Source of the DNA: a virus
Direction: 5' to 3' (one strand)
Length of the DNA: 58,796 nucleotides
IMG/VR virus record: IMGVR_UViG_3300042542_005195
Location: 1 to 58,796 of that record
Program-made: the position numbers and the translations under genes
In this document: in pieces, positions 1 to 58,796 of the stretch
How positions within the stretch are numbered: the stretch's first letter is position 1
Layout: every line of letters begins with the position of its first letter
The notes under the pieces: model-generated
What the model saw: the letters and a program-made list of their open reading frames with translations, nothing else
What the model was told of the DNA's origin: nothing
Databases searched by the model: none

Positions 1-264
1 GTTAGGTCAAAAAGTGGATTGGCATTAAAAGAAGGTTTAATGGTATTAAACTCACCTGGCACGGTAGATAACGGATATACAGGTGAAGTACAAGTAATCA
101 TATTTAACACCAACAACCATGAGTATTCCATCAAAAAAGGAATGAAAGTCGCTCAAGGAGTATTTTCAAATGTGTTAAACGGAAACATAATTGAATTTAT
201 AAAAACAGATAAAATAGAAGATAAAGATAGAAATGCAAACGGTTTTGGTTCAACTGGAATCTGA
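1..264 (+). CDS. dut: dUTP diphosphatase (dUTPase), C-terminal part; 5' end outside window
   Basis: The reading frame is open from base 1, so the gene begins upstream of the window. The visible 87 residues hold the last four conserved blocks of the trimeric dUTPase family: an RSKSGLA segment (motif 2), GTVDNGYTGE (motif 3, with the catalytic Asp), KKGMKVAQGVF (motif 4) and the glycine-rich RNANGFGSTG tail (motif 5) that closes over the nucleotide. The enzyme hydrolyses dUTP to dUMP and pyrophosphate, keeping uracil out of phage DNA. Its end overlaps the next gene by 32 bases, suggesting translational coupling in a rightward operon. Confidence 0.93.
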   Translation, partial: VRSKSGLALKEGLMVLNSPGTVDNGYTGEVQVIIFNTNNHEYSIKKGMKVAQGVFSNVLNGNIIEFIKTDKIEDKDRNANGFGSTGI

Positions 265-643
265 TAAAAGTCCAGTATTGTCATATAGTTTAAAAAATTA
301 TCTCATTGATATTGATGGGACAATAACGGAGGATGTTCCAAACGAACAATCCGAAAGAATGGGAACAGTAGAACCCTACGAAGGTTCTGTTGAAATGATT
401 AACACTTGGTATGGTGAAGGTCATATTATTACTTTTTTTACATCAAGAACTGATGAGCATGAATTGGTAACAAAACAATGGTTAGAAAAATGGGGATTCA
501 AATATCATAACATCTTGTTTAATAAACCAAGAGGCGGAAACTACCATTGGATTGATAACCATATTGTAAGAGCAACTCGTTATAATGGTAAGTGGTCAAA
601 ATTAATTAACAAAACACATAATATAGAAGTATTTGAAGAATGA
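233..643 (+). CDS. HAD-superfamily phosphatase-like protein
   Basis: A 136-residue protein with the HAD motif I signature IDIDGT near residue 27 and a motif II-like TSRT around residue 70, where phage polynucleotide 3'-phosphatases and nucleotidases have their conserved Ser/Thr. A later DN pair (WIDNH) fits HAD motif IV. It probably hydrolyses a phosphomonoester using an aspartyl-phosphate intermediate; the substrate cannot be read from the sequence. The ATG at 233 lies inside the dUTPase gene, and no other ATG precedes motif I. The stop overlaps the ATG of the following gene by four bases. Confidence 0.75.
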   Translation: MQTVLVQLESDKSPVLSYSLKNYLIDIDGTITEDVPNEQSERMGTVEPYEGSVEMINTWYGEGHIITFFTSRTDEHELVTKQWLEKWGFKYHNILFNKPRGGNYHWIDNHIVRATRYNGKWSKLINKTHNIEVFEE

Positions 644-2298
644 TAACAATAGGTTATAGTACAAGAGTTTCAAATCCAAAGTTCTCACAATATTTGAGAC
701 AATCTTGCGGATTAAAAGGTGTCGAAATAATTGAGAAAGTTAATAATGGTGAAAAATCATTATCTCAGGTTTATAATGAGATAATTGATGAGTCATCAAA
801 TGATATTCTTGTTTTGTGTCATGATGACATATATTTTGATACAAATAGGTGGGGTAAAAAATTATTAAGGTCATTTGATAATCACTCAGATTATGGGATT
901 TTGGGAGTTGCGGGAAGTACTTATATGCCAAAATCGGGTCAATGGTGGGAGGATAGGTCCAAAATGTTTGGAGTAGTTAATCACGAACACGAAGGTAAAA
1001 AATGGGTCTCAAGATATTCTCAAAATGAAGAACACGAAGTTAAACAAACGGTTATTGTTGATGGTTTATTTATATCATTAAATAAGAATAAAATCAAAAA
1101 GAGGTTTGATGAAACTGTAGAGGGATTCCATTTTTATGATGTACAATTTACATTCCAAAACCATATAGAAGATGTTAAAGTTGGGGTTATTTTTAATGTT
1201 AGAATAACTCACAAATCAATTGGAATGACAAATGAAAAGTGGGAAAATAATAAACAAATTTTTGCAAACAAATATAAAGACATTTTACCCTTAAAAGTTA
1301 AAATAACCGAATCTGATAAATTAAAGGTCTTGATTGGGTGTTTATTTTTCCAAAAATTTACAGGTTCTGAAATGTATGTTTATGAATTATCAAAAAATTT
1401 AGTAAAATTAAACTGCGATGTTACAGTGGTTGCTTCAGAAACCAATGGTCCACTTGTCAGTATGGCGGAAAAAAATGGTGTCAAAGTAAAAAATATAAGA
1501 GAAACTCCAGGTTTTAAATTGGGTGATGGTAAATGGATGTTAAAAACCCAAAATGGTCAAGAAGTTTCAAAACCTAACCAATATTATAAAATGTCAGAAG
1601 TTAATTTTGATATTATTCATTGCCAACACAAACCAATAGTAGATATAATGAACATGTTGTATCCTAACATTGATAAGATATGCACAATACATTCAGAAGT
1701 TATAGATTTAGAAAATCCGGTAAAACATCAATCCATAAAAAAATACATAGCAATTAGGTCCGAAATAAAAGAACATATTGTAAATAATTTTCAAATAGAC
1801 GAAAAAGATGTTGATGTAATTTATAATCCTGTTGATGAGACAAAGTTTTACAATAAAAATTTACCATCAAAAAATTATATATTGTTCGTCGGTTCTATCG
1901 ATTATTTAAGAGAGAAAACTATACGAGATTTGATTGAATACTCTAAATCAGAAAACAAGGAATTATGGTTAGTTGGCGAGAATAAATCATCCTATCTAAA
2001 CGATATTTTGAAAAATGAACATGTAAAACATTTCAATCCAACATTAAATGTTGATAAATACATACATGAGTGTAGTGAGACCGCAGGAATATTGTTAGGT
2101 AGAACAACCATTGAAAGTTGGATGTGTGGTAAACCTAGTTGGATTTACAATGTCGATAAATTTGGTAATATTTTAGAGAAAAAACAATTTGAAGTACCTA
2201 ATGATATTTTTAAATTTAATTCTAAAAACGTCTGTGAAAATATAAAAAAACAATACATCAATAATATAAATTATGATAGTGTTAACAACAACCTATAA
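640..2298 (+). CDS. Two-domain glycosyltransferase (GT2-like plus GT4-like)
   Basis: At 552 residues it is about twice the length of its neighbours and reads as two fused enzymes. Residues 1-220 have a GT2/GT-A look (an early YSTRVSN strand, then LCHDD as the metal-binding DxD-type motif near residue 60). Residues about 228-550 begin KVLIGCLFFQKFTGSEMYVYEL, a typical GT-B/GT4 N-terminal start with a GGxE-like GSE, and end with the nucleotide-sugar region LLGRTTIESWMCGKP. The product probably adds two sugars, or one domain positions the acceptor. It opens the carbohydrate island, overlapping the upstream gene by 4 bases and the downstream one by 26. Confidence 0.78.
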   Translation: MITIGYSTRVSNPKFSQYLRQSCGLKGVEIIEKVNNGEKSLSQVYNEIIDESSNDILVLCHDDIYFDTNRWGKKLLRSFDNHSDYGILGVAGSTYMPKSGQWWEDRSKMFGVVNHEHEGKKWVSRYSQNEEHEVKQTVIVDGLFISLNKNKIKKRFDETVEGFHFYDVQFTFQNHIEDVKVGVIFNVRITHKSIGMTNEKWENNKQIFANKYKDILPLKVKITESDKLKVLIGCLFFQKFTGSEMYVYELSKNLVKLNCDVTVVASETNGPLVSMAEKNGVKVKNIRETPGFKLGDGKWMLKTQNGQEVSKPNQYYKMSEVNFDIIHCQHKPIVDIMNMLYPNIDKICTIHSEVIDLENPVKHQSIKKYIAIRSEIKEHIVNNFQIDEKDVDVIYNPVDETKFYNKNLPSKNYILFVGSIDYLREKTIRDLIEYSKSENKELWLVGENKSSYLNDILKNEHVKHFNPTLNVDKYIHECSETAGILLGRTTIESWMCGKPSWIYNVDKFGNILEKKQFEVPNDIFKFNSKNVCENIKKQYINNINYDSVNNNL

Positions 2299-2992
2299 TT
2301 GTGAAAATTATATCGATTTATGTCTTAACAGTTTAATGAGACAAAATTTCAAAAATTTCAAGTGTTACATTACCGATGATATGTCCACTGACGGAACTTT
2401 AGATAAAATTAAAAACAAAATAAATGGAGATGACAGATTTATTTTAATTCAAAATACCGAAAAACTATTCCAACCAGGAAACTACGACCAAGTATTAAGA
2501 GATAATAATAACATAGATGATTGGGAAGTATGTGTGGAGGTTGACGGTGACGATTGGTTACCTGATGAGTTTGTTTTGGATAGGGTAAATTCATTATATA
2601 ATAATAAAAAAATTTGGTTAGCAAATGGTAGTTTTATTTATAGTGACGGCAGGTCTGGGTTTGCAAAACCATACTCAAGTTTTGATAATATTAGGGAAGA
2701 AGTTTTTACATTAACACATTTAAGAACTTGGAGGGTTTTTTTGTGGAGAAATATTCTACAACAAGATTTAAAAGATGAAAACGGTTCATACTGGAGTGTG
2801 TCTGGCGATTTGTCATTCATGTATCCCATGGCAGAAATGTGTGGAATAGAACACTACAGATTTATGAAAGATATAAATTATATATATAATGAACATAATC
2901 CACTGAACGACCACAAAATTAATTTAGGTTTAGTTTCAGCAACGACACAAAAAATAAGGAAAATGAATCCATATAACAAGTTAATTTTATAA
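2273..2992 (+). CDS. GT2-family glycosyltransferase
   Basis: This 239-residue protein starts IVLTTTYNCENYIDLCLNSL, the classic GT2 N-terminus, followed by ITDDMSTDGT (the nucleotide-binding Asp region) and EVDGDDW at about residue 90, a DxD-type metal site. It therefore uses an activated nucleotide sugar with inversion of configuration. Length matches single-domain GT2 enzymes. The start lies inside the end of the preceding fused glycosyltransferase. The acceptor is unknown; a surface or virion glycan is the obvious possibility from context. Confidence 0.88.
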   Translation: MIVLTTTYNCENYIDLCLNSLMRQNFKNFKCYITDDMSTDGTLDKIKNKINGDDRFILIQNTEKLFQPGNYDQVLRDNNNIDDWEVCVEVDGDDWLPDEFVLDRVNSLYNNKKIWLANGSFIYSDGRSGFAKPYSSFDNIREEVFTLTHLRTWRVFLWRNILQQDLKDENGSYWSVSGDLSFMYPMAEMCGIEHYRFMKDINYIYNEHNPLNDHKINLGLVSATTQKIRKMNPYNKLIL

Positions 2993-2997
2993 AAAAT

Positions 2998-3792
2998 ATG
3001 AACAGAACGAATTTAGTAGGCACTATTGATAATAAATTTTCAGAACAGAAAAAACAAGTTTGTATATTTGCTGATAACTTTGATTTCAATCACGTACTTT
3101 TGGAAAGTGCGGATGTAAAAGTTTTTTTGCAATGCGAACCTAAACAGTTCAATAGAATGAACCTTGTATTACAAAATCATGAAAAATTTGATTTGATTTT
3201 GACTCACCAAGATGAAATATTAACTAATTGCAGTAATTCATTGGTTTTTCCTTGGGGTGATTGTTGGATTTCAGAAGAAGACCAACAAATACATAATAAA
3301 AGTGAATTATTTTCGATAATTGCTTCACCTAAAAGACATACCAGGGGACATCAGTTGAGACACGAAGTTATAAAATTAAATAATTCCAATTTAACGGCGT
3401 TTGGTCCCGAATATAATGATATAGGAAGTGAATTGAAATCGAAAATCAAGGCCAGCAAAAATTTTGCTTTTCAGGTAGTCATTGAAAATGAATCTTGGGA
3501 AAATTGTTTCACAGAAAAATTAATTGATAGTTTAAGAACTGGTTGTATCCCAATTTATTGGGGATGTACTAATATAGAAGATTTTTTTGATGTTAGAGGT
3601 TTTTTTGTTGTTAATAATTTGGAAGAAATTAATTTTCTTCTAAATAATCTTACTTTTGAAGATTACAATTCTCGAATTGAATATGTAAAAACCAATTACG
3701 AAATATCAAAAAAATATTTATCAATATACAAAAGAGTTGACAATATTATTTCAGACTTTATAAACCAAAAATATAATTTTGATGACAATTGA
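2998..3792 (+). CDS. GT10-like (alpha-1,3/4-fucosyltransferase type) glycosyltransferase
   Basis: The C-terminal half carries the GT10 donor-binding signature: FAFQVVIENESWENCFTEK, then LIDSLRTGCIPIYWGC, close to the family pattern F-x(2)-ENS...TEK...D-x-L-x-G-x-(V/I)-P-(I/V)-x-x-G. GT10 enzymes transfer L-fucose, or another GDP-sugar in related enzymes, from GDP. The N-terminal 140 residues are less conserved, as usual for acceptor domains. At 264 residues it is short for the family. A GDP-sugar pathway (gmd and partners) lies about 9 kb downstream on the same strand, consistent with a GDP-fucose or GDP-colitose-like donor. Confidence 0.78.
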   Translation: MNRTNLVGTIDNKFSEQKKQVCIFADNFDFNHVLLESADVKVFLQCEPKQFNRMNLVLQNHEKFDLILTHQDEILTNCSNSLVFPWGDCWISEEDQQIHNKSELFSIIASPKRHTRGHQLRHEVIKLNNSNLTAFGPEYNDIGSELKSKIKASKNFAFQVVIENESWENCFTEKLIDSLRTGCIPIYWGCTNIEDFFDVRGFFVVNNLEEINFLLNNLTFEDYNSRIEYVKTNYEISKKYLSIYKRVDNIISDFINQKYNFDDN

Positions 3793-3977
3793 AATTGTAA
3801 TTTTATTTTACATTGTTAAAACCTATGAATGTTTTCAAGTCTGTCTATTTTAGATATCAACTTATTTTACAAAAATAATCTATTATATTATTTATTGATA
3901 AATAAAATATAGTCATAATTGGACATTTCAGAAGTCAAACATAACAACAAAAAAAATTATAAAATTTATAACTCATT

Positions 3978-4664
3978 ATGAAAGTTTCTATTTGCATACC
4001 TACTTGGGAGCAACATGGGTATGGAGTTTTTTTCTTAAAAAATTTATTAGACACCATAAAAAATCAATCCTATCAAGATTTAGAAATTATAATATCAGAC
4101 CATAGTGATGACTATGAAATTAAAAATTTATCAAAATCTTATTCAGAACTTTTAGATGTAAAATATATAAAAAATAATAACCTAAAAGGTAATAGCCCAC
4201 ATAATACAAATCAAAGTATAAGATATGCCACAGGTGAGATAATTAAAATAATGTTTCAGGACGATTTCTTTGTAGATGAAAATGCACTAAAAATCATCAA
4301 TGAAAAATTCTTAAATAACAAAACAATGTGGGTGGTTAATGGATGTAATCATACTAATGATGGTTTGAACTTTTATGGTGAAATGACACCACAATGGAAT
4401 GATAGATTAATTTTTGGAGTAAACACAATAAGTTCTCCTTCTGTTTTAAGTTTCAGGAATCAAAATGTTTCTTTTTTTGATGAAAATCTTACAATGTTAA
4501 TGGACTGTGAATACTATTATCAACTTTATTTGAAATATGGTGAGCCTACCGTTTTGAACGAAACATTAATTAGTAATAGAATTCATCAATTTCAAATTAG
4601 TACCAATTACGAGGGTAATATTAATGAAGAGATAAACTACATTAAAAAAAAATATAAATGGTAA
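3978..4664 (+). CDS. GT2-family glycosyltransferase
   Basis: A 228-residue single-domain GT2 enzyme: N-terminal SICIPTWEQ strand, an IIISDHSDD nucleotide-binding segment near residue 40, and MFQDDFF at about residue 93 in place of the DxD motif. The ATG at 3978 follows a 185-base AT-rich gap, the first break in this gene string, so a promoter could lie there, though I see no clear consensus. The end overlaps the next gene by seven bases. Confidence 0.86.
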   Translation: MKVSICIPTWEQHGYGVFFLKNLLDTIKNQSYQDLEIIISDHSDDYEIKNLSKSYSELLDVKYIKNNNLKGNSPHNTNQSIRYATGEIIKIMFQDDFFVDENALKIINEKFLNNKTMWVVNGCNHTNDGLNFYGEMTPQWNDRLIFGVNTISSPSVLSFRNQNVSFFDENLTMLMDCEYYYQLYLKYGEPTVLNETLISNRIHQFQISTNYEGNINEEINYIKKKYKW

Positions 4665-5428
4665 CTTGTAGTTTGATGGGGGGTCTCGGTAATTACATGT
4701 TTCAAATTGCCACGACATTATCGGTGTCAATAGACAATTCTATTGAATATTTTTTTAATATAAACTCAGTATCTAAAGCACATAACCACATAAATACATA
4801 TACTCAAAATATTTTTAGAAAAGTAAAATTTGTAGAACATGTTTTACCAATAGAAAATGTTTATGCTGAACCATTTTTTCATTATAATAAAATATCCTAT
4901 AAAAATAACTTATTATTACAGGGGTACTTCCAAAGTGAAAAATATTTCAAACATAATACAGAAAAAATAGTTGATTTGTTTGAGATAGATGTCTCTTCAA
5001 AAAAATATATAGAAGATAAATATGGTACTTTGTTAAAAAATAATACATGTTCATTACATGTTAGAAGGGGGGATTATTTAGGATTACCTGATTTTCACCC
5101 TTCATGTGATATTGATTATTACAAACAAGCAATGGATTTTTTTGATGATGATACACTATTTCTAATATCATCTGACGATATTTTATGGTGTAAAAAAAAT
5201 TTAATTAAAAAAAATATAATTTATTTGGAAAACAATATCGACTATTTAGATTTGTGGATAATGTCATTATGTAAAAATAATATCATTGCAAATTCTACTT
5301 TTTCTTGGTGGTCGGCATGGTTAAACCAAAATGAATCAAAAAAAGTGATTGCGCCTATAAAATGGTTTGGTAAATCTTTACCACTAAACACTGAGGATTT
5401 GATACCGAAGGAATGGATAAAAATTTAA
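4658..5428 (+). CDS. GT11-family alpha-1,2-fucosyltransferase-like protein
   Basis: It shows the three GT11 blocks in order: MGGLGNYMFQIATTL at the N-terminus (family GGLGNQMFQYA), SLHVRRGDY near residue 135 (the HxRRxDY donor-binding motif) and ANSTFSWWSAWLN near residue 215. The length, 256 residues, is slightly below the usual 280-300. The expected reaction is transfer of L-fucose from GDP-fucose in alpha-1,2 linkage. Colitosyltransferases of the WbgN type are also GT11 members, which matters because a colitose-like pathway is encoded nearby. A 162-base AT-rich gap follows the stop. Confidence 0.88.
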   Translation: MVTCSLMGGLGNYMFQIATTLSVSIDNSIEYFFNINSVSKAHNHINTYTQNIFRKVKFVEHVLPIENVYAEPFFHYNKISYKNNLLLQGYFQSEKYFKHNTEKIVDLFEIDVSSKKYIEDKYGTLLKNNTCSLHVRRGDYLGLPDFHPSCDIDYYKQAMDFFDDDTLFLISSDDILWCKKNLIKKNIIYLENNIDYLDLWIMSLCKNNIIANSTFSWWSAWLNQNESKKVIAPIKWFGKSLPLNTEDLIPKEWIKI

Positions 5429-5590
5429 AAAACTTGATAAATTACGTCAAATATTCTATAATTTAGATTATAGTTGTTATGAAAGTAAATTAAGGTCAAT
5501 TAATCACAATTATAATATATCAAAATAATATTTTGACTTCCATGTCAGAATAAAATCATAAATAAAAGAATTTATTCGAAGTGTAAAAAA

Positions 5591-6493
5591 ATGAGGGTGT
5601 GTGTTATAGGTGGTGCCGGTTTTATAGGGCACCACATTGTTAATAAATTTCTGTCTTTAAATCACGAAGTATTAGTAATAGACGATTTGAGTACTGGTAA
5701 GTTAGAAAATTTACCAATTGAATGTGAGTTTATTAAATTGGATATTTCCGAAGTTAATATTGACACATTAACTAAACACTTAGAAAATATTGACTTGGTT
5801 TACCATACGGCTGCTAAAGCACGTGTTCAACCTTCAATAGAAGACCCTCTTTTATATAATAAAAAAAATGTAGATTCGACATTAAAAGTTCTTATATCTA
5901 GTCATAAGGCAAAGGTTAAAAGAGTCATTTATTCGGCATCTAGTAGCGTATATGGTAATACCGACAATTTTCCTACAACAGAGGATACTAAAACTAATCC
6001 ATTGAGCCCGTATGGATTACAAAAATTCATCGGGGAACAATACTGTAAGTTATTTTCAGAACTTTATGGGTTAGATACGGTCTCGTTGAGATATTTTAAC
6101 GTGTACGGTGAAGGTATGTTAGACGAAGGAGCATATTGCACTGTAATTGGTATTTTTGGTAAACACTATCGTGAAAATAAAAAATTACCAATCACAAATA
6201 ATGGAGAACAAAGAAGAGATTTTACTTATGTTGGAGATGTTGTTGAAGCGAACTATTTAGTAGGTATGTCCGAATCTAAATTACATGGGGATGCCTTCAA
6301 CGTTGGGAATGGAAAAAACTATAGCATTAATCAAATCGCAGAATTATTCGAAACAGAAACTGAGTTTATTGGAAATAGAATCGAGCCGTACCAAACCTTA
6401 GCCGACAACTCCAAAATTAAAAATAAATTCGGTTGGCAACCAAAAGGAGATGTTATTACTTGGGTTAAAAAGTATAAAAGTAAAATTAAATAA
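5591..6493 (+). CDS. NAD-dependent sugar-nucleotide epimerase/dehydratase (UDP-glucose 4-epimerase type)
   Basis: An extended short-chain dehydrogenase of 300 residues. The NAD-binding GGAGFIG motif begins at residue 7, an Asp-rich VIDDLSTG follows strand 2, the catalytic Ser is in ASSSVYG (about residue 118) and the YxxxK pair is in SPYGLQK (about residues 142-146). It probably interconverts C4 epimers of a UDP- or GDP-sugar, or a related activated hexose, supplying a donor for the surrounding transferases. The exact substrate cannot be told from motifs. It starts after the 162-base gap. Confidence 0.87.
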   Translation: MRVCVIGGAGFIGHHIVNKFLSLNHEVLVIDDLSTGKLENLPIECEFIKLDISEVNIDTLTKHLENIDLVYHTAAKARVQPSIEDPLLYNKKNVDSTLKVLISSHKAKVKRVIYSASSSVYGNTDNFPTTEDTKTNPLSPYGLQKFIGEQYCKLFSELYGLDTVSLRYFNVYGEGMLDEGAYCTVIGIFGKHYRENKKLPITNNGEQRRDFTYVGDVVEANYLVGMSESKLHGDAFNVGNGKNYSINQIAELFETETEFIGNRIEPYQTLADNSKIKNKFGWQPKGDVITWVKKYKSKIK

Positions 6494-6494
6494 A

Positions 6495-7169
6495 ATGAAG
6501 ATAGCAATTTTAACCTCAAAATTTGGTCATGGATTAAAGTTACGAGACCCTAATATTAAATTTGAAAATGTTGATTATTTTGCATTTGTAGATAAAACAA
6601 ATAATGATTGTAGAATATGGAACCAAGTAGAATCTTTGGATTATAGTTTGGATGAAAGATTTAAAGACAGAAGAAATGCTAAAATATATAAAGTTATGCC
6701 GCATCTTTTTTTACCTGATTATGATTATTGGTTTTGGGTCGACTTGACTCATGAGGTAATTATGAATCCTTTTGAAGTTATAAAAAATTTTTTAGTAGAT
6801 GAAGAAATTGGTCTATGGAATCACACTTCAAGAAAATGTATTTACCAAGAAGCGGATGCTGTAAGTCTTTATGGTTATGACCATAAAGATTTGTTAGATG
6901 CTCAAGTACAATATTATAAAAATAACGGTTATCCTGAAAATAACGGTCTATTTGAATTACCTGTCAGTATTAGAAAAAATACAGAAAAAATTAAAATCTT
7001 AAATTTAAGATGGTGGGAACAAATATGTAGATTCTCCTCAAGGGACCAAATAAGTCTTCCATTTGTTTTGTGGAAAACCAACATAAAGCCAAAAATACTT
7101 CCAGGATGGGCTAATGGGGGATTCAATCAAAATTCAATAATGCCTCAAGTAAGAAATAAAGGAGAATAA
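6495..7169 (+). CDS. DUF616/TOD1-like glycosyltransferase
   Basis: I chose the ATG at 6495, two bases after the previous stop, rather than a possible upstream start at 6450 that would overlap the epimerase by 44 bases. The 224-residue product resembles the DUF616 (TOD1/MUCI70) glycosyltransferase-like family: an early FVDKT, an arginine/lysine-rich segment before the histidine of KVMPHLFLPDYDYWFWVD, in which WVD is the equivalent of the family's metal-site W(I/V)D. Its acceptor is unknown. Confidence 0.62.
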   Translation: MKIAILTSKFGHGLKLRDPNIKFENVDYFAFVDKTNNDCRIWNQVESLDYSLDERFKDRRNAKIYKVMPHLFLPDYDYWFWVDLTHEVIMNPFEVIKNFLVDEEIGLWNHTSRKCIYQEADAVSLYGYDHKDLLDAQVQYYKNNGYPENNGLFELPVSIRKNTEKIKILNLRWWEQICRFSSRDQISLPFVLWKTNIKPKILPGWANGGFNQNSIMPQVRNKGE

Positions 7170-7170
7170 T

Positions 7171-8496
7171 ATGTGTAGTTTTATTTTTTCAAACAAAGAA
7201 ATAATAGATATTGATAATGTCAATTATTTCAATAAATTCAGAGGTCCTGATAACACAAATCTATTTAAAAAAAATGGTTACACTTTTTTACATAACTTAC
7301 TTAGTATAACTGGCGAATTTAAAATACAGCCATTTGTAGATGATAACATAGTTTGTTTATATAATGGCGAAATTTATAATTTTGAAGAATTTGGTAACTT
7401 TAAATCAGACGGAGAATGTTTAATACCTCTTTATAAAAAAGAAGGTGTTAGTTTTATAAAAAAATTGGATGGTGAATTTGCAGTAACTTTGGTGGACTTC
7501 GATAAAAATTTGGTAGTCATATCAACGGACACCTTTAAAACCAAACCAATTTTCTACACACTAACCGACGGTATTGGTGTATCATCTTACAGTGAACCAT
7601 TAAAAAGACTTGGTTACAACAATGTTTCCAAAATGGAACCTAACACAACTTTGGTAATTAATTTAACAACCAAACAAATTATTGAGAAACATTCAGTGCA
7701 TGATTTTGACATAAACAATCAAAATAAGAGCAGTTATGATGATTGGGTTACCGCATTTGAAAACTCAATAAGAAAAAGAACAAATAAAATTCGTGAAAAA
7801 GTTTTTATAGGGTTGAGTGGTGGTTATGATAGCGGTTCAATATGTTGTGAATTGTTAAATCAAAATGTTGTGTTTAAGACATATTCTGTTATAGGTAACG
7901 AAAATCAAAAAATTTTAGATGCAAGAATATCGTTATTGAAAAATAACGAACATAAGTTTCTAACAAAAAACCAAGATGAGGTTATTATTGCTTATGAATA
8001 TATAAAAAAATCAACCGAACCGTTCAAATACCTAACATATTCTAAATCTAGTGATTATAATGAGTTCTGGTTGTCGTTAATTGATGACAACGGCGCTAAA
8101 CATTTATCGCATGTGTGTAGACATGCTAAAGAAGATGGAAAAAAAATACTTTTATCAGGGCAAGGTGCTGACGAAATATTTTCCGACTATGGTTTCGACG
8201 GTAGAAAAATATACAACCACAGTAATTTTGGAGGTAAATATCCAAAGGATTTGAATGAGATATTTCCATGGCCTAGTTTTTTTAATAGTTCTATGGAATC
8301 GTATATCGCTAAAGAAGAATATGTTGCCGGCTCATATGGAATAGAATCAAGATATCCATTTTTGGATTTGAATGTTGTCCAAGAATTCCTTTGGTTAAAA
8401 CCTGAACTTAAAAATTTACATTATAAATCTGTTCTTTATTATTATCTTACAAAAAATAATTACCCTTTTACTGAAAATGAAAAGATTGGATTTTAA
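7171..8496 (+). CDS. asnB: Glutamine-hydrolysing asparagine-synthase-type amidotransferase
   Basis: The first residues are MCSF, so removal of Met exposes Cys as the nucleophile of a class II (Ntn) glutaminase. LYNGEIYN near residue 65 and the DGEFA block near residue 110 are family landmarks. The synthetase half has the ATP pyrophosphatase P-loop SGGYDS at about residues 215-220 and SGQGADE near residue 330. At 441 residues it is shorter than bacterial AsnB (about 550). In surface-polysaccharide clusters such enzymes often amidate uronic acids, a likelier role here than making asparagine. A GGAG sequence lies nine bases before ATG, one of the few Shine-Dalgarno-like sites. Confidence 0.88.
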   Translation: MCSFIFSNKEIIDIDNVNYFNKFRGPDNTNLFKKNGYTFLHNLLSITGEFKIQPFVDDNIVCLYNGEIYNFEEFGNFKSDGECLIPLYKKEGVSFIKKLDGEFAVTLVDFDKNLVVISTDTFKTKPIFYTLTDGIGVSSYSEPLKRLGYNNVSKMEPNTTLVINLTTKQIIEKHSVHDFDINNQNKSSYDDWVTAFENSIRKRTNKIREKVFIGLSGGYDSGSICCELLNQNVVFKTYSVIGNENQKILDARISLLKNNEHKFLTKNQDEVIIAYEYIKKSTEPFKYLTYSKSSDYNEFWLSLIDDNGAKHLSHVCRHAKEDGKKILLSGQGADEIFSDYGFDGRKIYNHSNFGGKYPKDLNEIFPWPSFFNSSMESYIAKEEYVAGSYGIESRYPFLDLNVVQEFLWLKPELKNLHYKSVLYYYLTKNNYPFTENEKIGF

Positions 8497-8504
8497 AAAA
8501 AATT

Positions 8505-9080
8505 ATGAAAGAATTTGAAAAATATAAAGAAATATATTCTGGTTTAGTTGGCGAAGATTACCAAAAAACACACGGAGAGGGTTACGGTAGAGGTTTTTGG
8601 GGTGAAAATGCTATCAATTTTATTTTGAATGAGAGCCCCAAGTCGGTCTTGGATGTTGGTTGTGGTTATGGACGATTTTGTGACGCAATATCCGATAAGG
8701 TTGATTCTGTGTATGGTCTTGACATTGCCAGTGTAATAACAGATAATGTCATAAAAAATTCTAACATAAAATTTATGCACGGTGAGGCCAAAAATTTACC
8801 GTTCGAAAATAATAGTGTAGAGTGGATAACATCCTTCGATTGTTTAGAACACTGTCTGACCGAGGACATTGACAAAATATTTGATGAGTTTGATAGAGTG
8901 TCAACAAAAGGATGGGTATTATCAATCTCATATTTACCTGATGCCCACAAAGATACAATATTACATATGACCGTTCAACCGGAAAATTGGTGGATTGAAA
9001 AAATAGAAAAATATGGAAAAGTGACTTTAGGTGAATTAATCGGAAACTCCAATAATAGGTACATTATATTAAAAAAATAA
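8505..9080 (+). CDS. SAM-dependent class I methyltransferase
   Basis: A 191-residue protein with the SAM-binding motif I SVLDVGCGYGRFC at about residues 45-58, an acidic residue ending strand 2 (VYGLDIA) and a motif IV-like WITSFDCLEH near residue 107. This is the Methyltransf_11-type fold. Its position among sugar enzymes suggests methylation of a sugar hydroxyl or of a nucleotide-sugar intermediate. Eight bases separate it from the amidotransferase and three from the next gene. Confidence 0.85.
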   Translation: MKEFEKYKEIYSGLVGEDYQKTHGEGYGRGFWGENAINFILNESPKSVLDVGCGYGRFCDAISDKVDSVYGLDIASVITDNVIKNSNIKFMHGEAKNLPFENNSVEWITSFDCLEHCLTEDIDKIFDEFDRVSTKGWVLSISYLPDAHKDTILHMTVQPENWWIEKIEKYGKVTLGELIGNSNNRYIILKK

Positions 9081-9083
9081 ATT

Positions 9084-9812
9084 ATGGATGAAAATAGTTT
9101 GAGATTGATTGAGAATGAATTTGGTACAACTTCATTCAAATTTTTTGATAAAATTATCAAATCGATTCAAAATGGTAAATTAATTGATATTGGTGTCTAT
9201 CAGGGCGCTAGTTCTAAATTAATGATTGATTCATGTTTGAATAATAATAATATAATTTATGGAATTGACCCAATACCATACTTCAATAGTAACAATCCAA
9301 ATTATAATTATTTAAAAGAAGATTCTGTACATGTTGGTCAGAATTGGAAAAGTGGTGAAGTGAATTTGGTTTTTTTTGATTCTGTACACGCTAAAGAACA
9401 AGTGCTTTGTGAACTTTACTATTGGTGGGATTTGATAGCCGAAGGCGGATTTGCGATATTTCATGATACAAGTTGGGAAGGATACGTACACAAAAAAGGG
9501 CATCCTTGTGAAGGTAAATTTACTGGTAACTCCGGATTAGGATATGACACATATGGAGGTATCAATTGGGAAACACCAGACAAAGCAATTAATGAGTTTT
9601 TCAAAATAGAATTAAATGGTGATATGAGGAACATAACTTCACAGGAAGTATATAAAATATACGAAGATGACTTCATTTTAGTTGAAACTATTTACTGTGA
9701 CTTGGGAATGACATTCATAACCAAAAAAAAACATAAAAATTTTAAATTGAATATTAATAATTGGGGTGAGATATTCAATAAAAGAAAAATTTTATTGTCC
9801 TATTTCAAATAA
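9084..9812 (+). CDS. SAM-dependent methyltransferase, cephalosporin-hydroxylase/Methyltransf_24-like
   Basis: The N-terminal third has KLIDIGVYQGASSKLM (motif I with GxxxG), a following YGIDP acidic strand and LVFFDSVHAKEQV, the pattern of the class I methyltransferase subgroup found in rhamnosyl and other sugar O-methyltransferases. A FHDTSW segment follows near residue 130. It is 242 residues long. With the adjacent methyltransferase it forms a tandem pair that could modify two positions of the same glycan; this is inferred only from adjacency. Confidence 0.75.
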   Translation: MDENSLRLIENEFGTTSFKFFDKIIKSIQNGKLIDIGVYQGASSKLMIDSCLNNNNIIYGIDPIPYFNSNNPNYNYLKEDSVHVGQNWKSGEVNLVFFDSVHAKEQVLCELYYWWDLIAEGGFAIFHDTSWEGYVHKKGHPCEGKFTGNSGLGYDTYGGINWETPDKAINEFFKIELNGDMRNITSQEVYKIYEDDFILVETIYCDLGMTFITKKKHKNFKLNINNWGEIFNKRKILLSYFK

Positions 9813-9814
9813 TT

Positions 9815-10645
9815 ATGTCTTATATTATAAATTACTCTTCCGGTGGGTTAGGTAATAGACTTATTCCATTATCCTGTGTAATCGAATTTGCCAATAAAAC
9901 TAATAGAGAAGTTGGAATAATTTGGCCTAAAACCTTGAGATGTATGGCAAATTTTAACTCTCTATTTGATAATAATTTCAAATTTTTTGAAATACCAAAC
10001 TTAGACCCTACGGATACTGTAATATATTCACAAAGAGAATTTATAGAACATGATGCAAATCTCAATAATAACATAGACTTATTAGAATTATCAAAAAAAT
10101 GTGATTTCAAATCTTTAAATTTGATGAGTCATTTAGAAAAAGAAAATAAAAAAAACATAATTATATATCACAATACGTCATTTATAAGTGACGAACTTAT
10201 ATCTAATCAACTAAAACAACTAAAACCAACAAAATACGTATTATCTGAGGTTGATGATTTTTGCAAAAAGAACTTAATAGATTCGAATGTAGTTGGGATT
10301 CACGCTAGAAGCACTGATTTTGTAAATTCCAATTTGTCTGACTATACTGATAAAATAATCAATTCTATAAAAAATAATAGTCAAATAAAAATATTATTTT
10401 GTTCTGATAATGTGAATTGGGAAAGACATGTTAAAATATCATTCCCAAACAATATAATTATACGAGAAAAAAAGAGTTTTGTTGAAAAACACGATATACA
10501 TCGGAGTTGGATAAATAATGTATTAACAACTGAAGAAAGTGTTGTTGAAGGTTTAATCGATATCTACCTTTTGTCGAAAACAAATTTTTTACATTACAAT
10601 CCTGAAAGCACTTTTGCAAAAATTGTAAAATTATTGAAATTATGA
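9815..10645 (+). CDS. Fucosyltransferase-like protein (GT11/GT23-type fold)
   Basis: The N-terminus has GGLGNRLIPLSCVIEFA, a variant of the GT11/O-fucosyltransferase GGLGN motif, and residues about 164-172 read VVGIHARSTDF, the counterpart of the HxRRGD donor site with the second Arg replaced by Ser. The C-terminus retains the LSKTNFLHYNPESTFAK region that contacts the GDP base in the family. It is probably a GDP-sugar transferase, although the donor motif is degenerate. The stop overlaps the next ATG by four bases. Confidence 0.68.
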   Translation: MSYIINYSSGGLGNRLIPLSCVIEFANKTNREVGIIWPKTLRCMANFNSLFDNNFKFFEIPNLDPTDTVIYSQREFIEHDANLNNNIDLLELSKKCDFKSLNLMSHLEKENKKNIIIYHNTSFISDELISNQLKQLKPTKYVLSEVDDFCKKNLIDSNVVGIHARSTDFVNSNLSDYTDKIINSIKNNSQIKILFCSDNVNWERHVKISFPNNIIIREKKSFVEKHDIHRSWINNVLTTEESVVEGLIDIYLLSKTNFLHYNPESTFAKIVKLLKL

Positions 10646-11406
10646 AATGTTTAACAATAAAAAGAGGTCCTGATGGATTTGGTTCACAATTATTCAGTAT
10701 AATTTCAGGTATTCTATATTCCAATTATAAAAATTACAAATATTATCACACAAAAATAGAAAATATTAAATTAGTTGATAAAGTGTCGTATCAAAATGAT
10801 GAAATTATTTTAGCAAACAAACTAATTGATAATTTTATTAATAATATGGGTTATGAAAGTTTACTTGATAAACAATGTGATACTTTACCTTTTACTCATG
10901 ATTTAATTTTTGACGAAGGCTCAGAATTATTCTTCACAGAGTCAATAATGGATAAATTAAAAAATTCATATTTTTTCGATTCAAAAACAAATTTTGACAA
11001 TGAAAAAATTAATGTTGCCGTACACATTAGAAGAGGTAATGATGTTTTAGAATCTGACAAAACATTTAGATGGATTGAATCTAGCGTATACGATGATTTA
11101 ATTTATAAAATTAATTCTAAGATTGAAAATGCGCATTTTTATGTATATTCTTGGAACGAACCTAATTTGTCAATAAATATACCTAATCTAACTTACAAAA
11201 CAGTGGAATCTGGAAATAGATTTATAGATGATTTTCATGAGTTGGTGAATTCAAATATACTTGTTGTCGGCTCAAGTACATTTAGTATTTCAGCGGGCTT
11301 CTTCAATAAGGGAATGGTAATATGTGATAATACATTATGTAAGTTACATAAGACACCAATACCACAAAAATGGAAAGAAAATTTCAATAAATTATTAAAC
11401 ACTTAA
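10642..11406 (+). CDS. Fucosyltransferase-like protein (GT11-type)
   Basis: A 254-residue protein starting with RGPDGFGSQLFSI, a GFGSQ version of the GT11 N-terminal loop, followed near residue 130 by VAVHIRRGND (the GDP-sugar binding HxRRGD) and near residue 210 by VVGSSTFSISAG, equivalent to NSTFSWW in GT11. It resembles the neighbour at 13484 in these blocks, so the island holds at least three diverged copies of this fold besides the more canonical GT11 at 4658. Confidence 0.72.
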   Translation: MKCLTIKRGPDGFGSQLFSIISGILYSNYKNYKYYHTKIENIKLVDKVSYQNDEIILANKLIDNFINNMGYESLLDKQCDTLPFTHDLIFDEGSELFFTESIMDKLKNSYFFDSKTNFDNEKINVAVHIRRGNDVLESDKTFRWIESSVYDDLIYKINSKIENAHFYVYSWNEPNLSINIPNLTYKTVESGNRFIDDFHELVNSNILVVGSSTFSISAGFFNKGMVICDNTLCKLHKTPIPQKWKENFNKLLNT

Positions 11407-11407
11407 A

Positions 11408-12337
11408 ATGAAAGAAAAAAAAATATTAGTTACAGGTTCTAATGGTCTTTTAGGAACGGCATTGAAGAAAAAATTAGGGGTTAATCATCTTTACCACACA
11501 AGAGCCGATGCCGATTTGACGGACTACTTAGAAACATATAAGTATATCAAATACGCAGTCCAAGAAAAAAAAATCGACACAATAATTCATTGTGCTGCTA
11601 AAGTTGGTGGTATAAAAGCCAACATGGAAAATAATGAAGAATTTTTCAGGATTAATTATTTAATAAACAACAATGTATTAAGGTCTGCCGCAGAATTCAA
11701 AATAGAAAACTTTGTAAACGTACTCTCCACTTGTATTTTTCCCTCAGAAAATGTAACATTTCCATTAACACCAAATCAGATAGATTGCGGGGAACCTCAT
11801 ATAACAAATTATGGGTATTCATATTCAAAAAGATTATCTGGTTATGAAACCAAAATATTCAGAAAAATCTTAAATAAAAATTGGTATTCGGTGATTCCTA
11901 CTAATATATACGGACCAAACGACAACTTCAATTTGGAAACAAGTCATTTGATTGCAGGAATGATACATAGGGCCTTTTTATCAAAAAAAGAAAACAAAAA
12001 ATTTGAGATTTGGGGTGATGGTAATCAATTACGTCAATTTATCTTCGCTGAAGATTTAGCAGAACTAATTATATGGTCTTTAGATAATTGGAAAAAAGAA
12101 GAACACTGTATGCTTATCAATGAAACGGAGATTTCAGTTTTAGAAATTGCTTCACTAATTAGAAAAAAATTAGGGTTTGTTGACGACGAATTAGTTTTCG
12201 ATTTGACTAAACCAAAAGGGCAACATCGTAAACCAGCCATTTCAGACGTTAGAAATTTTAATTTTAAATCAATAAATGAAGGTATTGATGAAACTATAGA
12301 ATGGTTTATAAACAACTACAATGATATTAAAAAATGA
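11408..12337 (+). CDS. GDP-L-fucose synthase-like epimerase/reductase (Fcl or ColC type)
   Basis: The 309-residue protein is a clear member of the GDP-4-keto-6-deoxyhexose 3,5-epimerase/4-reductase family: TGSNGLLG NADP motif at residue 9, HCAAKVGGIKANM near residue 63, LSTCIFP with the catalytic Ser and Cys, YSYSK as the Tyr/Lys pair, and PTNIYGPNDNF followed by the active-site His in ETSHLI. Fcl makes GDP-L-fucose; its close homologue ColC makes GDP-L-colitose. Because the next gene looks like the ColD 3-dehydratase, ColC is a serious alternative. Sequence motifs alone do not separate the two. Confidence 0.85.
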   Translation: MKEKKILVTGSNGLLGTALKKKLGVNHLYHTRADADLTDYLETYKYIKYAVQEKKIDTIIHCAAKVGGIKANMENNEEFFRINYLINNNVLRSAAEFKIENFVNVLSTCIFPSENVTFPLTPNQIDCGEPHITNYGYSYSKRLSGYETKIFRKILNKNWYSVIPTNIYGPNDNFNLETSHLIAGMIHRAFLSKKENKKFEIWGDGNQLRQFIFAEDLAELIIWSLDNWKKEEHCMLINETEISVLEIASLIRKKLGFVDDELVFDLTKPKGQHRKPAISDVRNFNFKSINEGIDETIEWFINNYNDIKK

Positions 12338-13491
12338 AAAAAATTAATTTAGTGAGTGACACAATAGATAAAAAAGACATCATGACTCTAAGTCAATGGT
12401 TGTTACAAGACGAAATACCAAGATTAACAAAGGGAAACTTAACTTGGGAACTCGAAAAAAAATGGGCAAACAAAATTGGTACAAAATTTTCTGTATTTGT
12501 CAATTCAGGTTCTTCGTCAATTTTATTAACGTTAGCGTCTTTAATACATTCTAAAAGATTAAGGAATAATAAAATAGTAGTTCCGGGTTTGAGTTGGGCA
12601 ACCGATGTAAGTTCACCAATATTACTTAATATGGAACCTATTTTGTGTGATTGTAATTTGAAAGATTTGTCTTGTGATTTGGAACACTTAGAACAATTGT
12701 TCTTAGAGTATGACCCATCTTGTTTCATTTTGGTATCAACCTTAGGATTGGTACCTGATATGGATAAGATAGTTTCTTTATGTGAAAAATATAACGTAAT
12801 TTTATTAGAAGATGTGTGTGAAAGTATGGGTTCCAAATACGGTGAAAAATATCTCGGAACTTTTGGTTTTGCATCTTTTTTTTCTATGTATTTCGGACAT
12901 CATTTATCAACAATAGAAGGTGGTTTTATAAACACTGATGATGAAGATTTCTATTACGCATTACTTATGATGAGAAGTCATGGTTGGGATAGAGATTTAC
13001 CTGAAAAAGTACAAAAAGAGTTGCGTAATAAATACAACGTTAGTGAGTTCGATTCGTTATACACTTTTTATTTACCCGGATTCAATTTAAGGTCAACTGA
13101 CTTACAAGCATTTTTAGGTCTTAGGGCCATAGATAAACTAGACAATGTTTCAACAATAAGAAACAAAAACTTTTCAAGTTATCAGAAATTCATTAAAGGT
13201 AATTTACTCCAAATACAAAATAGTGAAAATGATTTTATTTCTAATTTCGCGTTTCCAGTAGTTAAAAAAGAAAGAGAATCAATAATCAAATCCCTTAACG
13301 AAAATGGCGTAGAAGTTAGACCATTAATTGCTGGTGACATGTCAAAAAAACCAATGTGGTTAGAAAATTATGGAGAGGTGTTTTTACCTAATTGTGATTT
13401 AATAAATAAATTCGGATTTTATTTACCCAACCATCAAGATTTAACAACAGAACAAATTAATTTTATTTCTTCAATAGTTAATAATGGATAA
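12334..13491 (+). CDS. DegT-family GDP-4-keto-6-deoxyhexose 3-dehydratase-like enzyme (ColD type)
   Basis: A PLP-fold enzyme of 385 residues, matching ColD (about 388). DegT aminotransferases bind PLP through a lysine eight residues before the end of the EGG motif. Here that position is His189, in FGHHLSTIEGG. Lys-to-His replacement is known in ColD and in CDP-sugar E1 dehydratases, which use PLP to remove a C3 hydroxyl instead of transaminating. Other fold landmarks are present: NSGSSS, VPGLSWATD and LLEDVCESMG with its PLP-binding Asp. The gene starts inside the end of the Fcl/ColC-like gene and is followed by a GT11-like gene and gmd, which would supply its substrate. Confidence 0.8.
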   Translation: MKKINLVSDTIDKKDIMTLSQWLLQDEIPRLTKGNLTWELEKKWANKIGTKFSVFVNSGSSSILLTLASLIHSKRLRNNKIVVPGLSWATDVSSPILLNMEPILCDCNLKDLSCDLEHLEQLFLEYDPSCFILVSTLGLVPDMDKIVSLCEKYNVILLEDVCESMGSKYGEKYLGTFGFASFFSMYFGHHLSTIEGGFINTDDEDFYYALLMMRSHGWDRDLPEKVQKELRNKYNVSEFDSLYTFYLPGFNLRSTDLQAFLGLRAIDKLDNVSTIRNKNFSSYQKFIKGNLLQIQNSENDFISNFAFPVVKKERESIIKSLNENGVEVRPLIAGDMSKKPMWLENYGEVFLPNCDLINKFGFYLPNHQDLTTEQINFISSIVNNG

Positions 13492-14281
13492 AAAATTCGT
13501 AACAAATCAAATTTTAGACCACGGTATGGGGTCTAGGGTTTTAAAAATGATTAATTTATTTGCTTATGTAGAACTTTTAAAAAGAGAAGGAAAAAATTAT
13601 GAGTACGTACACACACCATTGTCATATGAAGGATTCGGAAAAAATTTTGATAACAATCAATTACCCTTATATTACCATACATCAATACAAAATAATAGAG
13701 ATGAATATCTTAAAATATGTAAAAGGTGGGATGATATGTTCGAATATAAAGGGTTAACCGTAAATCAAATAGGAGAAAGCACTTTGATTCCGCATATACA
13801 TCCTGATTTTTTAGGTGGGGACCAATATCATTGTTATAATTTTACGCGAGAAATTAAAGAATTAATAATAGAAAAATTTAATTTACAAAAAAAAGAAAAA
13901 ACAAAAAAAAACGAAATCAATGTCCACATAAGAAGAGGAGATGTTACCAATATAACTAATAATGATAGATGGTTAAGTGATGAATATTACTTAAATACTT
14001 TAGATTACCTTAAACAAAAATTCCCAAATTCTGAAATCAAAATTTATACGCAAAAAAAAAATTTCAATAAAGAGAAGTTTTCGAAATACAAAGTTTATTA
14101 CGATGATGAAATTTTAGATAATGAGGTGTGGTTGAATTTTATGAATTCGGATATATTAGTAATTGGTAAAAGTTCTTTCAGTTACAGTGCAGGAATATTA
14201 TGTGACGGTATTGTTATTTACCCTTCGGATGGAATGTTTCATCCTAAATTAAAAGATTGGAAAAATATATATGAATTATGA
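13484..14281 (+). CDS. GT11-like glycosyltransferase
   Basis: This 265-residue protein carries INVHIRRGDV near residue 148, the GDP-sugar donor motif, and VIGKSSFSYSAG near residue 230, in the place of the GT11 NSTFSWW block. Its N-terminus has HGMGSRVLKM where family members have GGxGNxxF. It lies between the 3-dehydratase and gmd genes with overlaps at both ends (8 and 4 bases). This makes it the best candidate for the transferase that uses the sugar made by these neighbours; that inference rests on position. Confidence 0.7.
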   Translation: MDKKFVTNQILDHGMGSRVLKMINLFAYVELLKREGKNYEYVHTPLSYEGFGKNFDNNQLPLYYHTSIQNNRDEYLKICKRWDDMFEYKGLTVNQIGESTLIPHIHPDFLGGDQYHCYNFTREIKELIIEKFNLQKKEKTKKNEINVHIRRGDVTNITNNDRWLSDEYYLNTLDYLKQKFPNSEIKIYTQKKNFNKEKFSKYKVYYDDEILDNEVWLNFMNSDILVIGKSSFSYSAGILCDGIVIYPSDGMFHPKLKDWKNIYEL

Positions 14282-15255
14282 ATAAAGTTTTAATAACAGG
14301 AATAAACGGACAAGACGGTTCCTACTTGGCCGAAATTTTATTGGAAAAGGGATACGAGGTGCATGGTACATTAAAAAGAAATTCTGTATCTGAAAATCAA
14401 ACCGTAAGATTGGATTCTATCTACACAAAAATTGTGTTACATTACGCCGATTTAACAGATTTGTCTTCTTTAGTGTCAGTAATACAAAAAGTTATGCCTG
14501 ATGAAATATATAATTTAGCGGCACAATCCCATGTTAGGATTTCATTCGACCAACCAATATACACCGCTAACTCCACAGGATTAGGGACTTTGAATTTATT
14601 GGAAGCGGTAAAGTTAATAAAACCTGATGCTAAGATATACCAAGCATCTTCATCTGAAATGTTTGGTAACTCAATTGACTCAGACGGATACCAAAGAGAA
14701 ACAACACCAATGAATCCGGTCTCTCCTTATGGATGTGCAAAGGTATTTTCTTACAATATTTGTAGAAATTATAGAAATTCATATGGTATGAAAATATGGA
14801 ACGGTATTTTATTTAATCACGAATCTCCCCGTAGAGGAACAAATTTTGTAACCAACAAAGTAGTTAAAGAGGCGGTTAAAATTAAATTAGGTTTATCTAA
14901 TGAATTAAGATTAGGAAATTTAGATGCTACAAGAGATTGGGGTCACGCTAAGGATTATGTTGAAGCGATGTGGTTGATGTTACAAGATGATACACCAGAT
15001 GATTATGTTTGTGCTACAGGTATTTCGCACTCCGTAAAAGATTTATGTGACTACACTTTTTCTAAATTAGGTTTAGATTATAAGCAATATGTTAAACAAG
15101 ACCAAAAACATTTCAGACCTGAAGAATTAAATGATTTAAAAGGTGATTCATCTAAATTGAGAAAAAAATTAGGTTGGGAACCTAAGTATACATTCGAAAC
15201 TATGATTGATGAAATGATTAATTATTGGTTACAATATTATGGAGAAAAAAAATGA
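14278..15255 (+). CDS. gmd: GDP-mannose 4,6-dehydratase
   Basis: The 325-residue sequence contains the NADP motif ITGINGQDGSYLAE, VHGTLKRNS, NLAAQSHV, the catalytic Thr-region variant YQASSSEMFG, the YxxxK in SPYGCAK and the NHESPRRG loop, all diagnostic of Gmd. It converts GDP-D-mannose to GDP-4-keto-6-deoxy-D-mannose, the common precursor of GDP-fucose, GDP-perosamine and GDP-colitose. Host GDP-mannose must be the source because no ManB or ManC gene is visible in the window. The stop overlaps the phoH start in an ATGA. Confidence 0.94.
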   Translation: MNKVLITGINGQDGSYLAEILLEKGYEVHGTLKRNSVSENQTVRLDSIYTKIVLHYADLTDLSSLVSVIQKVMPDEIYNLAAQSHVRISFDQPIYTANSTGLGTLNLLEAVKLIKPDAKIYQASSSEMFGNSIDSDGYQRETTPMNPVSPYGCAKVFSYNICRNYRNSYGMKIWNGILFNHESPRRGTNFVTNKVVKEAVKIKLGLSNELRLGNLDATRDWGHAKDYVEAMWLMLQDDTPDDYVCATGISHSVKDLCDYTFSKLGLDYKQYVKQDQKHFRPEELNDLKGDSSKLRKKLGWEPKYTFETMIDEMINYWLQYYGEKK

Positions 15256-15983
15256 CACAAAGAAAAAAACAGAATTCTCAACCGAGGACTGAACCTTCAG
15301 AAAAAAAATTGACCAAAAAAGAATATATCAATTCTTTGGTTAGTAAAAAAATTAGAAACAAATTCCTTACTGAAAGTCAAAAAGAATATTACGAGTTATT
15401 AACTAATAACCAAATTGTGTTATGTTCAGGCCCCGCTGGTGTCGGTAAAAGTTATATCTCGATGAAGGCCGCAGTTGATTTATTATTAGACCCCGCCAAC
15501 TCATACGAAAAACTTGTAATTGTTAGACCGGCAGTTGAAGCGGAAGAGAAATTAGGTTCATTACCAGGAAATGTGGAAGAAAAGTTGGACCCCTATATTT
15601 TTCCATCTTATTATCTTTTAAATAAAATCATCGGTAAAGAGGCCCGTGAAAAATTAAAGGAGGCGGAAATTATTGAGGTATTTGCCTTGGCTTATATGAG
15701 AGGTATGAATATCGATAACACGATATTGATTTTTGAGGAGGCACAAAACTCAACACCAAATCAAATGAAATTATTATTGACAAGGATTGGTTATAACTCT
15801 AAATTTTTTATATCAGGAGATTTAGAACAAACCGACAGATATAAAGACAAACGTCAATCAGGATTGTGGGACGCACTTCAAAGGTTTAAAGCATTAAATG
15901 ACGTAGGTGTATTTGAATTTTCAGACAAAGATGTGGTAAGAAATCCACTAATTAGTAAACTATTAAAAAGATACGAAGAATGA
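15252..15983 (+). CDS. phoH: PhoH-family ATPase
   Basis: I take the ATG at 15252, which overlaps the gmd stop by four bases, rather than an in-frame codon at 15225 inside gmd. The 243-residue product has Walker A GPAGVGKS at about residues 60-67 and Walker B ILIFEEAQ followed by NSTPNQMK, the PhoH signature, then a GDLEQ segment like the family's sensor motif. PhoH is a P-loop ATPase/helicase-like protein common in marine phages and of debated role. A basic, Lys-rich N-terminal tail of about 40 residues precedes the domain. Confidence 0.93.
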   Translation: MTQRKKQNSQPRTEPSEKKLTKKEYINSLVSKKIRNKFLTESQKEYYELLTNNQIVLCSGPAGVGKSYISMKAAVDLLLDPANSYEKLVIVRPAVEAEEKLGSLPGNVEEKLDPYIFPSYYLLNKIIGKEAREKLKEAEIIEVFALAYMRGMNIDNTILIFEEAQNSTPNQMKLLLTRIGYNSKFFISGDLEQTDRYKDKRQSGLWDALQRFKALNDVGVFEFSDKDVVRNPLISKLLKRYEE

Positions 15984-16645
15984 GAATTGGTTTTGAATTA
16001 AATGGTGTCCTAAGAGATACAATTGAGAAGTTTAAACAAACTTACGAAAGATATTTAATTGACGAGGAATATGATGAAAAACTAAGGACCTACGAAGCAA
16101 TTGATAATAACGAAGATTATAAAGAAATCTTAACTAACGTAGAGACACCATTCAAGTACGAGGTTTTATCTGAACCAGATTCACTTGATTTGGCAAAACA
16201 TTTTGCATTTCCAAATAATGATGAGTTATATAATTTTATGTACCAAGAATTTCCAATGCAGATTTTTGGTCATGCTCCATCCACCGAGATGACATCGTTC
16301 AATGATTTAAATGATTTATATGTTAAATTAAGAGACGAACATGACTTGTTGATTGTTTCCGATGAGATTGGTAAATCAAAACCCGCATCACTTTTTTTCA
16401 TTTCAAAATTTGGATGTTTGTTAGAGAAAGTAAAATTTTATTCCAATCAGACAATTAAATCTATGTGGGATGAAGTAGATGTTTTACTTACGGCAAATCC
16501 TGACTTATTATTAAATCATCCACAAAATAAAATTGTGGTTAAATATGAAACAAAATATAATAAACACGTTTCTTCCCCATATACAATTTCTTCATTAAAA
16601 GAATTTGAATCTATGTTGGAGAACATCTTAAAACAATACGCATAA
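15980..16645 (+). CDS. HAD-like protein with a degenerate catalytic motif
   Basis: The N-terminus reads GFELNGVLRDT, laid out like the HAD motif I DxDGVLRDT but with Glu and Asn in place of the two aspartates, so aspartyl-phosphate chemistry is unlikely. LLIVSDEIGKSKP near residue 125 resembles the motif II Ser and motif III Lys region, and LLTANPDLL sits where the motif IV acidic residues would be. It is 221 residues long. It may be a structural or regulatory descendant of a HAD phosphatase; the function is unknown. It overlaps phoH by four bases. Confidence 0.55.
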   Translation: MRIGFELNGVLRDTIEKFKQTYERYLIDEEYDEKLRTYEAIDNNEDYKEILTNVETPFKYEVLSEPDSLDLAKHFAFPNNDELYNFMYQEFPMQIFGHAPSTEMTSFNDLNDLYVKLRDEHDLLIVSDEIGKSKPASLFFISKFGCLLEKVKFYSNQTIKSMWDEVDVLLTANPDLLLNHPQNKIVVKYETKYNKHVSSPYTISSLKEFESMLENILKQYA

Positions 16646-16908
16646 TGTTCAAAATTTTTAATGATAACTATTACATCGATATTGATGAAATTGAAAAATA
16701 TATCAATATCCCAAATGTTTCAGGTGGTTCTGAAATGCACATCAACGTTGTGAAATACGAGGCCGTTAAAATGCTGTTGGAGGTTTTGGTAACCGAAGAC
16801 GAAGAAATTGATGAGTCATTGGGTTTAAAGGGAGGAAACGGTTTAACTATCCCATTCAAATTAGCGTTTAATTCATTATTAAATAAAAAATTAATTAACA
16901 AATATTAA
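16645..16908 (+). CDS. Hypothetical small protein
   Basis: An 87-residue acidic protein starting on the last base of the upstream stop codon, so it is probably translationally coupled. I do not recognise a family. It begins with a hydrophobic/aromatic stretch, has a GGSEMH turn and ends in a Lys-rich helix. Tight packing between two coding genes supports it as real. Confidence 0.7.
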   Translation: MFKIFNDNYYIDIDEIEKYINIPNVSGGSEMHINVVKYEAVKMLLEVLVTEDEEIDESLGLKGGNGLTIPFKLAFNSLLNKKLINKY

Positions 16909-16909
16909 T

Positions 16910-17974
16910 ATGACACAAGAACAAATTCAAAAATTAGAAAAATCTATTGAGAATTTAAAAAATAAATCAGTAAGGATTTATTTTATGGTACAAGACACCA
17001 AAGGTAATGCAAGGGCGTCAATCGCATATACTTACCGAATGGCATTAACATTAAAGAAAAACGGATTTAATCCTGTAATTTTACATGAAAAACCTGATTA
17101 TGCTGGCGTTGCAAATTGGTTGGGTCAAGAATTCATGGATGAACTCCCTCATAAACCAATTGAAGGTCAGAACTTGGAAGTGTCCCCTGAGGATTTTATT
17201 ATTGTTCCTGAACTTTATGGTTTTGTAATGACGCAATTAGCGAATTTACCATGTGCTAAAATTGTATTATGTCAAGCATATGACCATGTATTAGAAACAT
17301 TACAACCTGGTCAAAATTGGGTACAATTTGGTTTTACAAAATGTATTGTAACTTCAGAATCACAAAAAGAATATGTATCAGCATTTATGAAAAACATTTC
17401 ATATGACATTATTCCTCCTGTTATTTCTGAGAACTTTGTTAAACAAGAATTACCACCAAAACCAATTATTGCAATTCACACAAGAGACCAACGAGATACT
17501 ATGACTCTTATTAAAACCTTCTATCTGAAATACCCTCAATATCGTTGGGTTACATTTAGAGATATGAGAGGTTTGTCAGAAAAAGAATTTGCAAACGCAC
17601 TTAAAGATTGTTTCTTATCTGTTTGGATTGACCCAACTAGTGGTTTTGGAACATTCCCACTGGAATCTATGAAGGTTGGTGTACCTGTAATTGGTAAAAT
17701 TCCAAATATGTTCCCTGAGTGGATGAACGAAGATAATGGACTTTGGATTAGAGAACACAATCAGATTGTAGATTTCGTATCTGACTTTTTACATAATTGG
17801 TTGGAAGATAACATCAATGAATCACTTTATGAGAATATTGAATCTACTTCAAAAGCATATTCAGACACAAAAAAATTCGAAAGACAAGTTGTTGATACAT
17901 TCAATAGATATATTGATACACGACTTGAACCATTCCAAGAACAATTAACTAAACTTGAAACAACAGAAAAATAA
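16910..17974 (+). CDS. GT4-like (GT-B fold) glycosyltransferase
   Basis: A 354-residue protein. After a short coiled-coil-like N-terminus, RIYFMVQDTKGNARASIAYTYRMA matches the N-terminal loop of GT-B enzymes, and the C-terminal WIDPTSGFGTFPLESMKVGVPVIGK matches the GT4 donor site, in which Glu contacts the sugar-nucleotide ribose (E-x7-E-like region). It probably transfers a sugar from a nucleotide donor. It is separated from the main island by phoH and paired with the next GT2 gene; two bases separate them. Confidence 0.8.
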   Translation: MTQEQIQKLEKSIENLKNKSVRIYFMVQDTKGNARASIAYTYRMALTLKKNGFNPVILHEKPDYAGVANWLGQEFMDELPHKPIEGQNLEVSPEDFIIVPELYGFVMTQLANLPCAKIVLCQAYDHVLETLQPGQNWVQFGFTKCIVTSESQKEYVSAFMKNISYDIIPPVISENFVKQELPPKPIIAIHTRDQRDTMTLIKTFYLKYPQYRWVTFRDMRGLSEKEFANALKDCFLSVWIDPTSGFGTFPLESMKVGVPVIGKIPNMFPEWMNEDNGLWIREHNQIVDFVSDFLHNWLEDNINESLYENIESTSKAYSDTKKFERQVVDTFNRYIDTRLEPFQEQLTKLETTEK

Positions 17975-17975
17975 T

Positions 17976-18782
17976 ATGAGCGAGACATTAAATTTATCAG
18001 TAATATTACCTATTAAATCTGCAAAGGTTAAAGATTTTGAAGAACTTTATGATAAAGCAATTTCATCATTGAAATCTCAAAAGACACCATTTAATGAACT
18101 TATCATTGTTCATACAGATGAAGATAGATTACAAGAAGTGGTTAATTCATACGATTATGGTGATTTGAATGTAAAAAAATTGGTTTGGTCTGAAACTCCA
18201 AATTATACATCACAAATTAATTATGGGGTTGAAAACTCAAATTCAGAGTGGGTTTCATTTTTTGAATTTGATGATGAGTATTCATCAATTTGGTTTAAAA
18301 ATGTTGCGATTTATGCAAAGGCATATAAAGATGTTGACGCATTTTTACCAATCGTCGTTGATATTGATGACAAAGGTACTTTTGCAGGTTTTACAAACGA
18401 AGCAACCTTTGCGGCAAACTTCTCACCTGATATGGGAATTTTAACTAATGATACTCTACAGAGTTATCAAAATTTCCAGTCATCGGGTATGGTGATTAAA
18501 AAATCCATTTTTGAACAGTATGGAAAATTCAAACCGTCATTTAAATTAACCTTTGTTTATGAATTCATGTTAAGAATGACACACAATTCTGCAAAGATTA
18601 TGACAATACCAAAAATTGGATACAAACACGTTAATTTGAGAGAAGGTTCAATTTTTTGGAATTACAAAAATGGTTCGGATGTTTTGGTTCCTGATGAAAT
18701 CAAATTTTGGATTGACGCAGCAAAAAAGGAATATTTGTTCACTGTTGATAGACAGATAAAATATGAACCACAAACCGTTTAA
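17976..18782 (+). CDS. GT2-family glycosyltransferase
   Basis: The ATG at 17976 follows the preceding stop by one base; a start at 17955 inside the neighbour is less likely. The 268-residue product opens with NLSVILPIKS, continues with LIIVHTDE and contains SFFEFDDEYS near residue 93 in the metal-site position, the GT2 plan. Its partner is the GT4-like gene just upstream. Location next to the sigma factor and baseplate genes raises the possibility that these two modify the virion rather than the cell surface; this is speculative. Confidence 0.8.
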   Translation: MSETLNLSVILPIKSAKVKDFEELYDKAISSLKSQKTPFNELIIVHTDEDRLQEVVNSYDYGDLNVKKLVWSETPNYTSQINYGVENSNSEWVSFFEFDDEYSSIWFKNVAIYAKAYKDVDAFLPIVVDIDDKGTFAGFTNEATFAANFSPDMGILTNDTLQSYQNFQSSGMVIKKSIFEQYGKFKPSFKLTFVYEFMLRMTHNSAKIMTIPKIGYKHVNLREGSIFWNYKNGSDVLVPDEIKFWIDAAKKEYLFTVDRQIKYEPQTV

Positions 18783-19525
18783 TGACTTTAAGTGGAGACA
18801 CGATAGATGAATTAAAGAAGAAGGGACGAAAACCAAAATCCGATAATTATTTTGACGAAAGAGAGGAAACTGCTGTAAGATTATTTTTATCCGCAAATAC
18901 ATTTGAGGAAAAAAACAAAATATATAATCAAGCGCTTAGAAAACCTTTAGACAAAATGATATCGTCAATTATAAGACGATATAAATTATACAGAAAGGAT
19001 ATGGATTTTCAGGAGATTCATGCCGACACCCATTCCTTTTTAATGACCAAAATTGAAAAGTTTAAGCCTTCTAAAGAGAAGAAGGCTTACTCTTATTTTG
19101 GTACAATCTGTAAAAACTATCTTATGGGTCAAATTATAAAAGACCAAAAAGATGTTAATAGAAAAATTTCATATGAGGATATATCATCTGATTTAGAAAA
19201 TGAGGGAAGAGAAGATTTGATATATTACATCGAGGATGATAATATCACAAGTAATCAGATAATTGATAGATTTTTAGATAGTTTGGTTGAAATATTACAG
19301 GAAAAAAATTTATCAGAAAACGAAAGAAAGTTAGGAGAATCATTATACGAAGTATTTTTAAACTACGATACAATTTTTATTAGTACCGATAATAATAAGT
19401 TCAATAAGAATATTATTTTATTATCTCTACGAGAGATGACCAATTTATCAACTAAAGAAATAAGGGCTTGTATGAAAAAATACAAAAAGTTGTATTTTGA
19501 TTTAATACAAAATATGGTTCGGTAA
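18782..19525 (+). CDS. gp55-like late sigma factor
   Basis: The 247-residue product is lysine- and acid-rich and has the shape of T4 gp55-type sigma factors: a region 2-like segment with LDKMISSIIRRYKL near residue 58 and KAYSYFGTICKNYLMGQI near residue 103, followed by a helix-turn-helix-like C-terminal section (LREMTNLSTKEIRACMKKYK). Such proteins recruit host RNA polymerase to late promoters. Similarity is by pattern only. The abundance of an ATATTTAT element before virion genes fits a phage-specific sigma. It overlaps the GT2 gene by one base. Confidence 0.66.
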   Translation: MTLSGDTIDELKKKGRKPKSDNYFDEREETAVRLFLSANTFEEKNKIYNQALRKPLDKMISSIIRRYKLYRKDMDFQEIHADTHSFLMTKIEKFKPSKEKKAYSYFGTICKNYLMGQIIKDQKDVNRKISYEDISSDLENEGREDLIYYIEDDNITSNQIIDRFLDSLVEILQEKNLSENERKLGESLYEVFLNYDTIFISTDNNKFNKNIILLSLREMTNLSTKEIRACMKKYKKLYFDLIQNMVR

Positions 19526-19533
19526 ATATTTAT
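19526..19533 (+). promoter_or_regulatory. ATATTTAT element before the 19538 gene
   Basis: Exact 8-mer ending four bases before ATG. It is the first copy on the plus strand, right after the sigma-factor gene, where the virion genes begin. Confidence 0.5.
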
Positions 19534-19537
19534 AAAT

Positions 19538-19900
19538 ATGTCTAGACCACAAAAAAAGAAAATTGAGTTAACAAAAGAATCAATGTTATCTCTGATGCAA
19601 GAAATCTATAATGAACTTGTAGAGCAAAGAAATACTGCAATTCGTATCCAAAACAAGATGTTATCCATGATGAAAGACCCAGAGGATATGACATTAATTG
19701 GACCCGTGATTGAAAAACAACAAAAAATAATCAACGATTGTGTAGAAAAGAAATTACAACTTTCAAAACTGCAATCAACTATTTGGGAAAAATCTTCATC
19801 AAAAGAAGAAAGTTTCTCAATATCTGATATGGACGATGATTTGATTGAGGATTTAATCAAAAAAGATGTCGAGCAAAATAAAACCTTCAAACTTAAATAA
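19538..19900 (+). CDS. Hypothetical small alpha-helical protein
   Basis: A 120-residue, strongly helical, charged protein. Residues 10-80 look like a coiled coil with heptad Leu/Ile/Met positions, and the acidic tail ends in DDLIEDLIKK. I do not recognise a family. It sits between the gp55-like gene and a large virion gene. T4 gp33, the late-transcription co-activator, is of similar size, but I see no sequence feature that proves this. Its stop overlaps the next ATG by one base. Confidence 0.7.
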   Translation: MSRPQKKKIELTKESMLSLMQEIYNELVEQRNTAIRIQNKMLSMMKDPEDMTLIGPVIEKQQKIINDCVEKKLQLSKLQSTIWEKSSSKEESFSISDMDDDLIEDLIKKDVEQNKTFKLK

Positions 19901-21807
19901 TGGCGGATTTAAACAAGGGGTATGGTGAGGCAAACAAAAAGATTAGCGGGTTCCAAACCTTTAAACAATCTAAATCAGACATAAAATCAATAACTTCAAA
20001 ATTAGGTGATTCTGACTCACCTGCCGATTCCGATATTGCCAATCCACTTAACAAACTGGAGGAGCAAAAAAATAGAGCTCAAAAAGCAGTACAAGACCAA
20101 ATTTCACAACTTTTGGGTGTTTTGAAACAGTTCAGTGGTCAAGGTTTGGCCACTACAAAAGTATTCAAAAGAATAATGGTTAAAACTGTAAAAAAAATAA
20201 GACCTGAAGTTGATGAGTTAGTTATTAATGAAATTATAAAATTATTAGGTTGTTCTCAACAACAATCATTCGAAGGTGACCAAGATTTTTATATAAAAGT
20301 AAGAACAGCCGATTTTAAAAACCTATTTCAAGTAGACCCCGAGTCCAATGTAGGTAAAACAAAATACGAAAAAAATAAAGATTTAGATAGTTTTGGACCT
20401 AAATACCCGTTAAACAGACAACTTTATAAAAGAATACAAGAAGAGGGTATTCCATATACCTTCAAAGGGGCATCTGAACAAGAGTTATTTGATATTAGTT
20501 ATGTACAACAAGACGAAAACGGAACACCTGGTGATTTTTTTAAGGTTTCTTTAAAGAATAGACAAACTGTACCGAATAAAGTTGTCGAATTCTTGAGAGA
20601 CTATTATAAAAGAGTTTCACTATTTGATTTCTCAATAATAATGGGTGAGTTAATGAATAATCTAACAGGTGCCGTGTCAATACAAGGAGGCGCGGGTGTA
20701 AGTACAACTAAAGATAATTCAAAATTTGGAAGAATCTTAGCAAGAATATTGGGTATGTGTTTTGACAATAGACGAGAGATTGATGTAAGTGGTGTTGCTA
20801 AAGTTGGGGAATTAGATAATTTGGATGATGATTTTTTTGAATTTACTGATTTGGATTTGATGTCTATTGACCAAGAAGTTACAAACATACAGAACAGTGC
20901 GGTTGAGATTGAGGGTTGTGATAATATCAAATTTCCTGTAAATTCTTTTGAAATTTTACAAGCAATCGATGATATAAATTTTGTTGATGAGAATGACGAT
21001 GAGGCTTTACTTGCGGCACTTGATAATGTGATTAATTCATTTACGAATAGTCAAGCAGGAATAGGTATTGGTGTTGATATAAATCTTTCACTACAATTCA
21101 ACTTCGGATTTGTGTCTAAATTTCCACTTTCATTTATTTCATCAATTTTTTCCCCTAAAGTATTTTTGGGGTTATTAATAATGTTAAAAGCCCTTGGAAA
21201 ATTTACAATATCCAATGAGGTCGAATCTATGGTCGATTTTACAAAAAAATATAAATCATTAGTTGTTGGATTGGCCTCTAAAATTGGAGGATTGTTTGTG
21301 AGAGAACTTTTTAAATACATAAAAAAAGACATTGTAATTTTATTGAAATCTATTTCAAAAGATGTTGCAACAGAACTTAAGGACAAACAAACCGCTATGT
21401 ACATTGCATTAGCCGCGTATCTGATTCAAATTATACAGATAATACAAGATTGGAGGCAATGTAAGTCAGTTTTGGACCAATTACTAGGTTTGTTGCAAAT
21501 ACCCGGATTACCAGGCCCTAATCAAATCGTTCCGCCACCACTCTTATTTTTCACACCTCAATTAAAAGGGTATTCTGCTGAACGTTCATACTTAGAATAT
21601 ATAAAAGAACTCCAAAAACTTGGGTTACCAACGGGACCACTACCTGACGGTAGTCCGAACTTGGGGTTGATTGGGGATTACGCCCTTTTGAAGGGTCAAT
21701 CAAGTGAGTTATTTGCAAACGGTAAAACTGAATTTGTGATACCGGCCTTAGGAGTTACCCCAGCTGGTGTAACCTCACCAATTAATTGGTCAGGAAAATT
21801 CGTTTAA
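19900..21807 (+). CDS. Large virion protein, probably baseplate
   Basis: A 635-residue protein with no catalytic motifs I recognise. The first 110 residues are polar and helical. The middle is acidic (DDDFFEFTDLDLM). Residues about 400-540 contain amphipathic and hydrophobic helices including TAMYIALAAYLIQIIQIIQ, and the C-terminal 110 residues are rich in Pro and Gly (PGLPGPNQIVPPPLL). Its position directly before a gp5-like spike gene suggests a baseplate or tail role. A membrane-interacting or tape-like function is possible for the hydrophobic section. Confidence 0.62.
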   Translation: MADLNKGYGEANKKISGFQTFKQSKSDIKSITSKLGDSDSPADSDIANPLNKLEEQKNRAQKAVQDQISQLLGVLKQFSGQGLATTKVFKRIMVKTVKKIRPEVDELVINEIIKLLGCSQQQSFEGDQDFYIKVRTADFKNLFQVDPESNVGKTKYEKNKDLDSFGPKYPLNRQLYKRIQEEGIPYTFKGASEQELFDISYVQQDENGTPGDFFKVSLKNRQTVPNKVVEFLRDYYKRVSLFDFSIIMGELMNNLTGAVSIQGGAGVSTTKDNSKFGRILARILGMCFDNRREIDVSGVAKVGELDNLDDDFFEFTDLDLMSIDQEVTNIQNSAVEIEGCDNIKFPVNSFEILQAIDDINFVDENDDEALLAALDNVINSFTNSQAGIGIGVDINLSLQFNFGFVSKFPLSFISSIFSPKVFLGLLIMLKALGKFTISNEVESMVDFTKKYKSLVVGLASKIGGLFVRELFKYIKKDIVILLKSISKDVATELKDKQTAMYIALAAYLIQIIQIIQDWRQCKSVLDQLLGLLQIPGLPGPNQIVPPPLLFFTPQLKGYSAERSYLEYIKELQKLGLPTGPLPDGSPNLGLIGDYALLKGQSSELFANGKTEFVIPALGVTPAGVTSPINWSGKFV

Positions 21808-21810
21808 ATT

Positions 21811-22017
21811 ATGGACTTAGAAGAATTAAAAAAAATTGTTAATGAGTATGAGTCAAGACCTAATAGAGATTTGATTAAGGTTATGGACCATATCAATGAA
21901 GAATTTGAGAAAACAAAAAAGAATTTATTAACCATGACATATTATTTAGATAATTTAGAATCTACCTATAATAAAATTCTAAAGGAATATCAAAAAAGGA
22001 AAAATGGAGCAAATTAG
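21811..22017 (+). CDS. Hypothetical small coiled-coil protein
   Basis: A 68-residue, highly charged helical protein (ELKKIVNEYESRP near the start, LKEYQKRK near the end). It fits between two virion genes, three bases after one and overlapping the next by 14, which supports translation. Possibly an assembly chaperone or small baseplate component; no family recognised. Confidence 0.68.
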   Translation: MDLEELKKIVNEYESRPNRDLIKVMDHINEEFEKTKKNLLTMTYYLDNLESTYNKILKEYQKRKNGAN

Positions 22018-23590
22018 TAAAATAATATTTCAAGGATACGTTGTTGACGCTGATGACCCTTTAAGATTAGGAAGATTACGAGTAGTACCTGAATCTGAAA
22101 ATCTTGATGATATAAAATCAAATATACCACCCGAATGTAAAGATGACGGTGATATAGAAACAGGTCTAAAGAAAAAATGCAAATGGACTAAAGACGACCC
22201 ATATGTAATCTTACCTTTATTACCATTTACCATCAACATAACACCTAAAAATGGTGAATTAGTCCATATTATATACCCAGTAGTTCAGGATGCTAATTCA
22301 CAATCAAGAAAATTTGCCGATAGAGCCAGATTTTATTTGCCTGCAACCCCATCAACACCTCTGTCTGTTTCTTATGAAAACAAAACCGCATCAAAAACTA
22401 ATTTAGCATATGGTGATAATTTTAAACAACAAAAAGGGTTGAAAGAAGTTGATGGTCGTATTCAAGAAAACACATTTGGTGTTTTTCCTGAACCAGAGGA
22501 TAATTCATTATTAGGTCGTGGTAGTGCGGATTTGATTTTAAAAGAAGATACTGCACTATTAAGAGCGGGTAAATCCAAGAATATCGTAGGACCATCCACT
22601 AAGTTACCAACTTCAAATGAAAAAAGAGCTTTTTTACAACTTACAGATTTTACAACTAATCAAAGTAAACAACAAAAAGTTTCATCATTACAAATAACAC
22701 AAAATTATAATCAATTAATTTTACTTATTGAGTGGCATATATTAAATCCAGAAAATGAATTTGGTGTTTTTTCAGGGTACATTAATTTATACAATGTTCA
22801 AAGAAATGTTGTTGATAAACTTAATACGAGAAATTTCAGAGTAGATACGGATGTTGAATCCTTAAAGGGGTCTCCATTACCTGTTAGTATTAACTTTATT
22901 GGTAAATCATTTGATGAAGTTTTAAATATATTTAACTCATTTATAAACGGATTAAATGAGGGTAAAATTTTTGTTTCAGGATATACACAAACCGCATTTG
23001 TACCTTCACAGGGTAAACAATTTCCGTTTGCGTTTAGACCTTCCCCCGCAACCTATAAAAAAATGATTTCACAAGGCCCAAATCCTTTGGCCGAAGTATT
23101 TGAAACCGCAAATCTAACTAGATTTTATCAAAACATAGGTTTAAACAGGGGTAGTAAAGATAGAGGTTTTGGTATTATAACACAAAAAAATTCGTCATCA
23201 CCGCCAACATCAATTAAAACACCATCTTATAAACCTGTTGCATCAAAAGAAGATGGAATTTCATATGGTATGTTAGGTGCCCAAAAAATTTATATTTATT
23301 CACACGACAGTCAAGTGGGTGTAAAAAAACCATCTTTACGAAATACCATTTATGGTATTAATCAACCCAAGTTTTTGGAATTGGAAGACAGTACAGAACC
23401 GATGGTTAGAGGTCAAAAACTAATGGATTTAATAAATTTGGTAGTAAAATATTTGATAGCCCACGTACATCCTTATCACGGAATACCACCCGTTCCTGTT
23501 GCATCAGACGGAACACAAGCAGGAGAAATTTTACAAAAAATGTTGGATGCTCCAAATACAATATTAAACGAGAACATTAGAATTAACTAA
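22004..23590 (+). CDS. gp5-like baseplate hub/spike protein
   Basis: The 528-residue product begins with an OB-fold domain typical of T4 gp5 and VgrG-type spikes: FQGYVVDADDPLRLGRLRVV (compare family G-x-V-x-x-x-x-DPxxxGRxRV) and, near residue 80, PKNGELVHIIYP, the second OB strand pair. No lysozyme domain is evident, unlike T4 gp5. The C-terminus contains KYLIAHVHPYHGIPPVP, a His-rich segment resembling the tip or needle region of phage spikes. It should sit at the baseplate centre and contact the host envelope. Confidence 0.75.
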   Translation: MEQISKIIFQGYVVDADDPLRLGRLRVVPESENLDDIKSNIPPECKDDGDIETGLKKKCKWTKDDPYVILPLLPFTINITPKNGELVHIIYPVVQDANSQSRKFADRARFYLPATPSTPLSVSYENKTASKTNLAYGDNFKQQKGLKEVDGRIQENTFGVFPEPEDNSLLGRGSADLILKEDTALLRAGKSKNIVGPSTKLPTSNEKRAFLQLTDFTTNQSKQQKVSSLQITQNYNQLILLIEWHILNPENEFGVFSGYINLYNVQRNVVDKLNTRNFRVDTDVESLKGSPLPVSINFIGKSFDEVLNIFNSFINGLNEGKIFVSGYTQTAFVPSQGKQFPFAFRPSPATYKKMISQGPNPLAEVFETANLTRFYQNIGLNRGSKDRGFGIITQKNSSSPPTSIKTPSYKPVASKEDGISYGMLGAQKIYIYSHDSQVGVKKPSLRNTIYGINQPKFLELEDSTEPMVRGQKLMDLINLVVKYLIAHVHPYHGIPPVPVASDGTQAGEILQKMLDAPNTILNENIRIN

Positions 23591-23603
23591 TTTGTTTTTA
23601 TTG

Positions 23604-23611
23604 ATATTTAT
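23604..23611 (+). promoter_or_regulatory. ATATTTAT element before the 23626 gene
   Basis: Exact 8-mer 14 bases before the ATG, in the 35-base gap after the spike gene. Confidence 0.45.
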
Positions 23612-23625
23612 AGAAAAACAAAAAA

Positions 23626-25119
23626 ATGTCTATAAATAATTCATATTTCAGTAGAAATAATACCATATTATCTAACGTTTATACAAACACAGGAAAAGCC
23701 CCTGTGACACAATTATATTTTGGAAATATAAATCCTGAAAATCCAATACCTGTTTATTCTAGATTTATTTTTAATTTAGACTTATCTTTATTGGAAGAAA
23801 AAATCTCAAACGGTATAATCCAAACAGGTTGCACATCATCAATGACTCACACATTGATTATGACTAACACGGCCTTTTCTTCTCCTGATTTGTTAAAAGC
23901 GAACAGATTTGGTGATACCATAACAAGAGGTGCAGGATTTGATTTGATATTATTTAGAATACCGTTAACATCAGGAGCGACAGGTATGGAACAAACTTGG
24001 GATGAGGGATTAGCGTCGGTTTATGATTTAGGAATACAAATTAATGACACGGAATCTTTGTTTTCACGAGAAAATTATTCTACAGAACCATCAAATTGGT
24101 TTAAAAGGAAAATTACAGATGATTGGACAAACCCTGGATTATATAATAACGAAAACTCTCTGACAGGTTTAACAGGGCTTAATTATTCTGCTCTCACAAT
24201 TATTGCTGAACAACATTTTGAATTTGGAAATGAAAACATTTCATTTGATATGACAAATGAAATAAATGGAATTCTAAATGGTACAATTACTGGCGTTACA
24301 GGTTGGGGTGTTGCATTTAAACCATCGATTGAATTATTAACAGGGTTAACTTCGTATTATTCAGTTGGATTTTTTACTCGTCATACTCAAACTTTTTACG
24401 AACCTTATTTATTAACGGATTATGATGATTTAATTCAAGATGATAGGGATTTATTCTCATTGGGAAGAGCAAACAAACTTTATTTATATGTTTATGAAGA
24501 TGGAAGTCCAATTAATTTGGATTCTAACCCATATGTTAATATTATAGACAGTACAGGAGAACCAATATCAGGATTGACATCATTAACTACTTGTAGAAAA
24601 ACAAAAGGGGTTTATGAAGTTATTATACCAGCCTTATTAGGATATAAAGCCCCTTGTACATTTAATGACGTGTGGACAGGAATTACTCTAAATGGAATTA
24701 CACTACCAAACATAGAAAATGAATTAATTGTAAGACCTTATTCATCGTCAATTTCAATTGGTACCTCAACAAACGACCCATCTGTTTATGGTTTTGATTA
24801 TTATGGTATAAGACAAGATGAAAAAATTCTAAATACTGACATTAGAAAAGTGGGTGTCATAATAAAAAAAGAATATACATCAAATCAACCTCTTAACAAA
24901 ATCAAAGCGTATTATAGGGTTTATGTTAAGGAGGGTCAAACAGAAGTTCAAGTTCAAGATTGGACACAGGTTAATAAAACTCCAAATGAATACTATTTTA
25001 TTTTTGATACAAGAGATAAAATTCCAAACGAATATTTCATAGATTTAAAGTTGAATATTAATAGTGAAGTAACAACATATAAAAAACAAATAAAATTTCA
25101 AATTGTAAATAAAAAATGA
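23626..25119 (+). CDS. Virion structural protein, probably tail or baseplate
   Basis: A 497-residue protein rich in Thr, Ser, Gly and Asn with beta-strand-like alternation and many short TG-containing turns, as in tail fibres or baseplate wedge proteins. No recognised domain. The first 40 residues (FSRNNTILSNVY) are polar. It follows the spike gene by 35 bases and overlaps the next gene by four. Confidence 0.6.
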   Translation: MSINNSYFSRNNTILSNVYTNTGKAPVTQLYFGNINPENPIPVYSRFIFNLDLSLLEEKISNGIIQTGCTSSMTHTLIMTNTAFSSPDLLKANRFGDTITRGAGFDLILFRIPLTSGATGMEQTWDEGLASVYDLGIQINDTESLFSRENYSTEPSNWFKRKITDDWTNPGLYNNENSLTGLTGLNYSALTIIAEQHFEFGNENISFDMTNEINGILNGTITGVTGWGVAFKPSIELLTGLTSYYSVGFFTRHTQTFYEPYLLTDYDDLIQDDRDLFSLGRANKLYLYVYEDGSPINLDSNPYVNIIDSTGEPISGLTSLTTCRKTKGVYEVIIPALLGYKAPCTFNDVWTGITLNGITLPNIENELIVRPYSSSISIGTSTNDPSVYGFDYYGIRQDEKILNTDIRKVGVIIKKEYTSNQPLNKIKAYYRVYVKEGQTEVQVQDWTQVNKTPNEYYFIFDTRDKIPNEYFIDLKLNINSEVTTYKKQIKFQIVNKK

Positions 25120-25622
25120 AAAAAGTGGTTAAGTTAACTGAATCCGATTTAAGTCGTATTGTTAAAAAAGTATTAAATGAATCTCACGAAGATTATTCAG
25201 ACAGATATATGTTCTTTTCAAATTTAGAACAAATGAGAAGACAATGTGATATGTTATTAGAGTTAGACAAAGATATGGTAACTGAGATATTAGATGACGG
25301 TCACGATTGGGCTCAGGACCATATATCTGAAGCCAAAAATAATATGGACCAAGTGTTTGATTTTATGATGAATCATACTAAAGGAGATGGTAAACAAGAT
25401 ATTGAGGACGCATCTTTCACAGGTATGGTGGAAGAAGGAAGAAAAAAAACAGGAACAAAATTGTGTGCGAGAGGGTACGCCGCTGCCAAGTCTAAGTTTA
25501 AGGTTTTTCCCTCGGCATATTCGAACGGTTACGGAGTACAGGTTTGTAAAGGAACAATGCCAGGTTCAGATGGTAAAAAAAGATGTTCTCCGCCTTATTG
25601 CGGGTCAAAAAAGAAAAAATAA
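25116..25622 (+). CDS. Probable packaged head protein with protease-cleaved leader
   Basis: The 168-residue product starts with the 22-residue segment KLTESDLSRIVKKVLNE, almost identical to the start of the gene at 44189, and then Ser. L-N-E followed by a small residue matches the T4-type prohead protease site, so the leader is probably a capsid-targeting peptide removed in the head. The C-terminal 70 residues are cationic and Cys-containing (TKLCARGYAAAKSKF, VQVCKG, KKRCSPPYCG, final KKKK), suited to binding DNA. Four-base overlap with the preceding gene. Confidence 0.65.
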   Translation: MKKVVKLTESDLSRIVKKVLNESHEDYSDRYMFFSNLEQMRRQCDMLLELDKDMVTEILDDGHDWAQDHISEAKNNMDQVFDFMMNHTKGDGKQDIEDASFTGMVEEGRKKTGTKLCARGYAAAKSKFKVFPSAYSNGYGVQVCKGTMPGSDGKKRCSPPYCGSKKKK

Positions 25623-25644
25623 TTAATTTTTTTTGTATTCCCGT

Positions 25645-25652
25645 ATATTTAT
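25645..25652 (+). promoter_or_regulatory. ATATTTAT element before the HNH gene
   Basis: Exact 8-mer four bases before the ATG at 25657. A transcript started just downstream would have almost no leader. Confidence 0.5.
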
Positions 25653-25656
25653 ATGT

Positions 25657-26148
25657 ATGGATAAACAAAAAATATGTAAAATTTGCGGCGAAACTAAATC
25701 GCCTGATGAGTTTTATCAGAGTCAAAGGGGAATGATATGTAAAATTTGTACATTGAATATTACGAGAAATTACAAAAGAGAAAAAAGAAAAAATTCTGAA
25801 TTTAAAAAATTAGAGGGTATAAAACAAAAAGAAAGAAGAGTACGTTTATGGCAAAACACATTAATACACGACTCTAAACATAGAAATTATGAACATACAT
25901 TAACAGTTCAAGATATCAATGAAATTTACGACAAACAAAATGGACTTTGTTTTTGGTTTGGCGTACCTTTAATACCTTCCGATAAACCTAAACACCCTCA
26001 GCAACCATCTATTGATAGATTAGATAGAAATAAAGGATATACTAAAGATAATATCGTACTTTGTTGTTACTCGGCTAATATTGGTAGGAATGAAAATGAT
26101 TTAGAAACATGGAAAATTTTTTTAGAAACACTTAAGAAAAACTTATAA
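25657..26148 (+). CDS. HNH/endonuclease VII-like nuclease with N-terminal zinc ribbon
   Basis: Start chosen at 25657; an in-frame codon at 25633 lies in the promoter-like region. Residues 5-30 hold two CxxC pairs (CKICG and CKIC), a zinc ribbon often found on phage HNH enzymes. The C-terminal half has YDKQNGLCFWFGVPL and the strongly conserved SIDRLDRNKGYTKDNIVLCC, the HNH/recombination-endonuclease-VII core. Such proteins are commonly free-standing homing endonucleases, though a role in packaging or recombination is possible. It is 163 residues long. Confidence 0.8.
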   Translation: MDKQKICKICGETKSPDEFYQSQRGMICKICTLNITRNYKREKRKNSEFKKLEGIKQKERRVRLWQNTLIHDSKHRNYEHTLTVQDINEIYDKQNGLCFWFGVPLIPSDKPKHPQQPSIDRLDRNKGYTKDNIVLCCYSANIGRNENDLETWKIFLETLKKNL

Positions 26149-26156
26149 AACTTTTA

Positions 26157-26164
26157 TATCTTTG
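26157..26164 (+). promoter_or_regulatory. Bacteroidota-type -7 box (TATCTTTG)
   Basis: TATCTTTG matches TAnnTTTG exactly and lies 19 bases before the ATG at 26184. I see no good TTG at the -33 spacing, so activity may be weak or factor-dependent. Confidence 0.5.
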
Positions 26165-26183
26165 TAATCACAAAACATCCCCT

Positions 26184-26603
26184 ATGACACTTTATCAATT
26201 TGTTAAAAGAAAAATCAAACGAGTATTTCTTAGATACCACCTTTGGTTAAACAAGAGGCCATTAGACCAAAAGGTTGACCCCGATATGAACAGGTATCAG
26301 CAAACCTGTTTCCATATTGCAAGAAAACTGCTCAAACAGAGTGACACCGAATTAATATTCGCTCCAGTTTCTGAAAAGAAAATCATTATTAATGATAGAT
26401 TGGGAATTTATTTAACTCTACAACATCAACAGGCGTTTGTTACAAACCACGTATATCATTATTCTATATTAATGGATGCAAGAGTTTGGCAAAGAGTTAA
26501 TTTCTTATTTAATAACGAAATTGAGTTACGTAGAAAATCCTATGAAACGGTAATCCACTCACAAATTAATTGTTCTCTAACCGATATTCTTAAGAAGATT
26601 TAA
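26184..26603 (+). CDS. Hypothetical protein
   Basis: A 139-residue basic protein starting with an Arg/Lys-rich segment (FVKRKIKRVFLRYHLW) that could be amphipathic. No family recognised. It has its own -7 box and is convergent with the minus-strand gene ending at 26590, the two overlapping by 14 bases inside a large inverted repeat. Confidence 0.65.
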   Translation: MTLYQFVKRKIKRVFLRYHLWLNKRPLDQKVDPDMNRYQQTCFHIARKLLKQSDTELIFAPVSEKKIIINDRLGIYLTLQHQQAFVTNHVYHYSILMDARVWQRVNFLFNNEIELRRKSYETVIHSQINCSLTDILKKI

Positions 26604-26638
26604 TTTCATTAAGAATATTCTTAATGATACTTCTTAAG
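26589..26638. repeat. Nested inverted repeat at convergent gene ends
   Basis: CTTAAGAAG (26589-26597) pairs with CTTCTTAAG (26630-26638), and inside them lies the perfect 20-bp palindrome CATTAAGAATATTCTTAATG (26607-26626). The structure covers the last codons of both convergent genes. No T-run follows on either side, so it is not a standard terminator; it may still block or protect 3' ends of both transcripts. Confidence 0.7.
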
Positions 26639-27081
26639 TTTTCGTTTGTTTTTTTCTTCTTAGGTTTGTAAGAAACCATTGTTGGTTTGTTCCCCGTACC
26701 CGTCTTAGGTTCTGATTTTTCAGCACTTCTTTTTTGTTGACACGCTGACCTTTTTTGAGCATCTGTCATTTTGGATGCAACACCTGCGGCGCGACATTTT
26801 GGATAACCTTTAGAAGATGCTTCAGGTCTACCACAAGGGGGGTGTCCACCACCCTCTTTTTTTCGACAAATATTTACCCAAGGACCTTTTGGTTGTTTTG
26901 AACCTTTTGGTTTTTTCTTTGTCCCAAACCAAACCGCCAAATCCTCAGTTAATAAATCAACATCTGTATCACTTGTTATTTCAACCCATTCATTAACTTT
27001 TAATGGACCGGTCAAAATGTTTCCATCATCATCGCTTAGGGTTGGGTGTTTTTTTATAAAATATGAAACTTTTCTTGCCAT
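26590..27081 (-). CDS. DUF5872-like cationic virion protein
   Basis: The 163-residue product contains GPWVNICRKKEGGGHPPCGR followed by GYPKCRAAGVASKMTDAQKRSA, a Cys/Gly/Lys-rich pattern I associate with DUF5872 proteins of T4-like and algal viruses. The N-terminal half (residues 1-75) is a small domain ending with a Lys-rich linker. The last residues read IIKNILNEIKSS, again an L-N-E protease-type site but at the C-terminus. High positive charge suggests DNA contact inside the head. A 12-A tract immediately precedes and includes the start codon. Confidence 0.6.
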   Translation of the reverse strand: MARKVSYFIKKHPTLSDDDGNILTGPLKVNEWVEITSDTDVDLLTEDLAVWFGTKKKPKGSKQPKGPWVNICRKKEGGGHPPCGRPEASSKGYPKCRAAGVASKMTDAQKRSACQQKRSAEKSEPKTGTGNKPTMVSYKPKKKKTNENLRSIIKNILNEIKSS

Positions 27082-27286
27082 TTTTTTTTTTTATTTCATT
27101 TTTTGAGGTACTCATTTCTCCATCGTAACTGTCATATGCCAACTCAGCACTATCGTATTTTGAAGTTGGTATATAAAAAGGTTGCATTTGTTGTTTGTTA
27201 AACAACCTTTCTCCTGGCACCAATGGAATGTTTGAGTATTTTCCCGATGCAGAAGTTCCAGTACCTTCATTAATTTTATTTGTCAT
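27029..27286 (-). CDS. Small virion protein, possibly fused to its downstream neighbour
   Basis: The 85-residue frame starts TNKINEGTGTSASG: I-N-E before Gly fits the prohead protease rule and the Gly/Ser stretch resembles a released N-terminus. After residue 68 the frame runs through a 12-A tract and reads the next gene in a shifted frame, so the last 17 residues (NGKKSFIFYKK and on) may not be native. If the A-tract were one base shorter, this frame would join the DUF5872-like gene. An ATATTTAT element lies 24 bases upstream. Confidence 0.55.
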   Translation of the reverse strand: MTNKINEGTGTSASGKYSNIPLVPGERLFNKQQMQPFYIPTSKYDSAELAYDSYDGEMSTSKNEIKKKNGKKSFIFYKKTPNPKR

Positions 27287-27310
27287 ATTAAAATAAATTT
27301 ACTATATTAT

Positions 27311-27318
27311 ATAAATAT
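27311..27318 (-). promoter_or_regulatory. ATATTTAT element (minus) before the 27286 gene
   Basis: Exact 8-mer on the minus strand, ending 24 bases before the start at 27286, in the divergent gap shared with the plus-strand gene at 27337. Confidence 0.45.
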
Positions 27319-27336
27319 CGTACTAAATCAAAACAT

Positions 27337-27528
27337 ATGAAAAATACAGAATTTGTTTGGACAACCGAATTATCAGAGGAATTTTACAAAGTAGTTCTTG
27401 ACAATTATCATTGTGTAGATGATATTGAAAAAGAAACTGAAAATTTCATAAAGAAAAAAATTATCACAAGTAATGGAAAATACGGAACCCTTAGCGGTAC
27501 TCTTTGGGAGATTAGAAATCTCAACTGA
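27337..27528 (+). CDS. Hypothetical small protein
   Basis: A 63-residue acidic protein (TTELSEEFYKVVLDNY, then KETENFIKKK). No family recognised. It begins just after the divergent promoter region and overlaps the next small gene by 56 bases, which is long. One of the two could be spurious, but both have plausible amino-acid composition. Confidence 0.5.
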   Translation: MKNTEFVWTTELSEEFYKVVLDNYHCVDDIEKETENFIKKKIITSNGKYGTLSGTLWEIRNLN

Positions 27529-27685
27529 GGAACAATTAGAAACATTGTTACAATCTATGGATAATAATGTTGCGACAATATTTTTAATACATGCCGCAAA
27601 GTATGCCTATGAGAGGGGTGTTTATAATATTGGTGAAACAGAATTGTTGGCAAAATGTATTAGAATTCTTTCTAAAGAATCTTAA
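27473..27685 (+). CDS. Hypothetical small protein
   Basis: A 70-residue protein with a helical character (STEEQLETLLQSMDN, IFLIHAAKYAYERG). No family recognised. It is convergent with the minus-strand gene ending at 27682 (4-base overlap). Confidence 0.55.
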   Translation: MENTEPLAVLFGRLEISTEEQLETLLQSMDNNVATIFLIHAAKYAYERGVYNIGETELLAKCIRILSKES

Positions 27686-28065
27686 TTATTTAGACCGTTA
27701 AATCCTCCTAATGCTACAGTATTATTCTGAGCGATAGCCCTGTTTTGACCATTTGTGTAGACAGCTTGATTGAATGTACTTGAACTAAACACACCAGTAT
27801 CACAATCTTTACAATTTCTTGAAGTTACTCCTCCTGAATTAACGGGGGTTAAACATTGTGTACATGCTGTGTATGGACCAAATGCTATATAAGCTGTTGC
27901 TCCGTTAGTTGTGGTAGCACCTGATGCTGTTAATGTGAAACACACACCTGTATCTAATTGATAAATTCTATTTAGAGGATTAGCAGCAACTACTACATCA
28001 TCTGCGATGAATGTAATTACTGAACTACCTCCACATGTTGTTCCTGTCATTAATCTTAGTGCCAT
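27682..28065 (-). CDS. Small virion protein, last gene before the head-operon terminator
   Basis: A 127-residue protein rich in Thr, Ser, Ala, Gly and Asn, with five Cys including CTQC and NCKDC; the pattern is of short beta strands, as in decoration or fibre-tip proteins. No recognised family. It lies downstream of the capsid gene but has its own ATATTTAT element and is separated from the capsid gene by a bidirectional terminator, so it is transcribed separately. Confidence 0.6.
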   Translation of the reverse strand: MALRLMTGTTCGGSSVITFIADDVVVAANPLNRIYQLDTGVCFTLTASGATTTNGATAYIAFGPYTACTQCLTPVNSGGVTSRNCKDCDTGVFSSSTFNQAVYTNGQNRAIAQNNTVALGGFNGLNN

Positions 28066-28081
28066 AATATTTACTTTATAA

Positions 28082-28089
28082 ATAAATAT
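28082..28089 (-). promoter_or_regulatory. ATATTTAT element (minus) before the 28065 gene
   Basis: Exact 8-mer, ending 16 bases before the start at 28065 and lying between that gene and the terminator of the head operon. Confidence 0.45.
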
Positions 28090-28100
28090 CTTAATAACCT

Positions 28101-28138
28101 AAAAAAACAAAAAAAGGGACAATTTCTTGTCCCTTTTT
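28101..28138 (-). terminator. Rho-independent terminator after the major capsid gene
   Basis: Stem GGGACAA (28116-28122) and TTGTCCC (28127-28133) with a TTTC loop. On the minus strand it is followed by a long U-run (complement of the A-tract at 28101-28115). A shorter T-run on the other side could also stop plus-strand transcripts. Confidence 0.88.
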
Positions 28139-28159
28139 CGCTTTAATTATTAAAATTGA

Positions 28160-30031
28160 TTATCTCAATTCATTCAAGTCAAATGTACGAACTCCGTCAA
28201 CAGTGATACGTCCGTAGAAACGGTTGTTAACCATTTTCTTAGCGTAACGTGTCATGATACCTTTGATAGGTGTGAAGTTGAATGGATTGTACATAGTTGG
28301 AGTCAACTGTAGAGGTACGTACGGTGCGTAGATGTATCCTGTATCAAGTAATGAAGTACCTTTATGACCAATCAACACAGTGTTTGCTGGGAAGTATGGG
28401 TCACGGTAAACTTGATAACGACCTGATAGAGTACCTACTCTTTCGATACCCATGTTATATTGGTCTTGCTCAGGAGAAGCGTTTGATACGTGGAAATATT
28501 CCAAATCATCGAAAATTGCTGAAATTTCAGATGAAACAATAATCCAATTAGCACCACCACGAAGTGTTGATTTGTGGATTTGTGCAGAAATTTGATTAAT
28601 TGCAGTAATCAAAGTTTGATTCCAATCTTTCTGAGTATATGGAGTAGTTCCTGAAGACAGTCTCTTCCAACCATTGTAATCCCAACGTAGGTTCCAAGCC
28701 GCACCTTTACGTAAGTCACGTAAAATTTCACGGTCGATTTCTGCAGCAACTTGTTCAGACAATAGTGCTGTCAATTCAGCCTCAGCATCGATATTATGGA
28801 ATGCCGCAACGTCTTGTGCAAGTTCAGGTGACCATTGAGCTCTTAATTTTCTTTCAGTAACAGAAACTGTTACCGACTCAAGGTCAAAAGAAACCTCACC
28901 GATTTTATCTTCAAATTCAAGTTCTTCGTAACGTCTCCAAGCCGCTTTGATGTTAGTATTAGCAGAAGCGCCTGACCATGAAGCAGCGGTTAATGTTGCT
29001 CCTGAATAACCATCAGGTGTTGATTGACCACAAGAAACACACACAGGAACCTGAGCATCAATTTCCAAGTAGATAAATCCTTGAACGCTACATACGTTAT
29101 CAAAGTAACCTCCATTACCACCAGTTGATGATGTTCCGAAAGCCGCTTGTGTTGATGTGTATTGAGGACCGTACATTGCTTGACCATATTTCTGAGTTAC
29201 TACTCTGAAAAGAAGTGGTGTGAATGTTGATGTTCCCAAATTAGATGCTGCAGTAGCGTTGTCGGTATAAAGTACTAAATTAGACAAGAAAGATTCTGTA
29301 TCTTGTTCTTGACCATCAGGACCGATTAATTTACCAATACCCGCGGTTGAGAAACCTGAAAGTGCAACGATGATTTTTCTGAATTCAGCATTTGTACTAG
29401 TGGTGTATGCAGATGGAATTAACGCTCCGTTAGACCATGCAACTGTCGGTGTTGCCGCAGTTAATGTTACAAAACGACCTTTAGAGTAATCAAAAATACC
29501 CGCAGGATTTAAACCTGGTTCAGTACCTTCGTAGAATAAATCATAAAGATTTTTTTGGTAAGTTGAATTGTATGAACCTGTACCGGTAGCGTAACCTGAA
29601 TTTGGGTCGCCAGGGTAATTGCCAGGACCACCAACTGGAGGATAGTGGTCACCTGACACAACACCTAATGAATCTGTTACAGTTCCACCTGAGTAACCCT
29701 GAATTTTAGGTACGAAATAGAACAATTTACCGATTGGTAAGTTCATCGCCTGAACAGATACAATTTCGTTCGCTAACAATTTAGAGAATACACGTCTAAC
29801 GATAGGAAATACAACAGTTTCAAATGAACCTGATGATGAGTCAGAAGTTGCTTCGTTAATCAAATGTGACGCTTGGTTTTCATAAAGTTGTGCAACATTT
29901 TCTTTTAGGTGGCCTCTAAGACCTTCAAGGAACCCTAATCTGTCCCATTTGTTGATAGTATCTTCTTTGATAACTTTAAGGTGCTTAAGACCGATGTTAC
30001 CAACAAGACCTGATTCTAATAATGCTCCCAT
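28160..30031 (-). CDS. Major capsid protein, T4 gp23-like
   Basis: At 623 residues it exceeds T4 gp23 (521) but lies in the same place, after the protease and scaffold genes and just before a strong terminator. An N-terminal helical propeptide ends SHLINE at residue 60, followed by ATSDSSSG. Cleavage there would parallel gp23 maturation after residue 65. Mature landmarks include FPIVRRVFSKLLANEIVSVQ and the C-terminal MTRYAKKMVNNRFYGRI region typical of gp23 relatives. Codon use is less AT-biased than its neighbours, as expected for a highly expressed protein. Confidence 0.9.
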   Translation of the reverse strand: MGALLESGLVGNIGLKHLKVIKEDTINKWDRLGFLEGLRGHLKENVAQLYENQASHLINEATSDSSSGSFETVVFPIVRRVFSKLLANEIVSVQAMNLPIGKLFYFVPKIQGYSGGTVTDSLGVVSGDHYPPVGGPGNYPGDPNSGYATGTGSYNSTYQKNLYDLFYEGTEPGLNPAGIFDYSKGRFVTLTAATPTVAWSNGALIPSAYTTSTNAEFRKIIVALSGFSTAGIGKLIGPDGQEQDTESFLSNLVLYTDNATAASNLGTSTFTPLLFRVVTQKYGQAMYGPQYTSTQAAFGTSSTGGNGGYFDNVCSVQGFIYLEIDAQVPVCVSCGQSTPDGYSGATLTAASWSGASANTNIKAAWRRYEELEFEDKIGEVSFDLESVTVSVTERKLRAQWSPELAQDVAAFHNIDAEAELTALLSEQVAAEIDREILRDLRKGAAWNLRWDYNGWKRLSSGTTPYTQKDWNQTLITAINQISAQIHKSTLRGGANWIIVSSEISAIFDDLEYFHVSNASPEQDQYNMGIERVGTLSGRYQVYRDPYFPANTVLIGHKGTSLLDTGYIYAPYVPLQLTPTMYNPFNFTPIKGIMTRYAKKMVNNRFYGRITVDGVRTFDLNELR

Positions 30032-30059
30032 TTTTATTGGATTTTTTTAAGTTTATTTT

Positions 30060-31616
30060 TTATTTGATTATTTTACTCATGATATCCTTCATTCTTAAGA
30101 ATTGAGGATTTTCGTAAGTTTTTGATTCGATTAATGTCGATGCTGAACCTGATGTTGGAGTTCTTTCAATTTTTTCTTCAATCGATTCAGTCAATGACGA
30201 TTTATTTTTAGATGATAACTCATCTTTGATTGTTCTGTACAAATTTTTTGATTCTTTAATAGTTTCAGCACCATCAAATCTTCTCAAGATGTTAATTTTT
30301 TCTTGTTTAGATGTTGAATGTTCGGTGAATAATCTTGTTGCGTAAGCCAAGTTTGAATTAAAAATAGCTACTTCATTTAATTTATCTCTGAACACATTAA
30401 GTGCTTTACGATATTCTTCGTTTTTCTCTCTTAGAACATTAATTTGTTCTTGGTGTTTTGACTCATCAATATTCATGTTGAATTTTGAGTAAGCTCTAGG
30501 TTTTGGTAATCCACCTTTTCTAAATTTAGAACCCATACCTAATGTACGTGCCGCTTCTTTAGTTTCTTTTTTCTTAAAAGAAGACATCTCTTTTTTAGTT
30601 GATGCGGAAATATCTTTTTTACCTTCTTTGAATTCGAACTTAGGTTTACCCATACCAACACCTCTTGTACCTTGTTTCATAGATTCTTTGAATCCCCCTG
30701 AAGATTTTTTGTAAGAGAATTTTGGTTTTCCGATTTTACCTCCCTTACCAACTTTTGGTTTGGTTGATTCCATCTGCATATCATCGTCAAACTCCATCAT
30801 TTCATCTTCATCAGATTCCATCATTTCGTCGTCCATTTCAATTTCATAAACCACTTCTTCCTCATTTTCACTACTACCGAAAACGGAATCAACGATACTA
30901 TCAATGTCTAACATGTCTTCGTCTTCTTCCATTTCTTCGTAAGATTCCATCATATCATATTCCATGTCGTCTTCTTCCATTTCTTCGTAAGATTCCATCA
31001 TTTCATCTTCCATGTAGTTTTCTTCCATTTCTTCGTAAGATTCCATCATTTCATCTTCCATGTAGTTTTCTTCCATTTCTTCGTAAGATTCCATCATTTC
31101 ATCTTCCATGTAGTTTTCTTCCATTTCTTCTTCGGATTCAGTTTGAATCATATATTCTTTATCTGTGTTTTCGTCTCTAAGATTTATCATCCTGTCGTCC
31201 TTTTTTACTATAACACCGTCATTTTCGTCCATAGCCAAAAAGACTTTAAGTAAATCTTCATCAGAGATATCTTCTCCTGATAAATCAATAACTTCGTCGT
31301 CCATTTCGGTGTCATCTATATCAGAATCCATATCCATATCCATTTCATCAGAATCCATGTCTAAATCCATATCTTCGTCATCAGAATCCATGTCTACATC
31401 CATATCATCAGAATCCATGTCTACATCCATTTCATCATCTGTTGTTTCAATCTCATCATCTTCACCTTGTTCAGATACGATAGATTCTTTTACCAATTCT
31501 TTGATTTCTTCCTTCATAGTTGAAGCAAGTATTCCTTTTGCATTCTCGGCTACAGCCTCTTCCAAATTTTTCATTTGTATAAGAGCCTCTTCCACTAAAT
31601 TTTTTTCTTTTGCCAT
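30060..31616 (-). CDS. Prohead scaffold/core protein with acidic repeats
   Basis: I place the start at the ATG at 31616 (MAKEKNL); longer frames would begin inside a terminator. The 518-residue product is extremely acidic between residues about 45 and 270. It first has DMDVDMDSDD-type repeats, then four near-perfect 16-residue copies of MEENYMEDEMMESYEE, followed by a Lys-rich section and a helical C-terminus. The position between the protease and capsid genes is that of T4 gp22. An acidic, low-complexity protein in that position should form the temporary core that the protease digests. The DNA repeats may change copy number between strains. Confidence 0.75.
   Translation of the reverse strand: MAKEKNLVEEALIQMKNLEEAVAENAKGILASTMKEEIKELVKESIVSEQGEDDEIETTDDEMDVDMDSDDMDVDMDSDDEDMDLDMDSDEMDMDMDSDIDDTEMDDEVIDLSGEDISDEDLLKVFLAMDENDGVIVKKDDRMINLRDENTDKEYMIQTESEEEMEENYMEDEMMESYEEMEENYMEDEMMESYEEMEENYMEDEMMESYEEMEEDDMEYDMMESYEEMEEDEDMLDIDSIVDSVFGSSENEEEVVYEIEMDDEMMESDEDEMMEFDDDMQMESTKPKVGKGGKIGKPKFSYKKSSGGFKESMKQGTRGVGMGKPKFEFKEGKKDISASTKKEMSSFKKKETKEAARTLGMGSKFRKGGLPKPRAYSKFNMNIDESKHQEQINVLREKNEEYRKALNVFRDKLNEVAIFNSNLAYATRLFTEHSTSKQEKINILRRFDGAETIKESKNLYRTIKDELSSKNKSSLTESIEEKIERTPTSGSASTLIESKTYENPQFLRMKDIMSKIIK
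30926..31131 (-). repeat. 48-bp tandem repeats in the scaffold gene
   Basis: Four copies of a 48-bp unit starting at 30926, 30974, 31022 and 31070, plus the start of a fifth at 31118. Copies 3 and 4 are nearly identical at the DNA level, which points to recent duplication. Confidence 0.88.
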
Positions 31617-31642
31617 TTTTTCGTAAAAGTTTATTTTTTCAT

Positions 31643-31650
31643 ATAAATAT
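31643..31650 (-). promoter_or_regulatory. ATATTTAT element (minus) before the scaffold gene
   Basis: Exact 8-mer, ending 26 bases upstream of the scaffold start at 31616 and downstream of the terminator at 31711, so scaffold and capsid form their own transcription unit. Confidence 0.5.
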
Positions 31651-31710
31651 TGTGTTTTTACAAAAAAATCCATTTCACAATAAAATCCTGCAAAAAAAAT
31701 TAAATAAATA

Positions 31711-31742
31711 AAAAAAGGAGGACTTTTTTGGTCCTCCTTTTT
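31711..31742 (-). terminator. Rho-independent terminator between the 31759 gene and the scaffold gene
   Basis: Stem GGAGGAC (31717-31723) with GTCCTCC (31731-31737), flanked by A6 and T5 runs; on the minus strand the U-run is the complement of 31711-31716. It separates the protease unit from the scaffold-capsid unit. Confidence 0.88.
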
Positions 31743-31758
31743 CAAACTATATTATGTT

Positions 31759-31974
31759 TTATTCTACCTCAATTACTTCATCAATTTTGCTTTCAGCAAT
31801 TGAAGTGATTCTCCAATCATAGGTCAAATCACTGTATCTTTTTGTTATTTTAGCCTCAACGTCCGTAGGACTGTAAGCCTTAACTAACTTTTCTTCTTTG
31901 ACTTTTTTTATTTTTCCCGATTCTGAATCAGGAAATTCATAATAAAGTTTTGCAATAAAATATTTTTCGTCCAT
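31759..31974 (-). CDS. DUF4494-like small protein
   Basis: The 71-residue product begins EKYFIAKLYYEFPDSESGKIKKVKEEKLVKAYSPTDVEAKI in overall pattern (shown here in pieces: a YF-x-AKLYYE strand, a GKIKKVKE turn, then LVKAYSPTDVEA). This resembles DUF4494, common in Bacteroidota phages and genomes, where the motif is a strand pair followed by an (E/D)A helix. The role is unknown. It lies directly after the protease gene in the head module. Confidence 0.6.
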   Translation of the reverse strand: MDEKYFIAKLYYEFPDSESGKIKKVKEEKLVKAYSPTDVEAKITKRYSDLTYDWRITSIAESKIDEVIEVE

Positions 31975-32020
31975 AGTTTTTTTATTAAAATATCCAAAAA
32001 CATTTTAATAAAATCAAGTA

Positions 32021-32749
32021 TTATTTATTTAGATAGGTATTTAATCTTTTCATCAAATCTAAAGAATCATTACCCGTAGGACCTACATGTCTTTCTCTTT
32101 GAGTTTGTTTTTCTTCTTCTAAATTTTCCTCAAAATTATTTCTGTCTTCAGGATTTGAAAATAAATAAGCACCAGGTGTAGATGGTGACGATACGAGGTC
32201 AAAACAAATTAATTCAAAATCATCTTGAACCTCATTTTGTTCTCCAACCTTTTTCAATGACCCAACTCCTCTTGATGATATACCCAATGTTACACCTTGT
32301 CTTAAATAATTTGCGGCCAAATCACCTTTTGTAGAACATACACCTCTTTCGTGAAATCCTGGGGATGTCAATAATCTTAATTTACCCATTAAGATTTTAC
32401 CATCCCACCATATATCAGTTATAATGTGTGATACTCTGTCCAAATCAATCAAAGATGATTCAGGGTGGTTTAATTCTGAAAGGGAAACTCCCTTATTAAT
32501 TATTTTCTTATAATTCTCGGATTCTCTTTTTAAAATTCTTTCAGGGTAGATTCTACCATTACGATTTGGTGTATCGTATTTTTGTAATACAGCATAAAAC
32601 TCAAAAGGTTTGCTATAATCCATAAACGATTTTGATTCCATCAAATGTTTTTGATTTCCAAATTCTTTTGGTGATACATATCCAGCATCATACTCAATAA
32701 GAATCCCCCTCCCTAAGTCGGAAGGTTTCAATATTTTAAGTTCGTTCAT
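32021..32749 (-). CDS. Prohead maturation protease, T4 gp21-like
   Basis: Start taken at the ATG at 32749; a longer version would need a TTG at 32776 and includes the promoter-like bases. The 242-residue product has the U9/S21-type herpes-phage assemblin motifs: SELNHPES with the catalytic His at about residue 95, VSHIITDIWWDG, and LGISSRGVG with the catalytic Ser near residue 158. It should digest the scaffold and trim capsid and internal proteins after [L/I]-x-E. It also has LME before SKS near residue 38, a possible self-cleavage site. Confidence 0.92.
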   Translation of the reverse strand: MNELKILKPSDLGRGILIEYDAGYVSPKEFGNQKHLMESKSFMDYSKPFEFYAVLQKYDTPNRNGRIYPERILKRESENYKKIINKGVSLSELNHPESSLIDLDRVSHIITDIWWDGKILMGKLRLLTSPGFHERGVCSTKGDLAANYLRQGVTLGISSRGVGSLKKVGEQNEVQDDFELICFDLVSSPSTPGAYLFSNPEDRNNFEENLEEEKQTQRERHVGPTGNDSLDLMKRLNTYLNK

Positions 32750-32779
32750 ATCGATATTTTTATATAAATACCGCAAACT

Positions 32780-33238
32780 TTACATTTCTACCTGAACTAA
32801 TTGAGATTTGTCTTTTTTGCTGATGTGAAAATTAAAATATTCGTTCTTTCTGAATATGTCTGAATGAATACAAGAAACAATACTTTTAACTGATTTTTTT
32901 AATACTTGTGATTTAAAATCTAATTCATCTACCAAATACAAATTAATTTCTAAATTCATAAAAGACCTTTTTTTGTATTGGATTCCACTTGTTCTTAAAT
33001 CTAAATCCACAATGAATTTTTCATCATATAAAGTTTTGTCAAGACAATTTAAAACAACGTGTTTGACTGCTCGAGACATATTAAGAACAATTCTTGTCCA
33101 ATTGTCGTAATCGTCCTTTGGTTCTACCCAAGTTTGAATGTTAATGTAAATTGATTTTAAGTTTTTTGAATCTACTGTTCCATAATTAACTTTTGATGAT
33201 TTGAATCCGCTAATTTTTGCGGTTTTTCCTTTTTTCAT
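32780..33238 (-). CDS. Hypothetical head-module protein
   Basis: A 152-residue protein with alternating strand pattern (IYINIQTWVEP, FIVDLDLRTSGIQ, LEINLYLVDEL) after a basic N-terminus. No family recognised. Position between portal and protease matches that of the small T4 genes 67 and 68, but no sequence similarity to these is visible to me. Confidence 0.65.
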   Translation of the reverse strand: MKKGKTAKISGFKSSKVNYGTVDSKNLKSIYINIQTWVEPKDDYDNWTRIVLNMSRAVKHVVLNCLDKTLYDEKFIVDLDLRTSGIQYKKRSFMNLEINLYLVDELDFKSQVLKKSVKSIVSCIHSDIFRKNEYFNFHISKKDKSQLVQVEM

Positions 33239-33307
33239 TCCCTCACTTTTTCCGAGTTTATTTTTGTTGAAAAAAATTTAGGAAATGTTTGTCAAATTGT
33301 CAAAATT

Positions 33308-34033
33308 TTATATGTTATTCACTAAGTTCTTTAAACGAAAATACTCTAATCTGTCAAATTTTTTAATTTTGATGTTATCTATTGTTTCAGAAATTGTATT
33401 TTTGACATTCTCGTCAGATTCTTGTTCCAATATAACAACTAATTTTACAATCGCCTCTTCTTTTAGAAAGTTGAAATTTTCGTTTAATTTAACCTCGTCT
33501 TCTTTTAATAAAGAATTAAGTTCTTTTTTTTCGGATTCATTTAATTCAGATATAAATCCTTCTATTGTGTTATTTGCAACTTTAACCATTGACGACAAAG
33601 GTAAATTAATAACTTCTTTATCTGAATTAATTGGGTTTTTTTTCAGAGTTTCTACAATAACGGATTTGCTTCTCACTTTATTTTCCAACTGTAAAACATC
33701 AGATGAACCATAAAACAAATTATCAATATCAGAATATTGGTTGTGTGAATTTACACCAACAACCCATTTTCTAAGTTTTTCAACATCTTTTTTATCTGTT
33801 TTATTTAAGATATTTTCAAATATTGTGATTGATTCAAAAACAAAATCTTCGGCAAGTTTTTGATTATATCCCTTATTTTCGGATAATTCATCGTATAAAA
33901 AAAACAATTTTGAAATGTTTTTATTGGATAATACGTTCCTATTGAAGTTTTTTATTTCTTCTTTGAAAGTCCCTTTACTATATGATTCTGAAAGCAACTT
34001 CTCAACCTTTGATTTTAAAATACCTATTTTCAT
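33308..34033 (-). CDS. Hypothetical helical head-module protein
   Basis: A 241-residue, mostly helical, charged protein. Its first 16 residues, KSKVEKLLSE followed by Ser, match the leader-plus-cleavage pattern (L-S-E before S). The rest alternates Lys/Glu-rich helices. An ATATTTAT element lies 18 bases upstream. It may be an internal head or core protein; no family recognised. Confidence 0.62.
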   Translation of the reverse strand: MKIGILKSKVEKLLSESYSKGTFKEEIKNFNRNVLSNKNISKLFFLYDELSENKGYNQKLAEDFVFESITIFENILNKTDKKDVEKLRKWVVGVNSHNQYSDIDNLFYGSSDVLQLENKVRSKSVIVETLKKNPINSDKEVINLPLSSMVKVANNTIEGFISELNESEKKELNSLLKEDEVKLNENFNFLKEEAIVKLVVILEQESDENVKNTISETIDNIKIKKFDRLEYFRLKNLVNNI

Positions 34034-34051
34034 TTTTCTGAAATTTTATTA

Positions 34052-34059
34052 ATAAATAT
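34052..34059 (-). promoter_or_regulatory. ATATTTAT element (minus) before the 34033 gene
   Basis: Exact 8-mer overlapping the last base of the portal gene and ending 18 bases before the next start. Confidence 0.45.
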
Positions 34060-35867
34060 CAATCATTTAGTAATCTATCCAATTCTTTACCCATATCACC
34101 TAAAGAATTTCTCGCTTTTGATAAATCTATAAAGTCATCCTCATTTATAAAATCAGTACTTTCAAGTAATATGTTCATGTTTTCTCTTGTTTTGGACTCG
34201 GGGGTAACTCCCGCTTCTCCACCTGGTTCAGGTCCTGGCGGTGGCGGTGGTAATCCACCTCCAATTTCCCCTCCTTCAGGTGGTGGTGGAGGTGAGGCTC
34301 CTGCAGATGCGGTAGTTCCTGATTTTTGACCATATAATTTATCTACGTTATCAAAAATTCCCGTATGAACAATAATTGTAGATGTGTTTGTTAATTCAGC
34401 ACCAACCGCCTTTTCAATTCTTTGTTGTTGTAAATCAAGTTTGATTTCTTCATCAGAGAACCCTAAGATATGTTTTTTGGCCCACGATACTGATACTGGT
34501 GCAATTCCCTCAATTGCGCCGACCGCATCTTTATATAACAACATCTTTTCTTTCCAAACATCAATACCCAATAAATCGGCTTGTTTTGATGGATTGTTAA
34601 GGCCTAATGTAAAATTACTTAGTTCGTCCTCAAAACCTAATAAGAACAAATGTATAATGGCAATTTTATTCATTTCTGCCAACATACTTTTTTGAATTCT
34701 ATTGATAGTTCTTGCAAAACGAATATCCATTAATGATAAATTTTTTCCATCACCAACAGGTTCCTCAAATCCTAAAAACGCTTTTGGAACACGAAGTGCG
34801 GTTAATAATTTCTTTTGGATGTATTCGATATCCGCAATTTCAGCCAAATTTTGAGCACCTGGTAATGTTTCAATAGGACTAGGCGATGCTGGGTCACGAA
34901 CAGGAACAAAATAATCTTGGTCTACTGCCATTTGATTAAATCTTAAATCCACATTTCCTGATTTATGGTCAACAACTTGTTGACGTTTAAATTTGTTTGC
35001 AACACGATTTACATACGCCTCAACATCTTGGTCATCCATGTTTCCAACAAAAACTTTGAAAATCCTTCTTTCAGGCGCTCTTGATGTACGATAAATTAAC
35101 ATTGCGTCCTCTGCCAGAATTAATTGTTTCCAAATACGTCTTGCCTTTTCTAACATTGATGTCCCGTATGGAAGTTTTCTATCATCACCTAATAATCTAA
35201 AATGTGCTACTTCCCATGAATTAAATTCCATATCACGGGCTTTCCATTTGAATCTCAAACCAGTGTTTCTTGGGTCCGCTTCAGTGTTGTACGTTTTTGA
35301 TGCCATACCCATTTCCAATCTTTCAATTTCAATGTTTGGTAATTGCATACAACCAACAACACCTTTTTCAGGGTCTAGTTTCAGATACACAAAATTATCA
35401 CCATATTTACAAGTATTTCTTGTCCACATTGGTAAGTTCGTATTTACGTCCAATGCGTTATTAAATAAATCACTCAAAATTGATTTAATTCTTTGCGAAT
35501 CTGAATAAACCTGAACCATTAAACCATCCTGATTTACAGTTGTTGATTCTTCGCCATAAATGTCAAGTGCTGCAGATATTTCTGGTGTATATTCCATTGA
35601 CTCAAAGTCATAAAACGATGCCAATCTTGTTGGTTCATAATATGTTGCTTGAGTATAAAGGTTATTTTCAATTTTGGTCCATTGATTGGCTAAGTAATAA
35701 GTTTGCTGAGCCTGTAATTTTTCTTTATCGTATTGTTGTTTGGAAGTTGTTTTTAACAACTCCTGTTTGTCATATTGATAAGTTGGGTAGTCCTGACCTA
35801 ACAACGAATAGGGTCCAAATGTTTTGGTTAGCCTTTGCCAAACTGTAAGATTTTGATTATTTTCCAT
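34059..35867 (-). CDS. Portal protein, T4 gp20-like
   Basis: The 602-residue product shows portal features: an N-terminal region with TPEISAALDIYGEE and later KYGDNFVYLKLD, FKWKARDMEFNSWEVAHFRLLGDDRKLPYGTSMLE in pieces, and AEIADIEYIQKKLLTALRVPKAFLGF, motifs shared by gp20 relatives that line the dodecameric ring. The C-terminal 90 residues contain a Pro/Gly-rich linker (SPPPPPEGGEIGGG) and then NILLE-STD and FINE-DDF, two further L/I-x-E sites, so the tail may be trimmed. Gene order terminase-portal-protease matches T4-type phages. Confidence 0.9.
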   Translation of the reverse strand: MENNQNLTVWQRLTKTFGPYSLLGQDYPTYQYDKQELLKTTSKQQYDKEKLQAQQTYYLANQWTKIENNLYTQATYYEPTRLASFYDFESMEYTPEISAALDIYGEESTTVNQDGLMVQVYSDSQRIKSILSDLFNNALDVNTNLPMWTRNTCKYGDNFVYLKLDPEKGVVGCMQLPNIEIERLEMGMASKTYNTEADPRNTGLRFKWKARDMEFNSWEVAHFRLLGDDRKLPYGTSMLEKARRIWKQLILAEDAMLIYRTSRAPERRIFKVFVGNMDDQDVEAYVNRVANKFKRQQVVDHKSGNVDLRFNQMAVDQDYFVPVRDPASPSPIETLPGAQNLAEIADIEYIQKKLLTALRVPKAFLGFEEPVGDGKNLSLMDIRFARTINRIQKSMLAEMNKIAIIHLFLLGFEDELSNFTLGLNNPSKQADLLGIDVWKEKMLLYKDAVGAIEGIAPVSVSWAKKHILGFSDEEIKLDLQQQRIEKAVGAELTNTSTIIVHTGIFDNVDKLYGQKSGTTASAGASPPPPPEGGEIGGGLPPPPPGPEPGGEAGVTPESKTRENMNILLESTDFINEDDFIDLSKARNSLGDMGKELDRLLND

Positions 35868-35927
35868 ATAATAAAATTAACTACAAGTATAAATAGATAA
35901 ACAATATATTTGTAGTTAAAATAAATA

Positions 35928-37703
35928 TTATCTCATACCACCAAAAAGCCAATTATACTTCATATATTCCTCCCTTGATGGTCCAGAGTTAAGATTTGGG
36001 TCACCGTATCTTGACGGCATATTCGGAATTTGTGGGTTAAATGCGATTGATTTTGAAGGTAAATCGTCCTCTTGAACCATCCACGAATTTAACATTGCTT
36101 TTGTCTGTTCTGTAACTTTTGTTAATTGACTAAACGAGGATTCTGCAACATACATCGCCATCGCAATTGACATAATTAAGTCGTCATGACCCCCTTTTTG
36201 ATGGTCAGGTCTTCCATTAACGTAAACAAACCCATTCATTTCATTTAACAATCTTGAACTTTTGAGTTTGAACTCATGTCTAACCGCCTCTTCAAAAGAT
36301 GCGATAATTTGAACCCTTTTTGAATTGAAATTAATACCAGGAATTTTTTCCGCTTGTTTAGGGTCATATTTCCATTTATTTTGATAATCAACCCCATCAA
36401 CATATAAATTTTTATATCCCAATTCTTGCATTTTTCTTGATGTAGAAACTCCCATACCTCCCGTGATATCAATTACAACAAACGCTGAATACATATTTGC
36501 CCACTTATAACAAATCTCAGCCATGATATCAGGAGGAAGTTTACCAACAAATTCTGCAACTTGTTCTCTTTCGTCAAAATCAATTATCTGAAATGTTGAA
36601 AAATCCTCGGAATCTCCTCTTGAGACATCGACACCCATTACATACTTATGTCCGGCAACAGGTTCTTTCCAAATCCAAAGTGAATTTGACATCATCTTAT
36701 TTTGAGGTTCCGTAATTTGGTTTTCTCTGATTTTTTGTAGAACCTTTGAGTCAAATACGTTATCCCCTGAACCTAAAAAGTTGCACTCTAATTCTTGTGA
36801 TACTTTTCGTTTGTCGTATTTTAATTTTTTAACCATAGATTCAAACCACGATGATGATGGTTTGTATCCTATTGACATATAATGTTTTATTTTTTCATAA
36901 TGTTCTTGATTTGTAACATCATAATCGTTGATTGGTTTAATTAAATCTTGGCTATAATTTTCTTTATTTAAAAAATAATCAATAATATCATCCGTTTGAA
37001 CCAAATATAAATCTTTTGTATATCTTGGGTCTTTATACCAATACATTTCAGAGATTTTGAAATCATTCATCGCTCTGATTGATTGGTCGTAAATTTCATA
37101 ATAAATTGGGTCGTGCCCGTTTGGTGTTGAGATAACAATCACTTTACCACCCGTAGATAGTGATGCCATACACGCCGACCAAAAGTCAGCATCTGCTTCA
37201 ATATAAGCGGCCTCATCAAAAATAAGAATTGTTGGGGTATATCCACGAAGAGCATCCTTTGATGTTGCAACCGCCTTTACCTCACAACCATTGGTTAATT
37301 TATAGTGTCTTTGTGAATTTTTTTCTTTTGTAAAACCAACATCAACCCACGATGGCCATTGTTCAACAAATGCTCTGACCTTATTCGCCATTTCTTGAGC
37401 GGTATCCAATTTGTTAGCAATAATCAGAATTTTTTCAGGTTTTGTTTTTTTCGCAAATACCAATCTTTTGGACGCCCAAGCCGCGGTTACAGTAGATACA
37501 CCCGCCTGACGATACTTAAGTGCAATATTTTCGTTAAAATTTTCGTAATCATCTAATAAAGATACTTGGTCAGGAAATAATTCTAATGGAACGTATTTAG
37601 ATACAGTATTATCATAGGTCTGTAAATATGTGCGAAGTGCGTAAGGGGTATCCTTTACGCACTTCACATATTCTATTAATACTTGTTCTTTTGTATAACT
37701 CAT
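35928..37703 (-). CDS. Terminase large subunit, T4 gp17-like
   Basis: A 591-residue packaging motor protein. The ATPase half has KYRQAGVST at about residues 63-71 (the Walker A variant of this family), Walker B ILIFDEAAYIE at 160 and the coupling motif ISTPNG near 191. The nuclease half has MGVDVSRGDSEDF with catalytic Asp359 and, near the C-terminus, HDDLIMSIAMAM with the paired aspartates. It cuts concatemers and pumps DNA through the portal. The start overlaps the upstream gene's stop by one base. Confidence 0.95.
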   Translation of the reverse strand: MSYTKEQVLIEYVKCVKDTPYALRTYLQTYDNTVSKYVPLELFPDQVSLLDDYENFNENIALKYRQAGVSTVTAAWASKRLVFAKKTKPEKILIIANKLDTAQEMANKVRAFVEQWPSWVDVGFTKEKNSQRHYKLTNGCEVKAVATSKDALRGYTPTILIFDEAAYIEADADFWSACMASLSTGGKVIVISTPNGHDPIYYEIYDQSIRAMNDFKISEMYWYKDPRYTKDLYLVQTDDIIDYFLNKENYSQDLIKPINDYDVTNQEHYEKIKHYMSIGYKPSSSWFESMVKKLKYDKRKVSQELECNFLGSGDNVFDSKVLQKIRENQITEPQNKMMSNSLWIWKEPVAGHKYVMGVDVSRGDSEDFSTFQIIDFDEREQVAEFVGKLPPDIMAEICYKWANMYSAFVVIDITGGMGVSTSRKMQELGYKNLYVDGVDYQNKWKYDPKQAEKIPGINFNSKRVQIIASFEEAVRHEFKLKSSRLLNEMNGFVYVNGRPDHQKGGHDDLIMSIAMAMYVAESSFSQLTKVTEQTKAMLNSWMVQEDDLPSKSIAFNPQIPNMPSRYGDPNLNSGPSREEYMKYNWLFGGMR

Positions 37704-38935
37704 TATACTAATGGTTCTTCCTCATCGTCATCATCACTTCCAAACATAGACTCCCTATCTTGTTGTTTTAATTCTTCTACGATTTCATCAACCATGTATT
37801 GTAACGCCTGTCTTCCTTTAGGGTCACCAGATAAAATAAATTTAGTAAGTTTGAAGAATTTCTTCGGGTCTAATGCCGAAAATCTTTGGAATAGATAATG
37901 TTGAATGTATTTTTTATCTTCATCGAAAAGTTCATCGGGATATGCTTCTGTGAATTTCTCCCAAAAAATAGGACCTAATCTTAAATCCCAAATCTCTGCA
38001 GGAAGTGTATCTTCACTTGCCATAACCATTTCTGCTTGACGAGGGTCGTCAGGTAATCCGTGAGTTCCTAAAACCTCAAAAACACCTTTAACTAATTCGT
38101 GTAATAAAATTGGAAATGTAATACCGCGAGCCTTTACAGTCGGGGGGTCAGTTTCTGTATCAATTTCAGATTGACCCGCTTGTCCTGAACCTCCTGCCGC
38201 CATCATAGATGACATATCCTCAGGATAAATCCAATAAAGGTGGTCTAGAATCGATTGAGACATACCATATAAACGAATAAGTTCAGGATGAATTCTTTCT
38301 AATTCATCAGCAACTAATTGAAACATGTAATGCCCTTTTTTGGATGCTCCACCAATCAAGGCGTTAATAAATCTACGTTTTGCTTTTTGTTGGTCAAATT
38401 TTTCCATTGCGTCCATGAAAGCCTCTAACTCGTCAACATTTTCATTTGCTTCACCAAAAGCATCTTTAATTTCTTCGGGTGTAGATTCTTCTGAAGCTCC
38501 TCTCATACCTTCTGCCGCTCCCATCATACCTGATACCAATTCGGCGTCAAATTGTAAAGCACCTTCAGGAATTGCCATTTCCTTTTTAACTAATTCTACG
38601 GCTAAATTTTCCAAGAATTCTTTATTATTACTTTCAATTTGAGCAATTCTTGGGAATAAGCCCATAGCTGATTGCATCAATCTCATCAGAACCATTTGCG
38701 GTGGTCCTTGGATAGATGAGGTATCCCCCATGAAACGTCTTACATTCTCGACAGATTGTTTAAATCTTTGTGACGATATCAATTCAACAACATCCCTATC
38801 CAATTTTGGTAAACCAGGATGTTCTGCGTAAGGAGTTGTTTTAGATGTGATTTTTCTTTCAATACTTGGGTCCATTCTTTCAGGTCCCTCATAATCAATT
38901 GGTGCTTCGTTAAGTTTTCTTCTATATTTTGCCAT
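37703..38935 (-). CDS. Probable virion protein upstream of terminase
   Basis: A 410-residue, mainly helical and acidic protein without catalytic motifs. The N-terminus AKYRRKLNEAPIDYEG includes L-N-E followed by Ala at residues 8-11, a good prohead protease site after a very short basic leader. A Gly/Ala/Ser linker (MMAAGGSGQAGQ) lies near residue 255 and the tail is very acidic (SDDDDEEE). T4 places the small terminase gene here, but size and composition do not fit; a head-completion or core component is more likely. Confidence 0.6.
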   Translation of the reverse strand: MAKYRRKLNEAPIDYEGPERMDPSIERKITSKTTPYAEHPGLPKLDRDVVELISSQRFKQSVENVRRFMGDTSSIQGPPQMVLMRLMQSAMGLFPRIAQIESNNKEFLENLAVELVKKEMAIPEGALQFDAELVSGMMGAAEGMRGASEESTPEEIKDAFGEANENVDELEAFMDAMEKFDQQKAKRRFINALIGGASKKGHYMFQLVADELERIHPELIRLYGMSQSILDHLYWIYPEDMSSMMAAGGSGQAGQSEIDTETDPPTVKARGITFPILLHELVKGVFEVLGTHGLPDDPRQAEMVMASEDTLPAEIWDLRLGPIFWEKFTEAYPDELFDEDKKYIQHYLFQRFSALDPKKFFKLTKFILSGDPKGRQALQYMVDEIVEELKQQDRESMFGSDDDDEEEPLV

Positions 38936-38944
38936 GACTTATAA

Positions 38945-39703
38945 TTAAAAATTAAGACCTAAATTATCCCACTTCAACCAAGTAGGTACTGAGTTTTTTC
39001 CCGCTTTTGGTGCCGGTTTGATACCAGGTTTCGGACTAAACGGAGTTTTCGGTTTAGTTGTTGGTGTTTTTGGTTTTACAATCGGTTCAGCAGTTTCCGC
39101 TTCATTAGTTTCTTTTTTAGCCTTAGGTGCGGGTTTAATACCAGGTTTTGGATTAAACGGAGTTTTAGGTTTACCTTTCTCAGTTTTTTCTTTTTCCTTT
39201 GGTTTTGAAGGTGCTGTTTCAGTTTCAGAAATCATTTGTAAAAACTCTCCTTTTGTTATTTTTGGTTGAACGTGTCTTTCTAGCAAAGATACAATTTTTT
39301 TTTCCAAAAACAAATTAACGGGGTCTTTCCCTTCCTTAATTGATTTTTTAACATCCATAACACATCTTTCATACTTTTTCTTATCTTTTCTACCAACAGA
39401 TGCGGTACAGATTGCCCAAGGATTGTATTTTTTTGATTTTTTCTTTTTGGCTTCTTTCATTTCACTGTGTTGAACTTTAACCCCTGTTGGTGTCTTGGTT
39501 ACCTTACTGCCTCCATCAATATCAACACCTTGGTTTAGTTCATCATTTGAATATTCAGTATAGGTAGCGGCTTCTTTACTTTCCTTTTTTGATTCATTCA
39601 ATTTCTTATACAACAATCTTAACTGCGATTCAGTTAGATTTGATAATGTTTCGGCATTTAGTCCCATGTCAATTAATTTAAATGCTAGTTTAGTTTTGCT
39701 CAT
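38945..39703 (-). CDS. Lys/Pro-rich virion protein with protease-type leader
   Basis: I use the ATG at 39703; a TTG at 39721 would extend it further into the previous gene. The leader ends RLLYKKLNE at residue 37 followed by Ser, a strong L-N-E site. After it come a Lys-rich stretch, a small domain with YNPWAICTASVG and KKYERCVMDVKK (one Cys each), and two copies of KPKTPFNPKPGIKPAPKA (second with Ser) separated by an acidic spacer. The protein looks disordered and cationic, suiting packaging with DNA. 252 residues. Confidence 0.62.
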   Translation of the reverse strand: MSKTKLAFKLIDMGLNAETLSNLTESQLRLLYKKLNESKKESKEAATYTEYSNDELNQGVDIDGGSKVTKTPTGVKVQHSEMKEAKKKKSKKYNPWAICTASVGRKDKKKYERCVMDVKKSIKEGKDPVNLFLEKKIVSLLERHVQPKITKGEFLQMISETETAPSKPKEKEKTEKGKPKTPFNPKPGIKPAPKAKKETNEAETAEPIVKPKTPTTKPKTPFSPKPGIKPAPKAGKNSVPTWLKWDNLGLNF

Positions 39704-40103
39704 AAACAACTTTTTTTTCAAATTCTAAAACTATATCTCTTTCATATAGTCTATCCTTTATTGTTTTTTCATCTTCACCAAATCTGAATACCAATCTTTT
39801 TGTCATATCAAAATTGATATCAGAATCATCACTTTCCCACGCTAAGGCAATTACATCGTCCAAAGCGTCAATCATAGAAAAAAAATCGGAGTCCTGAATT
39901 AACGACAATTTAACTTCGTCATTTTTTAGGACTCCGACTTTCTTAATAAACTCTATATTTGGGGGTAGAGGGTTTCCATTTGATGGTTTTGATTCCCAAC
40001 TTTCACCCCAAACATCATTTTTTACATCAGAAAAAATAAATTCATAGATGTTATCACCTTTATAGTTTGGTCCAAGTCCATTAACATAAATTAAATAACT
40101 CAT
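39690..40103 (-). CDS. Hypothetical protein (T4-like head/neck module)
   Basis: A 137-residue acidic protein beginning SYLIYVNGLGPNYKGDNIYEFIFSD, with WESKPSNG and later ALDDVIALAWESDD. The same kind of small strand-rich protein accompanies head genes in other T4-like marine phages in my experience, but no function is known to me. It overlaps both neighbours by 14 and 4 bases. Confidence 0.62.
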   Translation of the reverse strand: MSYLIYVNGLGPNYKGDNIYEFIFSDVKNDVWGESWESKPSNGNPLPPNIEFIKKVGVLKNDEVKLSLIQDSDFFSMIDALDDVIALAWESDDSDINFDMTKRLVFRFGEDEKTIKDRLYERDIVLEFEKKVVYEQN

Positions 40104-41506
40104 AGAATTGCTCCGTCTGGGGTAATTTTATATTGTTTTCCATTCACTTCAAATACTAAATTATTTTTGTTAGTTTTTCCGATGAATTTTGCATTATTGT
40201 ATCTTGTTAAAAATTTGTCAGCAGTTTTTTCTTGTTGGAATGACTCTGATAAGTTTTTAACTTCTCTCATTGTTTTAATTTTTTTGGTTTTTTCTGTCAA
40301 AAATTTTCTTTGTTTTTGTTCCTGCAAAAATTTCTTTTCAGTATCAGACTCTACGAAATACGATTTAATAATGTTATCAACTTTAGATTCCGAAAAAACT
40401 GAGTCAAATATTCTACCCAATCCATCAACATCAGAATCTTCCATCATATCGCCCATTTTTTGTTTGATTGTGGATGCGTATGCGTTTTTCACAAAATTGT
40501 CATATTTCATTTCTTTTGGTTCTGATTTAAAACCTAAATCATATTCGCCAGCCATTGTACCTTCCCATTGTTCATCATTTTCTTCTTCGGTCATTTCACC
40601 TTCAGGGATTGGTTCTTCTTCTGGTGCGGGTTCCATACCCTCTTCACCTTCTACATCCATATCCTCAGGAGCCATTTCAGGTTCTTCTTCACCCTCACCT
40701 TCAAATTCAGAATCTTCTAATCTTCCTATAATTTCTTCCATATCTTCGTCTGATAATACAGACAAATCAAGTGCGGATAAAATAGAATTAATTACATATT
40801 TTGTGTCATCTGCCGAAATAGGTTCTTCACCCTGATTAATTTTTCTCAACTTCTGACCAAGTTTTCCTGTCAATTTTTGAATTGATTTGAAAGATACAAT
40901 ATCATCATCTGTTTCATCTCCCTCCATATCAGGCTCATCCATAGGGGGTTCTTCTTCCATTTCTGGTTCAGTTGGTGGCATTTCACCCTCCATTCCTGCA
41001 TCAGGTGGCGGTGGAAGTTCTCCACCCATGTCCGCTGCCGGTGGCGGTGGAAGTTCTCCACCCATGTCCGCTGCCGGTGGTGGTATAGCGGCAGGAGCCT
41101 GCGGTGCGTCAACTGCCGCTTCAGGCTTTGGGGTTTTTAAAACGTATTTTTTTTGTTCGTGAAATAAAGAAATATTTTCATCGTTTCCTGTCAAACTATT
41201 AACTTCCTTAACAATTAAATTAAGGCGTTTGAACGCTTGAGAATAAGACGAATAAAATTTTCTATTTTTCATTGGTTCAACATATTCTGTTGTACCTTCT
41301 TTTATTGTTCTTTTGATTACATAACCATTTTTTTCTTTATCTATATGATAAGTGTTACCATCAGGTAAAGTTATGTTATATTCATTAGACGCATTTTCGT
41401 TTACTGAATTAGGAATTACTTCTTTATATCTTGCAATTTCCAAAATTCGTTGTAATTTCTCAACACCTTCTAATTTTTCACTTCCTATCGGTTTTAATTT
41501 TCCCAT
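40100..41506 (-). CDS. Large low-complexity virion protein
   Basis: A 468-residue protein in three parts: an N-terminal domain with DGNTYHIDKEKNGYVIKR-type strands, a Pro-rich and acidic middle with two exact copies of AADMGGELPPPP and long Glu/Met runs (about residues 130-310), and a helical C-terminus finishing in a small strand domain (NNLVFEVNGKQYKITPDG) that resembles the N-terminal one. Several [L/I]-x-E sites (SLFHE, FLTE, FLQE) are present. Composition suggests a core or internal protein. Confidence 0.6.
   Translation of the reverse strand: MGKLKPIGSEKLEGVEKLQRILEIARYKEVIPNSVNENASNEYNITLPDGNTYHIDKEKNGYVIKRTIKEGTTEYVEPMKNRKFYSSYSQAFKRLNLIVKEVNSLTGNDENISLFHEQKKYVLKTPKPEAAVDAPQAPAAIPPPAADMGGELPPPPAADMGGELPPPPDAGMEGEMPPTEPEMEEEPPMDEPDMEGDETDDDIVSFKSIQKLTGKLGQKLRKINQGEEPISADDTKYVINSILSALDLSVLSDEDMEEIIGRLEDSEFEGEGEEEPEMAPEDMDVEGEEGMEPAPEEEPIPEGEMTEEENDEQWEGTMAGEYDLGFKSEPKEMKYDNFVKNAYASTIKQKMGDMMEDSDVDGLGRIFDSVFSESKVDNIIKSYFVESDTEKKFLQEQKQRKFLTEKTKKIKTMREVKNLSESFQQEKTADKFLTRYNNAKFIGKTNKNNLVFEVNGKQYKITPDGAIL
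41004..41079 (-). repeat. 36-bp tandem repeat in the 40100-41506 gene
   Basis: Two identical 36-bp units encoding AADMGGELPPPP, with diverged flanking copies on both sides. A local GC-rich patch in an AT-rich gene. Confidence 0.82.
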
Positions 41507-41559
41507 TTTTTATTTTTTTTAAAAAAGTTAATAATCCTTGTAAAAAGATTTTTTTCTTT

Positions 41560-41567
41560 ATAAATAT
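41560..41567 (-). promoter_or_regulatory. ATATTTAT element (minus) before the 41506 gene
   Basis: Exact 8-mer, here 53 bases upstream of the start, the longest spacing among the copies listed. Confidence 0.4.
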
Positions 41568-41609
41568 ATGCAATTCATTAATTGTTAATAAAAAAAATTA
41601 AGTAATGTA

Positions 41610-43643
41610 TTATCCTGTATAATACAGATGCCAAGGTTCTGCAATTCTTAACGGACCGTTGGTTTTATAAGTAACATCAAAACCATATTTAGATGCGTTT
41701 TGAGCCACCCAATTTTTTACATCTGAATTTTGATTCCACCAACTTGTTTCTGTAGTAAAAATATCAAAAGTTTTTCCATTATGATGTTGTGAAAACCCTG
41801 GTAAAGCATTTGCCGATTGAGTATTATCGACACCTCTTGATTTGGCTTTACTTCCAAAATTATCAACTTGTTTGTCGTAACTTCTGTAACCCGAAACTAT
41901 ACCTCTACTACTATTAATCTTTGGAAATTTAATCTTAGCATCTCTTATTAATTCTTCTATCTTTTTTCTTGCTTGGGAGTTTTCTCCTCCAGCATCTTCT
42001 TGATAATTCCCTTCTTGCTCAAATTCTTTGGCTATATGTTCATCAGTAACTTTGATACCATGTTTCGACTCAAGTTTTTTGATTGCATCTTGAACCCTTT
42101 TTGGTAATTTATCAAAATATTTACCTTTTGATTTTGTTACGGTTTGTTGTCCTGACTTGACCTCTTTTTCTGAGGAATTTTTTTGCGACTCTAAATCACT
42201 CTTTAAATCATCGATTTTTTTATCATCAATTTTATATCCCGCATCTCTTAATTTTTTTAATATAGTATCAAAAAAGTTAAATCCTCCAAACAATCCACCC
42301 GCAGTGGTAAGTTGTGAAAGGTCAATACCTGATGAATTTTTACTACTTGTGGATTTTTCAGTATCGGTTTTTTCTGTCGAGGTTTGTGAACTTTTAGTAT
42401 TCGGAACATCGGCACCCACCTTTTTAACACCAATGTGTATATGGTCAAAGTGATTTTTAACTCTCCATCCTATTTGATATCTATAACCGTCTTTAATGAT
42501 ATCAACCCATCTACCTCCTTTAACCTCAGGATGACCAAACCAATTCATTAGATGGGCGAGTAACGCATCTCCTTTTTCGCCCCTACACGCCAAATCCACC
42601 GCATATGCAGATTCCATACCTTCATAGTGGTCAGAAACTCGTCCCGACGCTGTCTTGACTCTACTTCTTTTTTGAGAAGAAATCACATTTTTTCCCATAA
42701 ACTCATTTGCTAATTTAGCAAATGCTAATGCTCGCGGCATTGCACCATCCCAATTACCATTTTTACCTCCAGCAGCAACTTTTCCTGAATCAACACCACC
42801 GCTTGGTAGACCAAAAGTTGGGTCAGAATATGAACCCGATGGATTAAATGCAAATTCGGCCTCATTTAAGAAAAATCTACTTAATACACCGTTACTATAG
42901 TTTTCAATAGATAATTCTTTATCAACCCTTTCTTTTTTATAATTAAATAATTTCTCTATATGACCGCTTCTTCTAAGGTATTTGAAAACAAGATTTTCGT
43001 ATGACATTTCGCCACCTTTGTCCAATCCTGTTTTTCTATATTTTTTAATTTTATCTTTGATATTATTGATGATTTTTTTTGATTTTGATAACTCCTTTTC
43101 CTCATCCGCTGACTCTAAAACCTTATCTATTTTTTCAGTCCATTGGTCAATTTTTGATTTCAAAACTGATTTGTTAATTTTGAAAGTTTCTTTTCTTGGT
43201 TTTTCCAACCATTTGTTTGTTATTAAAGAAAATATACCTGCTGATGCAGTTCTTTTCTCGTTTGAATCTTGAACAAATAACTCAACATCAAAACCAAAAA
43301 TTTTTATATTTTGAGTTGAATTAAATAATGTTTTTTTCAAATCGAATAATTCCTGATATAATTCTAATTGTGATTTTGGAAATTGATTAAAATCCGCAAT
43401 AATATGTAAATCAAAATCTGAATATTGGGACCAATTGTAGTTAGCCAATGAACCTGTTAAATGAACATCAGAAACAATAACATCAACATTTAAGTATTGA
43501 ATAAATTCGTAGGCAATTTCCAAAAGTTTTTCACGAACCTCGGGTTTTATTTTTTCAGCCGCGGCACCTTTTTGTTTAATCCAAATTTTTGGGTTTAGTT
43601 CGTCTTGTAATTCAAAACTTTTTATAATGTTATTATTTTCCAT
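41610..43643 (-). CDS. Nucleotidyltransferase - dual M15-like peptidase fusion
   Basis: Start taken at the ATG at 43643 (a GTG at 43646 precedes it). Residues 50-125 form a minimal nucleotidyltransferase domain: LTGSLANYNW then YSDFDLH (the GS...DxD triad) and FDVELF as third acidic strand. A basic helical linker leads to RFFLNE at 256-261 followed by Ala, a prohead protease site. Residues about 300-410 look like an M15-type Zn peptidase (SDHYEGMESAYAVDL, FDHIHIG). The C-terminus is a more canonical M15/VanY domain (GFSQHHNGKTFDI, EPWHLYY). Cleavage would release a 416-residue peptidoglycan hydrolase. 677 residues. Confidence 0.78.
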   Translation of the reverse strand: MENNNIIKSFELQDELNPKIWIKQKGAAAEKIKPEVREKLLEIAYEFIQYLNVDVIVSDVHLTGSLANYNWSQYSDFDLHIIADFNQFPKSQLELYQELFDLKKTLFNSTQNIKIFGFDVELFVQDSNEKRTASAGIFSLITNKWLEKPRKETFKINKSVLKSKIDQWTEKIDKVLESADEEKELSKSKKIINNIKDKIKKYRKTGLDKGGEMSYENLVFKYLRRSGHIEKLFNYKKERVDKELSIENYSNGVLSRFFLNEAEFAFNPSGSYSDPTFGLPSGGVDSGKVAAGGKNGNWDGAMPRALAFAKLANEFMGKNVISSQKRSRVKTASGRVSDHYEGMESAYAVDLACRGEKGDALLAHLMNWFGHPEVKGGRWVDIIKDGYRYQIGWRVKNHFDHIHIGVKKVGADVPNTKSSQTSTEKTDTEKSTSSKNSSGIDLSQLTTAGGLFGGFNFFDTILKKLRDAGYKIDDKKIDDLKSDLESQKNSSEKEVKSGQQTVTKSKGKYFDKLPKRVQDAIKKLESKHGIKVTDEHIAKEFEQEGNYQEDAGGENSQARKKIEELIRDAKIKFPKINSSRGIVSGYRSYDKQVDNFGSKAKSRGVDNTQSANALPGFSQHHNGKTFDIFTTETSWWNQNSDVKNWVAQNASKYGFDVTYKTNGPLRIAEPWHLYYTG

Positions 43644-43649
43644 CACATT

Positions 43650-43657
43650 ATAAATAT
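43650..43657 (-). promoter_or_regulatory. ATATTTAT element (minus) before the nucleotidyltransferase-M15 gene
   Basis: Exact 8-mer six bases before the ATG at 43643, within a 17-base gap to the KTSC gene. Confidence 0.5.
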
Positions 43658-43661
43658 ATCA

Positions 43662-43907
43662 TCAAACCACTTTTTTATATGGATATGACTTTGCAATTTT
43701 TGAACTAAAAAATTTTCCCTGAGATTCTGATAATCTAAACTGTGTGTATAATTGGTGAGGTACCCCATCATAAACATACTTCAAATCATTATTAAATGTG
43801 ACCTCTAATGAATTTGTTTCAGTGTCGTATTCTGTATGTTTTATATTTGATGACTGAATGTCATTGATAATTTTTGTTCCTTTGATTTCTTCTTTTAAGA
43901 TTGCCAT
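43662..43907 (-). CDS. KTSC-domain protein
   Basis: The 81-residue product matches the KTSC domain: an SSNIKHTEYDTETNSLEV-type opening (SSxI..xxYD...LxV), YVYDGVPHQLY and SQGKFFSSKI. KTSC domains, sometimes fused to lysyl-tRNA synthetase, are small RNA- or protein-binding modules of uncertain role. The gene fits between two genes with 3- and 18-base gaps and probably shares a transcript with the upstream one. Confidence 0.82.
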   Translation of the reverse strand: MAILKEEIKGTKIINDIQSSNIKHTEYDTETNSLEVTFNNDLKYVYDGVPHQLYTQFRLSESQGKFFSSKIAKSYPYKKVV

Positions 43908-43910
43908 AAG

Positions 43911-44189
43911 TTAAAATTTTATTTTAAGATATGAAATTGCACGGTTAACTAAAGACCAATCTTGATTCTCTACCGCCCTTTTTAACATGTTAGCAACATA
44001 ATCCTTTTTAGGTAAAATGTGTCCTGATAAATTTCCCGAACTATCATCAAGATAAACATCTTCATCATCGCTTAATTTATCATAAAGTCCTCTAATATCT
44101 TGATGACCATATACTCTTTCATTTTCATTTAAAACCTTTTTAACAATTCTGTTAAGGTCGTTTTCTGTTAATTTTACTATTTTTTTCAT
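43911..44189 (-). CDS. Small protein with capsid-targeting-like leader
   Basis: Start chosen at 44189; a longer frame to 44252 would run through a terminator. The 92-residue product opens KLTENDLNRIVKKVLNE and then Asn, nearly the same 22-residue leader as the gene at 25116. The rest is acidic (DKLSDDEDVYLDDSSG) with a basic helical end. The shared leader is the strongest evidence that it is sent to the prohead and cleaved there. Confidence 0.68.
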   Translation of the reverse strand: MKKIVKLTENDLNRIVKKVLNENERVYGHQDIRGLYDKLSDDEDVYLDDSSGNLSGHILPKKDYVANMLKRAVENQDWSLVNRAISYLKIKF

Positions 44190-44193
44190 ATCA

Positions 44194-44201
44194 ATAAATA
44201 T
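44194..44201 (-). promoter_or_regulatory. ATATTTAT element (minus) before the 44189 gene
   Basis: Exact 8-mer four bases before the ATG, just downstream of the hsp20 terminator, so this gene begins a new unit. Confidence 0.5.
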
Positions 44202-44210
44202 TAGATGAAA

Positions 44211-44241
44211 AAGAAAACCCCTCTTTTTGGGAGGGGTTTTT
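44211..44241 (-). terminator. Rho-independent terminator after hsp20
   Basis: Stem AAAACCCCTC (44214-44223) with GAGGGGTTTT (44231-44240), loop of seven. It follows the hsp20 stop by about 15 bases on the minus strand. Confidence 0.88.
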
Positions 44242-44254
44242 GAGATAACCAAAA

Positions 44255-44629
44255 TTAAAGAAGAGAGATTTTTTTCTTGGTTTCCTTTTCGGATGGTGTC
44301 GGAATAAAAATGGTCAAAATTCCGTCCTCAATTGTTGCTTCCAACTTTGATGAATCCACCTTGTTTCCTAATTCATAAGATTTATTAAACGTCCTTGTTT
44401 TTTCACCACTTGATGTTTTTTGAACCCTTTTTCCATCAATTGTTAAACGGGTTCCCTCAACCTCAACTTTTAGATTTGATTTATTAAAACCCGGTACTTC
44501 AAAAATATGATAAGCACCATCTTCAGTTTTATGAACATCATAATCTAACGATAAGGTAGGTTTTGATGACTCAAAAAGGTCGCGAGTTAATTCATCTAAT
44601 GAATTGAAAAATGTAAGTTTGTTGTACAT
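44255..44629 (-). CDS. hsp20: Small heat-shock protein, Hsp20 family
   Basis: The 124-residue product is a short alpha-crystallin-domain chaperone: DYDVHKTEDGAYHIFEVPGFNKSNLKVEVEG in pattern (here the DVHKTEDG, FEVPGF and KVEVEG strands), LTIDGKR, FNKSYEL and the terminal strand GILTIFIPTP followed by KKKISL, near the I-x-I motif. It holds unfolding proteins in soluble form. Hsp20 genes are common in T4-like cyanophages. It is divergent from the ClpC-like gene across a 152-base control region, its own promoter being sigma-54-like, and ends at a strong terminator. Confidence 0.93.
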   Translation of the reverse strand: MYNKLTFFNSLDELTRDLFESSKPTLSLDYDVHKTEDGAYHIFEVPGFNKSNLKVEVEGTRLTIDGKRVQKTSSGEKTRTFNKSYELGNKVDSSKLEATIEDGILTIFIPTPSEKETKKKISLL

Positions 44630-44669
44630 AATAAATTAATTTTTATAAGTTTATTTTGGCACGGTATTA

Positions 44670-44731
44670 GCGAACATTGTGCCAAACCTAATTAACTGAC
44701 AAAATGTCATATGTGTCATGTCAAACTGACA
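44670..44731 (-). promoter_or_regulatory. Sigma-54-type promoter with upstream TGACA/TGTCA palindromes (hsp20)
   Basis: On the minus strand TTTGGCACAATGTTCGC (44670-44686) has GG and GC separated by ten bases, the -24/-12 spacing of sigma-54 promoters. It lies 41 bases before the hsp20 ATG. Upstream are TGACA-AAA-TGTCA (44697-44709), TGTCA (44714-44718) and TGTCA-AAC-TGACA (44719-44731), which look like binding sites for an enhancer-binding activator. Confidence 0.62.
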
Positions 44732-44734
44732 CTG

Positions 44735-44764
44735 TTGAATTTATAAATCAAATTACTATATTTT
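44735..44764 (+). promoter_or_regulatory. Bacteroidota-type promoter of the ClpC-like gene
   Basis: TTG (44735-44737), 19 bases, TATATTTT (44757-44764), one mismatch from TAnnTTTG; the ATG follows 17 bases later. It points away from hsp20. Confidence 0.55.
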
Positions 44765-44781
44765 ATTAAAACTTTTATATC

Positions 44782-46815
44782 ATGAATGAATTAATGGATG
44801 ACTCACCGCAATCAAGGAAAAAAACTGATAGTGAAACTGGTACTCCCGTTTTAGATAATTTTTCCAAAGACCTTATAAAATACGCAGAAGAAGGCAAATT
44901 AGACCCCGTTATTGGTAGAGACAAGGAAATTTTGAGAATTGCTCAAATTCTATCAAGAAGGAAAAAAAATAACCCAATTATAATCGGAGAACCTGGTTGT
45001 GGTAAAACCGCAATTGTTGAGGGATTGGCAATGAAAATCCAACAAGGGGAATGTCCAAGAAATTTGTTGGATAAAAGAATTGTATTGTTGGATATGACCT
45101 CAATTGTTGCTGGCACCAAATATCGTGGTCAGTTTGAGGAACGAATGAAAGTAATTATTGAAGAATTGCAATCTCACCCTAACATTATTGTTTTTATTGA
45201 CGAAATTCACACTATAGTTGGTGCAGGAAATTCATCAGGTTCTTTGGATGCATCTAATATCTTCAAACCGGCTTTGGCACGAGGAGAAATTCAATGTATT
45301 GGCGCTACTACATTAGATGAATACCGTAAAAACTTTGAAAAGGATGGAGCGTTGGAAAGAAGATTTCAAAAAGTAGTTGTGGACCCTTCAACAAAAGAAG
45401 AAACATTACAGATTCTAAGAAATTCGAAATCAAAATATGAGGATTATCATAAGGTAATTTTTTCAGAGGAGATTTTAACCACATGTGTTGATTTAGCAGA
45501 CAGATATGTTACTGATAGAGAATTTCCCGACAAAGCATTTGACATTATAGATGAAGTGGGGGCAAGAAGTCAGGTCGATGTTAAAATGCCTGAGTCGATT
45601 GAAAAATTAAAGCAAGAGGCTGCAGATATCAAACAACTCAAAATTGATGTTGTCAAAAGACAAAACTACGAACAAGCTGCGGAATTAAGAGATAAAGAAA
45701 AAAGAATTCTTAACCGATTAACCGCGGAAAAACAAAAGTTTGAAGAACAAATGAACATCAATAAAAAAGAAGTTCATATTGAATTGGTGTATGAGGTGGT
45801 GTCGAATATGACAAAGATACCAGTTGGTAAATTAAATATTGATGATACAAAATCATTAATTAATTTGGAGTCGATGTTGGAATCAAAAGTTATCGGTCAA
45901 TCCGAAGCGGTTAGCAAAATCTCAAAAGCAATCAGAAGAAATAGGTTAGGTATCAAAGACCCAAATAGACCAATTGGCTCATTTATTTTTCTAGGTTCAA
46001 CAGGTGTCGGTAAAACTCACTTGGCAAAACAATTGGCAAAAGAAATTTTTGGTAGCGAAGATTCACTTATCAGAGTTGATATGTCTGAATATCAAGAAAA
46101 ACATTCAATATCAAGATTGATTGGTTCTCCTCCCGGATATGTTGGTTATGATGAAGGAGGTCAATTAACTGAACAAGTTAAAAACAAACCATACTCACTT
46201 ATTTTATTTGACGAAATTGAAAAAGCAAATAAAGACGTTTTTTCTACATTACTTCAAGTACTTGACGATGGACATCTAACCGATGGATTGGGACGTAGAA
46301 TTAACTTTAAAAATTGTTTGATTATTATGACCTCAAACTTGGGAGTTAAAAAAGTACAAGAGTTTGGTTCAGGAATTGGTTTCCAAAAGAAAGATTATGT
46401 TGTTGAAGAACAAAAAAGAGATACCCTTAAAAAAGAATTACAGAAATTTTTCGCACCTGAATTTTTAAATCGTATTGACGACATCATTGTGTTCAACACC
46501 TTGAAAGAGGAACATGTTAAACAAATCGTAAAAATTGAACTTGACAAACTAACTAGCAGATTATCAAAAATCAAATACAACTTCAAATTTGATGATACAA
46601 TTGTTGAGGTTATTTCCAAAATTGGTTTTGATGAAATGTATGGTGCTCGTCCGTTGAAAAGAGCGATTCAAGATAAAATTGAAGATTATATCTCAGAAGA
46701 AGTTTTGAAAGGCGCTTTGACAACAGAAACAAATTATATTGTTTCATCAGAAAATGATGAAATAAAAATCTCAGAAGAAAAGAAAGTTAAGAAAACAAAA
46801 AAGGAGGTCAAATGA
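44782..46815 (+). CDS. ClpC-like AAA+ unfoldase lacking the N-terminal domain
   Basis: Both ATPase modules of a Clp/Hsp100 class I protein are present: Walker A GEPGCGKT at 69-76 and GSTGVGKT near 405, Walker B VFIDEIHT and ILFDEIEK, GYVGYDEGG pore loop, and PEFLNRIDD sensor. A UVR-type helix QNYEQAAELRDKEKR near 294 marks it as ClpC rather than ClpA/ClpB. GIGFQ near 531 resembles the loop that docks ClpP. The usual 150-residue N domain is missing (677 against about 850 residues). It may feed substrates to host ClpP or refold with Hsp20. The stop lies inside the terminator stem. Confidence 0.92.
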   Translation: MNELMDDSPQSRKKTDSETGTPVLDNFSKDLIKYAEEGKLDPVIGRDKEILRIAQILSRRKKNNPIIIGEPGCGKTAIVEGLAMKIQQGECPRNLLDKRIVLLDMTSIVAGTKYRGQFEERMKVIIEELQSHPNIIVFIDEIHTIVGAGNSSGSLDASNIFKPALARGEIQCIGATTLDEYRKNFEKDGALERRFQKVVVDPSTKEETLQILRNSKSKYEDYHKVIFSEEILTTCVDLADRYVTDREFPDKAFDIIDEVGARSQVDVKMPESIEKLKQEAADIKQLKIDVVKRQNYEQAAELRDKEKRILNRLTAEKQKFEEQMNINKKEVHIELVYEVVSNMTKIPVGKLNIDDTKSLINLESMLESKVIGQSEAVSKISKAIRRNRLGIKDPNRPIGSFIFLGSTGVGKTHLAKQLAKEIFGSEDSLIRVDMSEYQEKHSISRLIGSPPGYVGYDEGGQLTEQVKNKPYSLILFDEIEKANKDVFSTLLQVLDDGHLTDGLGRRINFKNCLIIMTSNLGVKKVQEFGSGIGFQKKDYVVEEQKRDTLKKELQKFFAPEFLNRIDDIIVFNTLKEEHVKQIVKIELDKLTSRLSKIKYNFKFDDTIVEVISKIGFDEMYGARPLKRAIQDKIEDYISEEVLKGALTTETNYIVSSENDEIKISEEKKVKKTKKEVK

Positions 46816-46827
46816 CCTCCTTTTTTT
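46797..46827 (+). terminator. Bidirectional terminator between convergent ClpC-like and M20 genes
   Basis: Stem GGAGGTC (46803-46809) with GACCTCC (46814-46820), AAAT loop, T7 on the right and A-run on the left, able to end transcripts from both sides. It includes the ClpC-like stop codon. Confidence 0.9.
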
Positions 46828-47659
46828 AAAATACCGAATAATATTTGTCAGGTTTTTCTGTTTTGAACCTGTATTTTTGGTTACCAAGTTTTTCAATCAT
46901 TTTCTTACCAACCTCAATTCCGTTATAAACATCTTCGACAACAACATATTCGTTTGGTGTGTGATAGTTATAATACCCTATTGAAAAGTTAATACAAGAA
47001 AAATCAAAGGATTCTTTTAAAGCGTAAACATCGGTGTAGGGGTGAGAAAAATATTTTAATTTGTCAGGAAAAGATTCTATAAGAATTTCATCACAACCAC
47101 GGAAAAAATCTGAGTTTCTATCAAACAAAGTTGTACCCCAACATCTTTCAGTAACCATCCAATTTTCAGGTGCGTCAAACTGAATTGCGTAACCAACGTC
47201 TGTGAAAAAAGACCTATCTGCTCTACGAGACCCGTGACAACCAGTTTCTTCTGAAACAAAAAATGCGGCCTTCAAAAAAGGTAGTTCTTTTAACAATTCC
47301 AAACAAGCATAAATACCACACTTATCATCACCACCAATACCGGTCGGTTTTCCTGAATTGTTGTAAGCCTTCAATGATAATTTTAATTCACCTTGAGCAT
47401 TTTTAAGTTGTTCTTCAACAACATTTATGGTATCTATATTATGGACCGTATCAGTGTGAGATACAACACAAGGGAAATAAAATCCATCAGGCACATCACC
47501 TGTTGTTTTGGTTGCATAAATATTCATATATTCATCAACAACATGGTCAATTTCATTTTCTGTGAGCCAATCGCTGATAAATTGAACCATCATTTCCTCT
47601 TTATAGGTTTTGGATGGGACGGATAATACATCCTTTAATAATTGATAATTTCTTTCCAT
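46826..47659 (-). CDS. M20-family metallopeptidase (peptidase T/PepV-like)
   Basis: A 277-residue protein with the metal ligands of the M20/M28 clan in order: VVSHTDTVH (first His and Asp), GIGGDDKCGIYACLELL (bridging Asp), FVSEETGCHGSR (catalytic and bridging Glu) and a final HTPNEY His. The lid/dimerisation domain typical of M20 is largely missing, which explains the short length. It could trim peptides produced by the Clp system or hydrolyse a cell-wall or other small peptide. Rarely noted in phages. Convergent with the ClpC-like gene; a TATATTTG -7 box (47664-47671) lies directly before ATG. Confidence 0.82.
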   Translation of the reverse strand: MERNYQLLKDVLSVPSKTYKEEMMVQFISDWLTENEIDHVVDEYMNIYATKTTGDVPDGFYFPCVVSHTDTVHNIDTINVVEEQLKNAQGELKLSLKAYNNSGKPTGIGGDDKCGIYACLELLKELPFLKAAFFVSEETGCHGSRRADRSFFTDVGYAIQFDAPENWMVTERCWGTTLFDRNSDFFRGCDEILIESFPDKLKYFSHPYTDVYALKESFDFSCINFSIGYYNYHTPNEYVVVEDVYNGIEVGKKMIEKLGNQKYRFKTEKPDKYYSVF

Positions 47660-47663
47660 AGGA

Positions 47664-47671
47664 CAAATATA
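47664..47671 (-). promoter_or_regulatory. Bacteroidota-type -7 box before the M20 peptidase gene
   Basis: TATATTTG on the minus strand, exact match to TAnnTTTG, four bases before ATG. No convincing TTG at the -33 position; transcripts from here would be nearly leaderless. Confidence 0.5.
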
Positions 47672-47694
47672 TGAAAAAGTTTTGATATAAAAAA

Positions 47695-48867
47695 TTAACT
47701 ACCGACTTTAGAAATTGCACTAGCAACTTTTGAAGTTTTATCTATAACTTTTAAGGTTTCTCCTGATGAGTCGTATGATTTGTCTGCTAAATAACCCGCA
47801 CCTGATTTAACTAAATCGGTACCCGCTTTTGTTACCATTTTTTTAACTGCTTTGGCTGCCGTTACAAATTCCGAAAGACTACCCAATATTTTTTCAATAC
47901 CAACAATAATCGGTTCTAAAAATTTAAATTCTAAGGCCAACTGACCCAATTTTGATACCATAGCCTCAAAAAGAGACGTAAAGTTTGCCTTCGTTAACCA
48001 TTTAAACGCTTGAGGGTTGGCTTTTATGAAATCCACAACTACACTATAAGTCCCTTTAGTTAAAGAACTTGTCTTGAACACATTACTTACTATTTTGGCT
48101 CCAGGTCCAAATGTAATAACACCCGCTAAATCCGTTAAAATATTTATCCAATCGGCCTCTCCGGTATTTGTCCATTGTTTAATATCCCAAGCCAATAACA
48201 ATCCCCAAGCAACTTCTACAAGTATCGCTCCGAAACCTAAAGAATCTAAAACTACTTGTGCCCCTACACCCGCAACAGAATTCATTGCTTCTCTGAATTC
48301 CTTGAAGAATCCATCCCATCCCAACTCACTAATTTTTGCGGCTAAAGTGTTATTTTCACAAAGTTTTTTTTCAGGGTCGTATTTTTGTTCTCTATGATTA
48401 TTACAAAAATTTGTATGACATAAATATTTATATCCTCCTTGTTTAAATAAAACATAATCTGATTTTGGATTCGATTTACAGGCAGTATAAACTTGTTTTG
48501 TTACCTCAGCACTTTTTTGAAATTGTTGACCTGATTGATTATATGAATTTTTTTGGGATTGATTTTGTTGATTAGTTTTTTGATAGTCAAAACCTTGACG
48601 TAAAGTGTTTTGGTCTATTGTTGTTGGGAAAGAGTTTTTTTGATACGGTTGGTTAGGAAAAACATATTTCGCATCTATCCCACCTGTTGGTATCTGACCT
48701 TTAACGTCTTCTCCGAATTTACCTTTACTGTCATAATAATAAACAGTCATTTGTTCATTTAATAGATTAGAAAAAATCTCGAGCAAATTTTCAGATTGAG
48801 CCCTATCAAATTCATTTTTGTAATATAGAGACAATATTGCTTTTTTTTCAGATTCTGAGAGATTCAT
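47695..48867 (-). CDS. Probable packaged protein with long hydrophobic helices
   Basis: The leader (residues 1-38) is helical and ends IFSNLLNE followed by Gln, a prohead protease-type site. Residues about 80-125 are Gln/Asn-rich, followed by a Cys cluster (ACKSNP, LCHTNFCNNH, KLCENN) that may bind metal or form disulfides. From residue 190 on there are amphipathic and hydrophobic helices (GAILVEVAWGLLLAWDI, LTDLAGVITFGPGA). A membrane-penetrating or DNA-ejection role is plausible. It shares the leader idea, not the sequence, with the next two genes. 390 residues. Confidence 0.6.
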   Translation of the reverse strand: MNLSESEKKAILSLYYKNEFDRAQSENLLEIFSNLLNEQMTVYYYDSKGKFGEDVKGQIPTGGIDAKYVFPNQPYQKNSFPTTIDQNTLRQGFDYQKTNQQNQSQKNSYNQSGQQFQKSAEVTKQVYTACKSNPKSDYVLFKQGGYKYLCHTNFCNNHREQKYDPEKKLCENNTLAAKISELGWDGFFKEFREAMNSVAGVGAQVVLDSLGFGAILVEVAWGLLLAWDIKQWTNTGEADWINILTDLAGVITFGPGAKIVSNVFKTSSLTKGTYSVVVDFIKANPQAFKWLTKANFTSLFEAMVSKLGQLALEFKFLEPIIVGIEKILGSLSEFVTAAKAVKKMVTKAGTDLVKSGAGYLADKSYDSSGETLKVIDKTSKVASAISKVGS

Positions 48868-48879
48868 TACATATTAACT

Positions 48880-49515
48880 TTAAAATTTATATCGTTCTCT
48901 AGTAAACTTCATCAGACCTCTTATCAAACCTATTACAACAATTGCAATTATAGAAATTACCATTCCTGAGGCAGGTGAAATATTTATGCCCGCAATGGTA
49001 CTAAAAAGAAATGAATGTATCAGACCAAAAGATAAGACATTAATACCAAAAATTCTCTGTAACATAAAACCAATCTTTTGTTCTATTCCGCCTTTAACAT
49101 CTTTCAGTTCTGTATCGAAAGAATCCGCATCTTTACTATTATCGTATTTAAGATAATCAGACCAAAATCCCTCACCCAAATTCTTAGATGAAAACATACT
49201 TTCTAAAGATGATTTTACTTCGTCTTCACTCATTTTGGTTACGTCTTTACCAAAAAAATTAGAAGCATTTTGAATTAGTTTTTCAGGATTTGGTAGTTCT
49301 GATAATACTTTATCAGGTATTGATTCTACTTTTTCTTTTACTGATTGTAAAACATCAGATAAACTTTGACCTGCATCTTTTACATAATCGTCACCAGGGT
49401 AAAACATAGAATCCATTGGCGACTCTGAAATGATTGTACTATACCCTTTATTTTTATGCATTTCCAAAATTCTTTGTTTTTCTGATTTTGGAATATCGTT
49501 AAATAAATTTTTCAT
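48880..49515 (-). CDS. Probable packaged membrane protein
   Basis: The first 26 residues, NLFNDIPKSEKQRILEMHK and on, are nearly identical to the start of the next gene, and the segment ends IISE followed by Ser at residue 31, a possible protease site. The middle is helical and acidic. The C-terminus has two hydrophobic segments (VLSFGLIHSFLFSTIAGI and MVISIIAIVVIGLIRGLM) separated by a short polar turn. It probably inserts into the host membrane on ejection or assembles in the virion. 211 residues. Confidence 0.62.
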   Translation of the reverse strand: MKNLFNDIPKSEKQRILEMHKNKGYSTIISESPMDSMFYPGDDYVKDAGQSLSDVLQSVKEKVESIPDKVLSELPNPEKLIQNASNFFGKDVTKMSEDEVKSSLESMFSSKNLGEGFWSDYLKYDNSKDADSFDTELKDVKGGIEQKIGFMLQRIFGINVLSFGLIHSFLFSTIAGINISPASGMVISIIAIVVIGLIRGLMKFTRERYKF

Positions 49516-49542
49516 TTTATTGTAGTTTTTTGATATTTACAA

Positions 49543-50250
49543 TCAATTTTGAATTGACCTAGATGCGACTTTACCTTGGTTTAAGAACCTGTCTCTGATT
49601 TCACGGAATTCCTTTGCTGTTAAATTCTTTAAACACATCTTGAATAAAAGGTCTTTTTTAACGCCTCCATCTTTAATCCAACCTCCAGGTTTTTTATCTA
49701 CGGATGTATTGTCTATAGCGGTCTCTTGTTTATAACTCATACCTGAATCCTCCCACTCAATTTTAACAAATTGTTCTTTCTCCGCTTCAGGACTATTCAT
49801 TTTTGTTGCACTACCAACAACATTATAAGTGTTCCAAGTAACATTATTAACACCATCTTCTTTTGCTGCAGTGACAAAATTGTTTGCCCTTTCTTTCGCT
49901 AGCGATTTGTTGTCGAAACCTTGGGCGGTACCAACATTTGACGCACCTCCGGTCACTTTTACCAAAGTATTGTTTGGTAAATTTTTTAGTTTTTTAATGA
50001 GTTCCTTGTATTCAGGTAAATTTTTATTTATTGCAGAAATTCCGTTTTTGAATAGGTTAGAACCCAAAAGTTCTGTGTTTTTGTAATATGTTAATTTTTC
50101 TTTGAATGGTTTAGTATCGTCTTCCATACCTGGCGCTCCTGTTCTGTCATCCCTATAAGGTTGTTCAGACAATGTATAACCACGTTTTTTGTGTAATTCC
50201 AAAATTCTTTGTTTTTCTGATTTTGGAATATCGTTAAATAAATTTTCCAT
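49543..50250 (-). CDS. Packaged-type leader fused to an OmpA-like domain
   Basis: The leader NLFNDIPKSEKQRILELHK is shared with the preceding gene product; it ends TLSE followed by Gln at residue 29. Residues about 70-170 resemble an OmpA-like domain: NTLVKVTGGASNVGT, then DNKSLAKERANNFV (the N-x-x-L-x-x-x-R-A helix) and WNTYNVVGSAT. OmpA-like domains bind peptidoglycan, suggesting contact with the cell wall during entry. The C-terminus is basic and helical. 235 residues. Confidence 0.65.
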   Translation of the reverse strand: MENLFNDIPKSEKQRILELHKKRGYTLSEQPYRDDRTGAPGMEDDTKPFKEKLTYYKNTELLGSNLFKNGISAINKNLPEYKELIKKLKNLPNNTLVKVTGGASNVGTAQGFDNKSLAKERANNFVTAAKEDGVNNVTWNTYNVVGSATKMNSPEAEKEQFVKIEWEDSGMSYKQETAIDNTSVDKKPGGWIKDGGVKKDLLFKMCLKNLTAKEFREIRDRFLNQGKVASRSIQN

Positions 50251-50267
50251 ATGTTTATATTTTTATT

Positions 50268-50275
50268 ATAAATAT
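50268..50275 (-). promoter_or_regulatory. ATATTTAT element (minus) before the OmpA-like gene
   Basis: Exact 8-mer, ending 17 bases before the ATG at 50250. Confidence 0.45.
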
Positions 50276-50292
50276 ACAATCACTAAAAAAAA

Positions 50293-51642
50293 TCAAAATA
50301 AAGATAAATTGTTGATGGTTTTCATAAAATCGTCATAGGTCATTTGAGTTCTTCCCGAACCTTTATCGAAACCTCCTCTTCTCAAATCTACAATTATTTT
50401 ATTTGTTTTTGGGTCAACACCTACCAAATGAAAACTGTGTTTTGGGTTGGCAGGAAAATCATACCACTTACCGAACTTATATTTTTTTTGTAAGTCAGTT
50501 AAAACTTTACGGTATTCATTAATGTCTTTAATTAAATCTCCTTCCATTACCACGTCGTAAAATTTATCAACATAATGTGTTACACTTCTGTTAAAACTTT
50601 CTGTGTCAAATTCACCATAAAACTCGTACATGTATTCTTCATAATTGGTGACATCTAATTTATGTCCGAAATGTGAAATTAAATAATATAAATCTTTATC
50701 GTATAGACCTGATTTTTCATATAATCTTAAAGCATTACCTACGGTTGTAATATATTTGTAAAAACAACCGGTTTTTGAATATATACCAAATTTTTCATAT
50801 ACATCGCATGTTTCTTCCCTAACTTCTTTTTTAAATTGTTCGTTTCTTCCCTCGTTTTCCATGTTTACATAATCGCTCCAAACATCTTCACCAAATCTAG
50901 GGTAGATATTATCAAATATTTCAACCGCCGATTCCCAATCACCATCTCCATCTAACATAGATAATGTTGGAGCAAATAATTTCAAAATCTCATCAAGTTT
51001 TGCAAGGTTTTCATTATTGAATGAATAAAATACCCTACCTACTCTCCAATCATAATCATCACCATAATCGATAAATTCATAACCACCACCATAAGAAGAA
51101 AAAACTCTGTTCAAAATCCAAATTGTATCTTCTGATATATCAAAAGTTTTGAAAAATTGCTCGTCATCATCAAATTTCAAAAATAAAACAGAGTTTTTCG
51201 GATTCTTTTTTGCAAACTTAACATCATCAATTAAACTATCCATGCGTCCCAAGGTCCAACTACTTTTTGGAATTGTTCCTTCCGCCAATTTTTTTAATCC
51301 TAAATATGTTGTGGTTGAGAACCAATCTACATAATCTTCAATATATTCTACAATAAAAGAATAATTTTGAACTATGTCTGAAAATGATACAACACCACCA
51401 TCAAAGTTTTCTGAAGTTGTGTTACCACTTTCATTTACATGTATATAAAAAGATGAGTCATGGTCTGCTTTATTAATTAAAAAAAATAAATGACCTCTAC
51501 TTAATTGAGACCAAGAATATCTACCAAAATTTCTTTCTCCGCCATAATATACGGCAACACTATAAGTTATAACTTCAAAAAATTCGTAATTATCGTTTTC
51601 AAATAATAATTTTTTACCTTCATTTAACTCTTCTTCGGTCAT
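50293..51642 (-). CDS. Hypothetical protein with short cleavable leader
   Basis: A 449-residue acidic, aromatic-rich protein with no family I recognise. It starts TEEELNEGKK, L-N-E before Gly at residues 6-9. Repeated short segments with YxxDxxW-type composition suggest helical hairpins, and the last 60 residues contain KHSFHLVGVDPKTNKIIVDLRRGG, a small strand domain. It shares the packaged-protein pattern with the downstream genes. Confidence 0.58.
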   Translation of the reverse strand: MTEEELNEGKKLLFENDNYEFFEVITYSVAVYYGGERNFGRYSWSQLSRGHLFFLINKADHDSSFYIHVNESGNTTSENFDGGVVSFSDIVQNYSFIVEYIEDYVDWFSTTTYLGLKKLAEGTIPKSSWTLGRMDSLIDDVKFAKKNPKNSVLFLKFDDDEQFFKTFDISEDTIWILNRVFSSYGGGYEFIDYGDDYDWRVGRVFYSFNNENLAKLDEILKLFAPTLSMLDGDGDWESAVEIFDNIYPRFGEDVWSDYVNMENEGRNEQFKKEVREETCDVYEKFGIYSKTGCFYKYITTVGNALRLYEKSGLYDKDLYYLISHFGHKLDVTNYEEYMYEFYGEFDTESFNRSVTHYVDKFYDVVMEGDLIKDINEYRKVLTDLQKKYKFGKWYDFPANPKHSFHLVGVDPKTNKIIVDLRRGGFDKGSGRTQMTYDDFMKTINNLSLF

Positions 51643-51655
51643 AAAACTTTTTTAC

Positions 51656-51663
51656 ATAAATAT
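51656..51663 (-). promoter_or_regulatory. ATATTTAT element (minus) before the 51642 gene
   Basis: Exact 8-mer, ending 13 bases before the start at 51642, back to back with the tmRNA promoter. Confidence 0.45.
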
Positions 51664-51671
51664 TAGTTTTT

Positions 51672-51702
51672 TTTGGTTTTTACAAAAAGTTCCGTATATT
51701 TG
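51672..51702 (+). promoter_or_regulatory. Bacteroidota-type promoter of the tmRNA gene
   Basis: TTTG (51672-51675), 19 bases, TATATTTG (51695-51702): an exact match to the Bacteroidota housekeeping promoter. It lies about 28 bases before the mature tmRNA 5' end, leaving a short precursor leader for RNase P to remove. Confidence 0.82.
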
Positions 51703-51730
51703 TAAAAGAAATCAAGTTCTTTAAAATATT

Positions 51731-52110
51731 GGGGATGACATAGCATCGATTGGCACGGTTGTCAATCAAGGGCGCATCAAGGACGAACTAACCTTGTCAA
51801 AATGGTTCAAATCAATAGACGGAAACGTTATCAACAAACTTTCAGCTGTAGGACTTGTTCGTACTTCTGAAACAGTAGCAGTAGCCTAAGGCGAACCTAC
51901 CTCGGGTCGGCGTACTTATAACCTAGGAACAGAAGTACTTGAAGTGTGTGGTTTCTACCAAAAAAGAAACAAAAACCTCGTTTTGTCTGTTATGAGGAGG
52001 TATTCAAAACAGAATATTTCGGAACATTATGAATTAATGTTGTAATATGTGCGTAGTCCTTGATTCGCAAAGTGAGCAAGACCGGGGGGCGGCACCCCGC
52101 ATCTCCACCA
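51731..52110 (+). ncRNA. ssrA: tmRNA (transfer-messenger RNA)
   Basis: About 380 nt. The acceptor stem GGGGATG (51731-51737) pairs with CATCTCC (52100-52106), giving the G3-U70 identity pair for alanyl-tRNA synthetase, and the sequence ends ACCA with CCA encoded. Helix P2 is formed by ATCAAGGAC (51776-51784) and GTCCTTGAT (52056-52064). The mRNA-like part reads through GAC GGA AAC GTT ... GCA GTA GCC TAA (stop 51887-51889), a tag ending in VAVA. A GTACTT/AAGTAC hairpin follows the stop, as in tmRNA pseudoknots. The T-arm is CGGGG-GGCGGCA-CCCCG, lacking the normal TTCRA loop. It rescues stalled ribosomes in phage-infected cells. Confidence 0.9.
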
Positions 52111-52113
52111 TCT

Positions 52114-52143
52114 AAAACCTCATCAGAAATGGTGGGGTTTTTT
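52114..52143 (+). terminator. Rho-independent terminator after tmRNA
   Basis: AACCTCATCA (52116-52125), GAAA tetraloop, TGGTGGGGTT (52130-52139) with two or three G-U pairs, then TTTT. It begins six bases after the tmRNA CCA and overlaps the last bases of the convergent gene. Confidence 0.85.
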
Positions 52144-52954
52144 ATTTTAATAGGGATGCGGCATATTCCAATGCCCCCCAATGACCAATTCCTGAAGGTG
52201 TCTCTGTCGCCCCATCAACAACACCTGAACCCCTACCTTGACTTGGACCAACAATTACATTACTCGCAGGCACTCCTTTACTTACCGCATTATTAATTGA
52301 TGTTCGGACACCTGCAGATATCGCATAAGGTTCAACAATAAAAAGTTTATTTTTATCATCCATTGCACTTGAAATATCATTTGCATATCTGCAACCCGCG
52401 CTAAATAAAATCACATATGAATTTGGATTATTCTTTATAGAATTTAAAACATCAGATAACTCAAAATATCTATGTCCAATAACATTTTCTGAACCTGATG
52501 ATTTTTTAACTTTGTCAACTTGTTGATTTATATTTAAATCACCTCCTCTTGTATCTAACCCACCCATTAAAATGATATCGGAATTACCGCCATCTTTTTT
52601 TACTGTAATTGTAGAAGGTTCATTTTTTTCTTTTTCAATTTCTTCAGATGAAGATTCCGATTTACAAAAATCGGGTGTTTTCCATTCTACCTCTTTATCT
52701 TCCAATTTTTTAATATAACCTGTTGTTATCGGACCTACAACTCCGTCATCTTCAATCCCCATATCAGATTGAAATTTTTGAACACATTTTTTTGTTTGCG
52801 GACCAAATTTACCGTCAATATAAATCCCTAAAATTTTTTGTAATTCTTCAACATCAGTACCAACTGAACCTACTTTTAGAATTCCATCCAAAGTAAAGGA
52901 TTCATCAATTCTCATGATTTCTTTTATTCTTAATATGTTTTCAATCAAATTCAT
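52142..52954 (-). CDS. Peptidoglycan-binding-domain protein with cleavable leader
   Basis: Start taken at the ATG at 52954, four bases after an ATATTTAT element. Residues 1-18 (NLIENILRIKEIMRIDE) end I-D-E before Ser, a prohead protease-type site. Then comes a PG_binding_1 domain (VGTDVEELQKILGIYIDGKFGPQTKKCVQKFQ in pieces: the LQ-L, DG-FG and T...V..FQ landmarks). A polar linker precedes a C-terminal alpha/beta domain with DIILMGGLDTRGG, YVILFSAGCRYAND and GIGHWGALEYAASLL; a Ser/Gly nucleophile-like SAG is visible, so it could be a hydrolase of the cell wall, but I cannot name it. 270 residues. Confidence 0.72.
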   Translation of the reverse strand: MNLIENILRIKEIMRIDESFTLDGILKVGSVGTDVEELQKILGIYIDGKFGPQTKKCVQKFQSDMGIEDDGVVGPITTGYIKKLEDKEVEWKTPDFCKSESSSEEIEKEKNEPSTITVKKDGGNSDIILMGGLDTRGGDLNINQQVDKVKKSSGSENVIGHRYFELSDVLNSIKNNPNSYVILFSAGCRYANDISSAMDDKNKLFIVEPYAISAGVRTSINNAVSKGVPASNVIVGPSQGRGSGVVDGATETPSGIGHWGALEYAASLLK

Positions 52955-52958
52955 AATA

Positions 52959-52966
52959 ATAAATAT
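52959..52966 (-). promoter_or_regulatory. ATATTTAT element (minus) before the 52954 gene
   Basis: Exact 8-mer four bases before the ATG at 52954, directly after the terminator of the upstream ncRNA. Confidence 0.5.
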
Positions 52967-52969
52967 CAT

Positions 52970-53006
52970 AAAAATAAAAAAGGGTCATCACCGAAGTGAA
53001 AACCCT
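52970..53006 (-). terminator. Rho-independent terminator of the minus-strand ncRNA
   Basis: On the minus strand AGGGT-TT-TCAC, loop TTCG, GTGA-TG-ACCCT, then TTTTTTATTTTT. The stem has one 2x2 internal loop and a very stable UUCG tetraloop. Plus coordinates of the arms: 53002-53006/52981-52985 and 52996-52999/52988-52991. Confidence 0.85.
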
Positions 53007-53540
53007 GTTTGGCTATTGGTTTCGTGGTTGGGTTTCCAATAAACCCAAGTTTAATTGTAGTGAGCAAATAACTCGAATCGTTCGACCACTCGACGGATGT
53101 GTTAAACAGTTAATTACCTCTGTTTTTTATTCGTTTCGCTGAACCCCAAACGAACGGTGTGGTTATCACATCTACTCACACTCTTTAAAAGGTGGACTAT
53201 TTTTTTGTTTTCATGGGTATGGGGTATGAAACACATAACAAGTTCCTAGAACATAAACAAAAAACCCCCGAACACAATATTTTTTTTGTTTTTTTATTAT
53301 CCCGAAAAATTAGGTGGCTTCATCCGATTCCACCGTAAACGGTTCACTAGTTGCGACGCTTTGGAGTTGAACCAAATTAGTGATGCTTATGAGACACCCC
53401 CAGATACCGACCTGACCGCCCGCCATATTTTATAACCATAAGTAAAGAACAATTTCAGAATATGCTACTGACTCGCGTATAATCGGTGACTTTCATCACT
53501 CTTTATTGTCAGGTTCACACCAGACCTCCTTTCTGAATTG
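52975..53540 (-). ncRNA. Large structured non-coding RNA of unknown family
   Basis: A stretch of about 565 nt without a convincing gene lies between a perfect promoter and a UUCG-capped terminator on the minus strand. Helices visible by eye (plus coordinates): 53531-53540 with 53450-53460, 53508-53512 with 53468-53472, 53496-53499 with 53486-53489, 53524-53527 with 53511-53514, 53378-53382 with 53345-53349, 53372-53376 with 53360-53364 (loop TTCAACT, T-loop-like), 53177-53181 with 53157-53161, 53148-53154 with 53130-53136, 53167-53172 with 53096-53101, and 53041-53048 with 53028-53035. GC content is above the flanking genes. It is not tRNA, RNase P or tmRNA by conserved motifs. Giant phage RNAs such as GOLLD also lie near tRNA-type genes, but I could not assign it to that family. 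Confidence 0.72.
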
Positions 53541-53545
53541 TTTGA

Positions 53546-53575
53546 CAAAGTTAAGTATTTTTTTTCAGTTGTCAA
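53546..53575 (-). promoter_or_regulatory. Bacteroidota-type promoter of the structured ncRNA
   Basis: On the minus strand TTG (53575-53573; read as TTGACA), 19 bases, TAACTTTG (53553-53546). The predicted start, about 53540, coincides with the first base of the RNA's outermost helix. Confidence 0.8.
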
Positions 53576-53601
53576 GCACTTTTTTTGATTTTTTTCATCT
53601 C

Positions 53602-53648
53602 CCCCACCCTATCATAAAAACAACAACCTAAATACTGACAGGGTGGGG
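53602..53648 (-). other. Long-range hairpin CCCCACCCT/AGGGTGGGG
   Basis: Nine perfect pairs between 53602-53610 and 53640-53648 enclosing a 29-base A/T-rich loop. On the minus strand it lies just downstream of the second promoter and upstream of the ncRNA promoter. No U-run follows, so it is not a normal terminator. It could be a small RNA or an upstream leader domain of the larger RNA. Confidence 0.55.
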
Positions 53649-53666
53649 TGACATCCAAATCTTTCA

Positions 53667-53696
53667 CAAAGGTAAAAACTTTTTCGGATATCACAA
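53667..53696 (-). promoter_or_regulatory. Second Bacteroidota-type promoter upstream of the ncRNA
   Basis: On the minus strand TTG (53696-53694), 19 bases, TACCTTTG (53674-53667). Predicted start about 53660, so the transcript would begin with the CCCCACCCT hairpin. Confidence 0.7.
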
Positions 53697-53716
53697 AATT
53701 AAATTTAAAAAAAAAC

Positions 53717-53724
53717 TATTTGAC
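53717..53724 (+). promoter_or_regulatory. -33 region of the lipoprotein promoter
   Basis: TATTTGAC contains TTG (53720-53722), 20 bases before TATAATTG (53743-53750), one mismatch from TAnnTTTG. The lipoprotein ATG is 29 bases downstream. Confidence 0.45.
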
Positions 53725-53779
53725 TTCTTAAAAAATGTTAATTATAATTGAACTTGAAATAAACAAAATTATAAGAACT

Positions 53780-53938
53780 ATGAAAAATCTATTATTTATT
53801 TTTGCAATCGTCATTGGACTTTCATCTTGCGGTGGGTCATCAGAGGGAACTCCATCAACTGATTCTACTTCAGTAGATTCTACAGTGGTTGATTCTTGTA
53901 CTGTAGATACTTGCAAAGTTGATTCTTGCAAAAAATAA
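53780..53938 (+). CDS. Small lipoprotein
   Basis: The start at 53780 gives a 52-residue protein; a longer frame from 53735 would put a polar segment before the signal sequence. KNLLFIFAIVIGLSSC is a short signal peptide with lipobox LSSC, so Cys17 should be lipidated. The mature part begins CGGSSEGT and then repeats VDS/VDT units with three more Cys (DSCTVDTCKVDSCKK). Small phage lipoproteins such as T5 Llp block receptors against superinfection, a possible role here. It has its own promoter and a strong terminator, like an independently expressed (moron-type) gene. Confidence 0.8.
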   Translation: MKNLLFIFAIVIGLSSCGGSSEGTPSTDSTSVDSTVVDSCTVDTCKVDSCKK

Positions 53939-53960
53939 TTTACACAAGATTCACAAAAAT

Positions 53961-53994
53961 AACCCTGAACATTAATTTGTTTGGGGTTTTTTTA
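53961..53994 (+). terminator. Rho-independent terminator after the lipoprotein gene
   Basis: AACCCTGAACA (53961-53971) with TGTTTGGGGTT (53978-53988), eleven pairs including two G-U, loop TTAATT, then T7. Confidence 0.88.
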
Positions 53995-54696
53995 TTAAAA
54001 CAATCTTTTGATTTTTTCTATTTCCTCTTTTAACAGATTTTGGAATTCTGTATTTCGATTCTCATTTGTCTTATTCTTATTAGCAGGAGTAAACCAAGTT
54101 TTACCCTTTAAAGGTGGTGCATATCTTTCCTCATCTGACATTTTACTTTTTTTTGCAGGAGTAAAAAAGGATTTTCCTTTGAGCATATTCAGAGGTGCGG
54201 CTAACGCATCGGCAAATACTTGATGCGCAATAGTTAATCCCTTGGTTCTTTTAAAAGCACCTGTGGAGGTGTCGTCACCATAAGTTTTTATATTTTGAGA
54301 TTTAGGTTTCGTTTCCTCACCTTTATTTCTTGTTGTTTTATTTTCAGGTTTTTCTCCTGAAACTCCAAAAAAGCTACTTGGGCTCAAATTACTAAATCCA
54401 TCATTTATACTAAACTCAACAGGGTTCGAGCCAAATCTACCTATTTTCTGACCAGTAGATACATTATCACCTCTTGATACCAATATTGTATTAACACCAC
54501 AAAATTCAGAATAAATGGTTGAGCCATTGAAATTGTGTTTTATTTTTATATTACCTCCACATGACGAGTATGATGTTGTTGTTACAACACCGTCGTAAGG
54601 AGATAAAATTTCTTGCATGTTATATCCTGCATATTCTAAAACATTATCACCTTTCTTATTTGACGAACCGTTTATTGGTTTTATAAATGTTGACAT
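53995..54696 (-). CDS. Degenerate M23/LytM-like virion protein
   Basis: Residues 20-115 follow the LytM fold: ILSPYDGVVTT, GGNIKIKH, STIYSEFCGV, VSRGDNVSTGQKIGRFG and VEFSI. In active M23 peptidases the GxHxGxD, YxHL and HLHFE motifs bind zinc; here they read EYAG, YSEF and VEFS, so all the usual ligands are lost and the domain is probably a binding module. The rest is Lys-rich with two copies of the motif LKGKSFFTPA (second LKGKTWFTPA). The tail ends in a coiled-coil-like NLLKEEIEKIKRLF. 233 residues. Confidence 0.68.
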   Translation of the reverse strand: MSTFIKPINGSSNKKGDNVLEYAGYNMQEILSPYDGVVTTTSYSSCGGNIKIKHNFNGSTIYSEFCGVNTILVSRGDNVSTGQKIGRFGSNPVEFSINDGFSNLSPSSFFGVSGEKPENKTTRNKGEETKPKSQNIKTYGDDTSTGAFKRTKGLTIAHQVFADALAAPLNMLKGKSFFTPAKKSKMSDEERYAPPLKGKTWFTPANKNKTNENRNTEFQNLLKEEIEKIKRLF

Positions 54697-54716
54697 ACTT
54701 TTTTTGATAAATACTT

Positions 54717-54724
54717 ATATTTAT
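54717..54724 (+). promoter_or_regulatory. ATATTTAT element before the zinc-finger gene
   Basis: Exact 8-mer, ending 13 bases before the ATG at 54738. A near match (GTATTTAT) faces the opposite way toward the 54696 gene. Confidence 0.45.
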
Positions 54725-54737
54725 AAAAAAATCATAT

Positions 54738-55559
54738 ATGAACTTATTAAATTTAGCAAAAAGGTTAGAAAGATTAATTCCTGATGATTATAGATATAGT
54801 TTAACCAGTATTCTCGGATTTTTACGTACAAACTCAACTATGTCACAATTGACAAAACATTTAAGTTTAGAACAAAATATTCAATTATCAATTTATTTAA
54901 ATGCGATTGTAAAAGGACAAGACCTAAAAGTTGTAGAATGGTTTTCTAAAAACCTATATATGGTGGATGTAATTTGTTTTGAAAATCATCCTTATGATAT
55001 GGAGTGTGATGAATGTAATGGGCGTGGTGAATTTGACTGTAGTTATTGTGACGGTAGTGGTAGTCAACATTGTGGTGAATGTGATGGTGATGGTGAAGTA
55101 GAAAATGGTGAAGGTAATATGGAAACTTGTGATTGGTGCGATGGTGATGGTTCTGAAGATTGTGGTGATTGCGGAGGTTCAGGGACCGAATCTTGCGGCG
55201 CATGTGATGGTAGCGGAGAAGTAGATGGTCCTGATAATGTACCAGGTGTTGAATTGAGAACTTATTTGGGATTCAATCCGAAAATTATGGATAAATTATC
55301 TTTGATGGAAAAAGAAGGAAAAGAGGTTAAAGAAAAATTAACAACATTTTTACATGAAAATTTTATAGATTTAGGAAGTCACCAATATAACGATAACGAC
55401 CTATATGATGTTGATGAAGTTCCTGAAGAAAGGTGGGGTAAATGTTTTGTTAATAACATTTATGAATTTGACGGTTCAGTAATTACACCAAGTTTTTACA
55501 GAAAAAAATATTACGCATTACATGTAAATGATGTTTTATTGGACACTCCTAATCCATGA
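54738..55559 (+). CDS. DnaJ-type zinc-finger protein without a J domain
   Basis: Residues 94-170 hold CDECNGRGEFDCSYCDGSG, HCGECDGDGE, CDWCDGDG, DCGDCGGSG and SCGACDGSG. These are CxxCxGxG repeats like the DnaJ (Hsp40) zinc-binding domain that holds unfolded peptide. There is no HPD-containing J domain, so it cannot stimulate DnaK in the normal way. The flanking 90 N-terminal and 100 C-terminal residues are acidic and not recognised. It may act as a stand-alone chaperone or a disulfide/zinc protein. 273 residues. Its end overlaps a convergent gene by 24 bases. Confidence 0.8.
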   Translation: MNLLNLAKRLERLIPDDYRYSLTSILGFLRTNSTMSQLTKHLSLEQNIQLSIYLNAIVKGQDLKVVEWFSKNLYMVDVICFENHPYDMECDECNGRGEFDCSYCDGSGSQHCGECDGDGEVENGEGNMETCDWCDGDGSEDCGDCGGSGTESCGACDGSGEVDGPDNVPGVELRTYLGFNPKIMDKLSLMEKEGKEVKEKLTTFLHENFIDLGSHQYNDNDLYDVDEVPEERWGKCFVNNIYEFDGSVITPSFYRKKYYALHVNDVLLDTPNP

Positions 55560-55859
55560 GTAAGTTCCACCAATAGTTAAAGTTATACCAACTCCGAACA
55601 TTACATTAACAGGAAAATTTGTTAATATATTTGGTCTTACCACAGTTTTTTCAAACTGACCCGTTCTAGTATTATAAGTTGTTTTTATATATCCTTGAGT
55701 TTCATTTTCCAAGATGGATGCGGTTAATAACACAACACCACCAACAATCATTATAGGTCCGTTTTTTGGTTTATTTGAATAACGAAAAGTTTGAGCCTTG
55801 GAAAGACCAAAACTCAAACTTAACATCAAAACCAAAATAAAATTTTTAAAGTTTTTCAT
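55536..55859 (-). CDS. Small secreted or inner-membrane protein
   Basis: The 107-residue product begins with a signal peptide (FILVLMLSLSFGLSKAQ, likely cut after KAQ or KA) followed by GPIMIVGGVVLLTASILE and FGVGITLTIGGTY, two hydrophobic stretches. The end RSVQ is polar. It could be an envelope protein in the infected cell. The start overlaps the RNA ligase stop by 14 bases. Confidence 0.65.
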   Translation of the reverse strand: MKNFKNFILVLMLSLSFGLSKAQTFRYSNKPKNGPIMIVGGVVLLTASILENETQGYIKTTYNTRTGQFEKTVVRPNILTNFPVNVMFGVGITLTIGGTYSWIRSVQ

Positions 55860-56916
55860 ATTTGGGTTTTATTAGTTTCCATATTATGGATGAGTAATCT
55901 TTTTTATCCCACATCGCGAACATAACCGCATGAAGTCCTTTTTTATCAAAATTTCTCTGAACAAATTCTGCAAACTCCTTTTTAGTAGGTTCAACCTCTT
56001 TATCACCATACTTCCCATATCTATAATAATCGTAGTATTTACCGCAATACTCAGATATTCTAAAGTATTTGTATTTTAACTCCCCCATATAGGACTTAAC
56101 TTTTTTATAGAATTCATCAGGAACGTCTTTTAATAACGCATCTATATCATCACCATTACTTAATACTTCCCATATAGAAGTTGTAGAAACTTGAGTCATT
56201 ATTTTATGTAATCTCAAATACTCTTCTCCTTTTATTTTCATTCTGTCTCCATTAGAAAATCTAACAACGAATCCTTCCTCGTTATTTTTCACAATAGATT
56301 TTAAAGTACGATAATCAGATATTCCATCGTATTTCTTAACAACTTTAAATCCTACGTTTGAAACTATGTTTTTTAATCTAACGTCAACATCTTCACTGTA
56401 TAAATCAACTTCATATCCTGTTTTTGTGTTTACCATACCTAACAAGATTATATCCTCAAAATCGTAATCCACCACTATCCGGTTTGATTTATATATGATT
56501 TCAAAAAGGTAAGTGTAGTCCTTATGTAAGGAGTTGTAGTGAGCGAAGTCATAATTAAACATCATTTCATACCCTTTTACCGCTTGGTCAGAAGTAAAAG
56601 AACCTCGAGTTGCCATAACCCAACCACCTTCGTAATAGAAGAATATACCCAAACTACCGTCCATTTTTTCATAAACCTCAAAATCTGAAGTTGGGGTGTG
56701 TTTTCCCTCCTCCATATTGAAGAATTTTTTAAATGGTCTTGCAACTACATTTCCTTTATCGTCAGTAACAAGACCACGGCACATTAAAGTGATATCGTCC
56801 CATAACCCTTCATATTGAACCTTTTCTGTGTAGTTCCATATGGTAAGTGGATAGGTTGGATGCTGTTGTTTATATAGCAGTCCATCCCGATAATATTTTT
56901 CTAATGTCTCTAACAT
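55846..56916 (-). CDS. RNA ligase, T4 Rnl1-like
   Basis: The 356-residue protein has the nucleotidyltransferase motifs of ATP-dependent RNA ligase 1: motif I EKMDGSL with the AMP-accepting Lys84, motif III-like YLFEIIY near 147, motif IV EGFVVRF near 218 and motif V MKIKGEEY near 230. CRGLV with a conserved Arg upstream of motif I is also typical. T4 Rnl1 repairs tRNA cut by host anticodon nucleases. Here its neighbours include tmRNA and a metallophosphoesterase, so RNA repair is a reasonable theme. A TATCTTTG -7 box sits just before the ATG. Confidence 0.9.
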   Translation of the reverse strand: MLETLEKYYRDGLLYKQQHPTYPLTIWNYTEKVQYEGLWDDITLMCRGLVTDDKGNVVARPFKKFFNMEEGKHTPTSDFEVYEKMDGSLGIFFYYEGGWVMATRGSFTSDQAVKGYEMMFNYDFAHYNSLHKDYTYLFEIIYKSNRIVVDYDFEDIILLGMVNTKTGYEVDLYSEDVDVRLKNIVSNVGFKVVKKYDGISDYRTLKSIVKNNEEGFVVRFSNGDRMKIKGEEYLRLHKIMTQVSTTSIWEVLSNGDDIDALLKDVPDEFYKKVKSYMGELKYKYFRISEYCGKYYDYYRYGKYGDKEVEPTKKEFAEFVQRNFDKKGLHAVMFAMWDKKDYSSIIWKLIKPKYEKL

Positions 56917-56920
56917 TTTA

Positions 56921-56928
56921 CAAAGATA
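56921..56928 (-). promoter_or_regulatory. Bacteroidota-type -7 box before the RNA ligase gene
   Basis: TATCTTTG on the minus strand, four bases before ATG. No TTG at the -33 spacing. Confidence 0.5.
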
Positions 56929-56935
56929 TAAAAAA

Positions 56936-57301
56936 TTATTTTAACATTCCTTTCTGAATTGCAAATTCAAACATATTAACCAAATCTTCATAAAACTCGG
57001 GATTTTTTAATTGTTCAGGTTCTCCCTCATGTTCAACATCACAATCATCAAATAAATCGGGTTTTAATTCGTATAAATTTACCTTTTCATCAACCGCCTG
57101 TTTCAAAAGCGGATAAAACTCATTTAATAACCAATATTCGTTATCCCATATAAAATCATATGACACCGAACCATTTGAATTTGGGTAATTGATACAAGCA
57201 AATGATGTCCCATAAAATTCATCATCTTTTTTTACAAGTGATGCAAGTTCGAATTGGATACCATCAATTTCTTCCGATAATATATTATAGGTTGCAAACA
57301 T
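56936..57301 (-). CDS. Hypothetical protein
   Basis: A 121-residue acidic protein. The first half looks strand-rich (GIQFELASLVKKDDEFYG, SVSYDFIWDNEYW) and the second helical (LLKQAVDEKVNLYEL, EDLVNMFEFAIQKG). No family recognised. It has its own promoter-like TATATTTG. Confidence 0.62.
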   Translation of the reverse strand: MFATYNILSEEIDGIQFELASLVKKDDEFYGTSFACINYPNSNGSVSYDFIWDNEYWLLNEFYPLLKQAVDEKVNLYELKPDLFDDCDVEHEGEPEQLKNPEFYEDLVNMFEFAIQKGMLK

Positions 57302-57321
57302 GGTTTTGGGTTTTTGAAAGA

Positions 57322-57353
57322 CAAATATAATTAAAAAAACTATAAACTTACAA
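57322..57353 (-). promoter_or_regulatory. Bacteroidota-type promoter before the 57301 gene
   Basis: On the minus strand TTG (57353-57351), 21 bases, TATATTTG (57329-57322). It overlaps the 3' end of the upstream methyltransferase gene. Confidence 0.55.
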
Positions 57354-57939
57354 CACAGATTGGAAAAGTGTTTTTTGTAAAATATTTTACGTGTTCTGAT
57401 GGGGACACTGGATGATGTTCATGGACCAATTTTTTTATTTGACAACCATCAAATTCTTTCTGACATAAATTATTATTACTCAAATCTAAACCAAATCTTG
57501 AAAATTTACCCCCCGGTTTAAGGAAGTCTTTTATAAAATGAAAAAACTTATATGTATTTTGGTCACAGTGAGTGTCAAAATAAACAGAATCATATTTCAT
57601 ACTGTTTATTGATTCTATCACAGTTGTCCAATCACCATAAATTATGTTAACATTTTTTTTATCTTCAGACCAAATTTTTAATTTTTCATATACCTGAGGA
57701 TGCCCTTCAACTATTGTGTGGGTTTTTGGTTTTCTTTTTTGAGCATAACTTGCAAATATACCCATGCCGAAACCAACCTCTAATAAATCATCACCTTCAT
57801 CAACTAAAATCTCAGCAGTTCTTTCCATCAAAGAATCTTCACAAGAATCCATTACAATATTAATCTTTTCGTTGAAAGTAAAAAAAATACTATTTTCATT
57901 AAACGTTAATTTTTTTTTAAAAAAAGAATTATTATTCAT
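57340..57939 (-). CDS. SAM-dependent methyltransferase, guanidinoacetate/arginine-methyltransferase-like
   Basis: Residues 48-66 read GDDLLEVGFGMGIFASYA, the GxGxG motif I in the form seen in guanidinoacetate N-methyltransferase and arginine delta-methyltransferase; the acidic HTIVEGHPQVYEKL follows (the E-x-H-P signature of that group), then IIYGDWTTVI and SVYFDTHCD. Its substrate may be an amino group of arginine, guanidino or related. 199 residues. It overlaps a tiny basic gene upstream by eight bases. Confidence 0.75.
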   Translation of the reverse strand: MNNNSFFKKKLTFNENSIFFTFNEKINIVMDSCEDSLMERTAEILVDEGDDLLEVGFGMGIFASYAQKRKPKTHTIVEGHPQVYEKLKIWSEDKKNVNIIYGDWTTVIESINSMKYDSVYFDTHCDQNTYKFFHFIKDFLKPGGKFSRFGLDLSNNNLCQKEFDGCQIKKLVHEHHPVSPSEHVKYFTKNTFPICVVSL

Positions 57940-58054
57940 CTTCGAATCCTTTATTTTTGTTATTTTTTTTATTGGAAGATTTGTTTTTACTCTGATTCCC
58001 TTTGTTTTTTTGTTTTTGCGAATCGTTTTTTGTGTTGCGATAAGTTTTACCCAT
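57932..58054 (-). CDS. Very small basic protein
   Basis: A 40-codon frame between two genes: it starts with ATG (58054) five bases after the upstream stop and its end overlaps the methyltransferase start by eight bases. The sequence MGKTYRNTKNDSQ is followed by a Lys/Asn-rich stretch and an acidic GFEDE end. Tight coupling on both sides and a clean start support it. No known family; a disordered basic peptide. Confidence 0.5.
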   Translation of the reverse strand: MGKTYRNTKNDSQKQKNKGNQSKNKSSNKKNNKNKGFEDE

Positions 58055-58059
58055 GACTA

Positions 58060-58719
58060 TTATCCAATTACTCCTTTTAATTCATCTGTGTGGTGGTCAA
58101 ATTCCATATCTGAAAGAATGTCCCTTTTTTCTAAAGTGGGAACAATCTCACGAATTAGGTCGTAGGGACGAAATCCTTCAGAACCATCCATGCCAACATC
58201 CATTTTTCTGCCCTTACCAAATTTCTTATCCTTTGGAAGGTGAACGTGGCCGTGAAGGTGCATGACACCTTTGTTCATACCGTTCCAAGAAGAAAGTGGA
58301 TAGTGCATCAAAACAAATTTTTTACTACCTACATTGAGTTCAACATAATCACTCACTTGTTTAAACAATCCTCGTGACCCATCTCTGTTTCTTTCAATAT
58401 GGTGGTCGTGATTACCTAATACAAGATATATGTTTTTACATACAATTTGGTCCCAAAATTTACGGATGTTTTCAAACCCACCGAAAGACCAATCTCCCAA
58501 GTGAATTAGAACATCATCTTGACCAACAACTTCATTGATGTTATTTACAATTACCGAGTTCATTTTTTCCAAACTTGAAAAATCTCTTGTTTGAGAAATA
58601 GGAATTGAACCATCGGGCATTCTCCAATCAGTTGTGGAGCGACAAATGTTTTTGTGACCGTAGTGAGTGTCAGATGTAATCCATATTTTGGTTCCGACAT
58701 CAAGTTTAATTACGCTCAT
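58060..58719 (-). CDS. Metallophosphoesterase
   Basis: The 219-residue product carries the calcineurin-like motifs in order: ITSDTHYGH (DxH), LIHLGDWSF (GDxx), LVLGNHDHH (GNHD/E), VLMHYPL and MHLHGHVHLP (GHxH). These bind two metals and hydrolyse phosphomono- or diesters. Phage members may process RNA 2',3'-cyclic phosphate ends or nucleotides. Being near RNA ligase, RNA end healing is a possible but unproven role. Confidence 0.9.
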   Translation of the reverse strand: MSVIKLDVGTKIWITSDTHYGHKNICRSTTDWRMPDGSIPISQTRDFSSLEKMNSVIVNNINEVVGQDDVLIHLGDWSFGGFENIRKFWDQIVCKNIYLVLGNHDHHIERNRDGSRGLFKQVSDYVELNVGSKKFVLMHYPLSSWNGMNKGVMHLHGHVHLPKDKKFGKGRKMDVGMDGSEGFRPYDLIREIVPTLEKRDILSDMEFDHHTDELKGVIG

Positions 58720-58796
58720 AAATCTTTTTTTTCTGTATTGATATACTTAAATTTTTTTACTTTTTGAGAAACAACAAAACCATCTTTTTTGACAAG
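58716..58796 (-). CDS. 3' end of an upstream gene; rest outside the window
   Basis: From the right edge the minus strand stays open for 26 codons (LVKKDGFVVSQKVKKFKYI and on) and ends with TGA overlapping the metallophosphoesterase ATG in an ATGA, a usual coupling in this genome. The fragment is too short to identify. Confidence 0.55.
   Translation of the reverse strand, partial: LVKKDGFVVSQKVKKFKYINTEKKDL

What the first reader, a model, noticed from the sequence alone, without database searches (positions are those of the whole stretch)
52975..53540. Undescribed large structured RNA next to tmRNA
About 565 nt on the minus strand with a perfect host promoter, a UUCG-capped terminator and at least ten helices visible by eye, one with a T-loop-like TTCAACT hairpin. 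The predicted start coincides with the outer helix. No coding gene explains it. It matches the general profile of giant phage RNAs (GOLLD, ROOL) but I could not recognise their motifs, so it may be a new family. This is the best candidate for a new system in the window.
Basis: partly seen in the sequence, partly recalled or inferred. Interest (0 to 1): 0.88.

Follow-up and report, generated by a model that had tools for sequence, protein, structure and literature searches.

The report
Cage-less remnant of a GOLLD RNA locus
A virus of Bacteroidota bacteria carries a structured non-coding RNA at the spot where its relatives encode GOLLD, an RNA that builds hollow nanocages; here the cage-building part is gone while the tRNA-like and pseudoknotted flanks are kept, which gives a natural way to ask what the flanks do without the cage.

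Summary
Window 53540-52976 (-) is a real non-coding RNA locus with a TTG-N19-TANNTTTG promoter, a conserved UUCG terminator, and helices proven by covariation rather than by folding energy (z -0.16). It is not an unrelated new family. In close relatives the syntenic locus, convergent with tmRNA, encodes GOLLD (RF02032, 304-330 bits in the tail-bearing long forms). The window has lost the GOLLD cap and core (about 885 nt) and keeps the flanks: a leader with a structured 5' domain and boxA, a tRNA(CAU)-like cloverleaf (source of the 'T-loop' hairpin), and a ~340-nt tail with three pseudoknots. An independent contig (L178) has the same GOLLD-less form, so it is no assembly artefact. Tail and cloverleaf: 94.8% of cells paired, 20 pairs with two-sided changes, 0/500 shuffles. 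Between the two short forms, paired sites changed 4.9% and unpaired 14.7% (p=0.0017). GOLLD leaders in these phages copy host rRNA leaders (promoter, hairpin, boxA GTTCTTTGA), pointing to rRNA-style antitermination. Best reading: a retained, probably working appendage of a GOLLD nanocage gene that has shed the cage. Its biochemical role is unproven. The 5' domain and tail match nothing in Rfam.

The parts
53667..53696 (-). upstream promoter P1 (TTG-N19-TANNTTTG)
   Evidence: exact match; corresponding upstream promoter with -7 element in L003, L165, L166 and L178
53602..53648 (-). 13-bp hairpin between P1 and P2 (CCCCACCCTGTCA...TGATAGGGTGGGG)
   Evidence: sequence; same hairpin in L003, L165, L166, L178
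53546..53575 (-). main promoter P2 (TTG-N19-TANNTTTG), predicted start about 53540
   Evidence: exact match; promoter-to-boxA architecture shared by GOLLD loci and host rRNA leaders
53454..53537 (-). structured 5' domain (H1 53537-53531/53460-53454, H2 53512-53508/53472-53468, H3 53498-53495/53490-53487; conserved core GGAGGUCUGGUGUGAACC...GUAGCA)
   Evidence: covariation 7/16 pairs, 0/500 shuffles; present in L003, L164, L165, L166, L178, L197
53441..53450 (-). boxA-like element GTTCTTTACT
   Evidence: same place as boxA GTTCTTTGAAA between promoter and GOLLD start in relatives; same motif in Bacteroidota rRNA leaders
53427..53440 (-). junction at which about 885 nt (GOLLD cap and core of L003) are missing
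   Evidence: blastn of the window RNA against L003 splits here: 5' part at 19143-18863, 3' part at 17979-17523
53350..53423 (-). tRNA(CAU)-like cloverleaf; T loop UUCAACU; acceptor stem with a bulge
   Evidence: folds as a cloverleaf; a true tRNA-Met in L002, L165, L166 at the same place; identical in L178
53013..53349 (-). 3' tail domain: hairpins T1 (53334-53313), T2 (53231-53209), T3 (53181-53157), T4 (53154-53130), T5 (53125-53104), T7 (53071-53051), T8 (53046-53030) and pseudoknots 53268/53221, 53172/53096, 53040/53015
   Evidence: homologues in L002, L003, L164, L165, L166, L178 and a distant one in L010
52976..53005 (-). intrinsic terminator, UUCG-capped stem plus U-tract
   Evidence: sequence; helix 14
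51731..52110 (+). tmRNA, convergent with the RNA (syntenic marker)
   Evidence: RF00023, 69.2 bits; a convergent tmRNA lies near GOLLD in the relatives

Best explanation
Shown: this is the GOLLD locus of a T4-like phage of Bacteroidota from which the cage-forming GOLLD RNA (5' cap plus 3' core) is missing. One transcription unit remains: leader with structured 5' domain and boxA, tRNA(CAU)-like cloverleaf, pseudoknotted tail, terminator. In relatives the same cloverleaf (often a true tRNA-Met) and tail sit at the 3' end of a full GOLLD RNA with no terminator or promoter seen between them, so each subunit of the 14-mer cage would carry them. Inferred: the leader recruits the host NusB/S10 antitermination complex through boxA, as rRNA operons do, so that a long untranslated RNA is made in large amounts. 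Inferred: cloverleaf plus tail is a functional appendage or payload of the cage that can act without it; hence it was kept under structural selection after the cage was lost. Inferred and open: the cloverleaf may also be the processing point (RNase P / tRNase Z) that frees the tail as its own RNA.
For: Homology and synteny: the window RNA aligns to L003 in two blocks (79% and 88% identity) flanking a 330-bit GOLLD; same arrangement in L164, L165, L166, and GOLLD, tRNA-Met and tail in L002. 26 of 49 related records carry GOLLD over the cut-off, convergent with tmRNA and within 6.4 kb in 26 of the 27 GOLLD-plus-tmRNA records compared. Reality of the short form: L178/G084, a different contig, has the same GOLLD-less locus and no GOLLD in its 40.8 kb. 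Selection: covariation; window against L178 paired sites 8/162 changed, unpaired 43/292, Fisher p=0.0017; cloverleaf identical in both. Window and L178 group together with support 90, and RNA ligase is 87.5% identical to L178 against 78% to L003/L164, so one loss before their split is the simplest history. Leader: promoter, ~57 nt, boxA GTTCTTTGAAA, 8-12 nt, GOLLD start, in nearly all loci examined, boxA in 12/12 of a motif-selected subset against 0.9% by chance; same layout in Bacteroidota rRNA leaders, 27 of 36 with this promoter. GOLLD as 14-mer cage, and tRNAs sometimes in its linker: PMC12286853.
Against: No expression data. The window and G084 are fragments, while relatives' records reach 261-321 kb, so a GOLLD elsewhere in these genomes is not excluded (one relative, G031, has two). 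The tail-only tree does not resolve window+L178 (support 37), so two recent independent losses are possible and the constraint would then date from before the loss. Window T7 has one U-U mismatch; the acceptor stem of the cloverleaf is imperfect and ARAGORN does not call it. L178 lacks boxA directly upstream of the cloverleaf (it has one further upstream).
Confidence: 0.6

Rival explanations
1. Decaying relic: the GOLLD body was deleted recently and the flanks are leftovers without function.
For: The acceptor stem of the cloverleaf is imperfect, there is a U-U mismatch in T7, junctions differ between window and L178, and the tail-only tree leaves room for two recent losses.
Against: The same form exists in two contigs 85% identical in the tail; substitutions between them avoid paired sites (p=0.0017); cloverleaf identical over its whole length; promoter, terminator and pseudoknots intact in both. 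The imperfect acceptor stem is also found in the long forms L003 and L164 and in L197.
Confidence: 0.2
2. The tail is an independent small RNA: GOLLD (where present), tRNA and tail form a polycistron, cut at the tRNA. Losing the GOLLD body leaves tail expression untouched. (Compatible with the best explanation; confidence overlaps.)
For: tRNA or cloverleaf lies exactly between GOLLD core and tail in tail-bearing phages, true tRNA-Met in L002, L165, L166; no promoter pattern between cloverleaf and tail; the tail survives without GOLLD.
Against: The window cloverleaf has a bulged acceptor stem, so RNase P and tRNase Z cleavage is uncertain. Not tested.
Confidence: 0.3
3. GOLLD body supplied in trans from elsewhere in the genome, with this locus a split-off appendage.
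For: Window and G084 are fragments; G031 carries two GOLLD copies.
Against: The other GOLLD-bearing records, including those of 261-321 kb, have a single GOLLD match over the cut-off; no GOLLD in the window or in G084.
Confidence: 0.08
4. Assembly artefact: GOLLD dropped out of the contig.
For: Metagenomic contig; reads not available.
Against: An independent contig (L178) from a related but distinct phage has the same form with a similar junction next to the cloverleaf.
Confidence: 0.02
5. A new large RNA family unrelated to GOLLD.
For: No Rfam match above chance even at E<=10.
Against: Flank-by-flank homology and synteny with GOLLD loci.
Confidence: 0.02

Closest known systems
GOLLD RNA (Rfam RF02032; 14-mer nanocage, PMC12286853)
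   Same: Same locus, same type of leader, same convergent tmRNA, same 3' cloverleaf and tail as GOLLD-bearing relatives
   Different: The 416-nt conserved GOLLD core and the upstream cap region are absent; the RNA is about 565 nt instead of about 1,450 (L003)
ROOL RNA
   Same: Large structured phage RNA
   Different: No Rfam match; homology is to GOLLD loci
Bacterial rRNA operon leader (promoter, hairpin, boxA)
   Same: Promoter type, spacing and GTTCTTTGA element in the GOLLD-bearing relatives; boxA-like GTTCTTT in the window
   Different: No rRNA follows; in the window the small hairpin is replaced by an 84-nt structured domain and the boxA reads GTTCTTTACT
Phage tRNA-Met / tRNA(CAU)
   Same: Cloverleaf, CAU anticodon loop, canonical T arm (UUCAACU)
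   Different: Bulged acceptor stem; not called by ARAGORN or by Rfam tRNA at the gathering score; embedded in a longer RNA

Membership tests
GOLLD (RF02032) | Conserved 3' region reaching the curated 150-bit score | tested here: not met
   No match in the window at gathering nor at E<=10; L178 none at E<=5
GOLLD (RF02032) | Less conserved 5' cap region upstream of the core | tested here: not met
   Window aligns to L003 and L165 only outside that region
GOLLD (RF02032) | Genomic setting: phage, near or carrying tRNAs | tested here: met
   tRNA(CAU)-like cloverleaf inside; syntenic with GOLLD loci of relatives
GOLLD (RF02032) | Assembles into a 14-mer cage | not testable with these tools
   The parts that form the cage in the cryo-EM structure (PMC12286853) are missing, so not expected
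ROOL | Rfam match | tested here: not met
tRNA | Cloverleaf with 7-bp acceptor stem, called by ARAGORN or Rfam | tested here: not met
   Cloverleaf folds, but acceptor is bulged; not called
rrn-type boxA leader | Promoter, hairpin, then GTTCTTTGA-type boxA ahead of a long untranslated RNA | tested here: inconclusive
   Met at sequence level in the GOLLD-bearing relatives and host rRNA leaders; the window element is GTTCTTTACT, which keeps the core GTTCTTT but not the following GA
rrn-type boxA leader | Binding of NusB/S10 and antitermination activity | not testable with these tools
   needs biochemistry or a reporter

The most novel reading that the evidence does not exclude
The cloverleaf and pseudoknotted tail are the working cargo of GOLLD nanocages: an RNA device that the cage displays or encloses in many copies, able to act alone, and transcribed under host rRNA-type antitermination. 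The cage-less phages are natural deletion mutants that separate cargo from cage.
Probability: 0.3. Interest if true: 0.85.

Novelty: new variant of a known kind. Interest (0 to 1): 0.62.

Why it matters
GOLLD forms one of the few known natural RNA-only cages and its function is unknown (PMC12286853). A lineage that dropped the cage but kept the linked tRNA-like element and a conserved pseudoknotted tail says the flanks matter on their own, and gives a test: compare phages with tail and cage, cage only, and tail only. The rRNA-type boxA leader offers an explanation of how such long untranslated RNAs are made in quantity; a search of the held library for GOLLD together with boxA found only unrelated plant papers. 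It also warns that loci without the Rfam GOLLD core can still be GOLLD loci.

Tried and rejected
Rfam search at loose thresholds: only chance hits. Folding energy as evidence: uninformative (z -0.16). DNA search in cultured phages: no match for the window RNA; with the L165 long form the strongest matches are two unannotated 'uncultured phage' records of about 635-640 kb, then Acinetobacter phages (over roughly the core region) and tRNA-Met genes of Gordonia phages. Neighbour protein 52142-52969 found no relatives in viral contigs. A short coding frame in the 5' domain (GUG after AGGAGGU): ends differ among homologues, rejected. The AGAAAGGAGGU stretch (complement of the 16S 3' end) as a ribosome-binding device: intact in the window but broken in L178 (AGAAAAGAGGU), not pursued. 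The L196 match to the 5'-domain pattern lies in an unrelated coding region and was set aside as chance. Single-sequence MFE of the tail disagrees between homologues; the comparative structure was used instead. The tail model R1 finds no tail in most GOLLD relatives; in several of the loci examined the core is followed shortly by a terminator.

Full report
What was checked. The window is a 58.8-kb virus record, probably a fragment, with T4-like head genes (major head protein, portal, terminase). Promoters of the type TTG-N19-TANNTTTG and cultured terminase relatives that include Flavobacterium phages fit a Bacteroidota host (inference). The finding at 53540-52975(-) holds as described: exact promoter, UUCG-capped terminator, no credible coding frame, no Rfam match. 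Folding energy is not unusual (z -0.16), so helices seen by eye in one sequence would not have sufficed.

What it is. Relatives found by two conserved proteins resolve the locus. In L003 the window RNA aligns as two blocks separated by about 885 nt. That gap holds GOLLD, RF02032, 330 bits against a gathering score of 150, model positions 1-416. L164, L165 and L166 show the same layout, and L002, whose contig ends within the locus, has GOLLD, tRNA-Met and tail. 26 of 49 related records have GOLLD over the cut-off. GOLLD lies convergent with tmRNA, within 6.4 kb in 26 of the 27 records compared, and the window RNA is convergent with a tmRNA at 51731-52110(+). So this is the GOLLD locus without GOLLD.

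The deletion is real. A pattern from the tail found L178, a 40.8-kb contig of a related phage (terminase 95%, RNA ligase 87.5% identical). It has promoters, 5' domain, cloverleaf, tail and terminator in the same order, with no GOLLD in its record. The missing stretch starts after the 5' domain and ends just before the cloverleaf, that is, at domain borders. Window and L178 group together (support 90 with the cloverleaf, 37 on the tail alone), and RNA ligase identity to L178 exceeds that to the GOLLD-bearing L003 and L164 phages (87.5% against 78%), which favours one loss before their split without proving it.

Anatomy. (a) Leader. In the GOLLD relatives the order is promoter, small hairpin, boxA GTTCTTTGAAA, then 8-12 nt to the conserved GOLLD start ATTATCC. 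In 12 of 12 motif-selected loci GTTCTT(T/A) lies in the 190 nt upstream, against 0.9% in shuffles. Host 16S leaders of Bacteroidota carry the same element, 27 of 36 with the same promoter type upstream. In the window the small hairpin is replaced by an 84-nt domain with covarying helices (7 of 16 pairs changed on both sides, 0/500 shuffles), and boxA reads GTTCTTTACT. boxA as the NusB/NusE site that protects rRNA transcription from Rho is established (PMC4807359, abstract); its action here is inference. (b) Cloverleaf, 53423-53350: D arm, CAU anticodon arm and canonical T arm, acceptor stem with a bulge. In L002, L165 and L166 the same position holds a tRNA-Met called by ARAGORN. (c) Tail, 53349-53013: seven hairpins and three pseudoknots. 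Cloverleaf, tail and terminator together: 81 pairs, 94.8% of cells paired, 20 pairs with changes on both sides, covariation score 0.305 against 0.156 in shuffles, 0/500; every slid control is at or below about 47% paired. T5 shows it best: CAG/CUG in the window, UAG/CUA in L178, AGGU/ACCU in L003. A covariance model of T3-T8 found a distant tail in L010 (26 bits, E 4e-4 in its own record), downstream of GOLLD and tRNA-Met as expected; L011 shows similar motifs by eye only.

How it most likely works. Shown: locus identity, loss of the cage body, structural constraint on what remains. Window against L178, paired sites changed 8/162 and unpaired 43/292, p=0.0017; if the loss preceded their split, this constraint acted without the cage. 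Inferred: rRNA-like antitermination; cloverleaf plus tail as cage appendage or payload with a job of its own; possible release by tRNA processing enzymes. GOLLD forms a 14-mer cage with separate cap (5') and ring (3') domains, and tRNAs are sometimes found in its linker (PMC12286853). In the phages studied here the tRNA and tail are instead at the 3' end, after the core.

Limits. The helix set for one search was derived by comparing these same homologues, so cells-paired leans towards it; the two-sided changes carry more weight. MAFFT misplaces T1 and T4 in L165/L166, which lowers the counts. The 12-locus boxA test is a motif-selected subset; the wider list is. The shuffles there kept base composition only. 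Window and G084 are fragments. No expression data exist here.

Verdict. A real, structurally conserved RNA; a GOLLD-locus derivative that fails the GOLLD membership test because the defining core is absent; two uncatalogued RNA domains (5' domain and tail). New variant of a known kind.

Noticed in passing
L010 3892 (-), L166 8778 (-), L178 205 (+) (offsets of the motif on the strand named); upstream of the GOLLD or short locus: A ~130-nt conserved element (CAGTCTAGGTCCGTAGGGCTACTG...) follows a promoter and boxA-like GTTCTTTAAA in three phages and is nearly identical among them; possibly another small structured RNA, no Rfam match in L178.
   Followed up: partly
window 53602-53648 and L003, L165, L166, L178: A 13-bp G+C-rich hairpin with a long loop sits between two promoters and is conserved; not followed by a U-tract, so not an ordinary terminator on this strand.
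   Followed up: no
G031 19736-20149 and 36280-36673: One relative carries two GOLLD copies 16 kb apart.
   Followed up: no
L197 6600-8240: The 5' domain has its own promoter, separate from a second promoter plus boxA in front of GOLLD; the tRNA(CAU)-like element lies about 250 nt after the core, beside further tRNAs.
   Followed up: partly
window ORFs 47695-48867, 48880-49515, 49543-50250, 52142-52969 (N-termini) and 53995-54696 (C-terminus): Otherwise different proteins share a short terminal helical motif (such as LFNDIPKSEKQRILEMHK, or EEIEKIKRLF); similar endings occur in relatives. By eye they could be virion or capsid targeting signals; speculative.
   Followed up: no
window 53735-53938 (+): Small lipoprotein-like ORF rich in Ser/Thr/Cys repeats upstream of the RNA, divergent from it; a similar ORF lies at the same place in L003 and L165.
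   Followed up: no
window 23680-23759 (-): ARAGORN calls a tRNA-Trp antisense inside a 497-aa ORF (23626-25119 +); possibly a false call.
   Followed up: no
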